A stretch of DNA of 64,000 nucleotides from Rhodococcus rhodochrous. GTDB taxonomy: Bacteria; Actinomycetota; Actinomycetes; Mycobacteriales; Mycobacteriaceae. Every line of letters starts with the position of its first letter. Within the stretch, counting starts at the first letter, position 1. A program made the translations under genes and the position numbers. The stretch covers positions 558,001-622,000 of the forward strand of contig NZ_LT906450.1 in the NCBI RefSeq assembly GCF_900187265.1, given 5' to 3'. This document shows positions 1 through 64,000 of the stretch, in pieces. Below the pieces are notes generated by a model. The model was not told the origin of the DNA. It did no database searches and saw only the letters and a list, made by a program, of their open reading frames with translations.

Positions 1-574
1 CCCGCAGTATCCGGGCCAGGGCGAGGTGCCCGCTCCCGCCGGCTACCAGCCCGGCGCGCAGCCGCAGTACCAGCCGGCGAACGGCTACCCCCAGCCCCAA
101 CAGCAGTCGCAGCCGCAACCCCAACAGCAGTCGCAGCCGGTCCCGGCCTCCGAGCCGCTTCCGGGCTTCCAGCCGACGGCTCCGTATCCGGGTGGTCCGC
201 GGCACGCGACGCGTCCCGACTACGGTGCTCCCGCCGGATGGTCGGCTCCCGGCTGGCCGCCGCGCGAGCAGACCCCGCAGGAACAGCAGGGTTACGGGCA
301 GCCGCAGGCCCCCGGACAGCCGCAGGGATACGGATATCCGCAGGGCCCCCAGGGGCAGAACCCCCAGAGCTACGGACAGCCTCAGGAAACGCAGAGTTTC
401 GGGCGTCCGCAGGAGCCGCAGGACCCCGACCGTCCGTCGGACTCCGGCGACAACGGTGCGGCAGATGCGCACCGTGGTGAGAACCACGTGGGAGACTCGC
501 AACCGCGCGATGGTTACGGCGCTCCCGAGCCCCCTCCCACACAGCGGTGGGAAGGCCCGGCCGGCCGGCACTGA
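1..574 (+). CDS. ftsH: C-terminal tail of FtsH membrane protease (5' truncated)
   Basis: Only the end of this gene is in the window; the reading frame is open from base 2 to the TGA at 572-574. The visible part is a low-complexity tail rich in Gln, Pro, Gly and Tyr, with a 24-base period repeat near 95-139 (PQQQSQP twice). No AAA or peptidase domain is visible. The call rests on position: in related actinobacteria ftsH lies directly upstream of folE, and rhodococcal FtsH proteins have long disordered Pro/Gln-rich C termini. FtsH is an ATP- and zinc-dependent protease of the inner membrane. Another disordered C terminus cannot be excluded from this fragment. Confidence 0.7.
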   Translation, partial: PQYPGQGEVPAPAGYQPGAQPQYQPANGYPQPQQQSQPQPQQQSQPVPASEPLPGFQPTAPYPGGPRHATRPDYGAPAGWSAPGWPPREQTPQEQQGYGQPQAPGQPQGYGYPQGPQGQNPQSYGQPQETQSFGRPQEPQDPDRPSDSGDNGAADAHRGENHVGDSQPRDGYGAPEPPPTQRWEGPAGRH

Positions 575-659
575 TCCGTGTCGGTGAGTCGGTACCGGGC
601 GCGCATCGGGACCGTCGGTTCCGATGGAGACGAGTGAGCGAAGAGTGGAGGGCGAGCGG

Positions 660-1310
660 GTGTCGGTGAACCACCTGAAGTCGGATACGGGTTCCGACCC
701 GGAGGATGTGACGACCCACGAGTTGAGCGTGGACGCGGGTCGTACGTTCGACCAGGCCCGAGCCGAAGCGGCCGTGCGCGAACTGTTGATCGCGGTGGGT
801 GAGGATCCGGACCGCGAGGGCCTGCGCGACACTCCCGCCCGGGTGGCCCGTGCCTACCGCGAGGTGTTCGGGGGACTGTTCACCGACCCGGACGAGGTCC
901 TCGACACGACCTTCGACGAAGGTCATCAGGAACTCGTCCTCGTGCGCGACATCCCGATGTACTCGACGTGCGAACACCACCTCGTGTCGTTCCACGGCGT
1001 CGCCCACGTCGGATACATCCCGGGCCCCACGGGCCGCGTCACGGGTCTGTCGAAGCTGGCGCGTGTCGTCGACCTCTACGCCAAGCGTCCGCAGGTCCAG
1101 GAACGCCTCACCAGCCAGATCGCCGACGCCATGATGCGCAAGCTGCAGCCGCGCGGCGTGATCGTCGTGGTCGAGGCGGAGCACCTGTGCATGGCGATGC
1201 GCGGCATCCGCAAGCCCGGTGCCAGCACCACCACCTCCGCCGTGCGCGGGCTGTTCCAGACCAGTTCGGCGTCGCGTGCCGAGGCCCTGGACCTGATCCT
1301 GCGCCGGTGA
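660..1310 (+). CDS. folE: GTP cyclohydrolase I
   Basis: Converts GTP to 7,8-dihydroneopterin triphosphate, the first step of folate synthesis. The zinc and catalytic segments are visible: [12 protein letters not shown] and [10 protein letters not shown], plus the family signature around [21 protein letters not shown] chose GTG at 660 because GGAGGG at 647-652 sits 7 bases before it; an ATG at 624 would add 12 residues but has no ribosome site. The product is 216 residues, with an acidic N-terminal extension. It heads the folE-folP-folB-folK run: the stop codon overlaps the folP GTG, so the two are translationally coupled. Confidence 0.96.
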
Positions 1311-2164
1311 CCGTCTTCCCCGCCGAACAGTGGCCCGTCGTGATGGGCGTACTGAACGTCACCAGTGATTCCTTCTCCGACGGCGGTCGCTATCTGGACC
1401 GCGAGACCGCGATAGCCCGCGGCTTCGAGCTGCGCGAGCTCGGCGTCGACATCGTCGACGTGGGTGGCGAGTCCACCCGGCCCGGGGCCGTGCGCGTCGA
1501 CCCGGAGGTCGAGGCGTCCCGCGTGGCGCCGGTCATCGCCGCTCTGGCGGAGGCGGGCATTCCCACGAGCGTCGACACGATGCGTGCCTCGGTCGCCGAG
1601 GCGGCCGTGGAGGCCGGGGTGACCATGATCAACGACGTCTCGGGTGGGCGCGCCGACGCCGACATGGCCGCGGTGGTCGCCGAGGCCGGGGTGCCGTGGA
1701 TCCTCATGCACTGGCGTCCCCTCGGCGAGTTCGTCCACGCGGGCGGTTCGACGCACTACGAGGACGTCGTCCGCGAGGTCCGCGACGAGCTGCTCACGCA
1801 GGTCGACATCGCAGTGGCCGCAGGCGTGGACTCCGACAAGATCGTGCTCGATCCCGGTCTGGGTTTCGTGAAGGAACCCGACCACAACTGGCAGTTGCTG
1901 CAGCGCCTGCCCGAACTCACCGAACTGGGTTTCCCGGTGCTCATCGGGGCGTCCCGGAAGCGATTCCTCGGATCGCTGCTCGCGGCGCCCGACGGCACGG
2001 TCCGCCCGCCCGCGGGCCGCGAGGTCGCCACGGCGGTCGTCTCGGCGCTCGCCGCCACACACGGCGCATGGGGCGTACGCGTCCACGACGTGCAGGCGTC
2101 CCGCGACGCGCTCGCGGTGGTGCGTGCCTGGCAGCGCGGCAGCGCGGAAGGAGTGCACGCGTGA
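1307..2164 (+). CDS. folP: Dihydropteroate synthase
   Basis: Condenses 6-hydroxymethyl-dihydropterin diphosphate with p-aminobenzoate to dihydropteroate; this is the sulfonamide target. Diagnostic motifs in order are [16 protein letters not shown] near the N terminus, [27 protein letters not shown] and [14 protein letters not shown]. The length (285 residues) is normal for the family. The GTG start at 1307 overlaps the folE stop (GTGA), and the stop overlaps the folB start, so the four folate genes form one coupled transcript. Confidence 0.97.
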
Positions 2165-2544
2165 GCGACCGCATCGAACTACGGGGACTGACGGTCCGCG
2201 GCAACCACGGCGTCTTCGAGCACGAGAAGCGGGACGGTCAGGACTTCGTCGTCGACATCGTCGTGTGGCTCGATCTCGCGCCGGCCGCGGCGTCCGACGA
2301 GCTGACCGACACGCTGCACTACGGCGAACTCGCCGAGCGAGCTGCGGCGATCATCGCCGGTCCGGGCCGCGATCTCATCGAGACGGTCGCGGGGGAGATC
2401 GCCGACGAGGTGCTCACCGACCCGCGTGTCTCCCGGGTGGAGGTCACGCTCCACAAGCCGTCGGCGCCGATCCCGCTGACCTTCGGCGACGTCGCCGTCG
2501 TGATCGACCGCTCCCGCAGCGATGCGACGGAGAGCGCCTCATGA
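2161..2544 (+). CDS. folB: Dihydroneopterin aldolase
   Basis: Cleaves 7,8-dihydroneopterin to 6-hydroxymethyl-dihydropterin and glycolaldehyde. The 127-residue protein shows the FolB fold signature: [15 protein letters not shown] with the substrate-binding Glu, LHYGELAE, and the C-terminal [13 protein letters not shown] carrying the conserved Lys. GTG at 2161 overlaps the folP TGA, and its own TGA overlaps the ATG of folK, so no independent ribosome site is needed. Confidence 0.95.
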
Positions 2545-3083
2545 GTCGTGCCGTGCTGTCCATCGGATCGAACATCGGCGACCGGCTCGCGCACCTGCGG
2601 TCGGTCGTCGACGCATTGGGCGAGCGGGCCGTCGCCGTCTCGGCGGTGTACTCGACGGCACCGTGGGGCGGCGTCGAACAGGAGGACTTCCTCAACGCCG
2701 TCGTCGTCGCGGAGGACGCCGCCTTCGGTCCGCACGACTGGCTGCGGTTCGGCCGGGAACGCGAAGAGGCCGCCGAACGAGTCCGGATCCAGCGCTGGGG
2801 TCCGCGCAGCCTCGACGTCGACGTCGTGACCTGCGACAGCGGCGACGGAGAGGTGCGCAGCGACGATCCGGAACTGATCCTGCCGCACCCGCGCGCACAC
2901 CAGCGGGCGTTCGTGCTCGTCCCGTGGCTCGATGTCGAACCCGAGGCCGCGCTCACCGCCGACGGCCGGCGGCTGGGCATCGGCGAGTGGCTCGGCGAAC
3001 TCGACGCCGCCGAACGGGAAGGTGTGCACCGCACCGACCTGACGCTGACCGGGCCGACGACCCAGGGACACGCCGAGTGCTGA
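2541..3083 (+). CDS. folK: 2-amino-4-hydroxy-6-hydroxymethyldihydropteridine pyrophosphokinase
   Basis: Transfers pyrophosphate from ATP to 6-hydroxymethyl-dihydropterin, making the FolP substrate. SIGSNIGDR at the N terminus, [35 protein letters not shown] and [17 protein letters not shown] are the usual HPPK elements. The product is 180 residues. ATG at 2541 lies within the folB stop (ATGA). It completes the folate operon, and its stop codon overlaps the start of the following membrane-protein gene. Confidence 0.95.
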
Positions 3084-3553
3084 AACAGACCCGGATCCGA
3101 GATCTGCTGGCGCTGGCCGTGCTGGCAGCGATCGTCGCGTGGTTGCTCGTCCGCACGATGTACGGCTCGCTGCCGCCCATCCCCGTCTATGCGGGAGCCT
3201 CGCTGTACCCCGTCGCGGTGATCGAGGTGATCCTGGCGTTCATGATCCGGTCGCGGGTCGGCAAACACGAGATCGGTGAGGGCCCCGGCAGGTTGCATCC
3301 CATCACCGCCGCCCGCGCGGTCGCGCTCGCCAAGGCGTCCGCACTGGTGGGTGCCGCGAGCGCCGGAGTGTGGGCCGGCTTCCTGCTGTATCTCGCACCG
3401 CAACGCGGCGTCGTGCAGGCCGCCACCGACGACACCTCGGGGGTGCTCGTCGGAGCCCTCGCCGGCATAGCGCTGGCGGCGGCCGCGTTGTGGCTCGAAT
3501 ACTGTTGCCGGACACCGGAAGACCCCGACGAACCGAACGAACCGGCTGTCTGA
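3077..3553 (+). CDS. DUF3180 family membrane protein
   Basis: A small integral membrane protein (158 residues) with about four hydrophobic segments: residues ~8-25, ~37-58, ~86-106 and ~120-140. Its place directly behind folK, with the GTG at 3077 overlapping the folK stop, matches the conserved actinobacterial arrangement (Rv3605c in M. tuberculosis). No catalytic motif is visible and the function is unknown. Co-translation with folate genes suggests shared expression rather than a demonstrated role in folate metabolism. The C terminus is short and acidic (PEDPDEPNEPAV). Confidence 0.85.
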   Translation: MLKQTRIRDLLALAVLAAIVAWLLVRTMYGSLPPIPVYAGASLYPVAVIEVILAFMIRSRVGKHEIGEGPGRLHPITAARAVALAKASALVGAASAGVWAGFLLYLAPQRGVVQAATDDTSGVLVGALAGIALAAAALWLEYCCRTPEDPDEPNEPAV

Positions 3554-3627
3554 CCTCGGATTTCGGGGTGGGGAAGGGCGTGTCGTCCGGCTCCGATCCG
3601 AGGACCCACCCAAGTACCCTGATGGTC

Positions 3628-4779
3628 ATGGCAACCTCGGCGCGACCAGACAGGAATCGCCGTCCGTGGCGCAGTACCGGCTCGATGATCGTGGCCGGTC
3701 TGCTCGCTCTGGCGATGATCGCCTCGCTGCTGTTGATCTTCAGTGAGAGCGTGCAGTTGCTGCGTGTCGCGGTGGTCGTCGCCCTGTGGGCTGCCACTGT
3801 CGGAGCCATCGCGATGAACAAGTACCGCCGGGAATCGGCGCTCGACCGGGCGAAGGCCGACGACCTGAAGACGGTCTACGAACTGCAGTTGCAACGGGAG
3901 ATCGCGGCGCGGCGCGAGTACGAGCTGACCGTCGAGGAGAAGGTCCGTGCCGATCTGAAGCTCGACGCCGGGGAGATGGCGGCCCTGCGCACCGAGCTGG
4001 CCACCCTGCGCCGCACGCTCGAGATGTTGTTCGACGGCCGGCTCCCCGACGATGTCGTCGCCCTCGAAGGCCAGGCGGAGAAGCTGCGTGGACTGAGCGA
4101 GGCGGCGCGGGTGTCCGCTCCGCGTCCGTCGGGACCGGCCTTCGCCTCTCCCGACGACGAGCCGGTCACCGCGGAGACCGAGTCGGTCGAGGCGGCCATG
4201 CGCGCGGCGGAGGCGTCGGAGAAGACGTCCGCGAAGGGTGATGTCGAAGAACCGCGAGCCGAGAAGCAGGCGAAGACCGAGGCTGCGACGGGGAAGTCCG
4301 CTACCGGGAAGGTCACGGCCGAGAAGGCGACGGCTGGAAAAGCGACCGCAGAACCGGACGTCGAGGACGCCGAGATCGAGGACGCGGAAGTCGAGGGCAC
4401 GAAGGCCGAGAAGCCGAAGACCGCGGACCTGAAGACCGGGGACCCGAAGGCCGGGGACCCGAAGACCGGGGACCCGAAGGTCGCCGGAGCCGAGAAGACG
4501 GCAGAGGGAAAGCCTGAGTCGCAGAAGCCCGGCAAGCACGAGTCCGGATCGGATCCCGACCCGCAGACGGGCGCAGACGAGACCGGAGCGGAGTCGGGAG
4601 GCAACGACCCCTCCGACGGGGAGAACGGCGGCGAGAAGACCGCTGGAGCTGCGGAAACGGTCGCGGAGGACGACGAGGACGACGAGGAATCGTCCGGACG
4701 TCGCTCCCGCCGTCGTCGCGCCGACGGCGAAGGCCGCACAGTCGCGGAGATCCTCGCGTCGCTGTCGGCCGAGCGCTGA
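3628..4779 (+). CDS. DUF6779-like membrane-anchored protein with acidic/lysine-rich tail
   Basis: Two hydrophobic segments near the N terminus (about residues 23-42 and 50-65 of 383) are followed by a charged helical region likely to form a coiled coil, around QLQREIAARREYELTVEEK. A long disordered tail rich in Glu, Lys, Ala and Asp follows. The position matches Rv3604c of M. tuberculosis. TACCCT at 3615-3620 lies 7 bases before the ATG at 3628, and there is no Shine-Dalgarno sequence, so a leaderless transcript is likely; an in-frame ATG at 3622 is the alternative. The tail ends in a basic patch (RRSRRRRADGEGR). Function unknown. Confidence 0.75.
   Translation: MATSARPDRNRRPWRSTGSMIVAGLLALAMIASLLLIFSESVQLLRVAVVVALWAATVGAIAMNKYRRESALDRAKADDLKTVYELQLQREIAARREYELTVEEKVRADLKLDAGEMAALRTELATLRRTLEMLFDGRLPDDVVALEGQAEKLRGLSEAARVSAPRPSGPAFASPDDEPVTAETESVEAAMRAAEASEKTSAKGDVEEPRAEKQAKTEAATGKSATGKVTAEKATAGKATAEPDVEDAEIEDAEVEGTKAEKPKTADLKTGDPKAGDPKTGDPKVAGAEKTAEGKPESQKPGKHESGSDPDPQTGADETGAESGGNDPSDGENGGEKTAGAAETVAEDDEDDEESSGRRSRRRRADGEGRTVAEILASLSAER
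4426..4485 (+). repeat. 15-bp in-frame tandem repeat, four copies
   Basis: Four successive 15-base units (GACCTGAAGACCGGG, GACCCGAAGGCCGGG, GACCCGAAGACCGGG, GACCCGAAGGTCGCC) encode Asp-Leu/Pro-Lys-Thr/Ala-Gly repeats in the disordered tail of the DUF6779-like protein. The period is a multiple of three, so copy-number change would alter length without breaking the frame. Confidence 0.9.
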
Positions 4780-4938
4780 TCCCCGGGCGGTCGCGAGGCA
4801 GGTCGCGCCCGCCCCACCTCGGTCGATGAGGCGCAGATCACTCGACCCGACCGTGGCGAGCCCCGGAAAGCGCGCGCTATTGTCGAGCGGAACGTCCGGT
4901 ACCCGCTGAGCGGGACTGGAACGAACGAGAGGACTCCC

Positions 4939-5874
4939 GTGAATGCCTTCGGGATCACCAACGCACCCGCGCCTGCGCGCCTGTCGGTAGGAATCGTGTC
5001 CGCCGGACGGGTCGGCACTGCACTCGGCGCAGCTTTCGAACGCGTCGGTCATGTCGTCGTGGCCTGCTCGGCCGTGTCCGACGTCTCGCGGCACCGCGCC
5101 ACCACCCGCCTGCCCGATTCGCAGATCCTGCCGGTCGACGAGGTCGCCGGCCGCTGCAACCTCCTCCTTCTCGCCGTTCCCGACACCGAACTGTCGTCCC
5201 TGGTCAACGGCCTCGCAGCCACCGGATCGGTCGCCGCCGGCACGATCGTCGTCCACGTCTCCGGAGCCCACGGCACCGCGATCCTCGAGCCGCTGACCGA
5301 GCAGGGCGCCGTGCCGCTGGCGATCCATCCCGCGATGACCTTCACCGGCCACGACGAGGACATCGACCGGCTCTCCTCCGCGTGTTTCGGCATCACGGCC
5401 GCCGACGAGATCGGCTACGCCATCGCGCAGTCCCTCGTCCTCGAGATCGGTGGCGAGCCGGTCCGCGTCCCCGAGTCCATGCGCACGACCTACCACGCCG
5501 CGCTCGCGCACGGCAGCAACCACCTCGTCACGCTGGTCGCCGACGCCGTCGAGGCGCTGCGCAGCGCCCTGCAGGGGGAGGAACTGCTCGGCCAGCAACT
5601 CGTCGACGACGCCCCCGGTGGAGTCGCCGAGCGGGTGTTGCAGCCGTTGCTCTCGGCGGCGCTCGACAACGTGCTGCGGCGCGGACCCTCGGCGCTCACC
5701 GGGCCGGTCGCGCGCGGCGACGCCGACGCCGTCGCCGCGCATCTGCGCGCGCTCGAGGCCGTCGACCCGCAGATCGCCGCCGGGTACCGCGCGCTGTCGC
5801 TGCGGTCGGCGCAACGGACCGGATCGAAGCCGGAACTGATGGCAATTCTCGAAGGAGCTGAATACGGTGAGTGA
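4939..5874 (+). CDS. Rossmann-like/DUF2520 domain NAD(P)-binding protein
   Basis: A 311-residue protein with an N-terminal Rossmann nucleotide-binding segment ([21 protein letters not shown], roughly residues 16-36) and a C-terminal DUF2520 helical domain containing HPAMTFTG and the conserved [15 protein letters not shown] stretch. The overall plan resembles 6-phosphogluconate-dehydrogenase-like or ketopantoate-reductase-like enzymes. It sits directly before panC and overlaps it, as Rv3603c does in M. tuberculosis, so a role near pantothenate synthesis is plausible but unproven. GTG at 4939 is preceded by GAGAGGA at 4927-4933. Confidence 0.85.
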
Positions 5875-6805
5875 AGCAGGACAGCGCGGATACGTGCGAG
5901 GTGAACTGACCGTTCACCACGATCCCGCAGGCCTGACCAAGGTCACCCGGGCTCTGCGCGGCGTCGGCCGCACCGTCGCACTCGTGCCGACGATGGGTGC
6001 GCTGCACACCGGTCACCTCGAACTCGTGCGCCAGGCCAAGCTCACCGGTGCCGTCGTGGTCGTGTCGATCTTCGTCAACCCGCTGCAGTTCGGGAAGGGC
6101 GAGGACCTCGATGCCTATCCGCGCACCCTCGACGCCGACCTCGAACTGCTCCGCGAAGCGGGTGTCGAACTCGTGTTCGTGCCGACGGTCTCGGCGATGT
6201 ACCCGCAGGGTCCGCGCACCACGATCCACCCGGGCCCGCTCGGGTCGGAGCTCGAAGGTGCTTCGCGCCCCGGTCATTTCGCGGGCATGCTGACGGTCGT
6301 CGCGAAACTGTTCAACATCGTCGGTCCCAACACGGCGTTCTTCGGTGAGAAGGACTACCAGCAGCTCACCCTGATCCGTCAAATGGTCGCCGACCTGAAT
6401 CTCGACATCCGCATCCTCGGTGTTCCCACCGTGCGCGAACAGGACGGGCTCGCACTGTCCTCTCGCAACCGCTATCTCGACCCCGAGCAGCGCGAGATCG
6501 CGACCACGCTGTCCGCGGCCCTCGTCGCCGGCGCGCACGCCGCGGCGGGCGGAGCCGAGGCGATCCTGTCCACGGCACGCGAGGTGCTCGCGCAGAGCCC
6601 GCAGATCGAGGTGGACTATCTCGAGGTGCGCGGCGCCGATCTGGGGCCGGCCCCCGAACGTGGCGACGGCCGACTGCTCGTCGCCGCACGACTCGGCTCC
6701 ACCCGCCTCATCGACAACGTCGGGGTCGCCGTCGGCACCGGCTTCCTCGAACGCGCCACCGGCCCGGTGGATCCCGATGCCGAAGACAACCTGACGAACC
6801 GCTGA
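5867..6805 (+). CDS. panC: Pantothenate synthetase
   Basis: ATP-dependent ligation of pantoate and beta-alanine. Characteristic motifs: [16 protein letters not shown] near residue 40 (nucleotide site), [21 protein letters not shown] and [12 protein letters not shown]. The product is 312 residues. GTG at 5867 has GAAGGAG at 5851-5857 and overlaps the end of the preceding DUF2520 gene. panD follows after 44 bases, giving substrate and enzyme of the same step from one transcript. Confidence 0.97.
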
Positions 6806-6849
6806 CCCACCGATCGAATTCGGAAACGAGAAAGAAACCGAGGACGAGC

Positions 6850-7287
6850 ATGTTCCGCACCATGATGAAGTCGAAGATCCACCGCGCCACGGTCACCCAC
6901 GCGGATCTGCACTATGTCGGTTCGGTGACCGTCGACCAGGATCTGATGGACGCCGCGGATCTGCTCGAGGGTGAGCAGGTCTGCATCGTCGACATCGACA
7001 ACGGCGCCCGGCTGGAGACGTACGTCATCGCCGGTGAGCGTGGATCGGGCATCATCGGGATCAACGGTGCCGCAGCACGTCTCGTCAGCCCCGGCGATCT
7101 CGTCATCCTCATCGCCTACGGCGTGATGAACGAGCAGGAGTGCAAGGACTACGACCCGCGCGTGGTGTTCGTCGACGCCGACAACCGTCAGGTCGAGCTC
7201 GGCAACGACCCCGCCCACGCTCCCGAGGGCTCGGGCCTGATCACGCCGCGCATGCTGTCGACCCTCGACTCCCCGTCCCTGGTCTAG
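6850..7287 (+). CDS. panD: Aspartate 1-decarboxylase precursor
   Basis: Produces beta-alanine from aspartate for PanC. This pyruvoyl enzyme self-cleaves between Gly24 and Ser25; the sequence here is YVGSVT with those exact positions. [16 protein letters not shown] and [17 protein letters not shown] are typical family segments. At 145 residues it has a normal length. It ends two bases before the coaX start codon. Confidence 0.97.
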
Positions 7288-7289
7288 AG

Positions 7290-8123
7290 GTGCTCCTCAC
7301 CGTCGACGTCCGCAACACCAACATCGTCCTGGGGGTGTTCGCGGGCAGCGGCTCGCACGCGCGGCTGCTGCGCGACTGGCGCGTCCGTACCGACCCCAGG
7401 ATGACCGCCGACGAGATCGCCTTGCTGTTCCGCGGTCTGCTCGGCGAATCCGCCGAGCAGGTCACCGGGGTGGCGGCCCTGTCGACCGTGCCGTCGGTTC
7501 TGCGCGAGTTGCGTGTCATGCTCGACCGCTACTGGTCGTCGGTGCCGCACGTGGTGGTGGAGCCGGGGGTGCGCACGGGAGTGCCGCTGCTGGTGGACAA
7601 CCCGAAGGAGGTCGGCGCCGACCGTATCGTCAACAGCCTGGCGGCCTACCACTTCTACGGATCTCCGTGCATCGTCGTGGATTTCGGGACGTCCACCTGC
7701 GTCGACGTCGTGTCGGGCAAGGGGGAGTTCCTCGGCGGGTCCATCGCTCCGGGTGTGGAGATCTCGATGGATGCGCTGGCGTCACGGTCGGCGGCACTGC
7801 GGAAGGTCGAATTGCTCCGTCCCCGAGGTGTTCTGGGCAAGAACACTGTCGAGTGCATGCAGTCCGGAGCTGTCTTCGGGTTCGCCGGGATGGTCGACGG
7901 CATCGTGCGGCGGATCTGCGCCGAGGTGCCCGGTTTCGACGGCGACGACGTGGCCGTCATCGGCACCGGCGACAGTGCGCCGCTGATCATGCCGGAGTCG
8001 CGCACCCTCGAGCACCACGAGCCGGATCTGACCCTCGAGGGATTGCGTCTGGTGTACGAGCGGAACCAGGTGAGACGAGCGGCACGCGGAACTGCGGGTT
8101 CCGCTGAGCGCCATTCTGTGTAA
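7290..8123 (+). CDS. coaX: Type III pantothenate kinase
   Basis: Phosphorylates pantothenate, the first committed step to coenzyme A. Motifs of the acetate/sugar kinase superfamily are visible: [16 protein letters not shown] at the N terminus, [13 protein letters not shown] in the middle, [15 protein letters not shown], and [20 protein letters not shown]. The length is 277 residues. GTG at 7290 follows the panD stop almost directly (AGAGGTG), which suggests coupling. It closes the panC-panD-coaX group. Confidence 0.94.
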
Positions 8124-8125
8124 AA

Positions 8126-8176
8126 ATGTTCGTCGTGATCCGTTGCATGAGCACCCAGGAGTGTTGTCGAGGCTGA
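8126..8176 (+). CDS. Cysteine-rich leader peptide (16 residues), candidate attenuator
   Basis: A tiny reading frame starts three bases after the coaX stop and reads MFVVIRCMSTQECCRG. It has three cysteines, two of them adjacent near the end. CATTCT at 8112-8117 lies 8 bases before the ATG and there is no ribosome site, so a leaderless transcript is likely. The two Cys codons (8162-8167) and the stop lie inside the 5' arm of a long hairpin that ends at the ribosome site of the next gene. Polycysteine leaderless short frames of this kind are known cysteine-responsive attenuators in mycobacteria. The match here is by architecture, not by test. Confidence 0.72.
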   Translation: MFVVIRCMSTQECCRG

Positions 8177-8207
8177 CCGCCGCCTCGACCGATAACACAT
8201 TCCTGGG
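8154..8207 (+). promoter_or_regulatory. Long leader hairpin overlapping the Cys codons and downstream ribosome site
   Basis: Three stem blocks pair in order: CCCAGGA (8154-8160) with TCCTGGG (8201-8207), GTGTT (8161-8165) with AACAC (8194-8198), and GTCGAGG (8166-8172) with CCTCGAC (8183-8189). That gives 19 pairs around a 10-base loop with two small bulges. The 3' arm overlaps GGGAG (8205-8209), the ribosome site of the ATG at 8217. A ribosome moving through or stalling on the leader peptide's Cys-Cys codons would open or keep open this stem, which fits translational control of the next gene. Confidence 0.75.
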
Positions 8208-8216
8208 AGTTCTCTC

Positions 8217-8669
8217 ATGCGCGCTGCGCTTCTTTCCATCACTTCTGTTTCCACTGCTGCTCCGGTCGCCTTCCACCGGCTCGCCGTCGAGCGCACGTAC
8301 CCCACCGAGCTGTCCGCAGCGGTCGCCCGCGGCGCCGTCGTCGTCGACATCCGCTCGAACGCCGAACGTGCCGTTCAGGGAACGCTTCCCGGCGCGCTGG
8401 CCATTTCCGCCGATCTCGTCGCCGAGCGACTCGATCCGAGCGGCCCGGGCCGTCTCTCCCTCGCCGTCGACCGCGACGTCGAATGGATCCTCGTCTCGTC
8501 CGACGGAGCGAGCTCGCACGGTGTGGTCGCCGAACTGCACGCGCAGGGCCTGCGCCGGGTCACCCACCTCGTCGGAGGTTACGACGCCATCCGGACGGCC
8601 CGTCTCGTCGGCGCGGTGGCGGAGGCCCAGCACGTCGCTCAGGACGTGGCGCGGGTCACCGCTCACTGA
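8217..8669 (+). CDS. Rhodanese-like protein lacking all cysteines
   Basis: The 150-residue protein has a rhodanese-type layout: the active-site strand-loop region reads [20 protein letters not shown] and is followed by HLVGGYDAI. In true rhodaneses the loop starts with the sulfur-carrying Cys (consensus C-R-x-G-x-R/S); here it is Ser/Asp, and the whole protein contains no cysteine. It is therefore unlikely to be a sulfurtransferase, and a sensor, binding or degenerate role is possible. ATG at 8217 has GGGAG at 8205-8209, which is sequestered in the leader hairpin. A cysteine-free product fits a gene switched on during cysteine shortage. Confidence 0.75.
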
Positions 8670-8722
8670 AAGCGCGCATCTGCAGGATTGACGGCCCCGG
8701 GTGTCCGATAGTCTGGTTACCC

Positions 8723-10234
8723 GTGAGTGATGCCACCGTTCAGCAGCCCGACGACACCCCCGAGCAGATGCGGGTCCGCCGCGAGAAGCGCGAACGGCTC
8801 CTGGCACAGGGTTCGGAGGCCTATCCCGTCGAGATCCCGCGCACCCATACGCTCGCGGAGATCCGCGCCGAGTATCCCGACCTCGAACCCGACACCGCCA
8901 CCGGCACGATCGTGGGCGTCGCCGGTCGCGTGATGTTCTCGCGCAACACCGGCAAGCTGTGCTTCGCGACGCTGCAGGAGGGCGACGGCACCCAGCTGCA
9001 GGTCATGCTCAGCCTCGCCGGCGTCGGCGAGGAGGCGCTCGCCGCCTGGAAGTCCGACGTCGACCTCGGCGACATCGTGTTCGTGCACGGCGAGGTCATC
9101 AGCTCCCGTCGCGGTGAGCTCAGTGTCATGGCCGACTCGTGGACCATGGCGTCCAAGGCGCTGCGTCCGCTGCCGGTCGCGCACAAGGAGATGAACGAAG
9201 AGGCACGGGTGCGTCAGCGCTACGTCGACCTCATCGTGCGTCCCGAAGCACGTCGCAACGCACGCATGCGTGTCGCGGTGGTGCGCGAGCTGCGCAACGC
9301 GCTCGAGCGTCGCGGTTTCCTCGAGGTCGAGACGCCCATGCTGCAGACCCTGCACGGCGGCGCGGCGGCCCGCCCGTTCGTGACGCACTCGAACGCGCTC
9401 GACATCGACCTGTACCTGCGTATCGCGCCGGAGCTGTTCCTCAAGCGCTGCGTGGTCGGCGGTATCGAGAAGGTCTTCGAGATCAACCGCAATTTCCGTA
9501 ACGAGGGTGCCGACTCGACGCACTCCCCGGAATTCTCGATGCTCGAGACGTACGAGGCGTACGGCACCTACGACGATTCGGCGCGGATGATCCGCGAGAT
9601 CATCCAGGAGGTCGCGTTCGGGGTCTTCGGCACCCATGTGGTGACGCTCGCCGACGGTACGGAATACGACTTCGGGGGTGAATGGAAAACTCTCGAAATG
9701 TATCCCTCGCTGTCCGAGGCGATCGGCACGGACGTGACCCCCGACACCACACTCGAGGAATTGACGGCTCTCGCGGATCGCGTCGGCCTGGAGATTCCCG
9801 AGGGCAAGGGCTGGGGTCACGGCAAGCTCGTCGAGGAGCTCTGGGAGCACATGTGCGGCGACCAGCTGCACGAGCCGACCTTCGTGCGTGATTTCCCCGT
9901 GGAGACGTCGCCGTTGACACGAGATCACCGCACTGTGCGCGGGGTCACCGAGAAATGGGATCTGTACGTCCGCGGTTTCGAACTCGCCACGGGTTACTCG
10001 GAACTCGTCGATCCGGTGATCCAGCGCGAGCGTTTCGTCGACCAGGCGCGTCTGGCCTCGGAAGGGGACGACGAGGCAATGGCTCTCGACGAGGATTTCC
10101 TCGCCGCGATGGAACAGGGAATGCCGCCGACCACCGGTACCGGAATGGGAATCGACCGTCTGCTGATGGCACTTACCGGTCTGGGAATCCGCGAAACAAT
10201 CCTGTTCCCGATTGTTCGACCGAACACCCGTTAA
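8723..10234 (+). CDS. lysS: Lysyl-tRNA synthetase (class II)
   Basis: Charges tRNA-Lys. The 503-residue protein has an N-terminal OB-fold anticodon domain (about residues 55-160) and a class II catalytic core: motif 1 around [16 protein letters not shown], motif 2 around [11 protein letters not shown], and motif 3 [15 protein letters not shown]. No C-terminal membrane domain of the LysX type is present, so this is the canonical synthetase. GTG at 8723 lies 8 bases behind TAGTCT (8709-8714) without a ribosome site, suggesting a leaderless start. The position between coaX and lsr2 is conserved. Confidence 0.96.
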
Positions 10235-10329
10235 TCTGATTTCGTCGCTCCATATTGCGATGCGTTAATCGGCGGGTAGTGTGGTGCCCGTCCCGCGGGG
10301 GGAAGCGCATGCGAGAGGATTTACACCAC

Positions 10330-10689
10330 ATGGCGAAGAAAGTCACTGTCACCCTGATCGACGATGTGGATCAGGAGTCGGCGGCGGACGAATCGGTGGA
10401 GTTCGGTCTCGACGGAGTGACGTACGAGATCGACCTTTCCGAGGACAATGCGGCACGGCTGCGCGAGCAGTTGGAATTCTGGATCGAACACGCTCGTAAG
10501 GTCGGCGGCCGCAAGCGGAGCAAGACCGCCGCCGGAACTGCGCCGGCTCCGCGCAAGAGCGGATCCGGAAGTGCCGGTCGCGAACAGACGGCCGCCATCC
10601 GTGAATGGGCACGGAACAACGATCTGCCGGTGTCGGCCCGTGGCCGAATCTCTGCGGAGATCGTCGAGGCGTACAACAAAGCGCACTGA
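10330..10689 (+). CDS. lsr2: Lsr2 nucleoid-associated protein
   Basis: H-NS-like xenogeneic silencer that bridges AT-rich DNA. Of 119 residues, the N-terminal half (MAKKVTVTLIDDVDQ through WIEHARK) is the oligomerisation domain. A Gly/Ser/Ala linker leads to a C-terminal DNA-binding domain with the AT-hook-like RGR triplet in VSARGRISAEIVEAYN. ATG at 10330 follows GAGAGGA (10313-10319). It is in its usual place between lysS and clpC1 and is followed by a strong hairpin, so it is likely transcribed alone. Confidence 0.96.
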   Translation: MAKKVTVTLIDDVDQESAADESVEFGLDGVTYEIDLSEDNAARLREQLEFWIEHARKVGGRKRSKTAAGTAPAPRKSGSGSAGREQTAAIREWARNNDLPVSARGRISAEIVEAYNKAH

Positions 10690-10702
10690 CGAATCCTCGT
10701 CC

Positions 10703-10736
10703 GTGGGGCGTCGTCCATCCGTGGACGGCGCCCCAC
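10703..10736 (+). terminator. Hairpin terminator behind lsr2
   Basis: GTGGGGCGTCGTCCA (10703-10717) pairs with TGGACGGCGCCCCAC (10722-10736), 14 of 15 positions, with a 4-base loop, 14 bases after the lsr2 stop. There is no clear U-tract, as is common in GC-rich actinobacteria. Confidence 0.75.
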
Positions 10737-10838
10737 AGTCGTCTGTGGGCGGGTTGGGTTGTGGCACAGTGGCGCCCGTCACACACTTCGATCGTGCGGA
10801 CGACCCGGCGCGATGCGGTCGGGGAGTAGCATCCGCTC

Positions 10839-12269
10839 ATGGCCGAGACCGTGCTCGAACCGGGTTCAACCTGCTGGCGACTTGCGCGAGCGGAGAGGTT
10901 GACCTGCATAGTCGACGCCGCCGACTATTTCCGTCACGCCAAGGCGGCGATGCTCCGGGCGGAAAAACGCATCATGCTGATCGGGTGGGATTTCGACACC
11001 CGGATCAAGTTCGAACCCGAGGGTGCAACTCTCGAGGGACCGAACAAACTCGGTGAATTCCTCGAATGGCTCCCCGAACGTCGCCCCGGTCTCGATATTT
11101 ATCTGCTCAAGTGGAACATCGGTGCGTTCAGTGCCCTCGCACGCGGAATGACGCCGGTGTTCGTGCTCGATTGGCTCACCGACCCGAGCCTGCACTTCGA
11201 AATCGACGGGGCGCATCCCGTGGGCGCAGCGCATCATCAGAAAATTCTCGTCGTCGACGACAGCATCGCTTTCTGTGGCGGTATCGATATGACCGTCGAC
11301 CGCTGGGACACCCCGGATCATCCGGACCTGAGCAAATACCGGCGGGAGCCGAGCGGTAAACGCTACGGACCGTGGCACGACGTGACGACCGCCGTCGACG
11401 GCGACGCCGCGCGGGCCCTCGGCGACCAGGCGCGCGCCCGGTGGAAGGCGGCCACGGGGGAGAAGCTCGATCCCGTGCCGGAGCCGGAGCCGATCTGGCC
11501 CGACGATCTCGAGCCGACCCTCCGCAGCGTGGACGTGGGCATCGCGCGCACGCTGCCCGCCTACGACGGGAAGGACGGCATCCACGAGATCGAGGCGCTG
11601 TACCTGTCGGTGATCGAGAAGGCGCGGCACACTCTCTACCTCGAGAGCCAGTACCTCGCTTCGCGCAGGATCGCGGAGGGTCTCGCCGAGCGACTGCAGG
11701 AACCGGACGGCCCCGAGATCGTGGTGGTGATCCCACGCAACGCCGACGGCTGGCTCGAACGCAAGGCCATGGACGGAGCCCGGCGGGCCCTGCTGCACAT
11801 GTTGTGGGAGGCCGACGTGCACGGCCGTTTCGCCGCCTACTATCCCGTCACCGCCGGCGGGGAGCCGATCTACGTGCACGCGAAGGTCGTCGTCATGGAC
11901 GAGACCCTGCTGCGGATCGGGTCGTCGAACCTGAACAACCGTTCGATGGGCTTCGACACCGAATGCGACCTGGCCATCGAATCCGCCGAACCCGGGGACG
12001 CGGTCGGCCGCGCCGCCGTCGAGCTGCGCAACATCCTGGTGGCGGAACATCTCGACGTCGACCCCGAGGTGATCGCGGAGGCCACGAAGGACGGCGGTTC
12101 GCTCATCTCCACCATCGAGCGGTTGCGCGGTCCGGGACGTTCGCTGCGGCCGTTCGAACCGGGTACGGTGTCGGACGAGGACAGTGTCCTCGCAGAAAGT
12201 GCTCTGGCCGATCCCGAACGCGCCGCGCGGAGCTTCGGACGCAGGATCGAGCGATTCTTCGCCCGTTGA
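10839..12269 (+). CDS. Phospholipase D-family protein with two HKD motifs
   Basis: A 476-residue PLD-superfamily enzyme. The first HKD motif is H133-x-K135-x4-D140 (HHQKILVVDD) followed by GGID; the second is H347-x-K349-x4-D354 (HAKVVVMDE) followed by GSSNLNNRSMGFDTE. Two catalytic motifs in one chain, together with the phospholipase-like spacing, suggest phosphodiester hydrolysis or transphosphatidylation of phospholipids. No signal peptide is evident. TAGCAT at 10827-10832 lies 6 bases before the ATG, so translation is probably leaderless. Cardiolipin synthase is less likely because no membrane segments are present. Confidence 0.88.
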   Translation: MAETVLEPGSTCWRLARAERLTCIVDAADYFRHAKAAMLRAEKRIMLIGWDFDTRIKFEPEGATLEGPNKLGEFLEWLPERRPGLDIYLLKWNIGAFSALARGMTPVFVLDWLTDPSLHFEIDGAHPVGAAHHQKILVVDDSIAFCGGIDMTVDRWDTPDHPDLSKYRREPSGKRYGPWHDVTTAVDGDAARALGDQARARWKAATGEKLDPVPEPEPIWPDDLEPTLRSVDVGIARTLPAYDGKDGIHEIEALYLSVIEKARHTLYLESQYLASRRIAEGLAERLQEPDGPEIVVVIPRNADGWLERKAMDGARRALLHMLWEADVHGRFAAYYPVTAGGEPIYVHAKVVVMDETLLRIGSSNLNNRSMGFDTECDLAIESAEPGDAVGRAAVELRNILVAEHLDVDPEVIAEATKDGGSLISTIERLRGPGRSLRPFEPGTVSDEDSVLAESALADPERAARSFGRRIERFFAR

Positions 12270-12283
12270 TCCCCCACAGCCTC

Positions 12284-12301
12284 TGTTCGCTTGTGGCGTA
12301 C
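12284..12301. promoter_or_regulatory. Candidate ClgR operator upstream of clpC1
   Basis: TGTTCGCTTGTGGCGTAC matches the corynebacterial ClgR consensus that I recall (WNNWCGCYNANRGCGWWS) at every defined position except one. ClgR activates clp protease genes, including clpC, in Corynebacterium. Position about 240 bases before clpC1 is consistent if the promoter lies directly downstream of the site. Confidence 0.5.
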
Positions 12302-12308
12302 AGCTTGC

Positions 12309-12337
12309 GGAAACGTATCCGCCACGTGCAGCGTTAA
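12309..12337 (+). promoter_or_regulatory. Candidate SigH/SigR-type promoter for clpC1
   Basis: GGAAAC (12309-12314), an 18-base spacer and GTTAA (12333-12337) resemble the oxidative/heat-stress sigma-factor promoter (GGAA-N16-20-GTT). clpC is under this sigma factor in related actinobacteria. A second candidate is TAGAGT at 12407-12412. The 270-base leader also holds a small GGAACCT/AGGTTCC hairpin at 12427-12445. Confidence 0.45.
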
Positions 12338-12539
12338 CTTCTGAAACCGGGTTTTCTCGCCGCCTTCCGAAGGGTAGAGGGAAAGCGAGTCGATACCACG
12401 ACCACTAGAGTGTGGAGTGGGAGCTTGGAACCTCTGAAAGGTTCCGACGAACGACTCGAGTGCCGGAGCTTAAGAGCGGCAGCAGGGTGCGGGACGATCG
12501 GCGTACCGGACCGGCGGCCGGAGAGTGTGAGGGAGTGCG

Positions 12540-15083
12540 ATGTTCGAAAGGTTCACCGATCGCGCGCGGCGCGTCGTTGTCCTGGCTCAAGAAGAGGCCA
12601 GGATGCTCAACCACAACTACATCGGCACGGAGCACATCCTCCTCGGCCTCATCCACGAGGGTGAGGGTGTGGCGGCGAAGTCGCTCGAGTCGTTGGGTAT
12701 CTCCCTCGAAGGTGTGCGCAGCCAGGTCGAAGAGATCATCGGCCAGGGTCAGCAGGCGCCCTCGGGGCACATTCCCTTCACTCCTCGTGCCAAGAAGGTC
12801 CTCGAGCTGAGCCTTCGCGAAGCGCTCCAGCTCGGACACAACTACATCGGTACCGAACACATCCTGCTCGGTCTCATCCGCGAGGGTGAGGGCGTGGCGG
12901 CGCAGGTGCTCGTCAAGCTCGGCGCCGACCTCAACCGGGTGCGTCAGCAGGTCATCCAGCTGCTGTCCGGTTACCAGGGCAAGGAGCCCGCAGAATCCGG
13001 CACGAGCCGTGGCGAGACCGGCACTCCGTCCACGTCGCTCGTCCTGGACCAGTTCGGCCGTAACCTCACGCAGGCAGCTCTCGAGGGCAAGCTCGACCCG
13101 GTCATCGGCCGGGCCAAGGAGATCGAGCGCGTCATGCAGGTGCTGTCGCGTCGTACGAAGAACAACCCGGTGCTCATCGGCGAGCCGGGTGTCGGTAAGA
13201 CCGCCGTCGTCGAGGGCCTCGCGCAGGCCATCGTCAACGGTGAGGTCCCCGAGACCCTCAAGGACAAGCAGCTCTACACGCTCGACCTGGGTTCGCTCGT
13301 CGCCGGCAGCCGTTACCGCGGTGATTTCGAGGAGCGCCTGAAGAAGGTCCTCAAGGAGATCAACAGCCGCGGCGACATCATCCTGTTCATCGATGAGCTG
13401 CACACGCTCGTCGGTGCCGGTGCTGCCGAGGGCGCGATCGACGCCGCGTCGATCCTCAAGCCCAAGCTCGCCCGTGGTGAGCTGCAGACCATCGGTGCGA
13501 CGACCCTCGACGAGTACCGCAAGTACATCGAGAAGGACGCCGCTCTCGAGCGCCGCTTCCAGCCGGTGCAGGTCGGGGAGCCGACGGTGGAGCACACCAT
13601 CGAGATCCTCAAGGGTCTGCGCGACCGCTACGAGGCGCACCACCGCGTCTCGATCACCGACAAGGCGCTCGTCGCGTCGGCCACTCTGGCCGATCGCTAC
13701 ATCAACGACCGCTTCCTGCCGGACAAGGCGATCGACCTCATCGACGAGGCCGGTGCCCGCATGCGCATCCGTCGCATGACCGCGCCGCCGGACCTCCGCG
13801 AGTTCGACGACAAGATCGCCGACGCCCGTCGCGAGAAGGAATCGGCGATCGACGCGCAGGACTTCGAGAAGGCCGCGAGCCTGCGCGACAAGGAGAAGCA
13901 GCTCGTCGCGCAGCGTGCCGAGCGCGAGAAGCAGTGGCGTGCGGGCGATCTCGACGTCATCGCCGAGGTCGACGAGGAACAGATCGCCGAGGTCCTCGCC
14001 AACTGGACCGGTATCCCGGTGTTCAAGCTCACCGAGGAGGAGACCACGCGTCTGCTCCGCATGGAGGACGAGCTGCACAAGCGGATCATCGGCCAGGAGG
14101 ACGCCGTCAAGGCCGTCGCCAAGGCGATCCGTCGTACGCGTGCGGGCCTGAAGGACCCGAAGCGTCCGTCCGGTTCGTTCATCTTCGCCGGCCCGTCCGG
14201 TGTGGGTAAGACGGAGCTGTCCAAGGCGCTCGCGAACTTCCTGTTCGGCGAGGACGACGCGCTCATCCAGATCGACATGGGCGAGTTCCACGACCGCTTC
14301 ACCGCGTCGCGCCTGTTCGGTGCGCCTCCCGGCTACGTCGGATACGAGGAGGGCGGCCAGCTCACCGAGAAGGTGCGCCGCAAGCCGTTCTCCGTGGTTC
14401 TGTTCGACGAGATCGAGAAGGCCCACCAGGAGATCTACAACACCCTCCTGCAGGTCCTCGAGGACGGTCGCCTCACCGACGGTCAGGGACGCACGGTCGA
14501 CTTCAAGAACACCGTGCTGATCTTCACGTCGAACCTGGGCACCGCCGACATCTCGAAGGCCGTCGGGCTCGGCTTCTCGGCCGGAACGGGCGAGCAGTCG
14601 AACTACGAGCGGATGAAGAACAAGGTCCACGACGAGCTGAAGAAGCACTTCCGGCCCGAGTTCCTCAACCGTATCGACGACATCATCGTCTTCCACCAGC
14701 TCACGCAGGATCAGATCATCCAGATGGTCGACCTCATGGTCGGACGTGTGGAGACGCAGCTGAAGAACAAGGACATGGGTATCGAGCTCACCGAGAAGGC
14801 GAAGTCGTTGCTCGCAAAGCGCGGCTTCGACCCGGTGCTCGGCGCACGTCCGCTGCGTCGCACGATCCAGCGCGAGATCGAGGATCAGCTCTCCGAGAAG
14901 ATCCTCTTCGGCGAGATCGGCGCGGGCCAGATCGTCCTCGTCGACGTCGAGGGCTGGGACGGCGAGGGCGCCGGCGAGAACGCGAAGTTCACGTTCACGC
15001 CGAGCGAGAAGCCGGCCGAGGTTCCGGACACCCCGGCGGTCGCGCTGGCCAAGTCCAGCGAGGGCGAGTCCGAAGCCGGATAA
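12540..15083 (+). CDS. clpC1: ATP-dependent Clp protease ATPase subunit ClpC1
   Basis: Hsp100 unfoldase that feeds substrates to ClpP1P2. The order in 847 residues is an N-terminal double Clp-N repeat (two [14 protein letters not shown] stretches), AAA module 1 with Walker A GEPGVGKT at 214-221 and Walker B ILFIDELH, a UVR/middle coiled coil around 425-470, AAA module 2 with Walker A GPSGVGKT at 551-558 and Walker [12 protein letters not shown], and the C-terminal sensor-2 domain. GAGGGAG precedes the ATG. The leader carries candidate ClgR and SigH sites, and a bidirectional hairpin follows. Confidence 0.97.
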
Positions 15084-15120
15084 CCCGCTCGCCGGTTCAC
15101 ACCGGACGACACGGTTCGCA

Positions 15121-15158
15121 CGAGAGGGGCGGCACCCGCAAGGGTGTCGCCCCTCTCG
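15121..15158. terminator. Strong bidirectional terminator hairpin
   Basis: A 17-base arm at 15121-15137 (starting CGAGAGGGGCGG) pairs with 15142-15158 with one G-U pair and a GCAA tetraloop. It lies between the convergent ends of clpC1 and the TIGR03086 gene and can serve both. Confidence 0.85.
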
Positions 15159-15180
15159 CTGTGCGTTCGGCTTCGTCCGT

Positions 15181-15771
15181 TCAACCTCGCCGACCGGACC
15201 AGGGGGCGCTGGCACGCCCTACCCAGTTCACGAGACGCTCGGTCGGGCCGGCGTCCGGCGCGGGCGTGACCGGTGGGCCGAAGGGAAATCCCTCGCGAGG
15301 TGATTCGGGCAGGGTGATCTTCATGATCCCGAGGGTTGCCTCCGCGAGTGCCGGGTCGGCGTCCGCCTCCTGTGCGGTGGCGACGGCGATGTCCCAACCG
15401 TGCACGAGCAGTTCGTCGAGTTCCATGAACATCGCGACCCGGCCGGGAAAGGTACCCCAGGGGGCGGTGACGGGCTTGTCCAGGAGGGCGTCGTCCTCCC
15501 ACACCTGCCAGTAACGGTCGGCGGCGGCATCGAGCACGGCCGGCCAGTCGTCGTTCTCGGAGGTGAGGAATTCCGGGACGGTGCGGGGATCGCCCCCGGA
15601 ACCGATGGCCGCGCTCCGTTCCAGGGTCGCGGCGAGGTGGCCGATCAGTGTGCGGACATCGAACTCGGGACACGGGGTGGGAGCGGCGAGGTGCTCGCTC
15701 CGGACACCACCGACGATCCGGCGGGCGCGGTCCAGGGCGGCGCGGACGAGTGGGCGGGGATCCTGCTGCAT
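15181..15771 (-). CDS. TIGR03086 family (DinB/maleylpyruvate isomerase-like) protein
   Basis: A 196-residue helical-bundle protein. PCPEFDVRTLIGHLAATLERS near the N terminus and MELDELLVHGWDIAVAT carry the three histidine/acidic positions expected of the metal-binding DinB-like fold; mycothiol-dependent isomerases of this superfamily use such residues. ATG at 15771 has GGAG 11 bases upstream; an in-frame GTG at 15780 is a poorer fit. It stands alone, convergent to clpC1 and divergent from the metallo-beta-lactamase-like gene. The substrate is unknown; a mycothiol-linked detoxification role is only family inference. Confidence 0.8.
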   Translation of the reverse strand: MQQDPRPLVRAALDRARRIVGGVRSEHLAAPTPCPEFDVRTLIGHLAATLERSAAIGSGGDPRTVPEFLTSENDDWPAVLDAAADRYWQVWEDDALLDKPVTAPWGTFPGRVAMFMELDELLVHGWDIAVATAQEADADPALAEATLGIMKITLPESPREGFPFGPPVTPAPDAGPTERLVNWVGRASAPWSGRRG

Positions 15772-15909
15772 CGTGGTCACCGCTCCATGCTGCGCCCACA
15801 CCTGCTGTTCCACCCGAGGATTTCCGGACTCGTCGTTCCCGGCTTGACCTCCAGTCGGCTCGAGGTTGCACGGTGGATGGTGAGCGGACGACGACCAGGA
15901 GGTATCGCG

Positions 15910-16554
15910 ATGCGGCAAGTACTGCCCGATCTGTGGGAGACGCAGGAGGACAACCCGTTCCCGGGACTGAGAACGCACGCCTATCTGTGGACCGGGAAGA
16001 CCGATGTGCTTTTCTACTCCGTTGCCGGTGAGGCCGATTTCGACGCACTGGACCGTCTCGGGGGGATCACCGACCAGTACCTGTCCCACCAGGACGAGGC
16101 CGGTCCGATGCTCGGCAGGATCGCCGAGCGCTTCGGGTCGAGACTCCACGCGGCGGCGGCGGAGGCAGACGTGGTCGGCCGACACGCCCGCATCGACGTC
16201 CCGCTGACAGAACGTCACGTGGACGACAACGGGGTGGAGATCGTTCCGACGCCGGGGCACACGGTGGGCAGCATCTGCTATCTGGTGCCCGGTGCGGACG
16301 GAACCCGCTACCTGTTCACCGGCGACACGCTGTACCGCGGTGCGTCGGGGAAGTGGCGGGCCGGCTACATCGAGGGGATGAGCGACGCCCGTGCACTCGC
16401 CGACAGTCTGCGCCTGCTGGCGACGACGGAGCCCGACGTGGTGATCTCGAGTGCGTTCGCGGGGGAGTCGGGTGTGCACCGGATCGACCCCCGGGAATGG
16501 CCCGCCCACATCGACCGAGCTCTGACGGGGTTGTCGGCCGCGGTGCGGGGCTGA
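15910..16554 (+). CDS. Metallo-beta-lactamase fold hydrolase
   Basis: A 214-residue protein with the second half of the MBL signature intact (PTPGHTVGSICYL, then LFTGDTLYRG). The usual HxHxDH stretch is degenerate, reading YLSHQDEAGP. Metal binding may therefore be reduced or use one site. ATG at 15910 has an excellent AGGAGG ribosome site at 15897-15902. It is divergent from the TIGR03086 gene. The substrate cannot be inferred. Confidence 0.8.
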   Translation: MRQVLPDLWETQEDNPFPGLRTHAYLWTGKTDVLFYSVAGEADFDALDRLGGITDQYLSHQDEAGPMLGRIAERFGSRLHAAAAEADVVGRHARIDVPLTERHVDDNGVEIVPTPGHTVGSICYLVPGADGTRYLFTGDTLYRGASGKWRAGYIEGMSDARALADSLRLLATTEPDVVISSAFAGESGVHRIDPREWPAHIDRALTGLSAAVRG

Positions 16555-16615
16555 GCAGGGGTCCTCTTCCGGGACGTCCGCCCTGCCGCGGGTCGCGGCC
16601 GACCTTGCCGCCGGC

Positions 16616-17242
16616 TCATCTGCCGATGGTCGGCATGTGCGCGGTGAGTGTCGACAGGGTGCTGGCGACGATCTCGATGAGTTCGTCGGGGCGGATGTCG
16701 AGGGTGCCGTCGAGCCAGCGGCGGACGAGCTCGACGGCGCCGGCCATGACGACGACCGCGCACAGTTCGGCCTGCCGGGAGTCGAGACGGGTGCCCACCG
16801 CGTCGCTCTGCTTGGCGAGTTCGTCGGCCGCGGACCGGATGAACGCGCTCTTCCGCTCCGCCAGCGGGGGCGCGTCGGAGATGAGGAAACGGCCCTGCTG
16901 GGGGTTGCGTTCGACGGCGCCGACGATCGCTCCCACCGCGGCGCGCGCCTTGGCGTGCAGCTCGTCGGGGGCCGCCGCGATCGCGTCGACGGCGCCTTCG
17001 AGCAGGGTCGCGCCGAGCTCGTCGTAGGCGGTGGTGACGAGGTCGTTCATGTCGGTGAAGCTCTCGTAGAAGAAGCGCGGACCGACTCCCGCGGTGGCCG
17101 CGACCTTCCGTACCGTCGCCGCCGACCAGCCCTCGTCGGCGACGACGTCGATCACCGCGTTCTGGAGACGCTTGCGTCGTTCGGCGCGCCGATCGGCCGG
17201 CGCGATGCCGCGATACGCGCGGGTGGCTTCGGGCTCGGACAC
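16616..17242 (-). CDS. TetR-family transcriptional regulator
   Basis: A 208-residue protein. The N-terminal helix-turn-helix covers about residues 20-65 (KRLQNAVIDVVADEGWSAA, then VRKVAATAGVGPRFFYESF), with a ligand-binding helical C terminus. It is transcribed away from the Lcp/MpaB-like oxygenase gene, and a perfect 24-bp palindrome lies between the two, so it most likely represses that gene and itself. The arrangement resembles lcp-tetR pairs reported in rubber-degrading actinobacteria. The inducer is unknown. Confidence 0.88.
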   Translation of the reverse strand: MSEPEATRAYRGIAPADRRAERRKRLQNAVIDVVADEGWSAATVRKVAATAGVGPRFFYESFTDMNDLVTTAYDELGATLLEGAVDAIAAAPDELHAKARAAVGAIVGAVERNPQQGRFLISDAPPLAERKSAFIRSAADELAKQSDAVGTRLDSRQAELCAVVVMAGAVELVRRWLDGTLDIRPDELIEIVASTLSTLTAHMPTIGR

Positions 17243-17272
17243 ATCGTCGAGTGTGGCACAACACCACCGACC

Positions 17273-17296
17273 TTCCGGAATCGATCGATTCCGGAA
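17273..17296. promoter_or_regulatory. Perfect 24-bp palindrome, candidate TetR operator
   Basis: TTCCGGAATCGA (17273-17284) is followed directly by its exact reverse complement TCGATTCCGGAA (17285-17296). It lies 30 bases before the TetR start codon and just upstream of the candidate promoter of the divergent oxygenase gene. Confidence 0.8.
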
Positions 17297-17303
17297 TCAA
17301 GTG

Positions 17304-17332
17304 TTTACTAATTGTGGAATCCTTGTCATAGT
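17304..17332 (+). promoter_or_regulatory. Candidate promoter of the oxygenase gene
   Basis: TTTACT (17304-17309), a 17-base spacer and CATAGT (17327-17332) resemble a vegetative promoter. It starts 7 bases beyond the palindrome, so a repressor bound there would block polymerase. GAGGAGA at 17351-17357 is the ribosome site. Confidence 0.45.
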
Positions 17333-17362
17333 CGGTCCCTGAATCCGGACGAGGAGAAGATA

Positions 17363-18661
17363 GTGACGATCGATGCGCCGTCGACTGCCCACCTGCACGA
17401 CCGAACCGACCGACTCGAACCGAAGCCGATCCTGAGAGAGGGTGGCCCGCGTCTGGCGATGTCGTTGCTCGCCGGCGACTCGGTACGACCCACCCGGGCC
17501 CAGGCCCGGGCGTTCGCCAAGTTCGCGCACACCTGCGATCCCGTGGCCGATGATCTGGTCGCCGCGATGCGCCGGGACCGGCTCCGCGTCCGCACGCAGT
17601 TCGAGCAGGCACTCGAACACGGCATCGAGACGGTGGACGATCCCGCACCCGAGGTGGCAGCGTTCATCGCCACCCTCGACGACGTGCCGTTCTGGGTCGA
17701 CTACGACAAACTCGATCTCGCCGCGCGGGCGATCGCACGGATGCCGATGAGCACCCTCATGGCGTTCACCACCGCCATCGCCTTCCCGGCCAGCTACGTC
17801 TCCCCGCGCGTCAACGACGTGCTGCTGCGCGGCGGCGACCTCGCGAAGCGCGCCGCGGGACGGATCGTCGAGACGGTCTCGTGGTCGATGGACTGCACGG
17901 CGCCCGGCGGTATGGAGCGCTTCGGAGCGGGGACGAAGAACACCGCCCGCGTCCGCGTGGTGCACGCCTACATCCGTGCCGGGATCGACCGGGTCGACGA
18001 CTGGAACATCGACACGCACGGCCGGCCCGTGAACCAGCTGCACTACTGCGTGACGATGATCCCGATCGCCGGGGTGGCCCTCGCCGTCATGGCGGCCGGT
18101 CACTGGTACTCGCGACGTGAGCGCGATGCGATCGTCCACCTCTACCGCTACATCGCCCACACCATGGGCGTGACAGCGGATCTGCAGGTCACCTCCCTCG
18201 ACGAGCTCCTGCGTCTGATCTGGCTGGCGGTCTGGTCGGAGGTCGACCCCGACGACTCGTCCGCCGCTCTCACCGAGGCTGCCCTGAAAGCCGTTCCCCG
18301 TATCTACGGGGTCGATGGCCCGGGCGTGGCGAACCGCATCAGGAGCTGGGCGTACTACCACTTCCACGCCGACCTGGCCCGCCTGTCGCTCGGCTCCGGA
18401 TACGCCGACGCCGTCGGTGTTCCGCGGCTGAGCCCGATGGCAGCGTTGTATCCGGTGTGGTTCGCGCGCAACCTCGTACGCGACCGCCTGAGTGTCCTGG
18501 TGCCCGGAGGCGCCGGGCACGCCGCACGGCGGGGCCACGCCGAACGCATGCGGGAGATCGCCGAGGTGAAGCGGCGGCTCGAGGTGCGGCCCTACGAACG
18601 GGACGAAGCCGTGCAGTCGATCCGCGAGCGCGACCGTGAACTGAGGGCGCGATCGGCCTGA
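17363..18661 (+). CDS. MpaB/Lcp-like (DUF2236) haem oxygenase family protein
   Basis: A 432-residue DUF2236 protein. FWVDYDKLDLAARA, ARVRVVHAYIRAGI and GRPVNQLHYCVTMI are colinear with latex-clearing-protein (Lcp) segments as I recall them; the His in VRVVHAYIR falls where Lcp carries its axial haem ligand. Lcp cleaves polyisoprene with a b-type haem. Unlike classical Streptomyces Lcp, this protein has no Tat signal peptide, so it is probably intracellular and may act on another unsaturated substrate. It is divergent from a TetR regulator. GTG at 17363 has GAGGAGA. Confidence 0.72.
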   Translation: MTIDAPSTAHLHDRTDRLEPKPILREGGPRLAMSLLAGDSVRPTRAQARAFAKFAHTCDPVADDLVAAMRRDRLRVRTQFEQALEHGIETVDDPAPEVAAFIATLDDVPFWVDYDKLDLAARAIARMPMSTLMAFTTAIAFPASYVSPRVNDVLLRGGDLAKRAAGRIVETVSWSMDCTAPGGMERFGAGTKNTARVRVVHAYIRAGIDRVDDWNIDTHGRPVNQLHYCVTMIPIAGVALAVMAAGHWYSRRERDAIVHLYRYIAHTMGVTADLQVTSLDELLRLIWLAVWSEVDPDDSSAALTEAALKAVPRIYGVDGPGVANRIRSWAYYHFHADLARLSLGSGYADAVGVPRLSPMAALYPVWFARNLVRDRLSVLVPGGAGHAARRGHAERMREIAEVKRRLEVRPYERDEAVQSIRERDRELRARSA

Positions 18662-18724
18662 TCCGGACATCGGGAACGCTCTGCCGCGAACGCCCTCGCC
18701 GCCACGACGACTCTGCAAGTGTGG

Positions 18725-18756
18725 TTCGTGAAGCACTGTCTTCGTGAAGCACTGTC
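18725..18756. repeat. 16-bp perfect tandem repeat before the OsmC gene
   Basis: TTCGTGAAGCACTGTC occurs twice back to back (18725-18740, 18741-18756). The motif CTGTCGCAC then recurs once more just downstream. The repeat lies 36 bases before the ATG at 18793, between the oxygenase stop and the OsmC start, where regulatory sites are expected. Confidence 0.8.
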
Positions 18757-18792
18757 GCACGCAGAGCTGTCGCACCCAGAGAAGGAGAGGTC

Positions 18793-19233
18793 ATGCCCAC
18801 TCGTACCGCACGGACCGCATGGAACGGGGATCTGCAGAAGGGCTCCGGTCAGGTGGAGCTCACCAGTTCGGGCCGTGGCACGTTCGACGTGTCGTTCCCG
18901 AAGCGTTCGGCGGAGAACGCGGACGGCACCACCAGCCCCGAGGAGCTCATCGCCGCCGCACATTCGTCGTGCTACGCGATGCAGTTGTCCGCGCTGATCG
19001 CGGAGGCGGGCGGCACGCCGCAGAGCCTCGAGGTCACCGCCGACGTCTCGCTGGGGCCCGACCCGGCGGGCGGATTCCGACTCACCGGAATCCGGTTGAA
19101 GGTGCGGGGCGAGGTCGACGGCCTCGACGCCGACGGCTTCGTCAAGGCCGCGGAGGACGCGAAGGCCGGATGCCCTGTGAGCAAGGCACTCACCGGCGTC
19201 GAGATCTCCCTGGACGCCGCGCTCGAGAGCTGA
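18793..19233 (+). CDS. OsmC-family peroxiredoxin-like protein
   Basis: A 146-residue thiol peroxidase family member. The two redox cysteines are in AAHSSCYAMQLSAL and AKAGCPVSKALTGV, the spacing typical of OsmC/Ohr proteins that reduce organic hydroperoxides. TSPEELIAAAHSSC is the family signature. ATG at 18793 follows GAAGGAGAGG. The separate OsmC subfamily, rather than Ohr, is suggested by the WNGDLQKGSGQ start. A DsbA-like thiol protein follows on the same strand after 59 bases. Confidence 0.9.
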   Translation: MPTRTARTAWNGDLQKGSGQVELTSSGRGTFDVSFPKRSAENADGTTSPEELIAAAHSSCYAMQLSALIAEAGGTPQSLEVTADVSLGPDPAGGFRLTGIRLKVRGEVDGLDADGFVKAAEDAKAGCPVSKALTGVEISLDAALES

Positions 19234-19292
19234 CGGGTTCGTGGACCGATCGGCCGGGAACAGAGCACGTCAGGGCCGGGTTGTACCCGAAT

Positions 19293-19979
19293 ATGAGCAT
19301 GCCTGACGTACTTCTCCCCACAGCCCACATCGAGATCTGGTCCGACATCGCCTGCCCCTGGTGCTACATCGGCAAGCGGCGCTTCGCGGAGGCCCTGGAG
19401 TCCTTCGACGACCGCGACCGGATCGAGGTCACCTGGAGGTCGTACCAGCTCTCGCCCGACACGCCGGTCGGGCGACGGGTCCCCGAGGTAGAGGCGCTCG
19501 TCGCGATGAAGGGGATGCCGGCCGAGCAGGTCAGGCAGATGTTCGCCCAGGTCTCGGACACCGCTGCCGACGTGGGACTCGAGATCGACTTCGACAACGT
19601 CGTCGCCGCCAACACCTTCGACGCACACCGGCTCGCGCATCTGGCAGGCGACAAGCGCGACGAGGTGCTCGAGGCGTTGTTCCGCGCGCATTTCGTCGAT
19701 GGTGAGGTGGTCGACGACGTGGATGTCCTCGTGAAGGTCGCCGCCGAGGTCGGGCTCGATCCGGAGTCGACGCGCGCGGCGCTCGACGGCGACGATCCCG
19801 CCGGTGAAGCGGCGGCCGACGCCGTGGCCGCCGATCTCTTCGACGCGCGGCGCATCGGCGTGCAGGGGGTGCCGTTCTTCGTGGCCAACCGCGCCGTCGC
19901 GGTGTCCGGCGCGCAGCCGGTGGACGTCTTCCGTCAGTTCCTGCGCAGGGCCGTCGACGATGTGACGGTCAAGCTGTGA
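19293..19979 (+). CDS. DsbA-family (FrnE-like) thioredoxin-fold oxidoreductase
   Basis: A 228-residue cytoplasmic thioredoxin-fold protein with CPWC in DIACPWCYIGKRRF near residue 23, a helical insertion, and the cis-Pro loop VQGVPFFVAN. FrnE-like proteins act as disulfide oxidoreductases or isomerases; there is no signal peptide. ATG at 19293 or 19299 may be the start, since neither has a clear ribosome site. Its 3' end overlaps the convergent DUF1990 gene by 11 bases. Confidence 0.88.
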   Translation: MSMPDVLLPTAHIEIWSDIACPWCYIGKRRFAEALESFDDRDRIEVTWRSYQLSPDTPVGRRVPEVEALVAMKGMPAEQVRQMFAQVSDTAADVGLEIDFDNVVAANTFDAHRLAHLAGDKRDEVLEALFRAHFVDGEVVDDVDVLVKVAAEVGLDPESTRAALDGDDPAGEAAADAVAADLFDARRIGVQGVPFFVANRAVAVSGAQPVDVFRQFLRRAVDDVTVKL

Positions 19980-20499
19980 GTGCCGCGAGATAACGTCGCG
20001 CGATCTGTTGCTGGAGCAGGTGCCCGACGGGCCCGGCCAGCTTCGTGTACCAGCGGGCGGGGCGGGAGAACGCGAGCACCGTTCCCCGCACCCGTCCGTC
20101 CGCGGTCCGCTCGACGACGAAGGTCTCCTCGCCGCTGGCGGGATGGCCCGGGAGCGTGCCGTAGGTGAACCCGCGGACGTCTGCGGTGTCGACGATCTCG
20201 ATCACCCGGCACCGCGCCGATGCGCGCACCGGTCCGAGACCGAAGCCGAGATCCACTTCGACGCCGGGCACTGCGAGGGGCGTACCGGCCGGGATCCGCA
20301 TGCCCGCACCGCGATGCATGTCCCACGAGAACAACCGGGCAGCGGCGACTTCGAACACGGTGTCGCCGCTGCCCAGTTCGCTCTCGACCCTCAGGTGTCG
20401 ATAACCGGAGGGGAGCGGTGCCTCGCCCCGGAAGGCACGCAGGCTCGCTCCCACCTCCGCATAGGTGAACTCACGCCCGGACCCGCCGGACGCGGACAT
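19969..20499 (-). CDS. DUF1990 family protein
   Basis: A 176-residue protein of unknown function. Recognisable segments include FTYAEVGASLR at the start, RLFSWDMHRGAGMRIP, FTYGTLPGHPASGEETFVVER and FSRPARWYTKLAGP. Its start lies one base after the mhuD stop, so the two are probably co-translated. The predicted fold has been likened to lipid- or ligand-binding START-type domains, but nothing in the sequence fixes a ligand. Pairing with a haem-degrading enzyme is the main clue. Confidence 0.82.
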   Translation of the reverse strand: MSASGGSGREFTYAEVGASLRAFRGEAPLPSGYRHLRVESELGSGDTVFEVAAARLFSWDMHRGAGMRIPAGTPLAVPGVEVDLGFGLGPVRASARCRVIEIVDTADVRGFTYGTLPGHPASGEETFVVERTADGRVRGTVLAFSRPARWYTKLAGPVGHLLQQQIARRYLAALTA

Positions 20500-20500
20500 C

Positions 20501-20806
20501 TCAGGACTTCTTGACGTCGAGGACGACCTCGAACTCGAGCAGCGATGCGCCGGTCGCGACGGGCTTCTTCGCCTCACCCGCGTGGGCAGCACGTGCGTCG
20601 CCGTCGCGCCACGCGGCGAAGTCCTCCTCGGACTCCCACTGCGTCACCACGAAGTACCGGTTCTCGCCCGCGGTGGGGCGGAGCAGCTGGAAGCCCAAGA
20701 AGCCGGGGGAGTTGTCGACGGTGTGCGCCCGATTGGCGAATCGCTTCTCCAGCTCGGGGCCGGCGCCTTCGGGAACTTCGATTGCGTTGATCTTCACGAC
20801 TGCCAT
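20501..20806 (-). CDS. mhuD: Haem-degrading monooxygenase MhuD
   Basis: A 101-residue ABM-fold protein closely similar to M. tuberculosis MhuD (Rv3592), which opens the haem ring to mycobilin and releases iron. The residues known to matter are at the same numbers: Asn7 (KINAIEV), Trp66 and His75 (AAHAG). TAGGCT sits 7 bases before the ATG on the minus strand and no ribosome site is visible, so the transcript is probably leaderless. It shares a 33-base divergent promoter region with the alpha/beta hydrolase, as Rv3592 does with Rv3591c. Confidence 0.93.
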   Translation of the reverse strand: MAVVKINAIEVPEGAGPELEKRFANRAHTVDNSPGFLGFQLLRPTAGENRYFVVTQWESEEDFAAWRDGDARAAHAGEAKKPVATGASLLEFEVVLDVKKS

Positions 20807-20839
20807 GCGCGAGAGCCTACTCCGCTAACTTGGTCGATT

Positions 20840-21598
20840 GTGTTGCACGACGAGGGCGGAACCGGACGACCCATCCTGCTGTTGCACGGTCTCATGGGCA
20901 GCGCCCGGACGTGGCGTCGTCACGTGCCGTGGCTGCGCGAACACGGGCACGTGTACACCTTCGACGCTGCCGGCCACGGCCGTCCCGCCCCCGGCGAACT
21001 CACCACCGAGGCGTTCGTCACCGACCTCTCAGCCCACCTCACCGGGATCACCGAACCGCTCGTCGTGATCGGGCATTCGATGGGTGCCCTGCACGCGTGG
21101 TGCTTCGCCGCCGCCCATCCCGAGCGGGTCAACGCGCTGGTGCTCGAGGACATGGCGCCCGACTTCCGCGGCCGCACCGCCGCGAACTGGGCGGCGATGA
21201 TCGCGCAGTGGCCGCAACCGTTCCCCACGGAGGATGCGGTCTCCGACTTCTTCGGGCCCGTCGCGGGTCGCTACTTCCTCGACTCGTTCGTCCGCCGCGA
21301 CGACGGTTGGTATCTGCACGGCGACGTCGAGACCTTCCGTGACATCTCGGAGGAATGGGGTTCGCGGCACTTCTGGGACGAGTGGAATTCGATCCGCGTA
21401 CCCGCCCTGCTGCTCGAGGGCGAGTTCACCATCACCCCCGAAGGTCAGATGCGGCGGATGGCGACGCGACCGGGCACCGAATACGTCCTCGTCGAAGGCG
21501 CCGGGCATCTCGTGCACGACGACCGGCCCGACGAGTTCCGCGCCGCCGTGGAGCACTTCCTGACCACGAACGAGCTGTCGGCGAGCCGACTCCAGTAG
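20840..21598 (+). CDS. Alpha/beta hydrolase (Rv3591c-like)
   Basis: A 252-residue hydrolase. The oxyanion segment is LLLHGLMGS, the nucleophile elbow GHSMGAL, and the catalytic His lies in VEGAGHLVHDDRP. The expected acid position reads LLEGEFT, so Glu may replace Asp or the acid may lie elsewhere. TAACTT at 20826-20831 is 8 bases before the GTG, which suggests a leaderless start. It is divergent from mhuD, and its stop lies in a tandem repeat shared with the end of mutY. Confidence 0.87.
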   Translation: MLHDEGGTGRPILLLHGLMGSARTWRRHVPWLREHGHVYTFDAAGHGRPAPGELTTEAFVTDLSAHLTGITEPLVVIGHSMGALHAWCFAAAHPERVNALVLEDMAPDFRGRTAANWAAMIAQWPQPFPTEDAVSDFFGPVAGRYFLDSFVRRDDGWYLHGDVETFRDISEEWGSRHFWDEWNSIRVPALLLEGEFTITPEGQMRRMATRPGTEYVLVEGAGHLVHDDRPDEFRAAVEHFLTTNELSASRLQ

Positions 21599-21624
21599 CA
21601 CCGTCGGCGAGCCCACTCTAGGAG
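21577..21624. repeat. 26-bp-period tandem repeat spanning two stop codons
   Basis: GTCGGCGAGCCGACTCCAG (from 21577) recurs as GTCGGCGAGCCCACTCTAG (from 21603); 19 of the first 22 positions agree. Copy one carries the plus-strand TAG of the hydrolase, and copy two carries the minus-strand TAG of mutY. Confidence 0.8.
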
Positions 21625-22502
21625 GTCGATCCCTCTCCGGCGAGTGCGAACCGGCCGTCGTCGGTCTGCTCGACGAGACCGTCCACGAGCAGCGAATGCA
21701 GGGCACGGTCGCGCTGGCCCGGGTCCGTGGTCCACACGCTGTCGAGGACGGGACGCTCCACCGGGACGCTGCTCTCGCGCAGCACCGCCATCAACCGGCC
21801 GCGCACCTGCCGGTCGGTGCCGGCGAACTTCTGCACCTTCCGGGGTGGTCCGTCGTGGGCGGGCCGCCCGGCCTGCACCCATGCGCACTCGGGCAGCGGG
21901 CAGCGTCCGCAGTCGGGTGTGCGAGCGGTGCACACGGTCGCACCGAGTTCCATCAGCGCCGCGGAGAAGGTCGCCGCACGCGCGCGCTGACGCGGAAGGA
22001 TCTCTTCGACGTCTGCGAGATCCCGTGTGGTCGAAGGATTTCCCGGCTCCGCCCGGCCGTGGACGGCGCGTGCGACGACACGCCGCACATTCGTGTCCAC
22101 CACCGGCACACGCTGCCCGTACGCGAAGCATGCCACCGCCCGGGCGGTGTAGGCGCCGACACCGGGCAGGGTCAGCAGGACGTCGACGTCCTCGGGCACC
22201 CGGTCGTCGTGCTCGGCGGCGAGTACGCCGGCGCACTCGTGCAGGCGCAACGCGCGGCGCGGATAACCGAGCTTGCCCCATGCCCGCAGGACCTCGGCCT
22301 GGCTCGACGCGGCCATCGCGGACGGCACGGGCCAGCGCTGCACCCACTCCTCCCAGATCGGGGCAACCCGGACCACCGGCGTCTGCTGCAGCATGACCTC
22401 GGACATGAGGATCTGCCAGCCCGTCACCCCGTCGCGGCGCCACGGCAGGTCGCGCGCCTGCGCGGCATACCAGCGCAGCAACGACGGTGCGTCCACGGAC
22501 AT
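21618..22502 (-). CDS. mutY: A/G-specific adenine glycosylase
   Basis: Removes adenine mispaired with 8-oxoguanine. The 294-residue chain has the HhH-GPD core: EVMLQQTPVVRV with the catalytic Glu, the hairpin LPGVGAYTARAV and the catalytic Asp in VVDTNVRR. The 4Fe-4S cysteines follow in CTARTPDCGRCPLPEC (C-x6-C-x2-C-x5-C completed upstream). The C-terminal NUDIX-like recognition domain is short, as in other actinobacteria. It converges with the hydrolase gene and is divergent from the carbonic anhydrase gene. Confidence 0.94.
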   Translation of the reverse strand: MSVDAPSLLRWYAAQARDLPWRRDGVTGWQILMSEVMLQQTPVVRVAPIWEEWVQRWPVPSAMAASSQAEVLRAWGKLGYPRRALRLHECAGVLAAEHDDRVPEDVDVLLTLPGVGAYTARAVACFAYGQRVPVVDTNVRRVVARAVHGRAEPGNPSTTRDLADVEEILPRQRARAATFSAALMELGATVCTARTPDCGRCPLPECAWVQAGRPAHDGPPRKVQKFAGTDRQVRGRLMAVLRESSVPVERPVLDSVWTTDPGQRDRALHSLLVDGLVEQTDDGRFALAGEGSTS

Positions 22503-22595
22503 CTCGGGTCTCCTCCGGTCACAGGGTCGGGTCTCGGGTTCCGCCGAGGAGATGTCGAACGAAATCGGACATGCGCGCAGGTGAATAATGTACGC

Positions 22596-23225
22596 ATGCC
22601 GAACTCCAATCCCATCTCCGCATGGAAAGCCCTGACCGAGGGTAATCATCGTTTCGTCAGCGACACTCCGCTGCACCCGAGCCAGGGAATCGACCGTCGC
22701 GCCGAACTCGTCAACGGTCAGCATCCCACCGCCGTGCTGTTCGGCTGCGGAGACTCCCGCGTCGCCGCAGAGATCATCTTCGACCAGGGGCTCGGCGACA
22801 TGTTCGTGGTCCGCACCGCGGGTCACGTCATCGACAGCTCCGTCCTCGGCTCCATCGAGTACGCAGTCGAGATCCTCAACGTTCCGCTCATCGTCATCCT
22901 CGGCCACGACAGCTGCGGCGCCGTTGCGGCGACCATCGACGCCCTCGACAAGGGCACGGTGCCGGGCGGGCACATCCGCAGCCTCGTCGAGCGGGTCGCT
23001 CCGTCGATCCTCATGGGCCGGGCCGAGGGCCTGTCCACCGTCGACGAACTCGAGGGCCGCCACGTCGTCGAGACGGGCAAGCTGCTCACGGATCGTTCGC
23101 GGATCATCGCCGACCGCATCGCCGACGGCCGCTGCGCCATCGTGGGCGTCACCTACAAGCTCGACGACGGCAAGGTGAGCCTGCGCGGCCACTTCGGCGA
23201 CATCGGCGAGGCATCCGACAACTGA
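22596..23225 (+). CDS. can: Beta-class carbonic anhydrase
   Basis: Interconverts carbon dioxide and bicarbonate. The 209-residue protein has the zinc ligands in LFGCGDSRVAAE (Cys, plus the Asp-Arg dyad) and LGHDSCGAVAA (His and Cys), and the Gln/His-rich N terminus typical of the type that resembles Rv3588c. ATG at 22596 is preceded by TAATGT (22586-22591) with no ribosome site. The mutY-carbonic anhydrase order is conserved in mycobacteria. A double inverted repeat follows its stop. Confidence 0.94.
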   Translation: MPNSNPISAWKALTEGNHRFVSDTPLHPSQGIDRRAELVNGQHPTAVLFGCGDSRVAAEIIFDQGLGDMFVVRTAGHVIDSSVLGSIEYAVEILNVPLIVILGHDSCGAVAATIDALDKGTVPGGHIRSLVERVAPSILMGRAEGLSTVDELEGRHVVETGKLLTDRSRIIADRIADGRCAIVGVTYKLDDGKVSLRGHFGDIGEASDN

Positions 23226-23242
23226 AGACGTGTGCACCTGCC

Positions 23243-23270
23243 GGTCACAACGATGTGACCGCAGGTCACA
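23243..23270. promoter_or_regulatory. Nested inverted repeats behind the carbonic anhydrase gene
   Basis: GGTCACA (23243-23249), TGTGACC (23254-23260) and GGTCACA (23264-23270) form two overlapping inverted repeats. It may be a weak terminator or an operator for the following gene. The TGTGA-N7-TCACA spacing is one base too long for a standard CRP site. Confidence 0.5.
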
Positions 23271-23327
23271 GCGACACGCCGACGGTGGTGTAGCCGTGCG
23301 CAGCCCGCGGCACATACCGTGGGGGGC

Positions 23328-24071
23328 GTGCTTGAACCGACCGGTCCTCTGCCCCCCGAGATCTACTGGCGACGACGCGTTCTCGCGATCGGAGTCTCGG
23401 TGGTCGTGCTGGCTCTGGTCATCTGGCTCGTCGTGGCGCTGACCGGCGGCGACGACCCCGATCAGAATCCCGAACCCGCAGCGGCGGAAGTGACGACCTC
23501 CGCCACCACGACGGCGGCCGATGCGTCCGCCGACGCGGCGTCCGCGAGCACCACTCGGAGCGGGGATGCCTCGGGTTCGTCCGGGTCGCGTGGTGCAGGG
23601 GGTTCGGCCTCGGAGGACGCGGACGACGACGATTCGTCCACGACCGCCACCACCTCCGCTGCTCCGGTTCCACCGGGGCAGTGCTCCGATCAGTCGCTCG
23701 CCGTGCGGGTCACGTCGGACGAGCCGAACTACCGGGTCGGTTCCGAACCCGATTTCACGATCGTCATCACCAACATCGGCACGTCGCCGTGCGAACGCGA
23801 CCTCGGTGCGGGCCTTCAGCAGGTGCTCGTCTACAGCCTCGACGGCAACGAGCGGCTCTGGGCGAACACCGACTGCTTCCCCGAATCGACCGCCGACATC
23901 CGATCGCTCGATCCGGGCGACCAGGCGGCCTATTCCGTCAAGTGGTCGGCGACGACCTCCGAGCCCGGCTGCCAGGCGCCGCGCGAACCGGTCGGTCCCG
24001 GCGCGTACACCGTGGTCGGGCAGCTCGGCGGCCTGCGCAGCGTGCCCGAGCCGTTCAACATCACGCCCTGA
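23328..24071 (+). CDS. Membrane-anchored conserved actinobacterial protein (Rv3587c-like)
   Basis: A 247-residue protein with a short cytoplasmic start (VLEPTGPLPPEIYWRRR), one membrane segment at about residues 18-40, a Ser/Thr/Ala/Asp-rich linker of roughly 80 residues, and an extracytoplasmic domain starting near QCSDQSLAV. That domain has four cysteines (CSDQ, CERD, CFPE, CQAP) that could form two disulfides, and resembles Ig-like DUF4232-type domains. TACCGT at 23315-23320 lies 7 bases before GTG 23328; GTG 23319 is an alternative. Function unknown. Convergent with disA. Confidence 0.82.
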   Translation: MLEPTGPLPPEIYWRRRVLAIGVSVVVLALVIWLVVALTGGDDPDQNPEPAAAEVTTSATTTAADASADAASASTTRSGDASGSSGSRGAGGSASEDADDDDSSTTATTSAAPVPPGQCSDQSLAVRVTSDEPNYRVGSEPDFTIVITNIGTSPCERDLGAGLQQVLVYSLDGNERLWANTDCFPESTADIRSLDPGDQAAYSVKWSATTSEPGCQAPREPVGPGAYTVVGQLGGLRSVPEPFNITP

Positions 24072-24101
24072 CCTGCGGATCGACGCTCGGCCGGTCGCGG
24101 T

Positions 24102-25184
24102 TCAGTCGTAGTGGTTGATGGCGGCTTCGGCGAGGCGCGACAGTCCCTCTCTGATGTACCGGGCCCACAGGGCGCCGACCCCGTCGACCGCCTGGAGATC
24201 GGCAGCGGTGGCGGCGAGCAGACCCTGCAGTGTGCCGAATGCACCCACGAGCCGGTTGATCTGCCGGGTCTGCAGGCGCGGCACCCGATGGAGCACGCGA
24301 TAACCGCGGGGACTCATCGAGGTGTCGAGTGCCTCGATGGTGCCCGAATAGCCGAAGGCGCGGGCGAGGCTCGTCAGATCGAGCAGATCGACGTCGGTCA
24401 GGTGCGCGAGACGCTCGAGAGCCTGCTCGACCTCCTGCTGGGTGGGGACGTGCTCACCCGCCAGATAGTCGCGCACGATGAGCTGCCGGGCGAGCTGGTT
24501 GTCGCCGACGAGTTCCTCGAGCTGGAGGGCCAGCTGGCGACCGTCGGTCCCGAGTTCGAGCACGTCCTGCTCGATCTCCACGGACAGGCGGTGCATCATC
24601 TCGAGCCGCTGCGCCACGGTGAGCGCGTCGCGCAGCGTGACGATGTCCTCGATCTCGACCACGGACAACTGCCGGGTCACCTCGTCGAGGCGGGCCTTGT
24701 AGCGCTCGAGTGTCGCGACGGCCTGGTTGGCCCGGGACAGGATGGTCGCGGAGTCGTTGATGACGTGGCGGCGACCGTCGACGTACACGCTGACGATGCT
24801 CATCGACTGGCTGACCGAGACCACCGGATATCCGGTCTGGATCGCGGTGCGTTCCGCGGCGCGGTGCCGGGTTCCGGACTCCACGGTGGGGATGCTCGGA
24901 TCGGGCACGAGCTGCACGTTGGCGCGCACGATGCGCGAACCGTCGGTGGACACCACCACGGCGCCGTCCATCTTCGACAGCTCCCGGAGTCGGGTGGGGG
25001 CGAACTCGACGTCGAGTTCGAAACCGCCGTCGCACAGCTCGGCGACCCTGTCGTCGAAACCGAGGACGATCAGGCCGCCCGTGCGGCCGCGGAGGATGCG
25101 TTCGAGACCGTCGCGTAGCGCGGTGCCGGGCGCCAGACGAGCGATGGTGTCGCTCAGCGTCGATGCCGGCGCCGACTCGGTCAT
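24102..25184 (-). CDS. disA: Diadenylate cyclase / DNA integrity scanning protein
   Basis: Makes cyclic di-AMP from two ATP. The 360-residue protein has an N-terminal DAC domain with Asp73-Gly74-Ala75 (KMDGAVVV) and Arg106-His107-Arg108 (SGTRHRAAE), a helical linker, and a C-terminal HhH domain for branched DNA ([16 protein letters not shown]). All catalytic residues are present. In mycobacteria disA adjoins radA; here a thioesterase gene and dinB lie between them. Confidence 0.96.
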
Positions 25185-25277
25185 CTGGACTTCCTTCCCC
25201 TGTGCGGTCTGCGGTCGTCGTCACAATGCGCGGACTCCCGGATCGGCGCCCCGACCGCGCAACTACATTACTTGCTT

Positions 25278-25841
25278 ATGCGCAGCACCTGGACTTTGCC
25301 CGACGACCTCGTCGTTCCCGATCTGCCGGAAGATCATCCCGGCCCGGGTGCGCCGGTACCGCAGCATTGGAACAAGTGCTTCGGTTGTGGTGACGACCAG
25401 CCCCACGGCCTCGCGATGGAGTTCACGCTCGGCGAGGGTCTCGAGGTGCTCGGCCGGCTCGACGTCGCCACGCGCTACCAGGGCGGACCGGGGTTCATCC
25501 ACGGTGGCATCCTCATGACGGCATTCGACGAGGTGCAGGGAATGGCGTGCAACGCCGCCCTGCGGACCGCCGTCGTCACCGGGCACTTCGAGACGGACTT
25601 CGCCCGTCCCATCCCGTTGGGTTCGGTGCTGGAGTTCCGCGCCCGCGTCGACGGCACGGTGCGCCGCAAGGTTTACACCAGCGCGGAGGCGCGCATCGTC
25701 GACGGTCCGCTGGCCGACCCGGACGTCGTGGTGGCGTCGTCGGTCGGGCTCTTCGTCGTCGTCGGGCACGAGCATTTCGCGAAGGGTCGTGACTACGCCG
25801 ACGGGCTCCCGCAGAGCGAGCACGATATCTCCGCAGTCTGA
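25278..25841 (+). CDS. PaaI-type hotdog-fold thioesterase
   Basis: A 187-residue acyl-CoA thioesterase-like protein. WNKCFGCGDDQPHGLAM near residue 32 and GGPGFIHGGILMTAFDEVQG (hotdog helix with the catalytic-type His-Gly-Gly) are diagnostic. TACATT at 25264-25269 lies 8 bases before the ATG and no ribosome site is seen, so a leaderless start is likely. The acyl substrate is unknown. Its stop codon lies in a 16-bp tandem repeat. Confidence 0.87.
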   Translation: MRSTWTLPDDLVVPDLPEDHPGPGAPVPQHWNKCFGCGDDQPHGLAMEFTLGEGLEVLGRLDVATRYQGGPGFIHGGILMTAFDEVQGMACNAALRTAVVTGHFETDFARPIPLGSVLEFRARVDGTVRRKVYTSAEARIVDGPLADPDVVVASSVGLFVVVGHEHFAKGRDYADGLPQSEHDISAV

Positions 25842-25868
25842 CGTCCCCGCAGTCTGGCATCTCCTTCG
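25828..25868. repeat. 16-bp tandem repeat spanning the thioesterase stop codon
   Basis: TCTCCGCAGTCTGACG (25828-25843) is followed by TCCCCGCAGTCTGGCA (25844-25859) and a partial third copy TCTCC. The first unit contains the stop codon at 25839-25841. Confidence 0.75.
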
Positions 25869-25883
25869 TTCGGGTGTTCTCGT

Positions 25884-27150
25884 TCAGGTCTCCGGCCCGT
25901 CGGGGAGCAGCGGAACACCCGGCCGGTGGTCGCGTCCGAGCAACGCGGCCGAGGTGACCGCGCCCGCGCCGTAGCGGGAGTGCAGATCGTCGAGAACCGC
26001 ATCGAGAGCGTGCCGGTCGACGGCGCGGTGCGTTCGCGTGTCTCCGACAAGGTGACTCGGCGTGTCTCCGACAGCCTCGACCGGCTCGTCGAACGGCAGC
26101 TCGAGTTGCTCGACGCCTTCGCCGACGAGGTTCGTCACCGCGACCCCGACGAGGGTGAGACCGCGCTCGGCGATGAGCGGCAGGGTCTGTTCGAGCAGGT
26201 CGCGCGCCGCCGCCGACAGCAGATCGGTGCGTGCGGTGGCCCCGGGCAGCGTGTGGGAGCGGGTCGCGCGGGTGTAGTCGGCGAAGCGCATCCGCAGCAC
26301 CACCGTGCGGCCGAGGCGACCGGCCCGGCGCATCCGCCGGCACACCCGGTCGACGAGCAGTTGCAGCGTCTCACCGACCGACTCGATGCTGTGCGGTCCG
26401 CGGCCGAGGGCGTGCTGCGCGCCCATCGAACTGCGCCGCCGATGCCGGACCGGACGTGGATCGTGGCCGATCGAGAGGGCGTGCAGGTGGCGTCCCGCTG
26501 CGCGTCCGAGCAGCGACACGAGATCGGACTCGGAGTGGGCGGCGACATCGGCCACGGTCCGCAGACCGTGCGCGTGCAGTTTTGCCGCCGTCACCTTGCC
26601 GACACCCCACAACCGCTCCACCGGCAACGGATGGAGGAACTCGAGTTCGGCGTGTGGAGGGACGAGCAGCAGTCCGTCGGGCTTGGCACCCCGCTCGCGA
26701 CCTTGGCGAGGAACTTGGTGCGCGCGACACCGACGGTGATCGGCAACCCCACCTCGTCGGCGACCGTGCGACGCAGACGTGCGGCGATGTCGACGGGGCT
26801 GCCGGCGATGCGCCCGAGACCGGAGACGTCGAGGAACGCCTCGTCGATGGAGATCCCCTCCACGATCGGTGTGGTGCGGTCGAAGATCGCGAACACGTCG
26901 CGGGACGCCTGCGTGTAGGCCTCCATGCGGGGAGGCACCGAGATCAGTCCCGGACACAGGGCGCGGGCGGCCCGGCCCGACATCGCGGTGACGATGCCGT
27001 GGGCCTTGGCCTCGTAGCTCGCCGCGAGTACGACACCCCCGCCCACGACGATCGGTCTGCCGCGCAGCCACGGATCGTCGCGCTGCTCCACCGACGCGTA
27101 GAACGCGTCGAGATCGGCGTGCAGCACCGTCGCTTCGGACACGAACACAT
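25884..27150 (-). pseudogene. dinB: DNA polymerase IV with an apparent single-base frameshift
   Basis: Y-family translesion polymerase. The N-terminal part (LHADLDAFYASVEQR, SISIDEAFLDVSGLG-type catalytic acids, VGVARTKFLAKVASG) reads in one frame from ATG 27150 or GTG 27142. The remainder (AKPDGLLLVPPHAELEF, VERLWGVGKVTAAKL and the little-finger domain) reads in another frame to the stop at 25884. At 26685-26690 the plus strand reads GGCACC where GGCCACC would restore one frame, so a single base is missing. Each half is otherwise well preserved, which indicates a recent mutation or a sequencing error. Confidence 0.85.
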
Positions 27151-27160
27151 GTTCGCACCT

Positions 27161-27235
27161 GCCGCCGACACCTCGGCAGGTCAGTGCCGCCGGCACCTCG
27201 GCAGGTCAGTGCCGCCGGCACCTCGGCAGGTCAGC
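27161..27235. repeat. 25-bp tandem repeat, three copies, spanning the radA stop
   Basis: Three 25-base units start at 27161, 27186 and 27211, each beginning GCCGCCG(A/G)CACCTCGGC and ending AGGTCAG(T/C). Copies differ at one or two bases. The third contains the minus-strand stop of radA (27231-27233); the first begins 10 bases upstream of the dinB start. Confidence 0.93.
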
Positions 27236-28622
27236 GCGTGAGCGTCGACAGTGCCTGCGCCACGTTGGACACCTCGAACTTCTTCATGCCCTTCGGGACA
27301 CCGTCGACATCGCGCGGAACCACCCCGCGGTCGAAGCCGAGCCGGCTCGCCTCTGCGAGGCGGCGACCCGCACCGACGACACGACGGACTTCCCCGGCGA
27401 GACCGACCTCGCCGAGAAGCACGGTGCCGGCAGGGACGGGTTGGTCGCGCACGGCCGAGGCGACGGCGAGCGCGAGCGCGAGGTCGGCGGACGGATCGGT
27501 GATCCGCATACCACCGACGGTGGAGGCGTAGACGTCGCAGTTGCCGAGCCGGCCGAGGCCGCAGCGACGCTCGAGCACCGCGAGCACCATCGCCACCCGC
27601 GCGGAGTCGAGGCCGCTCACGGCGCGTCGCGGCGACGGATTGTGGGTGGGCACCACGAGTGCCTGGACCTCACCGAGGAGCGGGCGTTTGCCGTCCATCG
27701 TGACCGTGACGGCGGTGCCGGGCACGGCCTCGTCGCGGTGCTGCAGGAACAACCCCGACGGGTCGCTCACCCCGACGATCCCGTCCTCGGCGAGTTCGAA
27801 GCAGCCCACCTCGTCGGCGGCCCCGAACCGGTTCTTCACCCCGCGCACCATGCGCAGTGTGGAGTGCTTGTCGCCCTCGAAGTGCAGCACCACGTCGACG
27901 AGGTGCTCGAGGGAACGCGGGCCGGCGACGGCGCCGTCCTTGGTGACGTGGCCGATGAGCAGCACCGGGATGCCGCTGGACTTCGCGAGGGAGGTCAGGG
28001 CGCTGGTGACCGCGCGGACCTGCGTGACGCCACCGGTGACGCCGTCGACGTCGGCGGCGAGCATGGTCTGGACCGAGTCGACGACCAGCAGGGTGGGTTT
28101 GACCTGCTCGACGTGCCCGAAGATCGTCGCGAGGTCGTTCTCGGCGGCGAGATAGACCCGGTCGTGCACGGCGCCGGTGCGGTCGGCGCGCAAACGCACC
28201 TGACCGGCCGATTCCTCGCCGGTGACATAGAGCGCGCGATCGGCTTCGCCGCGCAACGCCCAGCGGTGCACCACCTCGAGGAGAAGCGTGGACTTGCCGA
28301 CACCGGGCTCACCGGCGAGCAGGACGACCGAACCGGGGACGACACCGCCACCGAGGACACGGTCGAGTTCGGGGATGCCCGTGGGCTTCGCGTGGGTGGA
28401 CTTGCTGTCGATCTGCGACAGCGGGGTGGCCGGGGTGCTCGGCAGCACGGCGGCGGCACCGGCACGGGCGAGCGAGGTACCCGAGCGCGAGGCGACCGCG
28501 ACCGGCTGCACGGGTGCTTCGTCCATCGACCCCCACGTTCCGCATTCGGGACAGCGCCCGACCCACTTCGCGACGGTGTGCGAGCAGTCGGAACAGCGGT
28601 AGAGGGTCTTGGTCTTTGCCAC
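27231..28622 (-). CDS. radA: DNA repair protein RadA
   Basis: A RecA-like ATPase and helicase for branch migration in recombination. Of 463 residues, a four-Cys zinc finger (CSDC and CPEC, residues ~9-30) leads, then Walker [20 protein letters not shown] as Walker B, the RadA-specific VKNRFGA motif, and a C-terminal Lon-like domain ([15 protein letters not shown]). The start is GTG at 28622. Its stop lies in a tandem repeat. Tandem with dinB on the minus strand and separated by the repeat. Confidence 0.96.
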
Positions 28623-28664
28623 GGCCGGAGGATAGACGGTCGCACCGACACCGGAGCGGATGCG

Positions 28665-28703
28665 AGAAGGGCCCGGCCGAGCTGTGCTCGACCGGGCCCT
28701 TCT
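28665..28703 (-). terminator. Hairpin terminator behind the lipoprotein gene
   Basis: An 18-base arm at 28665-28682 (AGAAGGGCCCGGCCGAGC) pairs with 28686-28703 with one G-U pair and a 3-base loop. It follows the lipoprotein stop by 11 bases and separates it from radA. Confidence 0.85.
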
Positions 28704-28714
28704 GTAGAAAGGTC

Positions 28715-29347
28715 CTAGTGTGCTTCGCCCACGATCGGCGAGAGATCCGACTCGTCGCGGGGGAGCTCCGGGCCGGCGTCGATCGGCACGGACAGCGTGA
28801 TGTCGCCGGCCTCTTCGAACGTGAAGGTCACGGGAATGGTCAGGCCCGGGCGGACACCCTCGGAGAGGTCCACGAGCTCGACGTTGTTGGCGACGGCATC
28901 CGGAGCCGGGGAGGGGGTCTCCTCGGTGCTGTCCGGACGCGGCGACTCGTCGACCTCCTCGACGAGGGCGGCGTTCTCCTCGGAGACACCGGCGACCACG
29001 GAGGACTGCGGCGGAACCTCGAGGCGGGCACCCGTGACCGAGGCTGCGAAATCGGTGGAGATACCGGTGAGCCGATCACCGACGTACGGGTCGAGGTTGA
29101 CGATCGTGAAGCCGAGCTGGGCGGTGCCGCCGGGCTCGATGCTGTACTCCTCGGAGTTCGGGTAGATCACGTGCACGTTGCGCAGCGCGAGGCTGCCGGC
29201 GTCCACGTTGGAACCGTTGATGGCCGCGACCTGGGTCGAGGTCTGGGTGATCTGACCGGCGCTGCACGCGGACATCGTGAGCGCCGCTCCCGCGGCAAGG
29301 GCGAGAGCGGTCACGACTCGACGAGTCGGCGCTTTGAGAGCAGTCAC
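28715..29347 (-). CDS. lpqE: LpqE-like lipoprotein
   Basis: A 210-residue secreted lipoprotein. The signal peptide ([20 protein letters not shown]) ends in a lipobox whose Cys lies near residue 28. The rest is a beta-rich domain with a Glu/Ser/Pro-rich insertion. I chose GTG at 29347, with GGAGGA at 29352-29357. Position between radA and carD matches Rv3584 (LpqE). The function is unknown; the fold may resemble copper chaperone PCuAC-type domains, but no metal-ligand cluster stands out. Confidence 0.83.
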
Positions 29348-29590
29348 GGGTTCCTCCACTCGAGTAAGGCTCGCAATCCACTAGGCAGAGTAGTAGTTCC
29401 CGAGTGCGCTGTGTACGTCGGGGCCGGATCTCGTGCGGATTCGCACCCGGAAGACAAGATCGACAGGCCTCGGCGGACGAGTGTGTCGGAGGTCACCCGA
29501 TACACGGAAGAGACTGCCTGTCAAGCCCTACGCTCACCGCTCGGTGCCCCTGACCTGCACCGTTGACGCGAGGGCGATGTGGTCACGTGT

Positions 29591-30112
<522 letters not shown>

Positions 30113-30137
30113 CGCGCGAGACATCGGCAAACTGCAC

Positions 30138-30845
30138 ATGAGCGATCGCAACGGGCCGGTCGTCGGAATTCTTCCGGCGGCCGGCCGCGGTGTTCGCCTG
30201 GGAGAACCACTGCCCAAGGCGTTCGTGGAACTGGACGGCCGCACGATGCTCGACCGCTCGGTCGAGGCGATGCTCGCCTCGGCGGTGGTCGATCGCGTGG
30301 TGATCGTCGCGCCGCCCGAACTGGCGGCGACGCCGGCGGACCGGCTCGTCGGTGAGTCGTTCGCCGACCGGGTCACCGTCGTCGCGGGTGGCGCCGAGCG
30401 CGCCGACTCGGTGCGCGCGGGTCTCGCGGCGGCATCGGGCGCTCGGTTCGTGCTGGTCCACGACGCCGCGCGTGCGCTCACCCCCGCCGATCTGTTCGTC
30501 CGGGTCGTCGACGCGTTGCGGGCCGGAAGCAACGCGGTGATCCCCGTTCTGCCTGTCGTCGACACCATCAAGAGCGTCGACGCCGACGGGACCGTCACCG
30601 GAACTCCCGACCGGTCCACCCTCCGCGCGGTACAGACCCCGCAGGGGTTCGACGTCGACCTGCTCGAGCGGGCCAACCGCGATGCGGCCGACGCGACCGA
30701 CGACGCGGGACTCGTCGAGCGGCTCGGGGAGCGGATCACCACGGTCGCAGGCGACCCTCTCGCTTTCAAGATCACCACCCCGCTGGACCTGGTGCTGGCA
30801 CGGACCGTGCTCGCGTCCGGCGTCCGCACCGAGAAGGAGATGTGA
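30138..30845 (+). CDS. ispD: 2-C-methyl-D-erythritol 4-phosphate cytidylyltransferase
   Basis: Third step of the MEP isoprenoid pathway: CTP plus MEP to CDP-ME. The 235-residue protein has the nucleotide-binding [13 protein letters not shown] with Lys in [22 protein letters not shown], and [13 protein letters not shown] at 30138 lacks a strong ribosome site. The stop overlaps the ispF start by four bases, so the two MEP enzymes are coupled. Confidence 0.95.
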
Positions 30846-31327
30846 GCATCGTGCGTGTCGGCATCGGAACGGACGTCCATCCCGTGGAGGCCGGACGGCC
30901 GTGCTGGATGGCCGGTCTGCTGTTCGAGGACGCCGACGGGTGCGCGGGTCACTCGGACGGGGACGTCGCCGCGCACGCTCTGTGCGATGCGGTGCTCTCG
31001 GCCGCCGGTCTCGGCGATCTCGGATCGGTCTTCGGCACAGGGCGCCCCGAGATGGCCGGCGCCTCCGGTGTCGCCATGCTCGGTGAGGTGCGCCGCCTGC
31101 TCGCGGACGCCGGCTGGGTGGTGGGCAATGCCGCCGTGCAGGTGATCGGGAACCGTCCGAAGATCGGGCCGCGGCGCGAGGAGGCACAGGCGGTGCTGTC
31201 CGAGGCGCTCGGAGGTCCGGTCTCCGTGTCGGCGACCACCACGGACGGTCTCGGGCTCACGGGCCGGGGAGAAGGTGTGGCCGCGGTTGCGACCGCACTG
31301 GTCCTGGCACAGCAGGACGAGCGGTAG
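30842..31327 (+). CDS. ispF: 2-C-methyl-D-erythritol 2,4-cyclodiphosphate synthase
   Basis: Cyclises CDP-ME 2-phosphate, releasing CMP. Zinc ligands are in GTDVHPVE and [39 protein letters not shown] and [14 protein letters not shown] complete the family pattern. The product is 161 residues. GTG 30842 overlaps the ispD stop; GTG 30851 is an alternative start. Confidence 0.95.
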
Positions 31328-31338
31328 GATCGACGGTC

Positions 31339-32732
<1,394 letters not shown>

Positions 32733-32733
<1 letters not shown>

Positions 32734-33704
32734 TGGCAGGCAATTCTCAGCGTCGCGGCGCTATTCGTAAGGGCGGCACGAAGAAGGGCCAGGTCGTCGG
32801 GTCCGGTGGGCAGCGGCGACGCGGCCTCGAACCGCGTGGCGCCACCCCCAGGGCCGAGGACCGGCCCTACCACCCTGCCGCACGGCGTGCCCGGGCCGCA
32901 GCCAAGGCTGCCGACCCGCGTGGCGGCGGCGGTCGTCGTCCCGCAGCCGGCCGGAAGGCCGAGGACGGGCCGGAGATGGTGCTCGGCCGCAATCCGGTCG
33001 TCGAGTGCCTGCGTGCCGGTGTGCCCGCGACCGCTCTGTACGTCGCCCTCGGTGCCGAGGCCGACGAGCGGCTCAAGGAAGCCGTGCAGCGCTCGGCCGA
33101 GATGGGCATCTCGATCCTCGAGGTCTCGCGTTCCGAGCTCGACCGTATGTCGTCGAACGGGATGCACCAGGGCATCGGTCTGCAGGTGCCGCCGTACCGC
33201 TACGCGCACCCCGACGACCTGCTCGCCCGTGCCGCGGAGAACCACGAACGTCCGCTGCTCGTGGCCCTCGACAACATCTCCGATCCGCGCAATCTCGGCG
33301 CGGTGATCCGTTCGGTCGCGGCCTTCGGCGGCCACGGTGTGGTCATCCCGCAGCGCCGTTCGGCGTCGGTGACGGCCGTGGCATGGCGCACGAGTGCCGG
33401 TGCCGCAGCGCGACTGCCCGTCGCGCGTGCCACCAACCTCACGCGCACGCTCAAGGACTGGCAGTCCCGCGGTGTCCGCGTCGTCGGCCTCGATGCCGGC
33501 GGCGACACCAACCTCGACGACTTCGACGGCACCGATCCCGTCGTCGTGGTCGTGGGCTCGGAGGGCAAGGGACTCTCGCGCCTGGTGCGGGAGACCTGCG
33601 ACGCCGTTCTCTCCATCCCGATGGCCGGAGATGTCGAGTCGCTCAACGCCTCCGTCGCAGCGGGTGTGGTCCTCGCCGACATCGCGCGGCAGCGCCGGGC
33701 CTGA
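32733..33704 (+). CDS. rlmB: 23S rRNA (guanosine-2'-O)-methyltransferase RlmB
   Basis: SpoU/TrmH-family methyltransferase of 323 residues. A basic disordered N-terminal extension ([14 protein letters not shown]) precedes the substrate-binding domain ([15 protein letters not shown]) and the trefoil-knot catalytic domain with [26 protein letters not shown] and [20 protein letters not shown] at 32733 overlaps the cysS stop (TGATG), so translation is coupled. Its stop codon lies in a 26-bp tandem repeat. Confidence 0.94.
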
Positions 33705-33756
33705 CAGGACTGTGCGGCAGTCGGGCCTGACAGGACTGCGCGGCAGTCGGGCCTGA
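33696..33756. repeat. 26-bp tandem repeat spanning the rlmB stop
   Basis: Units starting CGGGCCTGACAGGACTG at 33696 and 33722, plus a 9-base partial at 33748, follow one another; the two full copies differ at one base. The first contains the rlmB TGA (33702-33704). Confidence 0.93.
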
Positions 33757-33800
33757 TCGAGTCCGCCCGATCTGTAGTCGCGAGGGCCTAGTCTGTCCTC

Positions 33801-34844
33801 GTGGTCGCATCCCTGCCGTTCCGTACGAAGGTGTTCGCGTTCCTCGGACGCTTCGCCGACAAGTCCATCGCCGAGGCGTCCGTCGACGAGATCCCGGCAC
33901 GTCGTGCTGCACGCGCGAAGCTGCTGTCGTCCCCGGTCGGACGGCTGATCTCGGGACGGACGCATCCGGGCGTGCGGATCGAGGACCGATGGGTCGATCT
34001 CGAGCACGAGGCGATCGACGATCTCGCACCCGAGGACTCCGCGGTCCGGACCCGTCTGCGGATCTATCGGCCCTCCGCGCGGACGAAGGGTCCGCTGCCC
34101 GTCGTTCTGCTGTTCCACGGCGGCGGGTGGGTGCTCGGCAATCCGGAGCAGAACGAGTGGTGGGCGAGCCACACGGCCGCGCGGACCCCGTGCGTCGTGG
34201 TGTCCGTGGACTACCGGCTCGCCCCCGAACATCCCTATCCCGCAGCGGTGCTGGACTCCTGGTCGGCGTTCCGGTGGGTCGTCGCACACGCTGCGGAGCT
34301 CGGCGGTGATCCGTCCCGCGTCGTGGTCGCCGGTGACAGTGCCGGAGGCAACCTCGCCGCGGTCGTCGCCGATGTGGCCGGACGCTCGGGCGGTCCACTG
34401 CCGGTCGGTCAGCTGCTGTTCTATCCGGCGACGGAGATGGAGGAGGAGTTCCCGTCGGAGCGGCAGTTCGCGAACGCTCCCGTGCTCACCTCCCGTGGCA
34501 TGCGGGCGTTCGTGCGTCTGTATCTGGCCGGCGCCGACCCGTACGCACCGACCGCGGCCCCGCTGCGCGGCACGCTCGCCGGTGCCGCCGTACCGGCCCT
34601 CGTCCAGATCGCCGGGCACGACCCGTTGCGCGACAACGCCGTTCGATATGCCGCGGCGCTCAGGGACAAAGGCGGCGACGTCACGGAGACCGATTATCCC
34701 GACACCGTGCACGGCTATCTCAGCCTGCCCGGCATCTCGCCGCCCGCGACACGGGCACTCGACGAGGCGATCGCCGTCGTGCGTCGGGTGACGGCCACCG
34801 ACCCGACCGACGAGGACGACGCGTCCGTGCGGTCGCGCGCCTGA
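33801..34844 (+). CDS. Alpha/beta hydrolase, hormone-sensitive lipase family
   Basis: A 347-residue esterase/lipase. The HSL-family oxyanion motif HGGGWVLG, nucleophile GDSAGGNLAA, acid in AGHDPLRDN and catalytic His in DTVHGYLSL are all intact. No signal peptide is evident. TAGTCT at 33789-33794 lies 6 bases before GTG 33801, so the transcript is probably leaderless. Proteins of this family in actinobacteria act on short acyl esters. It converges with pxpC. Confidence 0.9.
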   Translation: MVASLPFRTKVFAFLGRFADKSIAEASVDEIPARRAARAKLLSSPVGRLISGRTHPGVRIEDRWVDLEHEAIDDLAPEDSAVRTRLRIYRPSARTKGPLPVVLLFHGGGWVLGNPEQNEWWASHTAARTPCVVVSVDYRLAPEHPYPAAVLDSWSAFRWVVAHAAELGGDPSRVVVAGDSAGGNLAAVVADVAGRSGGPLPVGQLLFYPATEMEEEFPSERQFANAPVLTSRGMRAFVRLYLAGADPYAPTAAPLRGTLAGAAVPALVQIAGHDPLRDNAVRYAAALRDKGGDVTETDYPDTVHGYLSLPGISPPATRALDEAIAVVRRVTATDPTDEDDASVRSRA

Positions 34845-34861
34845 CCGTCACACCGCGGCGA

Positions 34862-35734
34862 TCACCGCACCGGCACGAACCGCACCCGCTGTCCGGGACG
34901 CAGTTGCGCCGCGACCGGCAGATCGGCGGCGACCGCCACCGCGGCCACCGGATAGCCGCCGGTGACGGGATGGTCGACGAGGAACAGCACCGGATGCCCG
35001 TCCGGCGGTATCTGCAGCGACCCGGGAACCATGCCCTCGCTGGGCATCTCCTCGTGCCGTGCACGGTGCAGGCGACCCGGACCGTGGAACCTGATGCCCA
35101 CCCGATCGAGTTCCGATGTCACCGTCCAGGTCTCGTGGAACAGTGCCCGCAGTGATCCGGGTGTGAACCAGTCGTCGCGCGGGCCGGGCCGTACCCGGAT
35201 CTCCACGGGGTCGTCCATCGGCGGCGGTGGTGGGAACTGCTCCTCGTCGGGCAGGGGGCCCGACATCGCCCCGACGAGCAGACTGTCGCCGGCGCGAACC
35301 GGTGACGGTCCGGTGTTCGACAGGGTGTCGGTGGATCTGCTGCCGAGCACCTCCGGCACATCGATGCCGCCGCGCACCGCGAGGTAGGTCCGCAGTCCTT
35401 CGTTCGGGACGCCGATCCTCAGCACGTCGTCGTTGTGGAGGGTGATGCGCGCCCAGTCGCCGACCGGCCGGTCGCACACGGTCACGTCGGCGCGGGCGCC
35501 GGTCACGGCCACGATCGTCTCGCCGACGCTGCGGACGACGAGACCGCCGCCGGTCACCTCGAGTGTCGCCGCGTCCGGTTGGTTCCCCACGAGCCGGTTC
35601 GCGGCGTCGTGTGCGCGCCGGTCGGCGGCACCGGACCGGGTGAGGCCCGAGGAGCCGTGACCGGGACGTCCGCGATCCTGGACCGTCGTGAGCATTCCGC
35701 CGGAGATCACATCGAACCACGCCACGATGTTCAT
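34862..35734 (-). CDS. pxpC: 5-oxoprolinase subunit C (biotin-dependent carboxyltransferase family)
   Basis: The 290-residue KipA/PxpC subunit. Family features are TVQDRGRPGHGSSGL at the start, NRLVGNQPDAATLEVTGGG, YLAVRGGIDVPEVLGSRSTDTL and a C-terminal VPGSLQIPPDGHPVLFLVD. With PxpA and PxpB it hydrolyses 5-oxoproline to glutamate using ATP. ATG at 35734 was chosen; GTG 35740 is possible. It is separated from pxpB by mgtE on the opposite strand, so it needs its own promoter. Confidence 0.9.
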   Translation of the reverse strand: MNIVAWFDVISGGMLTTVQDRGRPGHGSSGLTRSGAADRRAHDAANRLVGNQPDAATLEVTGGGLVVRSVGETIVAVTGARADVTVCDRPVGDWARITLHNDDVLRIGVPNEGLRTYLAVRGGIDVPEVLGSRSTDTLSNTGPSPVRAGDSLLVGAMSGPLPDEEQFPPPPPMDDPVEIRVRPGPRDDWFTPGSLRALFHETWTVTSELDRVGIRFHGPGRLHRARHEEMPSEGMVPGSLQIPPDGHPVLFLVDHPVTGGYPVAAVAVAADLPVAAQLRPGQRVRFVPVR

Positions 35735-35822
35735 TCTCACTCACCGGCTTCGATCACACGGCCGGACTCCGGCCGAACGATCGCGTTAGGTTCGAAGAAG
35801 AGCGAGAACGGAGGTGACGATC

Positions 35823-37175
35823 GTGGACGAAGTGAACGTGCGTGCGGCGACGACACGACTGGTCGAGAGGGCCGTCGAGGCCGACGACCTGCAGGCGGCG
35901 CACGACGCCGTGGCGGAACTGAGCGTCGAGCAGGTGGTCGACGTGCTCGAACGGCTCGGCCGGACGGGCCGCGCGGTGCTCTACCGGCTCCTGCCGAAGG
36001 ACCGGGCGATCGACGTCTTCGAGCAGCTCGACCCGAGCATGCAGAGCGAACTGCTCCGTGGGCTCCGCGACGACCAGGTGGCCGCGATCTTCGCCGGCCT
36101 CGAGCCCGACGACCGGGTGGAACTGCTCGACGAGTTGCCCGCGACGGTCGCGTCGACCCTCATGCGCGGTCTGCCGCCCACCGACCGCGAGGTGACCGCC
36201 ACGATCCTCGGTTATCCGCAGCGGGCGATCGGCCGGCGGATGAGCCCGGCCTTCGTGTCGTTGCGGCAGGACATGACGGTGGAGCAGGCGATGGACGCCG
36301 TGCGTCGTCGGCTGGATGACGCGGAGACGGTGTACACGCTGCCGGTGGTGGACGACGGTCGTGTGCTCGTCGGGGTGGTCGGTCTGCGCGAGCTGATGAG
36401 TGCGACTCCGGGAACGGTGGTCGCCGACATCATGAGCGAGCCCTACTGGGCGCGCGTGACCGACGACGCCGAGGAGTCCGCGCGTCGCTGCGCCGAACTC
36501 AAACTGCTGGCGTTGATCGTCGTCGACAGCGAAACCAGGCTGGTGGGCATCCTGACCGTCGACGACGCCCTACGGATCCTCGAGGCCGCCGACAGTGAGG
36601 ACCAGGCACGCATCGGCGGTACCGAGCCGCTGCGCCGGCCCTATCTCGCGACACCCGTCGGGCAGTTGGTGCGCTCCCGGGTGGTGTGGTTGCTCGTGCT
36701 GGCCCTCGGCGCGACCCTCACGGTCCAGGTCCTCGAGGTGTTCGAGTCGACCCTCGGTCAGGTGGTCACCCTGGCGTTGTTCGTGCCGCTGATCATCGGC
36801 ACCGGGGGCAACACCGGCAACCAGGCCGCCACCACCGTCACCCGCGCGCTGGCGCTCGACGACGTGACACCCCGCGACATCGGCGGGGTGATCGCCCGCG
36901 AGTTCCGGGTGGGCCTGTCCCTCGGTGTCCTGCTGGGTTCGGTGGCGTTCGTCCTGACGTCTCTGGTCTACGACTCGTCGGTGGGTGCGGTGATCGGCCT
37001 GACCCTGGTGAGCATCTGCACTCTCGCCGCCACGGTCGGTGGTGCGATGCCGTTGGTGGCCAAATCGATCCGCGCCGACCCGGCGGTCTTCTCCAATCCG
37101 TTCATCACGACCTTCGTCGACGCGACCGGCCTGGTGATCTACTTCCTCATCGCGAAGGCCGTGCTCGGTATCTGA
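35823..37175 (+). CDS. mgtE: MgtE-family magnesium transporter
   Basis: A 450-residue magnesium channel. MgtE-N helical repeats (ALYRLLPKD-type, residues ~40-125), two CBS domains (~130-250) that sense magnesium, and a C-terminal membrane domain of five helices with the pore-lining signature PLIIGTGGNTGNQAATTV and NPFITTFVDATGLVIYF. GTG at 35823 has GGAGG at 35810-35814. No M-box riboswitch fits in the 88-base upstream space. It is inserted between pxpB and pxpC, on the opposite strand. Confidence 0.93.
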   Translation: MDEVNVRAATTRLVERAVEADDLQAAHDAVAELSVEQVVDVLERLGRTGRAVLYRLLPKDRAIDVFEQLDPSMQSELLRGLRDDQVAAIFAGLEPDDRVELLDELPATVASTLMRGLPPTDREVTATILGYPQRAIGRRMSPAFVSLRQDMTVEQAMDAVRRRLDDAETVYTLPVVDDGRVLVGVVGLRELMSATPGTVVADIMSEPYWARVTDDAEESARRCAELKLLALIVVDSETRLVGILTVDDALRILEAADSEDQARIGGTEPLRRPYLATPVGQLVRSRVVWLLVLALGATLTVQVLEVFESTLGQVVTLALFVPLIIGTGGNTGNQAATTVTRALALDDVTPRDIGGVIAREFRVGLSLGVLLGSVAFVLTSLVYDSSVGAVIGLTLVSICTLAATVGGAMPLVAKSIRADPAVFSNPFITTFVDATGLVIYFLIAKAVLGI

Positions 37176-37193
37176 CCCCTGCGAAGGGTCGGA

Positions 37194-37802
37194 TCAGATC
37201 GCGACGAAGCGCACCGCACAGCCCGGCCGCAGCAGCGCCGCAGGGGCCCGGTCCGGTTGCCACAGCGGAGCATCGGAGGTTCCGATGAGCTGCCATCCTC
37301 CGGGCGATTTCCGCGGGTAGACACCCGAGAACTCGCCTGCGAGCCCCACGGCGCCGGACGGGACGGACGTGCGCGGCGAACTGCGGCGCGGCACGTGCAA
37401 GCGCGAATCCCCGCCGGTGAGATACGCGAAGCCGGGCGCGAACCCACCGAAGGCGACCGTCCAGAGGCTGCCGGTGTGGGCGGCGATCACGCCGTCCGCG
37501 CCGAGGCCGGTCAACTCGCCGACCTCCTCGAGATCGGTCCCGTCGTACCGGACTTCGAGCGTCACCTCCTCGACGTCGATGTCGTCCCCGGACACCGGTG
37601 CGGTGGTGGTGACCCACTTGTGCACGACCTGCAGACCGGTCTCCGACGGATCGAAGCACACCAGCAGTGTCCGCGCCGCCGGCACGAGATCGACGACGCC
37701 ACGCGGCCGCTCACGGTCGAGTGCCCGGAAGTGGGCGAGAACGTCGTCGAGGGAATCGAATTCGGCGAGCAGTGCACTGTCTCCGGCACGAAGGATTCTC
37801 AT
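37194..37802 (-). CDS. pxpB: 5-oxoprolinase subunit B
   Basis: The 202-residue KipI/PxpB subunit. VRYDGTDLEEVGELTGL and FGGFAPGFAYLTGGDSRLHVPRR are the family signature, followed by GEFSGVYPRKSPGGWQLIG. Together with PxpC it forms the ATP-dependent part of 5-oxoprolinase. It starts 25 bases after the pxpA stop on the same strand and is likely co-transcribed. Confidence 0.92.
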   Translation of the reverse strand: MRILRAGDSALLAEFDSLDDVLAHFRALDRERPRGVVDLVPAARTLLVCFDPSETGLQVVHKWVTTTAPVSGDDIDVEEVTLEVRYDGTDLEEVGELTGLGADGVIAAHTGSLWTVAFGGFAPGFAYLTGGDSRLHVPRRSSPRTSVPSGAVGLAGEFSGVYPRKSPGGWQLIGTSDAPLWQPDRAPAALLRPGCAVRFVAI

Positions 37803-37827
37803 GGGTGGACCTCGCGGTGTCGGGCGT

Positions 37828-38586
37828 TCACACGAACGCCCGGATGTCGATCTTCTCGGCGTCGAGGAGGCGGCGCACGGCGACGGCCATCGCCGTGGCG
37901 TCGGGGGAGTCGCCGTGGATGCACACCGACTGCGCGTTCACGCGGACGTCGCTGCCGTCGACCGCGGTGACCACCCCCTCGGTGACCATGCGCAGGACCC
38001 GCTCGGCGATCTCGTCCGGATCGTGCAGTACCGCACCGGGTTCGCGCCGGGAGACGAGCGTCCCCTCGGGGGTGTAGGCGCGGTCGGCGAACGCCTCGGT
38101 GACCACCCTCAATCCGGCCCGTTCGGCCTCCTCGAGAAAGACGGAGTCGGGTAGTCCGAGGACGGGCAGTGAGGCGTCGTAAGCGCGCACCGCATCCACG
38201 ACCGCGCGGGCCTGCTCGCGGTGATGGACGATCGCGTTGTACAGCGCGCCGTGGGGTTTGACGTAGCTCACCGCCGAGCCCGCCGCCCGGGCGAGACCGT
38301 CGAGCGCGCCGATCTGGTAGATGATCTCGGCGGTGAGATCCGCCGACGGCACCTCGATGAACCGGCGACCGAAACCGCCGATGTCGTTGTATCCGACCTG
38401 GGCGCCGATCCGTACCGCGCGCTTCGCGGCGCCGTGGCAGGTGCCCAGCAGCGTCGCCGGGTCGCCGGCATGGAATCCGCACGCCACGTTGGCGCTGGTG
38501 ACGATGTCGAGCATGGTCTCGTCGTCGCCGAGACGCCACTGGCCGTAGCTCTCGCCGAGGTCGCTGTTGAGGTCGATGCGGGTCAC
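37828..38586 (-). CDS. pxpA: 5-oxoprolinase subunit A (LamB/YcsF family)
   Basis: A 252-residue protein with the LamB/YcsF signature [49 protein letters not shown] and a C-terminal CIHGDSP. It catalyses hydrolysis of the activated 5-oxoproline ring. GTG at 38586 starts the pxpA-pxpB pair, 19 bases behind the stop of the cholesterol oxidase gene, so read-through is possible. Confidence 0.94.
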
Positions 38587-38605
38587 GACCCGAGTCTAGG
38601 CGGGC

Positions 38606-40207
38606 TCAGAAAACCGTTCCGACGTCGCGGACGACGATGTCGTCGAGGGCGCGTTCGACGACCGCGGCGATCGTCATCGACGGGTTGCACGCGGCGGTGT
38701 TGCCCGGCATGAGGGCGCCGTCGAGCACGTACAGCCCGCGCTGGCCGAACACTCGGCCCTCGAGATCGCACACCGTGCCCATGCTCGCGCCGCCGAGCGG
38801 ATGCCAGGTCGACGGGACGATCGAGTTGGTGTCGGTGAGGATGCTGCGTTCGCCGGCGATGCGGCGCACGGTGGGGTCGATGTGACTCGTCTGCAGCACC
38901 GAGTCCCCTTCGTGCGGCCAGCGCAGGACGGCGTCGTCGCGAGCGGCGTCGTAGACGAAGTGCCCGCGACCCGCACTGACGCCGTAGCCCACCAGTACGG
39001 TGCTGCGCATGTCGATCCCGTAGAAGCCGGGGATGGAGGCCTGGACGACGGTGTACGCGGAGTTCGGGTCGTCCCAGTTCTTGCTGCCGTAGACGACGGG
39101 GCCGCCCTGCACCGCGCCGAACTCCTCCTCGAGGTTCGTCCAGAGGTAGATGCGGTCGGCGTTCGAACCCCAGCCCCGGCCGACGCCGTCGGGCAGGTCG
39201 GAGATCAGATCCTTCGCGGCGGCCTTCATCAGCAGCCGGGTGGTGTTCATGGTGCCCGCGGACAGCACCAGCGCGTCGGTGGTGAGGATCTTGTTCTCGA
39301 CGACGGCACCGGAGGTGTCGATGTGGTCTACGTGCACCGTCCACCGGCCGTCCTTGCGACGCTCGATGTCGGTGACCTCGTGCTGCGTCGCGACGGTCAC
39401 CAGACCGGTGGCCTCGGCCTCCGCGATGTAGGTGACGTCGACGGAGTGCTTGCCGCCGTTGTTGACACCCATCGCGCCCGACCCGTCGGTGTAGGCCGGG
39501 GCCATCTCGCCGCGGAGTTCGGCGAGCGCGTAGTTCCAGTCGATCGGCATCGGGATCTTGTCGATCGGGAGGCCGGCCTTCCGCACACGGTCGGCGAAGA
39601 TGCGTGAGGTCGCGTAGTTGGGGCTGTCGACGAGTTCGTCGGGCGCCACGGCCAGGCGCAGCATCTGTGCGACGCGCGGGTAGTGGACACGGTCCATGCG
39701 CGTCCAGTCGAGTTCGTTCGGGAAGTTGGCGTTGAACACCGCTTCCTCGGGTTGCAACGTCATGCCCTGGTAGACGAGCGATCCGCCACCGACACCGGCG
39801 GCGCACAGGGCCGTCATGTTCTCGCCGACGCACGCCTCGACCAGACCGGTGTAGGGCTCGAAGGCGAGGTGGCGGCCGAACACCTCGGGGTTCGACCGGT
39901 GCCACAGGAACCGCTTGTCGGGGTTGTCGACGCGGGGGAAGGTGTTCGCGTTCGGTCCGGTGGGCCACCGGATGCCGCGCTCGAGCATGTGCACGCGTAC
40001 GCCGGCCCGGGCCAGCCGCAGGGCGGTCACACCACCGCCGAAACCGGTGCCGATGACGACCACGCGGTGTTCCTCGTGGGTGAGCGGCACGTTGTTCACG
40101 CGGGCGGGGATGCCGGGCGCTGCGTGGGCACCCGCGGTGCCGGTGAGGGCGAGTCCGGCGGCCGCGGCCGCTCCCGTCAGGAAGGAACGACGCGTGACAT
40201 GCTGCAC
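38606..40207 (-). CDS. choE: Type I (GMC-family) cholesterol oxidase, Tat-exported
   Basis: Oxidises and isomerises cholesterol to cholest-4-en-3-one with non-covalent FAD. The 533-residue precursor starts with a Tat signal (TRRSFLTGAAAAAG) and then has the FAD-binding VVIGTGFGGGVTALRL. The active-site His in TWHPLGGASMGT and Asn in ACNPSMTIAA match the positions used by Streptomyces and Brevibacterium type I enzymes. GTG at 40207 is preceded by GGGGGT. Unrelated in fold to the type II oxidase at 61037-62782. The 102-base upstream space holds CCGGA/TCCGG (40240-40253), with no KstR box seen. Confidence 0.92.
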   Translation of the reverse strand: MQHVTRRSFLTGAAAAAGLALTGTAGAHAAPGIPARVNNVPLTHEEHRVVVIGTGFGGGVTALRLARAGVRVHMLERGIRWPTGPNANTFPRVDNPDKRFLWHRSNPEVFGRHLAFEPYTGLVEACVGENMTALCAAGVGGGSLVYQGMTLQPEEAVFNANFPNELDWTRMDRVHYPRVAQMLRLAVAPDELVDSPNYATSRIFADRVRKAGLPIDKIPMPIDWNYALAELRGEMAPAYTDGSGAMGVNNGGKHSVDVTYIAEAEATGLVTVATQHEVTDIERRKDGRWTVHVDHIDTSGAVVENKILTTDALVLSAGTMNTTRLLMKAAAKDLISDLPDGVGRGWGSNADRIYLWTNLEEEFGAVQGGPVVYGSKNWDDPNSAYTVVQASIPGFYGIDMRSTVLVGYGVSAGRGHFVYDAARDDAVLRWPHEGDSVLQTSHIDPTVRRIAGERSILTDTNSIVPSTWHPLGGASMGTVCDLEGRVFGQRGLYVLDGALMPGNTAACNPSMTIAAVVERALDDIVVRDVGTVF

Positions 40208-40309
40208 TCTCTACCCCCGATGTCTGTGACGTCCCGTTACCGGAACAATCCGGGGAATCTAGGCAGGCATCGCGGAGCGCGTCAAGATCACATCCCGCTG
40301 GTCGCGGAG

Positions 40310-41194
40310 TCAGGCGGTCGCGGCGACCCGTCCGGACCCGCGCCGGTTGCGAGCGGTGCCGATCACGCGGCAGATCATGTAGATGACGAACGCGATCGTC
40401 GTGATGAACGCCGAGACCGGCACGCCCGGTGCCAGGGCGAGCAGGATGCCGCCGACCGCCGAGATCTCCGCGAAGACCACCGACAGCACCGTGGCGGCGA
40501 GCGGCCCGCTGACCACCCGGGCGGCCGCGGCGGCCGGGGTGATGAGCAGCGCCATCACCAGCAGCGCGCCGACGATCTGCACACCGAGTGCGGCGGTGAC
40601 GCCGACGAGCACCGCGAACACGATCGACAACGCGCGTACCGGGACGCCGCGTGCAGCCGCGACCTCTGGGTCGGTGCTGGCGAACAGGAGCGGACGGTAG
40701 ATCACCAGCAGCGTGAGGATGACGACGGCAGCGCACCCGGCGAGCAGAGCGATGCCGGTACCACCGGGCGCCACGATCTGGCCGGTGAGCAACGAGAAGG
40801 CGGCACCGGTACGCCCGTCGTAGGCCCACAGCAGCAGAACGGCGAGACCGAGGCCGAAGGCCATCACCACGCCGATGACGGAGTCGCGTTCGCGGGCACG
40901 TGTTCCCAGGACCCCGAAGAGGATCGCGGCGATCACGGCACCCGCGACCGCACCGATCCCGACGGAGACCCCGATGATGAGCGCCGCCGCGGCACCGGTG
41001 AGCGACAGTTCGGAGGTGCCGTGCACGGAGAACGCCATCTGACGGCTGATGATCAGCGGGCCGATCACGCCGGCGAGCAGGCCGAGGATCGCACCGGCGA
41101 CGAGCGCCTGCTGCACGAAGTCGTACTGCAGGAGTTCGACGGTGGTCTCCACGTCGAACATCCGCCCGAGGGCGTCGCTGAACTTGCTGCTCAT
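40310..41194 (-). CDS. znuB: Zinc/manganese-type ABC transporter permease
   Basis: A 294-residue ABC-3 family permease with eight or nine membrane segments; ISRQMAFSVHGTSELSLTG near residue 55 and VGALLVMALLITPAAAA are the family landmarks. ATG at 41194 overlaps the stop of the ATPase gene (ATGA), so the two are coupled. It forms a complete importer with the ATPase and the His-rich binding protein, which points to zinc. Confidence 0.92.
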   Translation of the reverse strand: MSSKFSDALGRMFDVETTVELLQYDFVQQALVAGAILGLLAGVIGPLIISRQMAFSVHGTSELSLTGAAAALIIGVSVGIGAVAGAVIAAILFGVLGTRARERDSVIGVVMAFGLGLAVLLLWAYDGRTGAAFSLLTGQIVAPGGTGIALLAGCAAVVILTLLVIYRPLLFASTDPEVAAARGVPVRALSIVFAVLVGVTAALGVQIVGALLVMALLITPAAAAARVVSGPLAATVLSVVFAEISAVGGILLALAPGVPVSAFITTIAFVIYMICRVIGTARNRRGSGRVAATA

Positions 41195-42054
41195 TCGTGG
41201 TCCTCGTGATCGTGGTGGACGCCTTCCCCGGGGCGCAGTCCGCCTGCGCTGCCGAGCGCGTCGATTGCGTCGCCGGTGCCGACGACGACCAGGCGGCCGC
41301 GCATCTCGAGCACCTCGACGTCGGTGCGGTAGAGCTCGGAGAGCACCTGCGAGGTCATCACCTCGGCGGGGGTGCCGATGCGGAACTGGCCGTCGACGAG
41401 GTACAGCACGCGATCCACCAGCGGCAGGATCGGGTTGATCTCGTGGGTGACGAAGAGGACGGAGGTGTCGTGGTCGCGGCGGCGCCGGTCGATCAGCGCC
41501 GACACCAGGTGCTGGTTGGCGAGATCGAGACTGAGCAACGGCTCGTCGCACAGGAGTACGCGCGGATCTCCCACGAGAGCCTGCGCGATGCGCAGCCGCT
41601 GCTGCTCACCGCCGGAGAGCGTGCCGATCGGGGCTCCCGCATAGGTCTCGGCGCCGACCTGGGCGAGTGCGTCGTCGACCGCGATGCGGCGCCGTCGGCG
41701 CGTGCGCAGGCCGGTGCCCCAGCGGTGTCCGTCCATGCCGAGGCCGACGAGATCGCGTCCCCGCAGCGGGACGCCCTCGTCGAGGGACTTCTGCTGCGGC
41801 ACGTAGCCGACGTGGGAGTTCCCGGTCCGGACGGGTTGCCCGGCGATCGTCGCGGATCCGGAGGTGAGCGGGAGCTGACCGAGCAGCACCTTGAGCAGCG
41901 ACGTCTTGCCGGCACCGTTCGGTCCGAGGACGGCCAGGAACTCGCCGGGTTCGACGACGAGGTCGAGCCCCTCCCAGAGGACGCGATCGCCGAACGACAG
42001 CCGGGCATCGCGGAGTTCGACGGTGGGTGTGCGGTCGGATGGAGGAGGTGTCAC
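41191..42054 (-). CDS. znuC: Zinc-type ABC transporter ATP-binding protein
   Basis: A 287-residue ABC ATPase with Walker A GPNGAGKTS, Q-loop VPQQKSLDEG, signature LSGGEQQRLR, Walker B VLLCDEP and switch His in FVTHEIN. The C terminus is histidine-rich (GVHHDHEDHE), a feature of metal-handling proteins. The GTG at 42054, 26 bases after the znuA stop, has no strong ribosome site, so translation probably depends on the upstream gene. Confidence 0.92.
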   Translation of the reverse strand: MTPPPSDRTPTVELRDARLSFGDRVLWEGLDLVVEPGEFLAVLGPNGAGKTSLLKVLLGQLPLTSGSATIAGQPVRTGNSHVGYVPQQKSLDEGVPLRGRDLVGLGMDGHRWGTGLRTRRRRRIAVDDALAQVGAETYAGAPIGTLSGGEQQRLRIAQALVGDPRVLLCDEPLLSLDLANQHLVSALIDRRRRDHDTSVLFVTHEINPILPLVDRVLYLVDGQFRIGTPAEVMTSQVLSELYRTDVEVLEMRGRLVVVGTGDAIDALGSAGGLRPGEGVHHDHEDHE

Positions 42055-42080
42055 CGAAGTCCGTGTTCTCGATCGGATGG

Positions 42081-43154
42081 TCAGGAAGCGGTCTCGAGCG
42101 CGGCGGCGAGGGTCTCGGCGGTCCGGGCCTGCCACTGAATGTAGTCGACACCTTCGGGCAGGGTTTCGAAAACCTCGACCACGGGGATGCCCGACGACTC
42201 TGCTGCCGTGCGCATCTCGCGGCTGATCCGGTCCTCGGTCTGCGGGTTGTAGATCAGGACGCGAACCTGCTTGTCGACCAACAACTGCCGTGTCGCCGCG
42301 ATCGACGCCGGGGACGGATCGGTGCCGTTCTCGATGGCGTTGGTGAAGTCCGGGGGAGTGACGTCGTCGAGCATCGCGGCCGCGACGAGGTAATGGCCGA
42401 TCGTCTCGGTCTGGGCGACGGGTGCATCGCGGTGCGTGTCGGCGAGCGTGTCGACGACATCCGCGACGTAGTGCAGGTTCTCGTGGAAGGCCGCGGCGTT
42501 GGCCTCGTAGACGGCGGCACCGTCGGGATCGAGTCCGGTGAGTTGCTCGGCGACGGCGTGCGCGACGGCGTCGGCGGTCGCGAGGTCGTACCAGACGTGC
42601 TCGTTGATGCCGCCGTGGTCGTGACCCTCGTGCGAGTGCCCGTCGCCGGCGACGTCGGCATCGGACGCCTCACCGCTGTCGTGTGACTGGTCCTCGGAAG
42701 CGGTTGTCTCCGAAGTGCTCTCGGCGGCGTCATCGGAGCCGTCCTCGTCGCCGTGATCGTGCCCGGCGTGCAGATCCGAGTACGCGCCGGATTCGAACAG
42801 GGCGAAGGCCTCCACGACCGCGGGCCTGTCCCCGGTGGCGTCCAGGATGTCGTCGACGAAGTGGTCGTAGCCACCGCCGTTGTAGACGACGAGCGAGGCG
42901 TCGGAGATCGCCGCGGCGTCGAGGGGGCTGGCCTCGTAGGAATGCGGGTCGGCGTTCGGTTCGGTGATGAGCGAGCGGACCTCGACGCGGTCTCCGGCGA
43001 CGGCCTGCGCGATCGACCCCCACACGTTCGTGGAGGCGACGACGCTGATCTCGTCATCGTCGGCGGCGCCGGAGGTACCGGTGCCGCACGCGGCGAGTGC
43101 GGTCGCGCAGGCTACGGCGGCGGCTGCGAGGGCCGTGCGGGAGGACAGTCGCAC
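42081..43154 (-). CDS. znuA: Zinc ABC transporter substrate-binding lipoprotein
   Basis: A 357-residue cluster A-I binding protein. The signal peptide ends at a lipobox Cys (TALAACG, ~residue 23). Metal ligands are expected in ADPHSYEASP and in NEHVWYDLAT. Between them lies a long His/Asp/Glu-rich loop (HAGHDHGDEDGSDD and HSHEGHDHGG), typical of zinc rather than manganese binding proteins. It heads the znuA-znuC-znuB operon; GTG at 43154. Confidence 0.93.
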   Translation of the reverse strand: MRLSSRTALAAAAVACATALAACGTGTSGAADDDEISVVASTNVWGSIAQAVAGDRVEVRSLITEPNADPHSYEASPLDAAAISDASLVVYNGGGYDHFVDDILDATGDRPAVVEAFALFESGAYSDLHAGHDHGDEDGSDDAAESTSETTASEDQSHDSGEASDADVAGDGHSHEGHDHGGINEHVWYDLATADAVAHAVAEQLTGLDPDGAAVYEANAAAFHENLHYVADVVDTLADTHRDAPVAQTETIGHYLVAAAMLDDVTPPDFTNAIENGTDPSPASIAATRQLLVDKQVRVLIYNPQTEDRISREMRTAAESSGIPVVEVFETLPEGVDYIQWQARTAETLAAALETAS

Positions 43155-43229
43155 AGTTCTTCTCCTGAGGATCGGCGGTCTTCGACGAACGGGGTCCGGA
43201 ACGACCGAGCGACCGACCCAAACGTTATT

Positions 43230-43242
43230 GGTAACCGTTACC
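43230..43242. promoter_or_regulatory. GGTAAC-C-GTTACC palindrome, candidate metal-dependent operator
   Basis: A perfect 6+1+6 inverted repeat lies between the divergent znuA and LacI genes, overlapping a possible -10 (TAACGT, minus strand) for znuA. A zinc-responsive repressor such as Zur is the obvious candidate, but the LacI protein could also bind here. Confidence 0.5.
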
Positions 43243-43323
43243 GTTCCACTTTAGCGGACGGCGCCGAGCCCTCCTACCGTCCCTGGGTGGTCGTGACCAT
43301 GGACACAGGACTACGGTCCTCTC

Positions 43324-44430
43324 ATGTCCAGGTCTCGTCAGCCGCGCCGACAGGCGACCCTGGCGTCGATTGCCGCCGAGTTGAAGATCTCCCGCACCAC
43401 GGTCTCGAACGCGTACAACCGCCCCGACCAGTTGTCCGCCGAGCTACGCGAACGCGTCCTCGAAGTCGCAAAACGACGCGGATATGCCGGCCCGGATCCG
43501 ATGGCGCGGTCGCTGCGCACCCGCAAGGCGGGAGCCGTGGGGGTCCTGCTCACCGAAGCGTTGAGCTACTCCTTCCGGGATCCCGCCGCCATGAGCTTCC
43601 TGTCGGGACTGTCCGAGGCCTGCGAAGCGGCCGGACAGGGACTGCTGCTCATCCCCGCCGGACCGGGCCGGACCGACGACGAGGCCGCACAGGTCGTGCA
43701 CCGCTCGTCCGTCGACGGGTTCGTCGTCTACTCGGTCCCCGCCGAGGACCCCTATCTCGCGGCCGTGCTCGAACGGCACCTCCCGGTCGTCGCGTGCGAC
43801 CAGCCGCGCGGTCTCGAGAACACCCCCGTGGTGGGCATCGACGACCGGCGGGCGATGCGCGATCTCGCCGCCCACCTCATCGAACTCGGCCACCGCCAGA
43901 TCGGCATGCTGTCGATGCGCCTCGGCCGCGAACGGCACGACGGGGTCGTCGACCTGTCGACCCTCGAATCCGGTGCCTTCCACGTGCAGCGCGAACGCAT
44001 CCGCGGCGTCCAGGACGCCATGAGCGCTGCAGGTCTGGCCCCCGAAACGCTCACCGTCGTCGAGCGCTACACCCACACCGCGGAGGACGGCCTGTCCGCC
44101 GCGGCACAGATCATGCGCGTCAACCCGCGGATCACCGCACTCGTGTGCACCACCGACGTGCTCGCGCTCGGTGCCCTCGCCTGGGCCAACCAGATGGGTC
44201 TCGACGTGCCCGGGCACCTGTCGATCACCGGCTTCGACGGCATCGACGAAGCGATCCGCGAAGGTCTCACGACCGTGCGCCAACCGCAGAAGGACAAGGG
44301 GAGGCGCGCCGGCGAACTGCTCCTCGCCGCCCCCTCGCACTCCGGCGTGCCCGCGCTCGAGACCCTGGGAACCCAACTGTGGTTCGGTGCCACCTCGGGC
44401 CGGGTCGAGAGCGAGTGGTACGCCGAGTGA
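43324..44430 (+). CDS. LacI-family transcriptional regulator (Rv3575c-like)
   Basis: A 368-residue repressor with N-terminal helix-turn-helix (TLASIAAELKISRTTVSNAYNR split over residues 12-33), hinge helix (MARSLRTRKAGAVGVL) and periplasmic-binding-protein-like core ending in TVRQPQKDKG. TACGGT at 43312-43317 lies 6 bases before the ATG, suggesting leaderless translation. The position near kstR matches Rv3575c. The ligand is unknown; the neighbouring trehalose-phosphatase/GH15 gene makes a sugar signal possible. Confidence 0.88.
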   Translation: MSRSRQPRRQATLASIAAELKISRTTVSNAYNRPDQLSAELRERVLEVAKRRGYAGPDPMARSLRTRKAGAVGVLLTEALSYSFRDPAAMSFLSGLSEACEAAGQGLLLIPAGPGRTDDEAAQVVHRSSVDGFVVYSVPAEDPYLAAVLERHLPVVACDQPRGLENTPVVGIDDRRAMRDLAAHLIELGHRQIGMLSMRLGRERHDGVVDLSTLESGAFHVQRERIRGVQDAMSAAGLAPETLTVVERYTHTAEDGLSAAAQIMRVNPRITALVCTTDVLALGALAWANQMGLDVPGHLSITGFDGIDEAIREGLTTVRQPQKDKGRRAGELLLAAPSHSGVPALETLGTQLWFGATSGRVESEWYAE

Positions 44431-44451
44431 CCGGGCGGCCCCGCTCCTAGG

Positions 44452-47037
44452 TCAGCGCTGCCGGTCGCCCATGGCCTTCGCGCCCGACAGCAGTTGTGCG
44501 CAGCGCAGCAGACCGATGTGGCTGTACGCCTGCGGGTGGTTGCCCAGCGCACGCTCCGCGACGGGGTCGTACTCCTCGCTGAGCAGGCCGGTCGGTCCGG
44601 CCGCCGCGACCAGCTGCGCGAACAGGGCCTCGGCGTCGTTGCGCTGCCCGATCAGCAGGTAGGCCGCGACGAGCCACGCCGCGCACAGGTGGAAGCCGCC
44701 TTCGGCGCCCGGCAGACCGTCGTCGCTGTGGTAGCGGTAGACGGTCGCGCCGCTGCGCAGCTCCCGTTCGGTGGCCTGCACGGTCGCGCGGAACCGTTCG
44801 TCCTGCGGGTCGACGAGTCCGGTGAGGCCGATGAACAGGGTGGCCGCGTCGAGATCGGTGCCGTCGTAGGCCGAGGTGAACGACTGGACCTCGTCGTTCC
44901 AGCCCTTCTCGGTGACCTCCTCGGCGATCTCGTCGCGCAGCGCCGCCCAGCCCTCGCCGGCGGTCCGGCCGAACTTCTCGGCGAGCGTCAGTGCCCGGTC
45001 GACGGTCAGCCACCCCATGACCTTCGAGTACACGTGGTGGCGGGGTGCGTGGCGGATCTCCCAGATGCCGTGGTCCGGTTCGAACCAGCGCCGTTCGACC
45101 GCGGTGACCATCGAGCAGACGAGCTCCCAGTCCCGGTCGGTGAGGGCACGGTCGTGGGACACGCCGCGCGCCTCGCGGCTGTGCGCGAGGTCGGCGATCA
45201 GGTCGACGATCGGGCCGAAGACGTCGAGCTGCACCTGCTGGTTCGCCGCGTTGCCGACCCGCACGGGCCGCGAACCGGCGTATCCGGGAAGCGAGTCGAT
45301 CACGGCCTCGGGCGGCAGCGGTCCGCCGGCGAGCGTGTACAGCGGGTGCAGACGTTCGGGGCCCGGCACGGTCTCGAGGACGCGGTGGACCCAGTCGAGA
45401 TAGTTCTCGGCCTCCTCGAGGGATCCGACCCGCACGAGCGCCTGCGCCGTGAGCGCGGCGTCGCGCAGCCAGCAGTAGCGGTAGTCCCAGTTGCGGACAC
45501 CGCCGATCTCCTCGGGGAGCGAGGTGGTCGCCGCGGCGAGGATCGAGCCCGTCGGACCGTGGACCAGCCCGCGCAGGGTGAGCGCCGAACGCTTCACGAG
45601 ATCGGGCTTGAGCGGCGGCAGCTCGAGCTGGGACGCCCACGTGTGCCAGTATGCCTCGGACTGTGCCCGGCGCTCGACCTCCGGCACCGGGTGCTCATCG
45701 AGATCATCGGTGCCGCACCGGAGTTCGAGAATGATGTCGTTCTCGGTGGGGTCGACCACGGCGTGGGCCGTCTGGTGCACGCCGTCCGTCGTGATGTCCC
45801 ACCGCACGCCGGGGGAGCGCAGGACGTAGGGCTCGTTGAAGCCCATGACGCGGATGCCGTCGTCCTCGACCTCGAGGGTGACCTGGCCCTGTCCGAACTC
45901 CGGTCGCGGGGCGAAGGTCACCACCGCGCTCGCGCGCCCGGTGATCACGCGCGTGAGGTCGGTACGGCCGGCCTCGACGTCGTGCGGGAGGTAGTCGATC
46001 ACCGCGAGCGACGCCCACCGGGTCACCACCGTCATCGTCGAGTCGACGTAGCGCTGGCTGAGCGGCAGTGCCTGGCGGGTCGGGCCGATGGTGAAGTGAC
46101 CGGCTGCGTCACCGCCGAGGAGATGGGCGAACACCGCCGCGGAATCGGGTTCGGGGTGGCACAGCCAGGTGATCGTGCCGTCGGGGGTGACGAGTGCCTT
46201 CGCGCGGGGACTCGCGAGCATGGTCAGGCGTTCGATCGGCGCGACGTGGGCGCCGGACAACCAGGTGCGACGTTCCTCGAGCAGGAACGCGAGTGCGGCG
46301 ATGACCTCTTCGCTGGTGCGGACGCGGTACTCGGCGGCGGTGTCGCCGTCGCCGATCTTCACTCCGACGTCCGGGCCCTGCAGCGAACGGAAGGCCTTCT
46401 CGTCGGTCACGTCGTCGCCGAAGAAGACCGCCGCGCTGGCGGCTTCCTGGTGGCGGATGACGTCGAGCGCCTTGCCCTTGTCGGTGGGCACCACGGACAG
46501 CTCGATGACGGCCTTGCCTTCGGTGACCTGCACACCGGGCCGGAGCGCGAGGCCGCTGCGCACGAGATCGAGGGCCTGCTCGGCATCGGCGGGAGAGGCG
46601 TTGCGCACGTGCAGCGCGGCGCTCGCGGGCTTGGCCTCCACCTGCACGCCGTCGAACCGGGATGCCACCGAGTCCAGTCCCTCGACGATCGTGGCGAGGA
46701 GGTCCCTCGCGTCGGGATCGATCTCGTGGACGAATCCGATGTCGAACTCGGAGCCGTGGCTGCCGACGAGTTTGACCTCGACCGGCAGGCGCGACAGGGC
46801 GGCGAGATCCTTGAGAGCGCGTCCCGAGATGACGGCAGCCGACGTCGACGGCAGAGCGGCGAGGCCCCGCAGCGCCCGCACCGCATCGTCGTGCGGATAG
46901 GCCTTCTCGGGGTCGCTCACGATGGGGGAGATGGTGCCGTCGTAGTCGGTCGCCACGAGCAGACGGGGCGTCCGCGCGACAGCCACCAGAGCACGTCGAA
47001 GGTCAATCGGAAGATCGTGGGCACTCACCTGCTCCAC
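44452..47037 (-). CDS. Trehalose-6-phosphate phosphatase fused to a GH15 trehalase-like hydrolase
   Basis: One 861-residue chain with two enzyme modules. Residues ~1-250 are an OtsB HAD phosphatase: ATDYDGTISPI (nucleophile Asp), VISGR, GSHGSEFD and FFGDDVTDEKAF. Residues ~260-850 are a GH15 module with its N-terminal beta domain (VTPDGTITWLCHPEPDS), then NWDYRYCWLRDAALTAQAL and a catalytic-type Glu pair in GLLSEEYDP. Actinobacterial trehalases belong to GH15, so the fusion could turn trehalose-6-phosphate into trehalose and then glucose. Glucoamylase activity is the alternative. GTG 47037 is the likely start, GTG 47028 the alternative. Confidence 0.85.
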   Translation of the reverse strand: MEQVSAHDLPIDLRRALVAVARTPRLLVATDYDGTISPIVSDPEKAYPHDDAVRALRGLAALPSTSAAVISGRALKDLAALSRLPVEVKLVGSHGSEFDIGFVHEIDPDARDLLATIVEGLDSVASRFDGVQVEAKPASAALHVRNASPADAEQALDLVRSGLALRPGVQVTEGKAVIELSVVPTDKGKALDVIRHQEAASAAVFFGDDVTDEKAFRSLQGPDVGVKIGDGDTAAEYRVRTSEEVIAALAFLLEERRTWLSGAHVAPIERLTMLASPRAKALVTPDGTITWLCHPEPDSAAVFAHLLGGDAAGHFTIGPTRQALPLSQRYVDSTMTVVTRWASLAVIDYLPHDVEAGRTDLTRVITGRASAVVTFAPRPEFGQGQVTLEVEDDGIRVMGFNEPYVLRSPGVRWDITTDGVHQTAHAVVDPTENDIILELRCGTDDLDEHPVPEVERRAQSEAYWHTWASQLELPPLKPDLVKRSALTLRGLVHGPTGSILAAATTSLPEEIGGVRNWDYRYCWLRDAALTAQALVRVGSLEEAENYLDWVHRVLETVPGPERLHPLYTLAGGPLPPEAVIDSLPGYAGSRPVRVGNAANQQVQLDVFGPIVDLIADLAHSREARGVSHDRALTDRDWELVCSMVTAVERRWFEPDHGIWEIRHAPRHHVYSKVMGWLTVDRALTLAEKFGRTAGEGWAALRDEIAEEVTEKGWNDEVQSFTSAYDGTDLDAATLFIGLTGLVDPQDERFRATVQATERELRSGATVYRYHSDDGLPGAEGGFHLCAAWLVAAYLLIGQRNDAEALFAQLVAAAGPTGLLSEEYDPVAERALGNHPQAYSHIGLLRCAQLLSGAKAMGDRQR

Positions 47038-47119
47038 GTTAGGTCAGAGCGGGGCACGACACCGACCCGGTGGGTATTCCGACCACGTGTTTCCGGTTAC
47101 AGAAAGCGGCGGATCGGAC

Positions 47120-47188
47120 GTCATGCGTCCGGCGCGAGCCCCGTCAGGCGTCCGGCGCGAGCGCCGTCATGCGTCCGACCCGACCGTC
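47120..47188. repeat. 23-bp tandem repeat reaching into the kstR 3' end
   Basis: Units start at 47120 (GTCATGCGTCCGGCGCGAGC), 47143 (GTCAGGCGTCCGGCGCGAGC) and, more diverged, 47166 (GTCATGCGTCCGACCCGACC). The third contains the kstR stop (TCA at 47167-47169 on the plus strand) and its last codons. The repeat fills most of the 129-base gap before the phosphatase/GH15 gene; I see nothing else in that gap. Confidence 0.88.
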
Positions 47189-47826
47189 TTCGGCACGCGC
47201 GAGCCGTCGCCGAGCAGCAGATCCACGGTCAGTTCGAGTCGGCGGGCGACATCGGTGGCCGACGAACGGCGCGTGAGCCAGGCGACGAGATTCGACAGCC
47301 ACACGTCGCTGATGACGCGTGCGATGGCGAGTTCTTCCTCGGTGGGCTCGCCGTCGTTCATCGCCCGTGCGAACAGTCGGTCCATGAGGGTGCCCACCTG
47401 GTCGACCTCGGCGGCGGCGGAGGCGTCGGCGAACATGAACGCCCGTGTCATGGCCTCGGTGAGCAGGGGGTCGCGCTGCATGGCCTTGGTGATCAGGCCC
47501 AGGATGAGGTGCATGCGCTCGAGGGGGCTGTGGCCGGGTGGGATCCGGCCCTTGCCTTCGATGCGGGCGAATTCACGGCCGAGGGCGGAGACCAGCAGGT
47601 GGACCTTGGACGGGAAGTACCGGTAGAGGGTGCCGACCGCGACGTCCGCGCGTTCTGCCACCGCCCGCATCTGCACGGCCTCGTAACCACCCTTCGACGC
47701 GAGCGCCAGGGTGGCGTCGAGAATCCGCTTGCGCCGTTCCTTCTGGGCATTGGAACTGAGATCGTCCTCGGTGAGGGCGGTCAGAGTTCCGTGTCCGTTG
47801 GCACGGGAGCGGGACGGGGTGGCCAT
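47167..47826 (-). CDS. kstR: KstR, TetR-family repressor of cholesterol catabolism
   Basis: A 219-residue regulator very close to M. tuberculosis KstR (Rv3574). RKRILDATLALASKGGYEAV, the recognition helix region VAVGTLYRYFPSKVHLLVSA, QRDPLLTEAMTRAFMFADAS and VISDVWLSNLVAWLTRRSSA are shared almost word for word. An N-terminal extension rich in Ser/Arg/Thr is extra. KstR is released from DNA by 3-oxo-cholest-4-en-26-oyl-CoA-type thioesters. A KstR box lies 42 bases before its ATG, so it is autoregulated and divergent from fadE34. Confidence 0.96.
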   Translation of the reverse strand: MATPSRSRANGHGTLTALTEDDLSSNAQKERRKRILDATLALASKGGYEAVQMRAVAERADVAVGTLYRYFPSKVHLLVSALGREFARIEGKGRIPPGHSPLERMHLILGLITKAMQRDPLLTEAMTRAFMFADASAAAEVDQVGTLMDRLFARAMNDGEPTEEELAIARVISDVWLSNLVAWLTRRSSATDVARRLELTVDLLLGDGSRVPKTVGSDA

Positions 47827-47868
47827 AGATTCGTTTCCTCACGCCTTGACTCTGAATCGGTGTCATAT

Positions 47869-47882
47869 TAGAACACGTTCTA
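47869..47882. promoter_or_regulatory. KstR operator between kstR and fadE34
   Basis: TAGAACACGTTCTA fits the KstR consensus TNNAACNNGTTNNA exactly. It overlaps a TAATAT -10 for kstR on the minus strand (47865-47870) and precedes fadE34 by 33 bases, so one bound dimer can control both genes. Confidence 0.88.
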
Positions 47883-47915
47883 GCAATGATGTCATTCGGA
47901 AGGGCGGAAACCGCT

Positions 47916-50063
47916 GTGAGTATCGCCACGACCGAGGAGCAGCGGGCCGTCCAGGCGTCTGTCCAGGCCTGGTCACGTGCCGTAGACCCCATGTCGACGA
48001 TACGTCGCGCAGGTGATGCGACGTGGCGCGACGGCTGGTCCTCCCTCGCAGAACTCGGAATCTTCGGTGTTGCCGTCCCGGAGGAGGCGGGCGGCCTCGG
48101 CGCGACCGCCGTGGATCTGGCCGTCATGCTCGAGCAGGCCGCCCACGAACTCGCGCCGGGTCCGGTCCTGACCACCGCCGTGGCGGCCCTCGTGTTCGGC
48201 CGTGCCGGTGAGACCGTCGCCAAGACGGCGGAGCGACTCGCCGAGGGTGAGGTCCCCACCGCACTCGCTCTCGACTCCGGCGTGACCGTGGAGCCGGCGG
48301 GTGACGGAGTCCTGCTGCGCGGTGAGGCCGGGCCGGCCGTGGGTGCCGAAGCCGGGGTCGCCGTGCTCGTCCGTGTCGCGGGGGAAGGTGATCCGGCCGT
48401 CGAGAGCTGGGCGCTCGTCGAGGCGGACGATCCGGGTCTGCACATCGAACCGCTCGAGACCATCGACGCCTCCCGCGCGGTGGCCCGCGTCCGCCTCGAC
48501 GGCGCGACGGTCCCGGCCGACCGGGTCGCGACCGTCCCGGCCGGCTTCGTGCGCGACCTCACCGCCGGTCTCGCCGCCGCGGAGCTGGCCGGTCTCGCCG
48601 GTTGGGCGCTGACCACGGCCGTCGAGTACGCGAAGATCCGCGAGCAGTTCGGGAAACCGATCGGTTCGTTCCAGGCCGTCAAGCACATCTGTGCCGAAAT
48701 GCTCTGCCGCACCGAGAAGATCCGGGCCGTGGCGTGGGACGCCGCGGTCACCGTCGACGCGCAGCCCGACGAACTGCCGATCGCGGCGGCTGCCGCCGCG
48801 GCGGTCGCACTCGACGCTGCGGTGCAGACCGCCAAGGACGCGATCCAGGTGCTCGGCGGCATCGGGTTCACGTGGGAACACGACGCGCACTTCTATCTTC
48901 GCCGCGCGGTCGCGACCCGCCAGGTGCTCGGCGGTTCCACCGCGTGGCGATCGCGGCTGACGACCCTGGTCCGCGACGGTGCGCGCCGTCACCTCGGTAT
49001 CGACCTGTCCGATCACGAGGAGGAACGCGCACGGATCCGCGCGGAGGTCGAGAAGATCACCGCCGCACCCGAATCCGAACGCCGTGTCGTCCTCGCCGAG
49101 TCGGGTCTGCTCGCGCCGCACTGGCCGCCGCCCTACGGTCGCGGAGCCGGTGCCGCCGAACAGCTCGTCGTCCAGGAGGAGCTCACCGCCGCCGGTATCG
49201 AACGTCCCGACCTCGTGATCGGCTGGTGGGCGGTTCCGACGGTCCTCGAACACGGAACACCCGAACAGATCGAGCGTTTCGTCATGCCCACCCTGCGCGG
49301 CGACGTGGTGTGGTGCCAGTTGTTCTCCGAACCCGGTGCCGGCTCGGACCTCGCGGCGCTGCGCACGAGCGCCGAGAAGGTCGACGGCGGATGGGTGTTG
49401 CGCGGACAGAAGGTGTGGACCTCGCTCGCGCAGCAGGCGGACTGGGCGATCTGCCTGGCCCGCACCGACCGCGACGTCCCCAAGCACAAGGGCATCACCT
49501 ATTTCCTCGTCGACATGAAGTCGGCGGGCATCACGATCTCGCCGTTGCGCGAGATCACCGGCGACGCGTTGTTCAACGAGGTCTTCCTCGACTCGGTCTT
49601 CGTGCCGGACGACTGTGTGGTCGGCAATCTCGGCGACGGCTGGAAGCTGGCCCGCACGACCCTCGCCAACGAGCGCGTCGCGATGGGCGGCAAGTCGTCG
49701 CTGGGGCCGCGCATCGAGGAACTGCTCGAACTGTCGACCCCCGGCGATCCCGTCGCCGAGGACCGCATCGCGACGCAGATCGGGGAGGCGACGGTCGGTT
49801 CGCTCCTGGATCTGCGGGCGACCCTCGCGCAGCTCGAAGGTCAGGATCCGGGCGCCGCGTCCAGCGTCCGCAAGCTCATCGGTGTGCGGCAGCGGCAGGA
49901 CACCGCCGAGCTCGCCATGGATCTCGCGGGCGAGGCCGGCTGGGTGGAAGGTCCGCTCACCCGGGAGTTCCTCAATACCCGGTGCCTGACGATCGCCGGG
50001 GGAACCGAGCAGATCCTGCTCACCGTGGCGGCCGAGCGGCTGCTGGGCCTGCCGCGGGGTTGA
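47916..50063 (+). CDS. fadE34: FadE34-type fused acyl-CoA dehydrogenase
   Basis: A 715-residue protein made of two acyl-CoA dehydrogenase units in one chain, as in M. tuberculosis FadE34 (Rv3573c, ~711 residues), which oxidises the C24 cholesterol side-chain CoA ester. Unit one ends with IREQFGKPIGSFQAVKH and VLGGIGFTWEHDAHFY; unit two carries CQLFSEPGAGSDLAALRT, FNEVFLDSVFVPDD and the C-terminal GGTEQILLTVAAERLLG. GTG 47916 has GGCGGAA upstream; ATGs at 47886 and 47889 are alternatives. Divergent from kstR and controlled by the KstR box. Confidence 0.93.
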   Translation: MSIATTEEQRAVQASVQAWSRAVDPMSTIRRAGDATWRDGWSSLAELGIFGVAVPEEAGGLGATAVDLAVMLEQAAHELAPGPVLTTAVAALVFGRAGETVAKTAERLAEGEVPTALALDSGVTVEPAGDGVLLRGEAGPAVGAEAGVAVLVRVAGEGDPAVESWALVEADDPGLHIEPLETIDASRAVARVRLDGATVPADRVATVPAGFVRDLTAGLAAAELAGLAGWALTTAVEYAKIREQFGKPIGSFQAVKHICAEMLCRTEKIRAVAWDAAVTVDAQPDELPIAAAAAAAVALDAAVQTAKDAIQVLGGIGFTWEHDAHFYLRRAVATRQVLGGSTAWRSRLTTLVRDGARRHLGIDLSDHEEERARIRAEVEKITAAPESERRVVLAESGLLAPHWPPPYGRGAGAAEQLVVQEELTAAGIERPDLVIGWWAVPTVLEHGTPEQIERFVMPTLRGDVVWCQLFSEPGAGSDLAALRTSAEKVDGGWVLRGQKVWTSLAQQADWAICLARTDRDVPKHKGITYFLVDMKSAGITISPLREITGDALFNEVFLDSVFVPDDCVVGNLGDGWKLARTTLANERVAMGGKSSLGPRIEELLELSTPGDPVAEDRIATQIGEATVGSLLDLRATLAQLEGQDPGAASSVRKLIGVRQRQDTAELAMDLAGEAGWVEGPLTREFLNTRCLTIAGGTEQILLTVAAERLLGLPRG

Positions 50064-50099
50064 GCGGTCCTTCCGCGGGGCGCCCGGGAGTGCTACAAC

Positions 50100-50113
50100 T
50101 AGAACACGTTCTA
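50100..50113. promoter_or_regulatory. KstR operator before the chsE1-ltp2 operon
   Basis: TAGAACACGTTCTA, identical at all 14 bases to the box at 47869-47882, ends 17 bases before the chsE1 GTG. It places the side-chain operon under KstR. Confidence 0.88.
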
Positions 50114-50130
50114 TTCGAAGGTGGGTGACG

Positions 50131-51174
50131 GTGGACTTCGCACGTGACGAGACACAGGAGGAGATCGCCGGTGTGGCGGCCGGTCTCCTGAAACGCGGCC
50201 TCACCGACGACGCATTGTGGGCCGCGCTGGCCGACGCCGACCTGCTCTCGCTCGCCCTGCCGGAGCGTCTCGGCGGGTCGGGTCTCGGGCTCGGCGAAGT
50301 CGCCACCGTGCTCACCGAGATCGGACGCGGAGCCGCGCAGACCCCGGCCCTGGCCACCCTCGGCCTGGGCGTGCTGCCCGTCCTCGCGCTCGCCTCCGAG
50401 CAGCAACAGGACGACCTGCTCGCCGGTGTCGCCGAAGGAGCCGTGCTCACGGCCGCGCTCGGCGAACCGGGCCGTGCCTTCCCGGAGCAACCGGCCGCCA
50501 CGGCGGTCGCCACCGACGGGGGTCACGCGGTCACCGGTTCGTTCGTCGCCGTGCCCTACGCCGACCGGGCGCGTGTGGTGCTGCTGCCCACCGACGCGGG
50601 CGTGGTCGCGGTGGCTCCCGATGCCGATGGTGTGACCCTGCGTCCGAGCCCCACCTCCACCGGCTCTCCCGAGTTCTCGGTGCGCGCCGACGGTGCCGTG
50701 GGTGTCCTGCTCGCCGAATCCGGCGCCGACGCCGTGGCGACACTCCATCGGATCGCGCTCGCCGCCGTGGCGGCCTTCGCGGACGGACTGCTCTCCGGAG
50801 CAACCGAACTCACCGCGAAGCACGTCAGCGAGCGGCACCAGTTCGGCAAGCCGCTCGCGACCTTCCAGGCAGTCGCGCAGCAGATCGCCGACGTCTACGT
50901 CACCGCGCGCACCCTGCACGTCGCGGCGTTGTCGTCGGTCTGGCGTCTGGCCGAAGGTCTCGACGCCGCGGACGATCTCGACGTCACCGCCTACTGGATC
51001 GCCGCCGAACTGCCACCGGCCATGCGGGTGCTGCACCATCTGCACGGCGGCGTGGGTGTGGACGAGACCTATCCGCTGCACAAGTACTCGTCGACCGCCA
51101 AGGACCTCGCCCGGTTGCTCGGCGGCGCCTCGTACCGACTCGACCTCGTGGGGGCCCGGTGTTCATCGATCTGA
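50131..51174 (+). CDS. chsE1: Acyl-CoA dehydrogenase ChsE1 (FadE28), side-chain operon
   Basis: A 347-residue subunit that pairs with ChsE2 as an alpha2beta2 dehydrogenase acting on the three-carbon (22-oyl) cholesterol side chain in M. tuberculosis. The N terminus has the usual helical domain (LSLALPERLGGSGLGLGEV) and the C terminus has HVSERHQFGKPLATFQAVAQ and HHLHGGVGVDETYPLHKY. GTG 50131 is favoured over GTG 50125 because AAGG then sits about 8 bases upstream. The end overlaps chsE2 by 16 bases. First gene of the operon. Confidence 0.92.
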   Translation: MDFARDETQEEIAGVAAGLLKRGLTDDALWAALADADLLSLALPERLGGSGLGLGEVATVLTEIGRGAAQTPALATLGLGVLPVLALASEQQQDDLLAGVAEGAVLTAALGEPGRAFPEQPAATAVATDGGHAVTGSFVAVPYADRARVVLLPTDAGVVAVAPDADGVTLRPSPTSTGSPEFSVRADGAVGVLLAESGADAVATLHRIALAAVAAFADGLLSGATELTAKHVSERHQFGKPLATFQAVAQQIADVYVTARTLHVAALSSVWRLAEGLDAADDLDVTAYWIAAELPPAMRVLHHLHGGVGVDETYPLHKYSSTAKDLARLLGGASYRLDLVGARCSSI

Positions 51175-52310
51175 CCGACGACCAGCGCGCACTGCAGGCC
51201 GAACTGCGGCGCTACTTCAGCAGCCTCGTCTCACCCGAGGAGGCCGCGATCATGCGCACGGAGCGGCACGGCCCCACCTATCGCGAGGTCGTGCGTCGCA
51301 TGGGCAAGGACGGCTGGCTCGGCGTCGGCTGGCCCGTCGAGTTCGGCGGCCGCGGCTTCGGCGACGTGGAGCAGCAGATCTTCGCCAACGAGGCCGTTCG
51401 CGCCGATGTCCCGCTGCCGAGCGTCACCCTGCAGACCGTCGGCCCGACCCTGCAGGTCTACGGCACCGACGAGCAGAAGCGGAAGTTCCTGCCCGCCATC
51501 CTCGCCGGCGAGGTGCACTTCGCGATCGGCTACTCCGAACCGGAGGCGGGCACCGACCTCGCGGCCCTGCGCACCACCGCGGTCCGCGACGGCGACCACT
51601 ACATCGTCAACGGGCAGAAGATCTTCACCACCGGTGGGCACGACGCCGACTACATCTGGCTCGCCGTCCGCACCGGCCCCGCCGACTCGCGTCACCGCGG
51701 CATCTCCGTGCTCATCGTCGACACGAAGGATCCCGGTTTCAGCTGGACCCCGATCATCACGTGCGACGGTGCCCACCACGTCAACGCCACCTACTACAGC
51801 GACGTGCGCGTACCCGTCGAGATGCTGGTCGGCGAGGAGAACAAGGGCTGGAAGCTCATCACCACCCAGCTCAACCACGAACGCGTCATGCTCGGCCCGG
51901 CCGGTCGCGTCGCCGGTATCTACGACCGGCTCGTCGAGTGGGTCAGCGCCCACGAACTCCAGGACCGCCCCGAGGTGCGACGCGCACTCGGTGAGATCCA
52001 CGCGACCTGGCGGCTCAACGAACTCCTCAACTGGCAGGTCGCGGCGAGCAGCAACGACGCCGTCGACATCGCCGACGCCTCGGCGACCAAGGTGTTCGCC
52101 ACCGAGCGGATCCAGCGGGTCGGTCGCCTCGCCGAGGAGATCGTCGGTGCCTTCGGCGATCCGGCCGACGACGACACCGCCGAACTGCTCCGCTGGCTCG
52201 ACATGATGGCCAAACGCAATGTCGTCATCACCTTCGGCGGTGGCGTCAACGAGGTGATGCGCGAACTGATCGCCACCGCCGGTCTGGGCATGCCGCGGGT
52301 CCCGCGGTGA
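51159..52310 (+). CDS. chsE2: Acyl-CoA dehydrogenase ChsE2 (FadE29), side-chain operon
   Basis: A 383-residue partner of ChsE1 (FadE29 is ~387). Recognisable segments are LGVGWPVEFGGRGFGDVEQQ, FAIGYSEPEAGTDLAALRT (FAD-binding), VNGQKIFTTGGHDADYIWLA and FGGGVNEVMRELIATAGLGM at the end. The heteromer shares FAD sites between subunits, which explains why each chain departs from canonical dehydrogenases. GTG 51159 lies inside the end of chsE1; translation is probably coupled. Confidence 0.93.
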   Translation: MFIDLTDDQRALQAELRRYFSSLVSPEEAAIMRTERHGPTYREVVRRMGKDGWLGVGWPVEFGGRGFGDVEQQIFANEAVRADVPLPSVTLQTVGPTLQVYGTDEQKRKFLPAILAGEVHFAIGYSEPEAGTDLAALRTTAVRDGDHYIVNGQKIFTTGGHDADYIWLAVRTGPADSRHRGISVLIVDTKDPGFSWTPIITCDGAHHVNATYYSDVRVPVEMLVGEENKGWKLITTQLNHERVMLGPAGRVAGIYDRLVEWVSAHELQDRPEVRRALGEIHATWRLNELLNWQVAASSNDAVDIADASATKVFATERIQRVGRLAEEIVGAFGDPADDDTAELLRWLDMMAKRNVVITFGGGVNEVMRELIATAGLGMPRVPR

Positions 52311-52324
52311 GGCAGGAGAATTCG

Positions 52325-53344
52325 GTGACACGAGATGTTCGGGGGAAGACCCCCGAGGAGATCCTGCAGGCGGCCGAGAGGGTCCGCGGCGACGGCCCGT
52401 CCGCGCCGCGACCCGGCCGTGATCCGGTGAACATGCCGATGATCCGCAACTGGCTCGAGGCGATCGGCGACGACAATCCGATCTACACCGACGAGACCGC
52501 GGCGATCGCCGCCGGTCACGGCGGTCTCGTGGCCCCGCCCGCGATGGCGCAGGTATGGACGATGCGCGGCCTCGGCGCCGAGCGCGAGAAGGACGACCCG
52601 CTCGGCCGGATGACGCAGATCCTCGACGACGCCGGGTACACCTCGGTGGTCGCCACCAACTGCGACCAGATCTACCACCGCTACCTGCGTCACGGCGAGC
52701 AGGTGACGATCGAATCCACCCTCGAGGACGTCGTGGGCCCGAAGCGGACCGGACTCGGAGAGGGATGGTTCTTCACCACCCGCAACCTGTGGAAGGTCGG
52801 CGACGAGGTCGTCGCCGAGATGCTCTTCCGCATCCTGAAGTTCGCGCCGCCGTCGAAGGACGAGCGCGCGGAGACGTCGGAGGACCGGCCCACATCCGCG
52901 GTACCCGACGATCTCGACCCCACGCGGATGCTCCGCCCGTCCGTCTCCCGCGACACGCAGTTCTTCTGGGACGGTGTGGCCGCCCACGAACTGCGCGTCC
53001 AGCGACGCCCCGACGGCACCCTGCAGCACCCACCCGTCCCGGCGCTGTGGCTCGAGAAGTCGGAGACCACCGACTACGTCGTGTCCTCCGGTCGCGGAAC
53101 GGTGTTCAGCTTCGTCGTCCACCACGCACCCAAGGTGCCGGGGCGACAGGTGCCCTTCGTCGTCGCGCTCGTCGAACTCGACGAGGGTGTCCGGATGCTC
53201 GGTGAACTCCGCGACGTCGATCCCGGGCAGGTACGCATCGGGATGCCGGTCGAGGTCACCTTCCTCGATTTCCCCGGTGACGACGAGACCGGTGGGCAGC
53301 CGTGGACGCTGTACGCCTGGAAGCCCCTCGAGGAGGACGTGTGA
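52325..53344 (+). CDS. chsH2: ChsH2: MaoC-like hydratase subunit with DUF35 domain
   Basis: A 339-residue two-domain protein. The N-terminal half is a MaoC-like hotdog domain (IYTDETAAIAAGHGGLVAPP); the C-terminal half, from about residue 205, is a DUF35 OB-fold (FFWDGVAAHELRVQRRPDGT) that binds the aldolase Ltp2. The zinc-ribbon cysteines usual in DUF35 proteins are absent. With ChsH1 it hydrates the side-chain enoyl-CoA, then hands the product to Ltp2. GTG 52325 follows AGGAG at 52314-52318; GTG 52307 overlapping chsE2 is the alternative. Confidence 0.92.
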   Translation: MTRDVRGKTPEEILQAAERVRGDGPSAPRPGRDPVNMPMIRNWLEAIGDDNPIYTDETAAIAAGHGGLVAPPAMAQVWTMRGLGAEREKDDPLGRMTQILDDAGYTSVVATNCDQIYHRYLRHGEQVTIESTLEDVVGPKRTGLGEGWFFTTRNLWKVGDEVVAEMLFRILKFAPPSKDERAETSEDRPTSAVPDDLDPTRMLRPSVSRDTQFFWDGVAAHELRVQRRPDGTLQHPPVPALWLEKSETTDYVVSSGRGTVFSFVVHHAPKVPGRQVPFVVALVELDEGVRMLGELRDVDPGQVRIGMPVEVTFLDFPGDDETGGQPWTLYAWKPLEEDV

Positions 53345-53745
53345 GCACCCCGACCGTCACGACGGGCGAGAGCCTGCCCTCCCTCGAGATCCACGCCGAT
53401 CCCACCTTCATCGTGTCGACGGCTCTGGCCACCCGCGACTTCCAGGACGTGCACCACGATCGCGACAAGGCTCAGCAGCGCGGATCGAAGGACATCTTCG
53501 TCAACATCCTCACCGACACGGGCCTCGTGCAGCGCTACGTCACCGACTGGGCCGGCCCCCGCGCGGTGGTGAAGTCGATCTCGCTGAGACTGGGGGTGCC
53601 CTGGTACGCCTACGACACCCTGACCCTCTCGGGCACCGTCGCGTCCGTCGAGGACGGATTGGTCACCGTCGACATCACCGGTACCAACAGACTGGGTGAA
53701 CACATCACGGCCACAGCAACTTTCGTGATCGGAGGCACCGCATGA
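53341..53745 (+). CDS. chsH1: ChsH1: catalytic MaoC-like enoyl-CoA hydratase subunit
   Basis: A 134-residue single hotdog-domain protein (M. tuberculosis Rv3541c is ~129). The hydratase residues are in ALATRDFQDVHHDRDKAQ, an R-hydratase-type Asp/His arrangement. It pairs with the larger ChsH2 as the heterodimeric hydratase for 3-oxo-4,17-pregnadiene-20-carboxyl-CoA. GTG 53341 overlaps the chsH2 stop (GTGA), and its own stop overlaps the ltp2 ATG. Confidence 0.93.
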   Translation: MSTPTVTTGESLPSLEIHADPTFIVSTALATRDFQDVHHDRDKAQQRGSKDIFVNILTDTGLVQRYVTDWAGPRAVVKSISLRLGVPWYAYDTLTLSGTVASVEDGLVTVDITGTNRLGEHITATATFVIGGTA

Positions 53746-54911
53746 GCGGCCTGTCGGGTGCAGCGGCGATCGTCGGGATCGGTGCGACCGACTTCTCGAA
53801 GGACTCCGGCCGCAGCGAACTCCGCCTCGCCGCCGAAGCGGTGCGCGCCGCCCTCGACGACGCGGGGCTGACCCCGGCCGACGTCGACGGTCTGGTCTCG
53901 TTCACGATGGACACCAACACCGAAGTGGCCGTGGCTCGTTCGGTGGGGATCCCGCACCTGAAGTTCTTCTCCCGCATCCACTACGGCGGCGGTGCGGCGT
54001 GCGCGACGGTGCAGCAGGCGGCGATGGCCGTCGCGACCGGCGTGGCCGACGTGGTGGTCGCGTACCGGGCGTTCAACGAGCGGTCCGGCGCGCGGTACGG
54101 ACAGGTCAACACTGCCCTTGCCGCACAGGTGAATTCGTCGGGAACCGACAACGCGTTCTCCTACCCGCACGGACTGAGCACACCGGCCTCGTTCGTCGCG
54201 ATGGTCGCGCAACGCTACATGCACGTCTCCGGTGCGACGAGCGCCGACTTCGGCGCCGTGGCGGTCGCGGATCGGGCGCACGCCGCCACCAACCCGAAGG
54301 CGTTCTTCCACGGCAAGCCGATCACGCTCGAGGACCACCGGAACTCGCGGTGGATCGCCGAGCCGCTGCACCTGCTCGACTGCTGCCAGGAATCGGACGG
54401 CGGCGTCGCGATCGTCGTCACCAGCGCCGAGCGGGCGAAGGACCTGAAGCAGACCCCGGCGGTGATCGCGGCCGCGGCGCAGGGGAGCGGACCCGATCAG
54501 TACATCATGACCAGCTACTACCGGGACGGGCTCACAGGCCTGCCGGAGATGGGCATCGTCGGCGACCAGTTGTGGGAGCAGGCGGGCATCGGGCCGCAGG
54601 ACATCGCCACGGCCGTGCTCTACGACCACTTCACCCCGTACGTGCTCATGCAGCTCGAAGAACTCGGTTTCTGCGGCCGCGGCGAGGCCAAGGACTTCGT
54701 CGCCGACGGCATCCAGGTGGGCGGACGGCTACCGATCAACACGCACGGCGGTCAGCTGGGCGAGGCCTACATCCACGGCATGAACGGCATCGCGGAGGGC
54801 GTACGGCAGATCCGGGGCACGGCCGTCAACCAGGTCGACGACGTCGACCACGTCCTGGTCACGGCAGGAACGGGAGTTCCGACCTCGGGTCTGGTGCTGT
54901 CGCGGTCCTGA
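53742..54911 (+). CDS. ltp2: Ltp2 thiolase-fold retro-aldolase of cholesterol side-chain degradation
   Basis: A 389-residue thiolase-like lipid-transfer protein. It releases propionyl-CoA and the C17-ketone from the hydrated side chain, using the ChsH2 DUF35 domain as partner. AAIVGIGATDFSKDSGRSEL at the start, FFSRIHYGGGAACATVQQAA, the tyrosine in AVLYDHFTPYVL and NTHGGQLGEAYIHGMNG fit the family; tyrosines of these last two segments are the proposed catalytic residues in characterised Ltp2. Last gene of the KstR-controlled operon. Confidence 0.93.
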   Translation: MSGLSGAAAIVGIGATDFSKDSGRSELRLAAEAVRAALDDAGLTPADVDGLVSFTMDTNTEVAVARSVGIPHLKFFSRIHYGGGAACATVQQAAMAVATGVADVVVAYRAFNERSGARYGQVNTALAAQVNSSGTDNAFSYPHGLSTPASFVAMVAQRYMHVSGATSADFGAVAVADRAHAATNPKAFFHGKPITLEDHRNSRWIAEPLHLLDCCQESDGGVAIVVTSAERAKDLKQTPAVIAAAAQGSGPDQYIMTSYYRDGLTGLPEMGIVGDQLWEQAGIGPQDIATAVLYDHFTPYVLMQLEELGFCGRGEAKDFVADGIQVGGRLPINTHGGQLGEAYIHGMNGIAEGVRQIRGTAVNQVDDVDHVLVTAGTGVPTSGLVLSRS

Positions 54912-54990
54912 CACCGTTCCCCTCCCACGGCGGGGCGGGCGTGCCTACGATGAGGGCTCATACTCCGGTGGGATCCCTGTGGGAGGACCC

Positions 54991-56397
54991 GTGTCGGTCA
55001 CGGACGGACATGTCGTGCACCCGACCCGCGAACAGCGGGTCCAGAACGGTCTCGCCGCTCGCAGGGTCACTCCCGTCGAGTCGCTGGCCGAGCTCGGGGA
55101 GTTGTCCCGGGATCCGATCGCCCTGCTCGAGAGTCAGGCGCAGACCCGCGTCCCGCAGCTCGTCCCGGTCCGGTACGGACGCATGGCGACGTCGGCGTTC
55201 GCGTTCTTCCGCGGTGCTGCGCTGGTGATGGCCGACGATCTGTCGCGAACCCCGAACAGCGGTCTGCACACCCAACTGTGCGGCGACGCCCACGCGAGCA
55301 ATTTCGGTCTGTTCGCGACCCCCGAACGCAGAACGGCCTTCGACGTCAACGACTTCGACGAAACCTATCCGGGGCCGTTCGAATGGGACGTCAAGCGCCT
55401 GGTCGCGAGCCTCGAGATCGCCGGTCGCGACAACGGGTTCACCGCGAAGGAACGCCGGAAGATCACCCGGGCGTGTGCGGCGGAATACCGCGAAACCATG
55501 TGCAGACAGGCGCAACTCGGGAACATGGCCGTGCGCTACGCGCATCTCGATCCGACCGCGGAGATGGCGGAGCTCGGCGGGAAGCTCAGCGCCCGGATGG
55601 AGAAGCGCACCCGCAAAGCGCTCGAGAAGGCCTCGCGCCGCGACAGTCTCCAGGCACTGGAGAAGCTGACCACCATCATCGACGGTCACCGCCGGATCAT
55701 CAGCGATCCGCCGCTCATCGTGCCTGTCGAAGAGGTCTTCGCCGACCTCGACGCCGAGGCGATCTACGACGAGTTGTACGGCCGTGTCCGTGCGTACCGG
55801 GCGACGCTGCAGTGGGACCGCCGGGTCCTTCTCGAACAGTTCGAGCTGGTCCAGGCCGCGCGGAAGGTCGTCGGAGTGGGCAGCGTCGGCACGCGGGCGT
55901 GGATCCTCCTGCTGCGCGGTGCGGACGACGACGATCCGCTGTTCCTGCAGGCGAAGGAGGCGCAGCGTTCGGTGCTGTCGTACTACGTCGACGGTCCGGC
56001 CTTCCGGAACGAGGGCGAACGCGTCGTGAACGGTCAGCGGCTGATGCAGTCGGCGAGCGACATCTTCCTCGGCTGGCAGCAGGGCGCCGGAGCCGACGGC
56101 GTGAACCGGGACTTCTACATCCGTCAGCTCCGCGACGGCAAGGGTTCGGCGGTAATCGAGGAGATGGCGCCCAAGGGCATGAAGCTCTACGGCCGACTCT
56201 GCGGCCGGGTGCTCGCCTACGCCCACGCCCGGGCCGGCGACCGGATCGCGGTGGCTGCCTATCTCGGCACGGACGAGGAGTTCGACGAGGCGCTCTCGTC
56301 GTTCGCGGTGTCCTACGCCGACCGCAACGAGCGCGACCTGCAGGCGCTGCACGACGCCGTCGAACAGGGACGAGTGAAGGTCCGGACCGGACTCTGA
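54991..56397 (+). CDS. DUF2252 family protein
   Basis: A 468-residue protein with a kinase-like (aminoglycoside phosphotransferase/HipA-type) layout: RYGRMATSAFAFFRGAALVM, LCGDAHASNFGLF (catalytic-loop-like HxxN), FDVNDFDET (metal-binding-like Asp) and EWDVKRLVASL. The substrate is unknown. GTG 54991 follows GGGAGGA. It is separated from ltp2 by 79 bases and followed by a hairpin, so it is probably an independent unit unrelated to sterol breakdown. Confidence 0.85.
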   Translation: MSVTDGHVVHPTREQRVQNGLAARRVTPVESLAELGELSRDPIALLESQAQTRVPQLVPVRYGRMATSAFAFFRGAALVMADDLSRTPNSGLHTQLCGDAHASNFGLFATPERRTAFDVNDFDETYPGPFEWDVKRLVASLEIAGRDNGFTAKERRKITRACAAEYRETMCRQAQLGNMAVRYAHLDPTAEMAELGGKLSARMEKRTRKALEKASRRDSLQALEKLTTIIDGHRRIISDPPLIVPVEEVFADLDAEAIYDELYGRVRAYRATLQWDRRVLLEQFELVQAARKVVGVGSVGTRAWILLLRGADDDDPLFLQAKEAQRSVLSYYVDGPAFRNEGERVVNGQRLMQSASDIFLGWQQGAGADGVNRDFYIRQLRDGKGSAVIEEMAPKGMKLYGRLCGRVLAYAHARAGDRIAVAAYLGTDEEFDEALSSFAVSYADRNERDLQALHDAVEQGRVKVRTGL

Positions 56398-56408
56398 TCC
56401 CCGTTCGT

Positions 56409-56435
56409 GTCCCGGACACGTCCGCTGTCCGGGAC
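56409..56435. terminator. Hairpin behind the DUF2252 gene
   Basis: GTCCCGGACA (56409-56418... ends) pairs perfectly with TGTCCGGGAC (56426-56435) around a 7-base loop, 11 bases after the stop codon. No U-tract follows. Confidence 0.65.
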
Positions 56436-56504
56436 TCACTCACCTGTCTTCTCCCTCGGCGCGGTACAAGGGAGGCGATCACGCGCCGACGGAAGGACGT
56501 CATG

Positions 56505-57338
56505 ATGGGTTTCGAGGGCAGGGTCGCATTCGTGACGGGAGCGGCGCGGGGCCAAGGACGCTCGCACGCCGTCGCATTCGCCGAAGCAGGGGCCGACGTG
56601 GTCGTCTGCGACCGGTGCTCCGACTCACCGGTGGTGGGATATCCGCTGGCGACAAAGGAGGACCTCGCGGAGACGGTGCGACTCGTCGAGGCGACCGGTC
56701 GCCGAGTCGTCTCCGCGACACTCGACACCGCCGACCGTCCGGCGATGGACGCTCTGGTCGCCCGTGCCCACGCCGAACTCGGACGGATCGACATCGCGGT
56801 CGCCAATGCCGGGGTGTCGGTGGCGGCACCGGTGCACCGCATGCCGCAACAGATGTGGGACGAAGCGATCGCGTCCAATCTCACCGGGGTGTTCAACACC
56901 GTCGCCGCGGTCGCGCCCGGGATGATCGAGCGCGGCTACGGACGCATCGTCACGGTGTCGTCGATGCTCGGCCGAGCGGGCAACACCAACATGGCCGCAT
57001 ATGCGGCGTCGAAATGGGGCGTGATCGGCCTGACGAAGAGCGCGGCCCTGGACCTCGCGCAGAACGGCATCACCGTCAACGCCGTCGCCCCGGGCAACAT
57101 TTCCACGCCGATGATCCACAACGACGCGCTCTACGGGATGCTGCGGCCCGACCTCGAACATCCGACCGCCGACGATGTCGCCCCGGTGTTCACCTCCCTG
57201 CACGCACAACCGGTGCCGTGGCTCGACCCGGCCGAGATCACCCGTGCGGTCCTGTTCTTCGCCGACGAGGCGTCCGCACACATCTCCGGCACCGTGCTGC
57301 CGATCGATGCCGGCAACGCCGCCCGGGTGACGGGCTGA
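56505..57338 (+). CDS. Mycofactocin-type short-chain dehydrogenase
   Basis: A 277-residue SDR. The nucleotide motif TGAARGQGRSHAVAFAEAGA, followed by VVVCDRC, is characteristic of the mycofactocin-coupled SDR group that holds NAD non-exchangeably; NAGVS, the catalytic Ser in VTVSSMLG and YAASK complete the active site. ATG 56505 has GGAAGGA 7 bases upstream (ATG 56502 is possible). The substrate may be a secondary alcohol, terpenoid or steroid; position near kstD is suggestive only. Confidence 0.87.
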   Translation: MGFEGRVAFVTGAARGQGRSHAVAFAEAGADVVVCDRCSDSPVVGYPLATKEDLAETVRLVEATGRRVVSATLDTADRPAMDALVARAHAELGRIDIAVANAGVSVAAPVHRMPQQMWDEAIASNLTGVFNTVAAVAPGMIERGYGRIVTVSSMLGRAGNTNMAAYAASKWGVIGLTKSAALDLAQNGITVNAVAPGNISTPMIHNDALYGMLRPDLEHPTADDVAPVFTSLHAQPVPWLDPAEITRAVLFFADEASAHISGTVLPIDAGNAARVTG

Positions 57339-57431
57339 GCGATCCGCCCGGCGGAGCGATGAGAAAACCCGTCGAATCGTGTCGGTCTCTTCGTGCACAC
57401 TGTGCTCACCACCACAGTCAGGGAGAAACTC

Positions 57432-58409
57432 ATGGCCGACGCCATAGTTGCAGAAGGACTGATCAAGACATACGGGAAGGTCAGAGCGCTCGACGGGGTC
57501 GATCTGCGGGTACCGGAGGGGACGGTCACCGCACTGCTCGGTCCCAACGGCGCCGGTAAGACCACCACGGTGCGGGTGCTGACGACACTGCTCGTCCCCG
57601 ATGCCGGTCGCGCCGAAGTGGCGGGATACGACGTCCTCACCGAAGCGCGGGAACTCCGTTCCCGGATCGGAGCGTCGGGGCAGTACGCGGCGGTCGACGA
57701 ATATCTCACGGGCTTCGAGAACCTCGAGATGGTCGGCCGGCTGTACCACCTCGGCGTCAAACGGAGTCGCCTCCGGGCACGCGAGCTCCTCGAACAGTTC
57801 GATCTCGAGGAAGCGGGCGATCGCCCGGTGAAGGGTTATTCGGGCGGTATGCGACGCCGCCTCGACCTCGCCGGTGCGCTCGTTGCCGATCCTCCGGTGC
57901 TGTTCCTCGACGAACCCACGACGGGTCTCGATCCGCGGGCCCGCCTCGGGTTGTGGGACGTCATCGACACCCTCGTGCAGCGCGGCACCACGCTGCTGCT
58001 CACGACGCAGTACATGGACGAGGCCGAACGCCTCGCCGACGACATCGTCGTGATCGATCGGGGCACGGTCATCGCCCGCGGCACGGCCGACGAGCTCAAG
58101 AGCCGCGTCGGTGGCGAACGCATCGAACTCGCCGTGACCGACACCGACCAGCGTGAGCGGGCGGTCCACGAGCTCGAATCGGTGGCATCCGGGGAGATCA
58201 GGGTCGAACGCAGCACCGGTCGCATCACGGTGCCGGTCAGCGGCGACTCGGGCGGCGGAGCCGACGGGCTCGTGACGGCGCTGGGGAAGCTGTCGGCCGC
58301 GGGCATCCGGGTCTCCGACGTCGCTCTGCGGAAACCGACCCTCGACGACGTGTTCCTCACGCTCACCGGTCGCGGGACGGACGAGAAGGTCGAGGAGGCG
58401 GTGTCGTGA
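57432..58409 (+). CDS. DrrA-type ABC exporter ATP-binding protein
   Basis: A 325-residue ATPase of the daunorubicin-resistance type, with Walker A GPNGAGKTTT, signature YSGGMRRRLD, Walker B VLFLDEPTTGLDPRAR, and the family's C-terminal extension ending in RKPTLDDVFLTLTGR. GGGAGAAA precedes ATG 57432. The stop overlaps the permease start (GTGA), giving a two-gene exporter. The substrate is unknown: drug, lipid or glycolipid. Confidence 0.9.
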   Translation: MADAIVAEGLIKTYGKVRALDGVDLRVPEGTVTALLGPNGAGKTTTVRVLTTLLVPDAGRAEVAGYDVLTEARELRSRIGASGQYAAVDEYLTGFENLEMVGRLYHLGVKRSRLRARELLEQFDLEEAGDRPVKGYSGGMRRRLDLAGALVADPPVLFLDEPTTGLDPRARLGLWDVIDTLVQRGTTLLLTTQYMDEAERLADDIVVIDRGTVIARGTADELKSRVGGERIELAVTDTDQRERAVHELESVASGEIRVERSTGRITVPVSGDSGGGADGLVTALGKLSAAGIRVSDVALRKPTLDDVFLTLTGRGTDEKVEEAVS

Positions 58410-59209
58410 ACACACTCGAGATGGTCGCATCCGACGGCCTGACCATCGCCAAGCGCAACATGATCAAGATCAAGCGTGTGCCGGATCTGCTGGTGTTCAC
58501 GACGCTGTCGCCGATCATGTTCGTGCTGTTGTTCGCCTACGTCTTCGGCAGTGCGATCGACGTTCCCGGCGTCTCGTACCGGGAGTTCCTCATCGCAGGC
58601 ATCTTCACCCAGACGGTCATCTTCGGGTCCACGTGGACGGGCCTCGGGATGGTCGAAGACCTGCAGAAGGGCATCATCGACCGGTTCCGGTCGCTGCCGA
58701 TGGCCCCGTCCGCGGTGCTCATCGGCCGTACCAGCACCGACGTGCTGATCAACGTGCTCAGTCTCGTGGTGATGTCGTTGACCGGTCTGCTCGTGGGGTG
58801 GCGGATCAACACCTCGGTCGGTGAGGCGCTCGCCGGCTACCTGTTGCTGTTGTTGTTCGCCTACGCCCTGTCGTGGGTGATGGCCGTGATCGGCATGTGG
58901 ATCCGCACACCCGAGGTCTTCAACAACGCGAGCTTCATGGTGATCTTCCCGTTGTCGTTCATCGCGAACACGTTCGTCGATCCGTCGTCGATGCCGACGG
59001 TGCTGCGCGTCATCGCCGAATGGAATCCCATCTCGGCGGTCACGCAGGCGGTCCGCGAACTGTTCGGCAACACCAATCCCATGGTGCCACCACCCGACGT
59101 ATGGCCCCTGCAGAATCCGATCCTCGCGTCGCTGCTGTGGACGGCTCTGATGCTGATCGTGTTCGTGCCGTTCGCGATTCGCAGGTATCAGAAGGCCGTC
59201 AGCCGCTGA
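58406..59209 (+). CDS. DrrB-type ABC-2 exporter permease
   Basis: A 267-residue ABC-2 permease with six membrane helices. SPIMFVLLFAYVFG, the conserved EDLQKGIIDRFRSLPMAPSAV coupling region, and EWNPISAVTQAVRELFGN are diagnostic. GTG 58406 overlaps the ATPase gene. It forms a half-size exporter pair with that ATPase. Confidence 0.9.
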   Translation: MNTLEMVASDGLTIAKRNMIKIKRVPDLLVFTTLSPIMFVLLFAYVFGSAIDVPGVSYREFLIAGIFTQTVIFGSTWTGLGMVEDLQKGIIDRFRSLPMAPSAVLIGRTSTDVLINVLSLVVMSLTGLLVGWRINTSVGEALAGYLLLLLFAYALSWVMAVIGMWIRTPEVFNNASFMVIFPLSFIANTFVDPSSMPTVLRVIAEWNPISAVTQAVRELFGNTNPMVPPPDVWPLQNPILASLLWTALMLIVFVPFAIRRYQKAVSR

Positions 59210-59236
59210 CCGACAACGTCCGCCCGGCGAGCGGCG

Positions 59237-59851
59237 TCACCCCGGGTAGGGCGCGTACCGACGCTGACGCAACAGCGTCGCCAGGTGCACGGCATTGCGG
59301 GCGACCGATTCGGTGGTCGAGCGCACCGCTTCGGGGATCTCGTCGAGATCCTTGAAGTCGGTGCCCGACATCGCCTCGCCGTTCCAGTAGGTCGAGCCCT
59401 GGGCGGGGATCGAGAAACCGATGTCGTTGAGGCTCTGGAACAGGTCGGCGACGATCTTGTGCGCGCCGTCCTCGTTGCCGACGACCGCGGCGATCCCGAC
59501 CTTGCCCACCATGCGCGGCCTGTTCTCGTCGTCGGTGTTCGACAATTCGGCATCGAGCCGCTCGAGGACGCGCTGGGCGACGCTCGACATGTGTCCCACC
59601 CAGGTCGGTGTGGCGACGAGCAGGATGTCGGCCGAGGCGATGCGCTCGACGATCTCCGGCCATTGATCACCGTCGCCCATGTCGGCCTCGACGCCGGGCC
59701 TGACGTCGAAGTCGACGACCCGGACGGTTTCGACGCTGACGTCGTGCTTCGACAGTGCGCCGAACACGTGCGCCACCATCTTGTCGGTGCTGGACTCGGC
59801 GGGGGACGGCTTGAGCGTGCAGTTCAGGGCCACGGCGTGCAGTGCTGTCAT
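59237..59851 (-). CDS. Flavodoxin-like NAD(P)H-dependent oxidoreductase
   Basis: A 204-residue flavodoxin-fold protein. ALNCTLKPSPAESSTDKM is the phosphate-binding loop for FMN, ILLVATPTWVGHMSSVAQ the isoalloxazine-proximal strand-loop, and VGIAAVVGNEDGAHKIVADL a later strand. It probably reduces quinone-like or nitro compounds, but the substrate is not evident. It is convergent with the ABC permease gene. Confidence 0.83.
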   Translation of the reverse strand: MTALHAVALNCTLKPSPAESSTDKMVAHVFGALSKHDVSVETVRVVDFDVRPGVEADMGDGDQWPEIVERIASADILLVATPTWVGHMSSVAQRVLERLDAELSNTDDENRPRMVGKVGIAAVVGNEDGAHKIVADLFQSLNDIGFSIPAQGSTYWNGEAMSGTDFKDLDEIPEAVRSTTESVARNAVHLATLLRQRRYAPYPG

Positions 59852-59875
59852 GTGCCGGGGATACCCGAGTCACGC

Positions 59876-59929
59876 CACGACAATCGGCTGCAGCACGAGA
59901 ATCGGCCACAGCACGACGATCAGCGACCG
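59876..59929. repeat. 18-bp degenerate tandem repeat spanning a stop codon
   Basis: CACGACAATCGGCTGCAG (59876), CACGAGAATCGGCCACAG (59894) and CACGACGATCAGCGACCG (59912) are three diverging copies. The third includes the minus-strand stop of the secreted hydrolase (59920-59922). Confidence 0.65.
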
Positions 59930-60978
59930 CGTGCGGCAGCCCACCCGTCGATCGCCGCCGAGAACTCGAACGAGGTGGGCAGCAGGGCCACCTGATCGGC
60001 GGGGCCGGGCTGCAGCGGTCCGAGCTCCTCGAGGCTGTGGTTCGCGGTGGTGAAGTGCTCGAACTGCAGGTCGGTGTGGGAGAGGGCGTTCCGCAGCGGC
60101 TCGACCTGCGCGCAGCTGATGTTCAGGTCCTTGTCGGAGCAGGTGAGCAGCACCGGGGTGTCGGCCGCCAGTTCTGCGGCGAGTTCGACCGGATCGAGCT
60201 TGTCGGATTCGAAGAGGAACTTGGCGTTCGCGGGGTTCATTCCGAACTGCGCGAGGACCGGGTGCAGGTCGGTGGGGAAGGCCCCGGTCGTCCGCAGCGA
60301 CTCGACGGCACGCGACAGGTCGGCCCGGACCGCCTCACCGTCGGGGCCGAGCTGTCCGGAATCCACCACGGCATTCAGCTGGGCCGACAGGAGGTCCAGA
60401 TAGCGCATCGGCAGCGGAGCGAGGAATGCGAAACCGTCTCCGATGCCGCGATCGGCCAGCGCGAGCGCGGTCAGTGCACCCTCGCTGTGTCCGAGGACGA
60501 GGATCTCCTCGGGGGAGACTCCGGTGCGTTCGGCGAGCAGGCGCACCGCAGCTTCGGCGTGGTCGACCTGCTCGGTGAAGCCGTACTCGCCGACGGTCTC
60601 GACGGTGTAGGACCCGAGACCCGTCTCGCCGGCCCCGATCTTGTCGAAGCGCAGGCTCGCGATGCCGTGGGCGGCGAGTGCGTCCGCGGTACGCACCAGG
60701 GTGTCGGCCGCGACGCCGGGCTGGTTGCCGTTGCGATCGGTGGTACCGCTGCCCGGGAGCAGCAGTGCGGCGGCCACCGCGGCTCCGTCCGGGTTGCGGA
60801 GGCTGCCGTGGAAGGTGGTGCCGTCGGCCTCGAAGGTCACCGGGGCGTCGGTGCCGTTCGACACGGCGACCGAACCCGTGTCAGGAAGGGCCACCGAGGT
60901 TCCTGCGAGTGTCACGCCTCCCGCGAGAACCAGCACGGGCACAGCAGCAGCACCGATCCACCTTCGCACGTTCCGCAT
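59920..60978 (-). CDS. Secreted alpha/beta hydrolase
   Basis: A 352-residue hydrolase with an N-terminal signal sequence (WIGAAAVPVLVLAGGVTLAG), then SLRNPDGAAVAAALLLPGSG, the nucleophile elbow LVLGHSEGAL, acid in LLTCSDKDLN and His in TTANHSLEEL. It resembles dienelactone-hydrolase/serine-aminopeptidase-like proteins. It follows the type II cholesterol oxidase gene by 58 bases on the same strand and might be co-transcribed, which would fit an exported enzyme acting on sterol or lipid esters; this is inference. Confidence 0.83.
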   Translation of the reverse strand: MRNVRRWIGAAAVPVLVLAGGVTLAGTSVALPDTGSVAVSNGTDAPVTFEADGTTFHGSLRNPDGAAVAAALLLPGSGTTDRNGNQPGVAADTLVRTADALAAHGIASLRFDKIGAGETGLGSYTVETVGEYGFTEQVDHAEAAVRLLAERTGVSPEEILVLGHSEGALTALALADRGIGDGFAFLAPLPMRYLDLLSAQLNAVVDSGQLGPDGEAVRADLSRAVESLRTTGAFPTDLHPVLAQFGMNPANAKFLFESDKLDPVELAAELAADTPVLLTCSDKDLNISCAQVEPLRNALSHTDLQFEHFTTANHSLEELGPLQPGPADQVALLPTSFEFSAAIDGWAAARGR

Positions 60979-61036
60979 GATGCGAACCCTAGCAAAGGAC
61001 TGCGCTGTGTCCGTGATGAGCGAGGACGCCCGGGGG

Positions 61037-62782
61037 TCAGGGAAGCAGGGTGTCGATGAAGGTGTTGCTGAACACCCGGTGCGGATCGAGACGGTTGTAT
61101 ACCGCGCGAGCCGAATCCCAGTTCTCGTCCGACGGAACACCTTCTCGGTAGGTGTCGGGCAGGCCCTGCGTCAGGATCTGTTCGTCCGTGTACGGCAGGT
61201 CGGGACCGAACGCCCAGCCCTTCGACCATTCCGGCCGGAAGGTCGAGTCGCTTCCGTTGTACCGCTGCCGCATCCACTGCTCCATCTCCCGGTAGAAGGC
61301 GAACATGCCGGGAGTTCCCGGGACACCGAGAACGTTGAGCCAGATGGCGGTGTCCCATTCCGGGTGGTCGGGACGCGGACGGGTCGACGCGATCGTCGGC
61401 GGTCCCGCAGACGGGACGAGGACGTCCTCCGGCTGATCCAGTCCGCAGCACCGGATCTCGACCGGACCGTTGAGGGGGAACTGTCCCAGGCTGCGGTAGT
61501 GCTCGATGCGCTCGGAGAACCAGTGCGCGAAGTCGTGGATCACGTTGGCGATGTTGGCGCGGTTCGTGAGCACCGCACCGCCGCCCTCGGTGAGGCGCAG
61601 GGTGGTGGCCTTGATGTAGAACTGCAGATCCTTCGACCAGCCCCAGATGTCGGACGATCCCGTCGCCGCCAGACCGGCCACCGTCACGCCGTAATAGGTC
61701 TGCCCGAAAGCCGGTGCGATCGAAGTGTTCCCGGCCGTGATCTGCCCCAGCAGGTCGGTGATCGGCTCGGGCACGTTGTCTGAGAACGGGTAGTTGTACG
61801 GCCCGGTGACCTCCCGCGAGGTGGCCGGCTTCTCCGGTGCGAGCGACCACACCTTCATCCACGGACGTTCCGTGAACGGATACCAGATCGCCTCGGCCCG
61901 CCCCGCCGAATCGACGAACGACTCGAAGGTCCGACCCGGCGCGCCGGCGGGCGAGAACAGTTCCTGCCAGGTGATGTCGGTGAAGGACTGGCAGCGCATG
62001 CGGTAGTTCGGTCCGGCCTGCAACGTGACGGACGTGATGAACGTCCGGCCGAGATGCGTGAGCAGCGGGGTGATCTCGGGATCGGCGCGGGTGAAGGTAC
62101 GCAGTGCGTAGGCGCTGCCGTCCCACACGACGGCGGTCAGTTCGGTCACGAGATTGCTCAGCGACCCGAAGGTGTGGCCGGGGAGGGTGGATTCACCGTT
62201 GGCGGGCAGGGCGGCGCCGTGCGCGTTGACGGCGAGCGCCCCGGCGATCGACAACACGCCGGGCGCAGGAAGATTCGCGAGTCCGAGACCGTGGGCCTGC
62301 AATGCAGTGGTGATGGCGTCGAGCGTCGCGCCGGGACCTGCCGTGACGGTCGCGGGGGAGCCGCCGGGGCTCACCTGGACCCAGTCGAGATGGAGCATGG
62401 TGTCGGCGAGGATCACCCGGTCGACGGGTGCACCGTTGACGATCGTCAGCGGTGTCCAGCCGTGCATGGCCCCCCGCGGACGGATGGTGTATCCGTTCTC
62501 GTGCGCCCAGTTCACCAGGCGCACCACGTCGTCCGGGGTGCGAGGCGCGCAGGTCCAGATGGCGTCCAGCATGATCTCCTTGGACCAGTTCTGGTACGCC
62601 TGCTGGTACAGATCGATGCCGTCGGGGAACGCCGGGGGAGTGGGGAGCGTCGAGGCGGCGGACCCGGAAGGGACGGCATGGACCGGGGTCCATCCACCGA
62701 GGGCGGAGACCGCCAACGCACCGGCGCCGGCCGCGAGGAAACCGCGCCGCGACAGGCGCGGCGACGAATCACGAAGTGTCAT
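61037..62782 (-). CDS. Type II (covalent-FAD, VAO-fold) cholesterol oxidase, Tat-exported
   Basis: A 581-residue precursor resembling Brevibacterium sterolicum type II cholesterol oxidase, in which FAD is bound covalently to a histidine. Tat signal: SRRGFLAAGAGALAVSALGG. The PCMH FAD domain shows RPRGAMHGWTPLTIVNGAPV, with the His expected to carry FAD, then GATLDAITTALQAHGLGLAN and PGVLSIAGALAVNAHG. The substrate domain includes IWGWSKDLQFYIKATTLRLT. ATG at 62782 lies 34 bases after the hydratase gene, so kstD-hydratase-oxidase looks like one operon. Confidence 0.92.
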   Translation of the reverse strand: MTLRDSSPRLSRRGFLAAGAGALAVSALGGWTPVHAVPSGSAASTLPTPPAFPDGIDLYQQAYQNWSKEIMLDAIWTCAPRTPDDVVRLVNWAHENGYTIRPRGAMHGWTPLTIVNGAPVDRVILADTMLHLDWVQVSPGGSPATVTAGPGATLDAITTALQAHGLGLANLPAPGVLSIAGALAVNAHGAALPANGESTLPGHTFGSLSNLVTELTAVVWDGSAYALRTFTRADPEITPLLTHLGRTFITSVTLQAGPNYRMRCQSFTDITWQELFSPAGAPGRTFESFVDSAGRAEAIWYPFTERPWMKVWSLAPEKPATSREVTGPYNYPFSDNVPEPITDLLGQITAGNTSIAPAFGQTYYGVTVAGLAATGSSDIWGWSKDLQFYIKATTLRLTEGGGAVLTNRANIANVIHDFAHWFSERIEHYRSLGQFPLNGPVEIRCCGLDQPEDVLVPSAGPPTIASTRPRPDHPEWDTAIWLNVLGVPGTPGMFAFYREMEQWMRQRYNGSDSTFRPEWSKGWAFGPDLPYTDEQILTQGLPDTYREGVPSDENWDSARAVYNRLDPHRVFSNTFIDTLLP

Positions 62783-62816
62783 ATTCGCATGTCGCTCTTT
62801 CGGGAGGGCGTGGCGA

Positions 62817-63677
62817 TCACGCCACGGTGAGTACCACGTCGGCCAGGGCTGGGGCGAGATCGCGTTCGACGACGGAGGCGGTCACGAGCTTGCGGTCTCC
62901 GTCGTTCCACACGCGCACCCGAAGGGTCTCTCCGGGGAAGACCACACCGGCGAACCGGGCGCGGAATCCCTTCACGCGCGATGCGTCGGCGTCGAGCAGA
63001 CCGTCGGTCACCGCCTTGCACACGATGCCGTAGGTGCACAGCCCGTGCAGGATCGGTGCCGGGAAGCCCGCCGCGGATGCGAACTCGGGATCGGAGTGGA
63101 GGGGGTTGCGGTCGCCGCACAGTCGGTAGAGCAGCGCCTGCTGTGGAAGGGTCGGCACGTCGAACTCGGCGTCCGGTTCACGATCGGGATACTCCACCGA
63201 CTCCGACGGGCCGCGCTCGCCGCCGAAACCACCCTCACCGCGGGCGAAGATCGACGACCGCGCGGTCCACAGGGGATTGCCGTCGAGATCCTCGGTCACC
63301 GATTCCTGCACGACGACCGCGGCCTTGCCCTTGTCCCACACCTCGGCGATGCGGGTGACCGTGCGGCCCTTGCCCGATGCGGGGATGGGCGCGTGCACGG
63401 TCACCTCCTGGCTGCCGTGGACGACCTTGGCGAGATCGATCTCGATCCCGGGGAACGAGACCTTCGGCGGCTCGACCTGGTGGAAGGTCGCGGCGACCGT
63501 CGCGAAGGTGGGGAGCACCTGGGGATCCCTGTCCCGGAGGTAACGCAGCTCGCCTGCGTCGGTGGGGTGGGACCCGGCGCCGATGCCGAGGTTGTAGAGC
63601 TGGACATCGGTGCTGCTCCACTCGAATTCCTGGGCGGGCAGTTCGGCTCCGACGGCAACCGAAGGATCGATGGGCAC
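62817..63677 (-). CDS. hsd4B: MaoC-family enoyl-CoA hydratase (Rv3538/Hsd4B-like)
   Basis: A 286-residue double-hotdog (R)-hydratase, the same length as M. tuberculosis Rv3538. The hydratase-2 motif is intact in YRLCGDRNPLHSDPEFA, followed by GFPAPILHGLCTYG. In the steroid cluster it is thought to hydrate cholesterol side-chain enoyl-CoA intermediates. GTG 63677 has AAAGGAAG 7 bases upstream. It follows kstD by 40 bases, the same order as Rv3537-Rv3538. Confidence 0.9.
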   Translation of the reverse strand: MPIDPSVAVGAELPAQEFEWSSTDVQLYNLGIGAGSHPTDAGELRYLRDRDPQVLPTFATVAATFHQVEPPKVSFPGIEIDLAKVVHGSQEVTVHAPIPASGKGRTVTRIAEVWDKGKAAVVVQESVTEDLDGNPLWTARSSIFARGEGGFGGERGPSESVEYPDREPDAEFDVPTLPQQALLYRLCGDRNPLHSDPEFASAAGFPAPILHGLCTYGIVCKAVTDGLLDADASRVKGFRARFAGVVFPGETLRVRVWNDGDRKLVTASVVERDLAPALADVVLTVA

Positions 63678-63717
63678 AGGCGCTTCCTTTCTACGGCTCT
63701 GACTCGGGTCGATCGGG

Positions 63718-64000
63718 TCACACGGTGTCGGCGGATTCTCGCAGTTCCTCGGTGCGTTCGTCACCCGTGCGATCCAGGATGTCGAGGGCCGCGAGATAGC
63801 CGAAGGTCATCGCCGGTCCGATGGTGGCACCGGGCCCGGCGTAGGTGTGACCCATGACCGGGGAGCTGGCGTTACCGGTCGCGTACAGGCCGTCGATCAC
63901 GCTGCCGTCCTCGCGCACCACCCGGCCGTGGACGTCGGTGACGAGCCCGCCCTTGGTGCCGAGATCGCCGGGGACCACCTTGAACGCGTAGAACGGGGCC
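63718..64000 (-). CDS. kstD: 3-Ketosteroid delta-1-dehydrogenase, C-terminal part (cut by window edge)
   Basis: Only the last 93 residues are in the window; the frame stays open to the edge ([18 protein letters not shown] at its start). [20 protein letters not shown] followed by [19 protein letters not shown] is the KstD signature. It includes the Tyr and Gly, four residues apart, that match catalytic Tyr487 and Gly491 of Rhodococcus erythropolis KstD1. The enzyme introduces the C1-C2 double bond that leads to ring opening. First visible gene of the minus-strand steroid operon. Confidence 0.93.

Follow-up and report, generated by a model that had tools for sequence, protein, structure and literature searches.

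The question raised by this locus is whether the interval between coaX and the rhodanese-like gene carries a switch that responds to cysteine. The window analyzed here, a stretch of 64,000 nucleotides, comes from a genome assembled as one 5.27-Mb contig, and the gene order at the locus was panD, coaX, the leader element, the rhodanese-like gene and the lysS frame. From comparative sequence evidence and predicted folds, the locus is judged with good confidence to be a translational attenuator that would respond to cysteine and would be ON in cysteine shortage; the translation, the cysteine response and the sign are what we infer. The genes and the leader elements were located as follows.

6850-7287: panD, upstream of coaX
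7290..8123, + strand: coaX, type III pantothenate kinase, the upstream neighbour
8119..8127, + strand: extended -10-like element TGTAAAAAT read from the sequence, with TG at 8119-8120 and the hexamer AAAAAT at 8122-8127
8135..8176, + strand: leader frame with GTG start, VIRCMSTQECCRG, stop codon TGA at 8174-8176, present in 18 of 18 genomes of the genus
8144..8146, + strand: extra Cys codon TGC, leader codon 4
8162..8167, + strand: tandem Cys codons TGT TGT, leader codons 10-11, the proposed stall site
8217..8669, + strand: rhodanese-like gene, 150 aa, Pfam PF00581, active-site loop SSDGASS without Cys
8724..10234, + strand: lysS, lysyl-tRNA synthetase, the downstream neighbour, an open frame with a putative name

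The leader frame comprised 13 codons, and its peptide ended in Cys-Cys-Arg-Gly before the stop codon. The -10-like element overlapped the coaX stop codon TAA (8121-8123) and lay 7 nt 5' of GTG 8135, a gap that fits the expectation for a leaderless start. The spacing of 6-7 nt was kept in the relatives of the genus, where 1-nt insertions and deletions shift the frame of ATG 8126 and spare GTG. The first-pass annotation had described a 16-residue frame with a terminal Cys-Cys pair in the 5' strand of a hairpin. The Cys-Cys ending and its place in the 5' strand were recovered, and the 16-codon frame from ATG 8126 was rejected, since this ATG overlaps the -10 element and fails to open the frame in 5 of the 18 genomes of the genus: it has shifted out of frame in L006, L011 and L014 and is absent in L017 and L018. 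The codon at 8135 was GTG in 17 of the 18 and ATG in L008. As read from the sequence, the leader most likely starts at GTG 8135 rather than at ATG 8126, which makes it 13 residues long, and it is probably translated from a leaderless transcript. A sigma-70 consensus scan of 8000-8300 gave no promoter match.

The distribution of the leader was followed through the family. Relatives of the rhodanese-like gene were present in 225 of 251 family genomes; 80 of them were hand-picked to spread over the genera, and 20 further loci were chosen by the core pattern. The homology-fetched set comprised 99 loci (18 of the window's genus, L034 and L052-L131). The exact core GAGTGTTGTCGRGGCTGA occurred in 125 of the 251 genomes and in 14 of 31 genera, as a single copy each, with 0 matches for the reversed-pattern control. 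In the loci examined, each of the 89 exact cores lay at most 350 nt upstream of a match to a cysteine dioxygenase (CDO)-like or rhodanese-like protein. Furthermore, a detector script based on a -10 plus tandem-Cys criterion found a leader in 81 of the 99 homology-fetched loci, in 0 of 99 on the opposite strand and in 6 of 990 shuffles. Conservation of the tandem Cys codons, proposed in the first-pass annotation as a check, was thereby confirmed. The detector missed leaders that are visible by eye (L017, L018, L059, L108, L109, L111, L112, L127 and others), and its matches without the usual flanks (L114, L115 and L126) may be chance. In some loci, such as L107, L116, L117 and L128, neither script nor eye found a leader. 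A covariance model run over the order, with stricter filters that lose weak matches, recovered the element only within the window's family, in 9 of the 249 genomes.

The Cys codons were retained with some flexibility in position. Cys4 was replaced by Arg and Ser6 by Cys in L007, L009 and L012, and all 18 genus leaders kept three Cys. In the 81 leaders detected by the script, which allowed a distance of up to 5 codons, the tandem Cys preceded the stop by 0-3 codons. At the Cys pair, TGT was used in 80 of 81 and 77 of 81 of these leaders; the background in the window, taken from 28 open frames with a minimum length of 250 aa and a GC3 above 0.82, was 12 TGT among 86 Cys codons. The choice of a rare codon at the pair would fit a sensitive stall, but the third bases also sit in helices.

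The leader RNA was predicted to fold back over the start of the rhodanese-like gene in the following structure, termed the lock.

8145..8220, + strand: three-helix lock of 26 pairs, from fold and covariation
8145-8151/8214-8220, + strand: outer helix, 7 pairs, covering the start codon ATG 8217-8219
8154-8164/8197-8207, + strand: middle helix, 11 pairs, covering GGG of the Shine-Dalgarno sequence
8166-8173/8182-8189, + strand: inner helix, 8 pairs; the apical loop 8174-8181 opens with the leader stop codon
8205..8209, + strand: Shine-Dalgarno GGGAG of the rhodanese-like gene, from the sequence

The predicted fold of 8135-8240 had an energy of -46.0 kcal/mol and a z of -5.2, and 0 of 200 shuffles were as good. 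The hairpin of 19 pairs with its 3' strand over the ribosome site, on which the first-pass annotation relied, corresponds to the middle and inner helices (11 + 8 pairs, with GGG of the Shine-Dalgarno sequence paired), and the lock also spans the start codon. Covariation was computed on an alignment of 50 distinct leaders whose Cys-to-start distance did not exceed 60 nt, which omits L140-L153 and nine divergent loci (L110, L113, L114, L115, L120, L123, L126, L129 and L130). In this alignment 89.6% of 1293 cells were paired, compared with 42-51% after sliding the columns by 1-3. Moreover, two-sided changes occurred at 10 of the 26 pairs, and 0 of 500 shuffles reached the observed values, although the shuffles ignore relatedness; the compensatory changes that had been suggested as a check on the stem were thus found. 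The pair at the first base of the start codon (columns 11/90) was UA in 30, UG in 9, CG in 5 and other in 6 leaders, and in five loci where the gene starts with GTG, the pairing base of the leader had changed to match. A search of 8000-8300 found no transcription terminator. An Rfam search of 7500-8800 with E up to 5 gave no relevant family; its sole match, below threshold, was to a microRNA model and lay on the opposite strand at 7923-7980. In L063-L067 and L094-L100, an insertion of about 20-30 nt carried a second copy of inner-helix-like arms (such as TTGAGGC...GGCCTCGA), with which alternative pairings would be possible.

The effect of a ribosome on the lock was computed, with assumed ribosome footprint sizes, as the opening cost of a stretch around the start codon that extends from 13 nt upstream of its first base to 4 nt downstream. 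This measure was adopted after the unpaired probability of the Shine-Dalgarno sequence had given a null result, and both are reported. For the 16 genus loci in the script, the mean predicted cost was 18.1 kcal/mol without a ribosome; it was 7.2 when a ribosome occupied the Cys codons, 7.4 when it stood at the stop and 8.8 when the leader was shuffled. The ribosome on the Cys codons lowered the cost by more than 3 kcal/mol in 16 of 16 loci. The earlier proposal that a stalled ribosome keeps the hairpin open is in agreement with these predicted energies. Over 81 loci of the homology set the corresponding means were 13.9, 7.4, 7.1 and 8.3, with a drop above 3 kcal/mol in 65 loci and no such drop in 16. 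Here the ribosome at the stop was predicted to be as effective in opening the lock as the stalled one. The unpaired probability of the Shine-Dalgarno sequence averaged 0.41 both before and after ribosome placement, and that of the start codon rose from 0.18 to 0.44. In addition, the freed RNA at 8175-8250 of the window folded worse than 199 of 200 shuffles, and the mean z of the freed piece over the 81 loci was only +0.37.

These computed results suggest the following mechanism. Transcription would start at or beside GTG 8135, so that ribosomes could load straight on the leader. With plentiful Cys-tRNA, the ribosome would complete the 13 codons and depart, and the three-helix lock would close and mask the Shine-Dalgarno sequence and the start codon. 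With scarce Cys-tRNA, the ribosome would stall at TGT TGT and cover the 5' side of both the middle and the inner helix, which would block the lock and allow the rhodanese-like gene to be translated. The predicted geometry of the lock favours a switch that is ON under Cys shortage. As in Cys attenuators with leaderless upstream open reading frames (uORFs), a short frame with clustered Cys lies upstream of a sulfur-related gene, and base pairing between the uORF region and the ribosome site downstream of it was predicted in 16 of 16 genus loci and 65 of 81 homology-set loci, and in 0 of 14 of the loci L140-L153. If this picture holds, the uniform two-codon sensor with its covarying lock would be a compact model for leaderless translation in Rhodococcus.

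The gene directly after the leader was in most loci outside the genus another one than inside it. The rhodanese-like protein of the window's genus contained no Cys in 18 of 18 proteins (2728 aa in total); its named relatives (14 loci) were from Rhodococcus gordoniae, R. ruber, R. aetherivorans, R. zopfii, R. phenolicus, R. coprophilus and other Rhodococcus. Over a wider sample of 119 loci, the rhodanese loop had Cys in 74 and lacked it in 41, and 4 were unparsed. A separate CDO-like gene lay upstream of the rhodanese gene in 62 of the 99 homology-fetched loci, that is, in 62 of 81 outside the window's genus. In 5 of the 99 it was fused to the rhodanese (L103, L104 and L120-L122), and in 32, including all 18 of the window's genus, there was no CDO-like gene at that place. 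The rhodanese gene, named in the first-pass annotation as the target, is therefore the first gene in the window's genus, and in most loci outside it the CDO-like gene takes this position. Shrunken CDO-like remnants that keep the C-terminal part alone were seen in L069 and L072, both among the 62; these would represent a halfway stage in the loss of the operon.

The identity of the CDO-like protein bears on the expected sign of the response. The protein of L053 matched Pfam CDO_I with 46.4 bits, and its best solved relatives were 8qfl and kin (53 bits), which are labelled cysteine dioxygenase and which we take to be ergothioneine dioxygenases. In our reading of the alignment, Arg seems present in the L053-type protein where 8qfl has Ser, and this Arg is presumably typical of cysteine-binding CDOs. 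The CDO-like proteins were poor in Cys (4 in 12847 aa of 68 proteins). This poverty was considered as a sign of expression in Cys shortage and was weakened by a control with the CDO paralogue of the genus, in which 5 of 7 usable loci had no Cys and L193 and L194 showed 3 and 2. Of the 11 control loci L189-L192 were dropped for a misread frame, and the 185-residue cut of L193 and L194 may reach upstream of the true start. Because Cys-free paralogues exist, Cys poverty may be a family trait. One other CDO_I gene of the window's genome scored over the cut-off and also had no Cys (L183, G000 5136203-5136595); a scan for a Cys leader at this single paralogue locus detected none. According to PMC7661421, the more highly expressed oxygenases of Gordonia NB4-1Y contain 0.9-1.3% sulfur amino acids, compared with 3.0% in the proteome.

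Known cysteine leaders offer a close comparison. Canestrari and colleagues (2020) reportedly described polycysteine leaderless short ORFs in mycobacteria and proposed that stalling frees a hidden ribosome site. The NCBIfam entries Ms5788A (NF042933), Ms4527A (NF042936) and Ms4533A (NF042937) are presumably mycobacterial ORFs of this polycysteine kind. Relatives of all three were found in the window's genome. An Ms5788A-like leader (L163 2987-3067, - strand, 42.7 bits, cut-off 45) lay 5' of the frame of a tandem-rhodanese gene, at a distance of about 0.6 kb in which other open frames intervened. An Ms4527A-like leader (L180 751-858, + strand, 44.4 bits, cut-off 45) directly preceded a NIR_SIR gene frame. 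An Ms4533A leader (L206, about 1495-1587, - strand) scored 49.3 bits, above its cut-off of 31, and ended TGT TGT CGC TGA, an ending like that of the window leader. Since the same genome holds relatives of three named Cys leaders, the locus adds to a known type; it is a real and widely conserved Cys leader and a further example of an already known switch, whose function we infer.

Like the mycobacterial polycysteine ORFs, the window leader is short, carries Cys codons close to its end and precedes sulfur genes. It differs from them in its 13 codons, in having two to three Cys as a rule and in its site between coaX and lysS, with CDO-like and rhodanese-like targets. A padded query of the window leader, which is a weak test, gave no NCBIfam match, including Ms5788A, Ms4527A, Ms4533A and cis_reg_atten, and seven longer natural relatives gave none at E up to 10. 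PMC13236596 cites the proposed release of a hidden ribosome site by stalling on mycobacterial polycysteine ORFs, and PMC9094748 cites Canestrari 2020 as well. The general scheme of stalling-uORF attenuation in PMC13236596 is similar, with uORF pairing that hides the Shine-Dalgarno sequence and a stalled ribosome that unmasks it; unlike those systems, the window's signal would be Cys-tRNA, its leader is probably leaderless and its start codon is paired too. For Streptomyces lividans, PMC8079986 lists eight leader peptides, for leucine (2), tryptophan (2), alanine, isoleucine, methionine and threonine. These are also short frames before amino-acid genes, several of them leaderless, whereas none of the eight is for cysteine and they are described there as transcription attenuators. 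A literature search, whose scope did not extend to Canestrari 2020, yielded no description of this locus or of any Cys leader, whether from Rhodococcus or upstream of a cysteine dioxygenase. The widely conserved locus joins the cysteine-sensing leaders and ties them to a dioxygenase/rhodanese pair.

Inducing the CDO-like gene in Cys shortage would be strange if the enzyme truly destroys cysteine, and this counts against the proposed mechanism. The puzzle is the main reason why the opposite sign stays as a rival, with the operon ON at high cysteine, for example through free cysteine slowing termination at the leader UGA; this reading is improbable. Tryptophan slows termination in TnaC. High-cysteine induction would suit a cysteine-destroying dioxygenase, given the 62 loci with a separate CDO-like gene and the 5 fusions, and the lock is also predicted to open when a ribosome stands at the stop codon. 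The residues around the Cys pair (E in 73, R in 74 and G in 68 of 81 leaders) also show more uniformity than a mere Cys sensor would require. However, these flanks are not fixed: the divergent loci show ECCRF, ECCRY and ECCRA, and divergent leaders end in RCCRA, KCCLR, MCCC and ECCGA. An arrest peptide, considered on account of the same E, R and G, was made less likely by these divergent leaders. Most of the conserved codons also lie within the paired strand, so RNA pairing accounts for part of the uniformity. Furthermore, one of the other Cys leaders of the genome, the Ms4527A-like one, stands directly before a NIR_SIR gene, which speaks against the opposite sign. The same holds, indirectly, for PMC7661421, where the expression of a cysteine dioxygenase of Gordonia NB4-1Y, whose gene the cited passages do not name, was higher with three organosulfur sources than with sulfate. 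If the operon is ON in Cys shortage, the name cysteine dioxygenase is probably misleading as to substrate or role. A tentative and rather doubtful extension is that a further Cys leader family of the window's bacterial family controls an operon of CDO and rhodanese. Its dioxygenase would leave cysteine intact and, when Cys is short, release the sulfur of a different thiol, for instance ergothioneine; in the window's genus the operon would have shrunk to a cysteine-free pseudo-rhodanese acting as a non-catalytic starvation protein.

The strong covariation and fold would also be expected of an RNA hairpin acting by itself, for example as an mRNA stability or Rho-related element, with the frame incidental. 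This is somewhat less probable still than the opposite sign, because the start codon, the frame, the -10 spacing and the tandem Cys survive insertions and deletions, and because the third Cys moved from codon 4 to codon 6 in three genomes while the count stayed at three. Moreover, the Cys frame persists in 14 loci that have no predicted lock, although this set was itself selected by the core. GC-rich intergenic stretches generally hold short frames and hairpins, but a chance frame and hairpin without function is scarcely credible here, being contradicted by the conservation (18 of 18 in the genus, 125 of 251 in the family), the covariation and the detector controls. The shortage-responsive attenuator is accordingly the reading preferred among these.

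The 14 loci without the lock (L140-L153) belong to genera g11 and g19 plus G178 and were selected by the exact core itself. They carry the core at about position 1000, at the coaX-lysS site, before a rhodanese-like gene with a Cys-less loop. Their fold z averaged -1.2, with 2 of 14 below -2. Ribosome placement freed nothing in them: the opening cost was 5.2 without and 5.5 with the ribosome, and 0 of 14 dropped by more than 3 kcal/mol. As they keep the core without the lock, the core may serve something that the lock leaves unexplained. In L146-L148 a ribosome even raised the opening cost of the start region slightly, so these loci may follow a different logic. In L123 (g11) and L124 (g19), a CDO-rhodanese pair occurred without adjoining coaX or lysS, and a frame ending in CCC was seen at L123.
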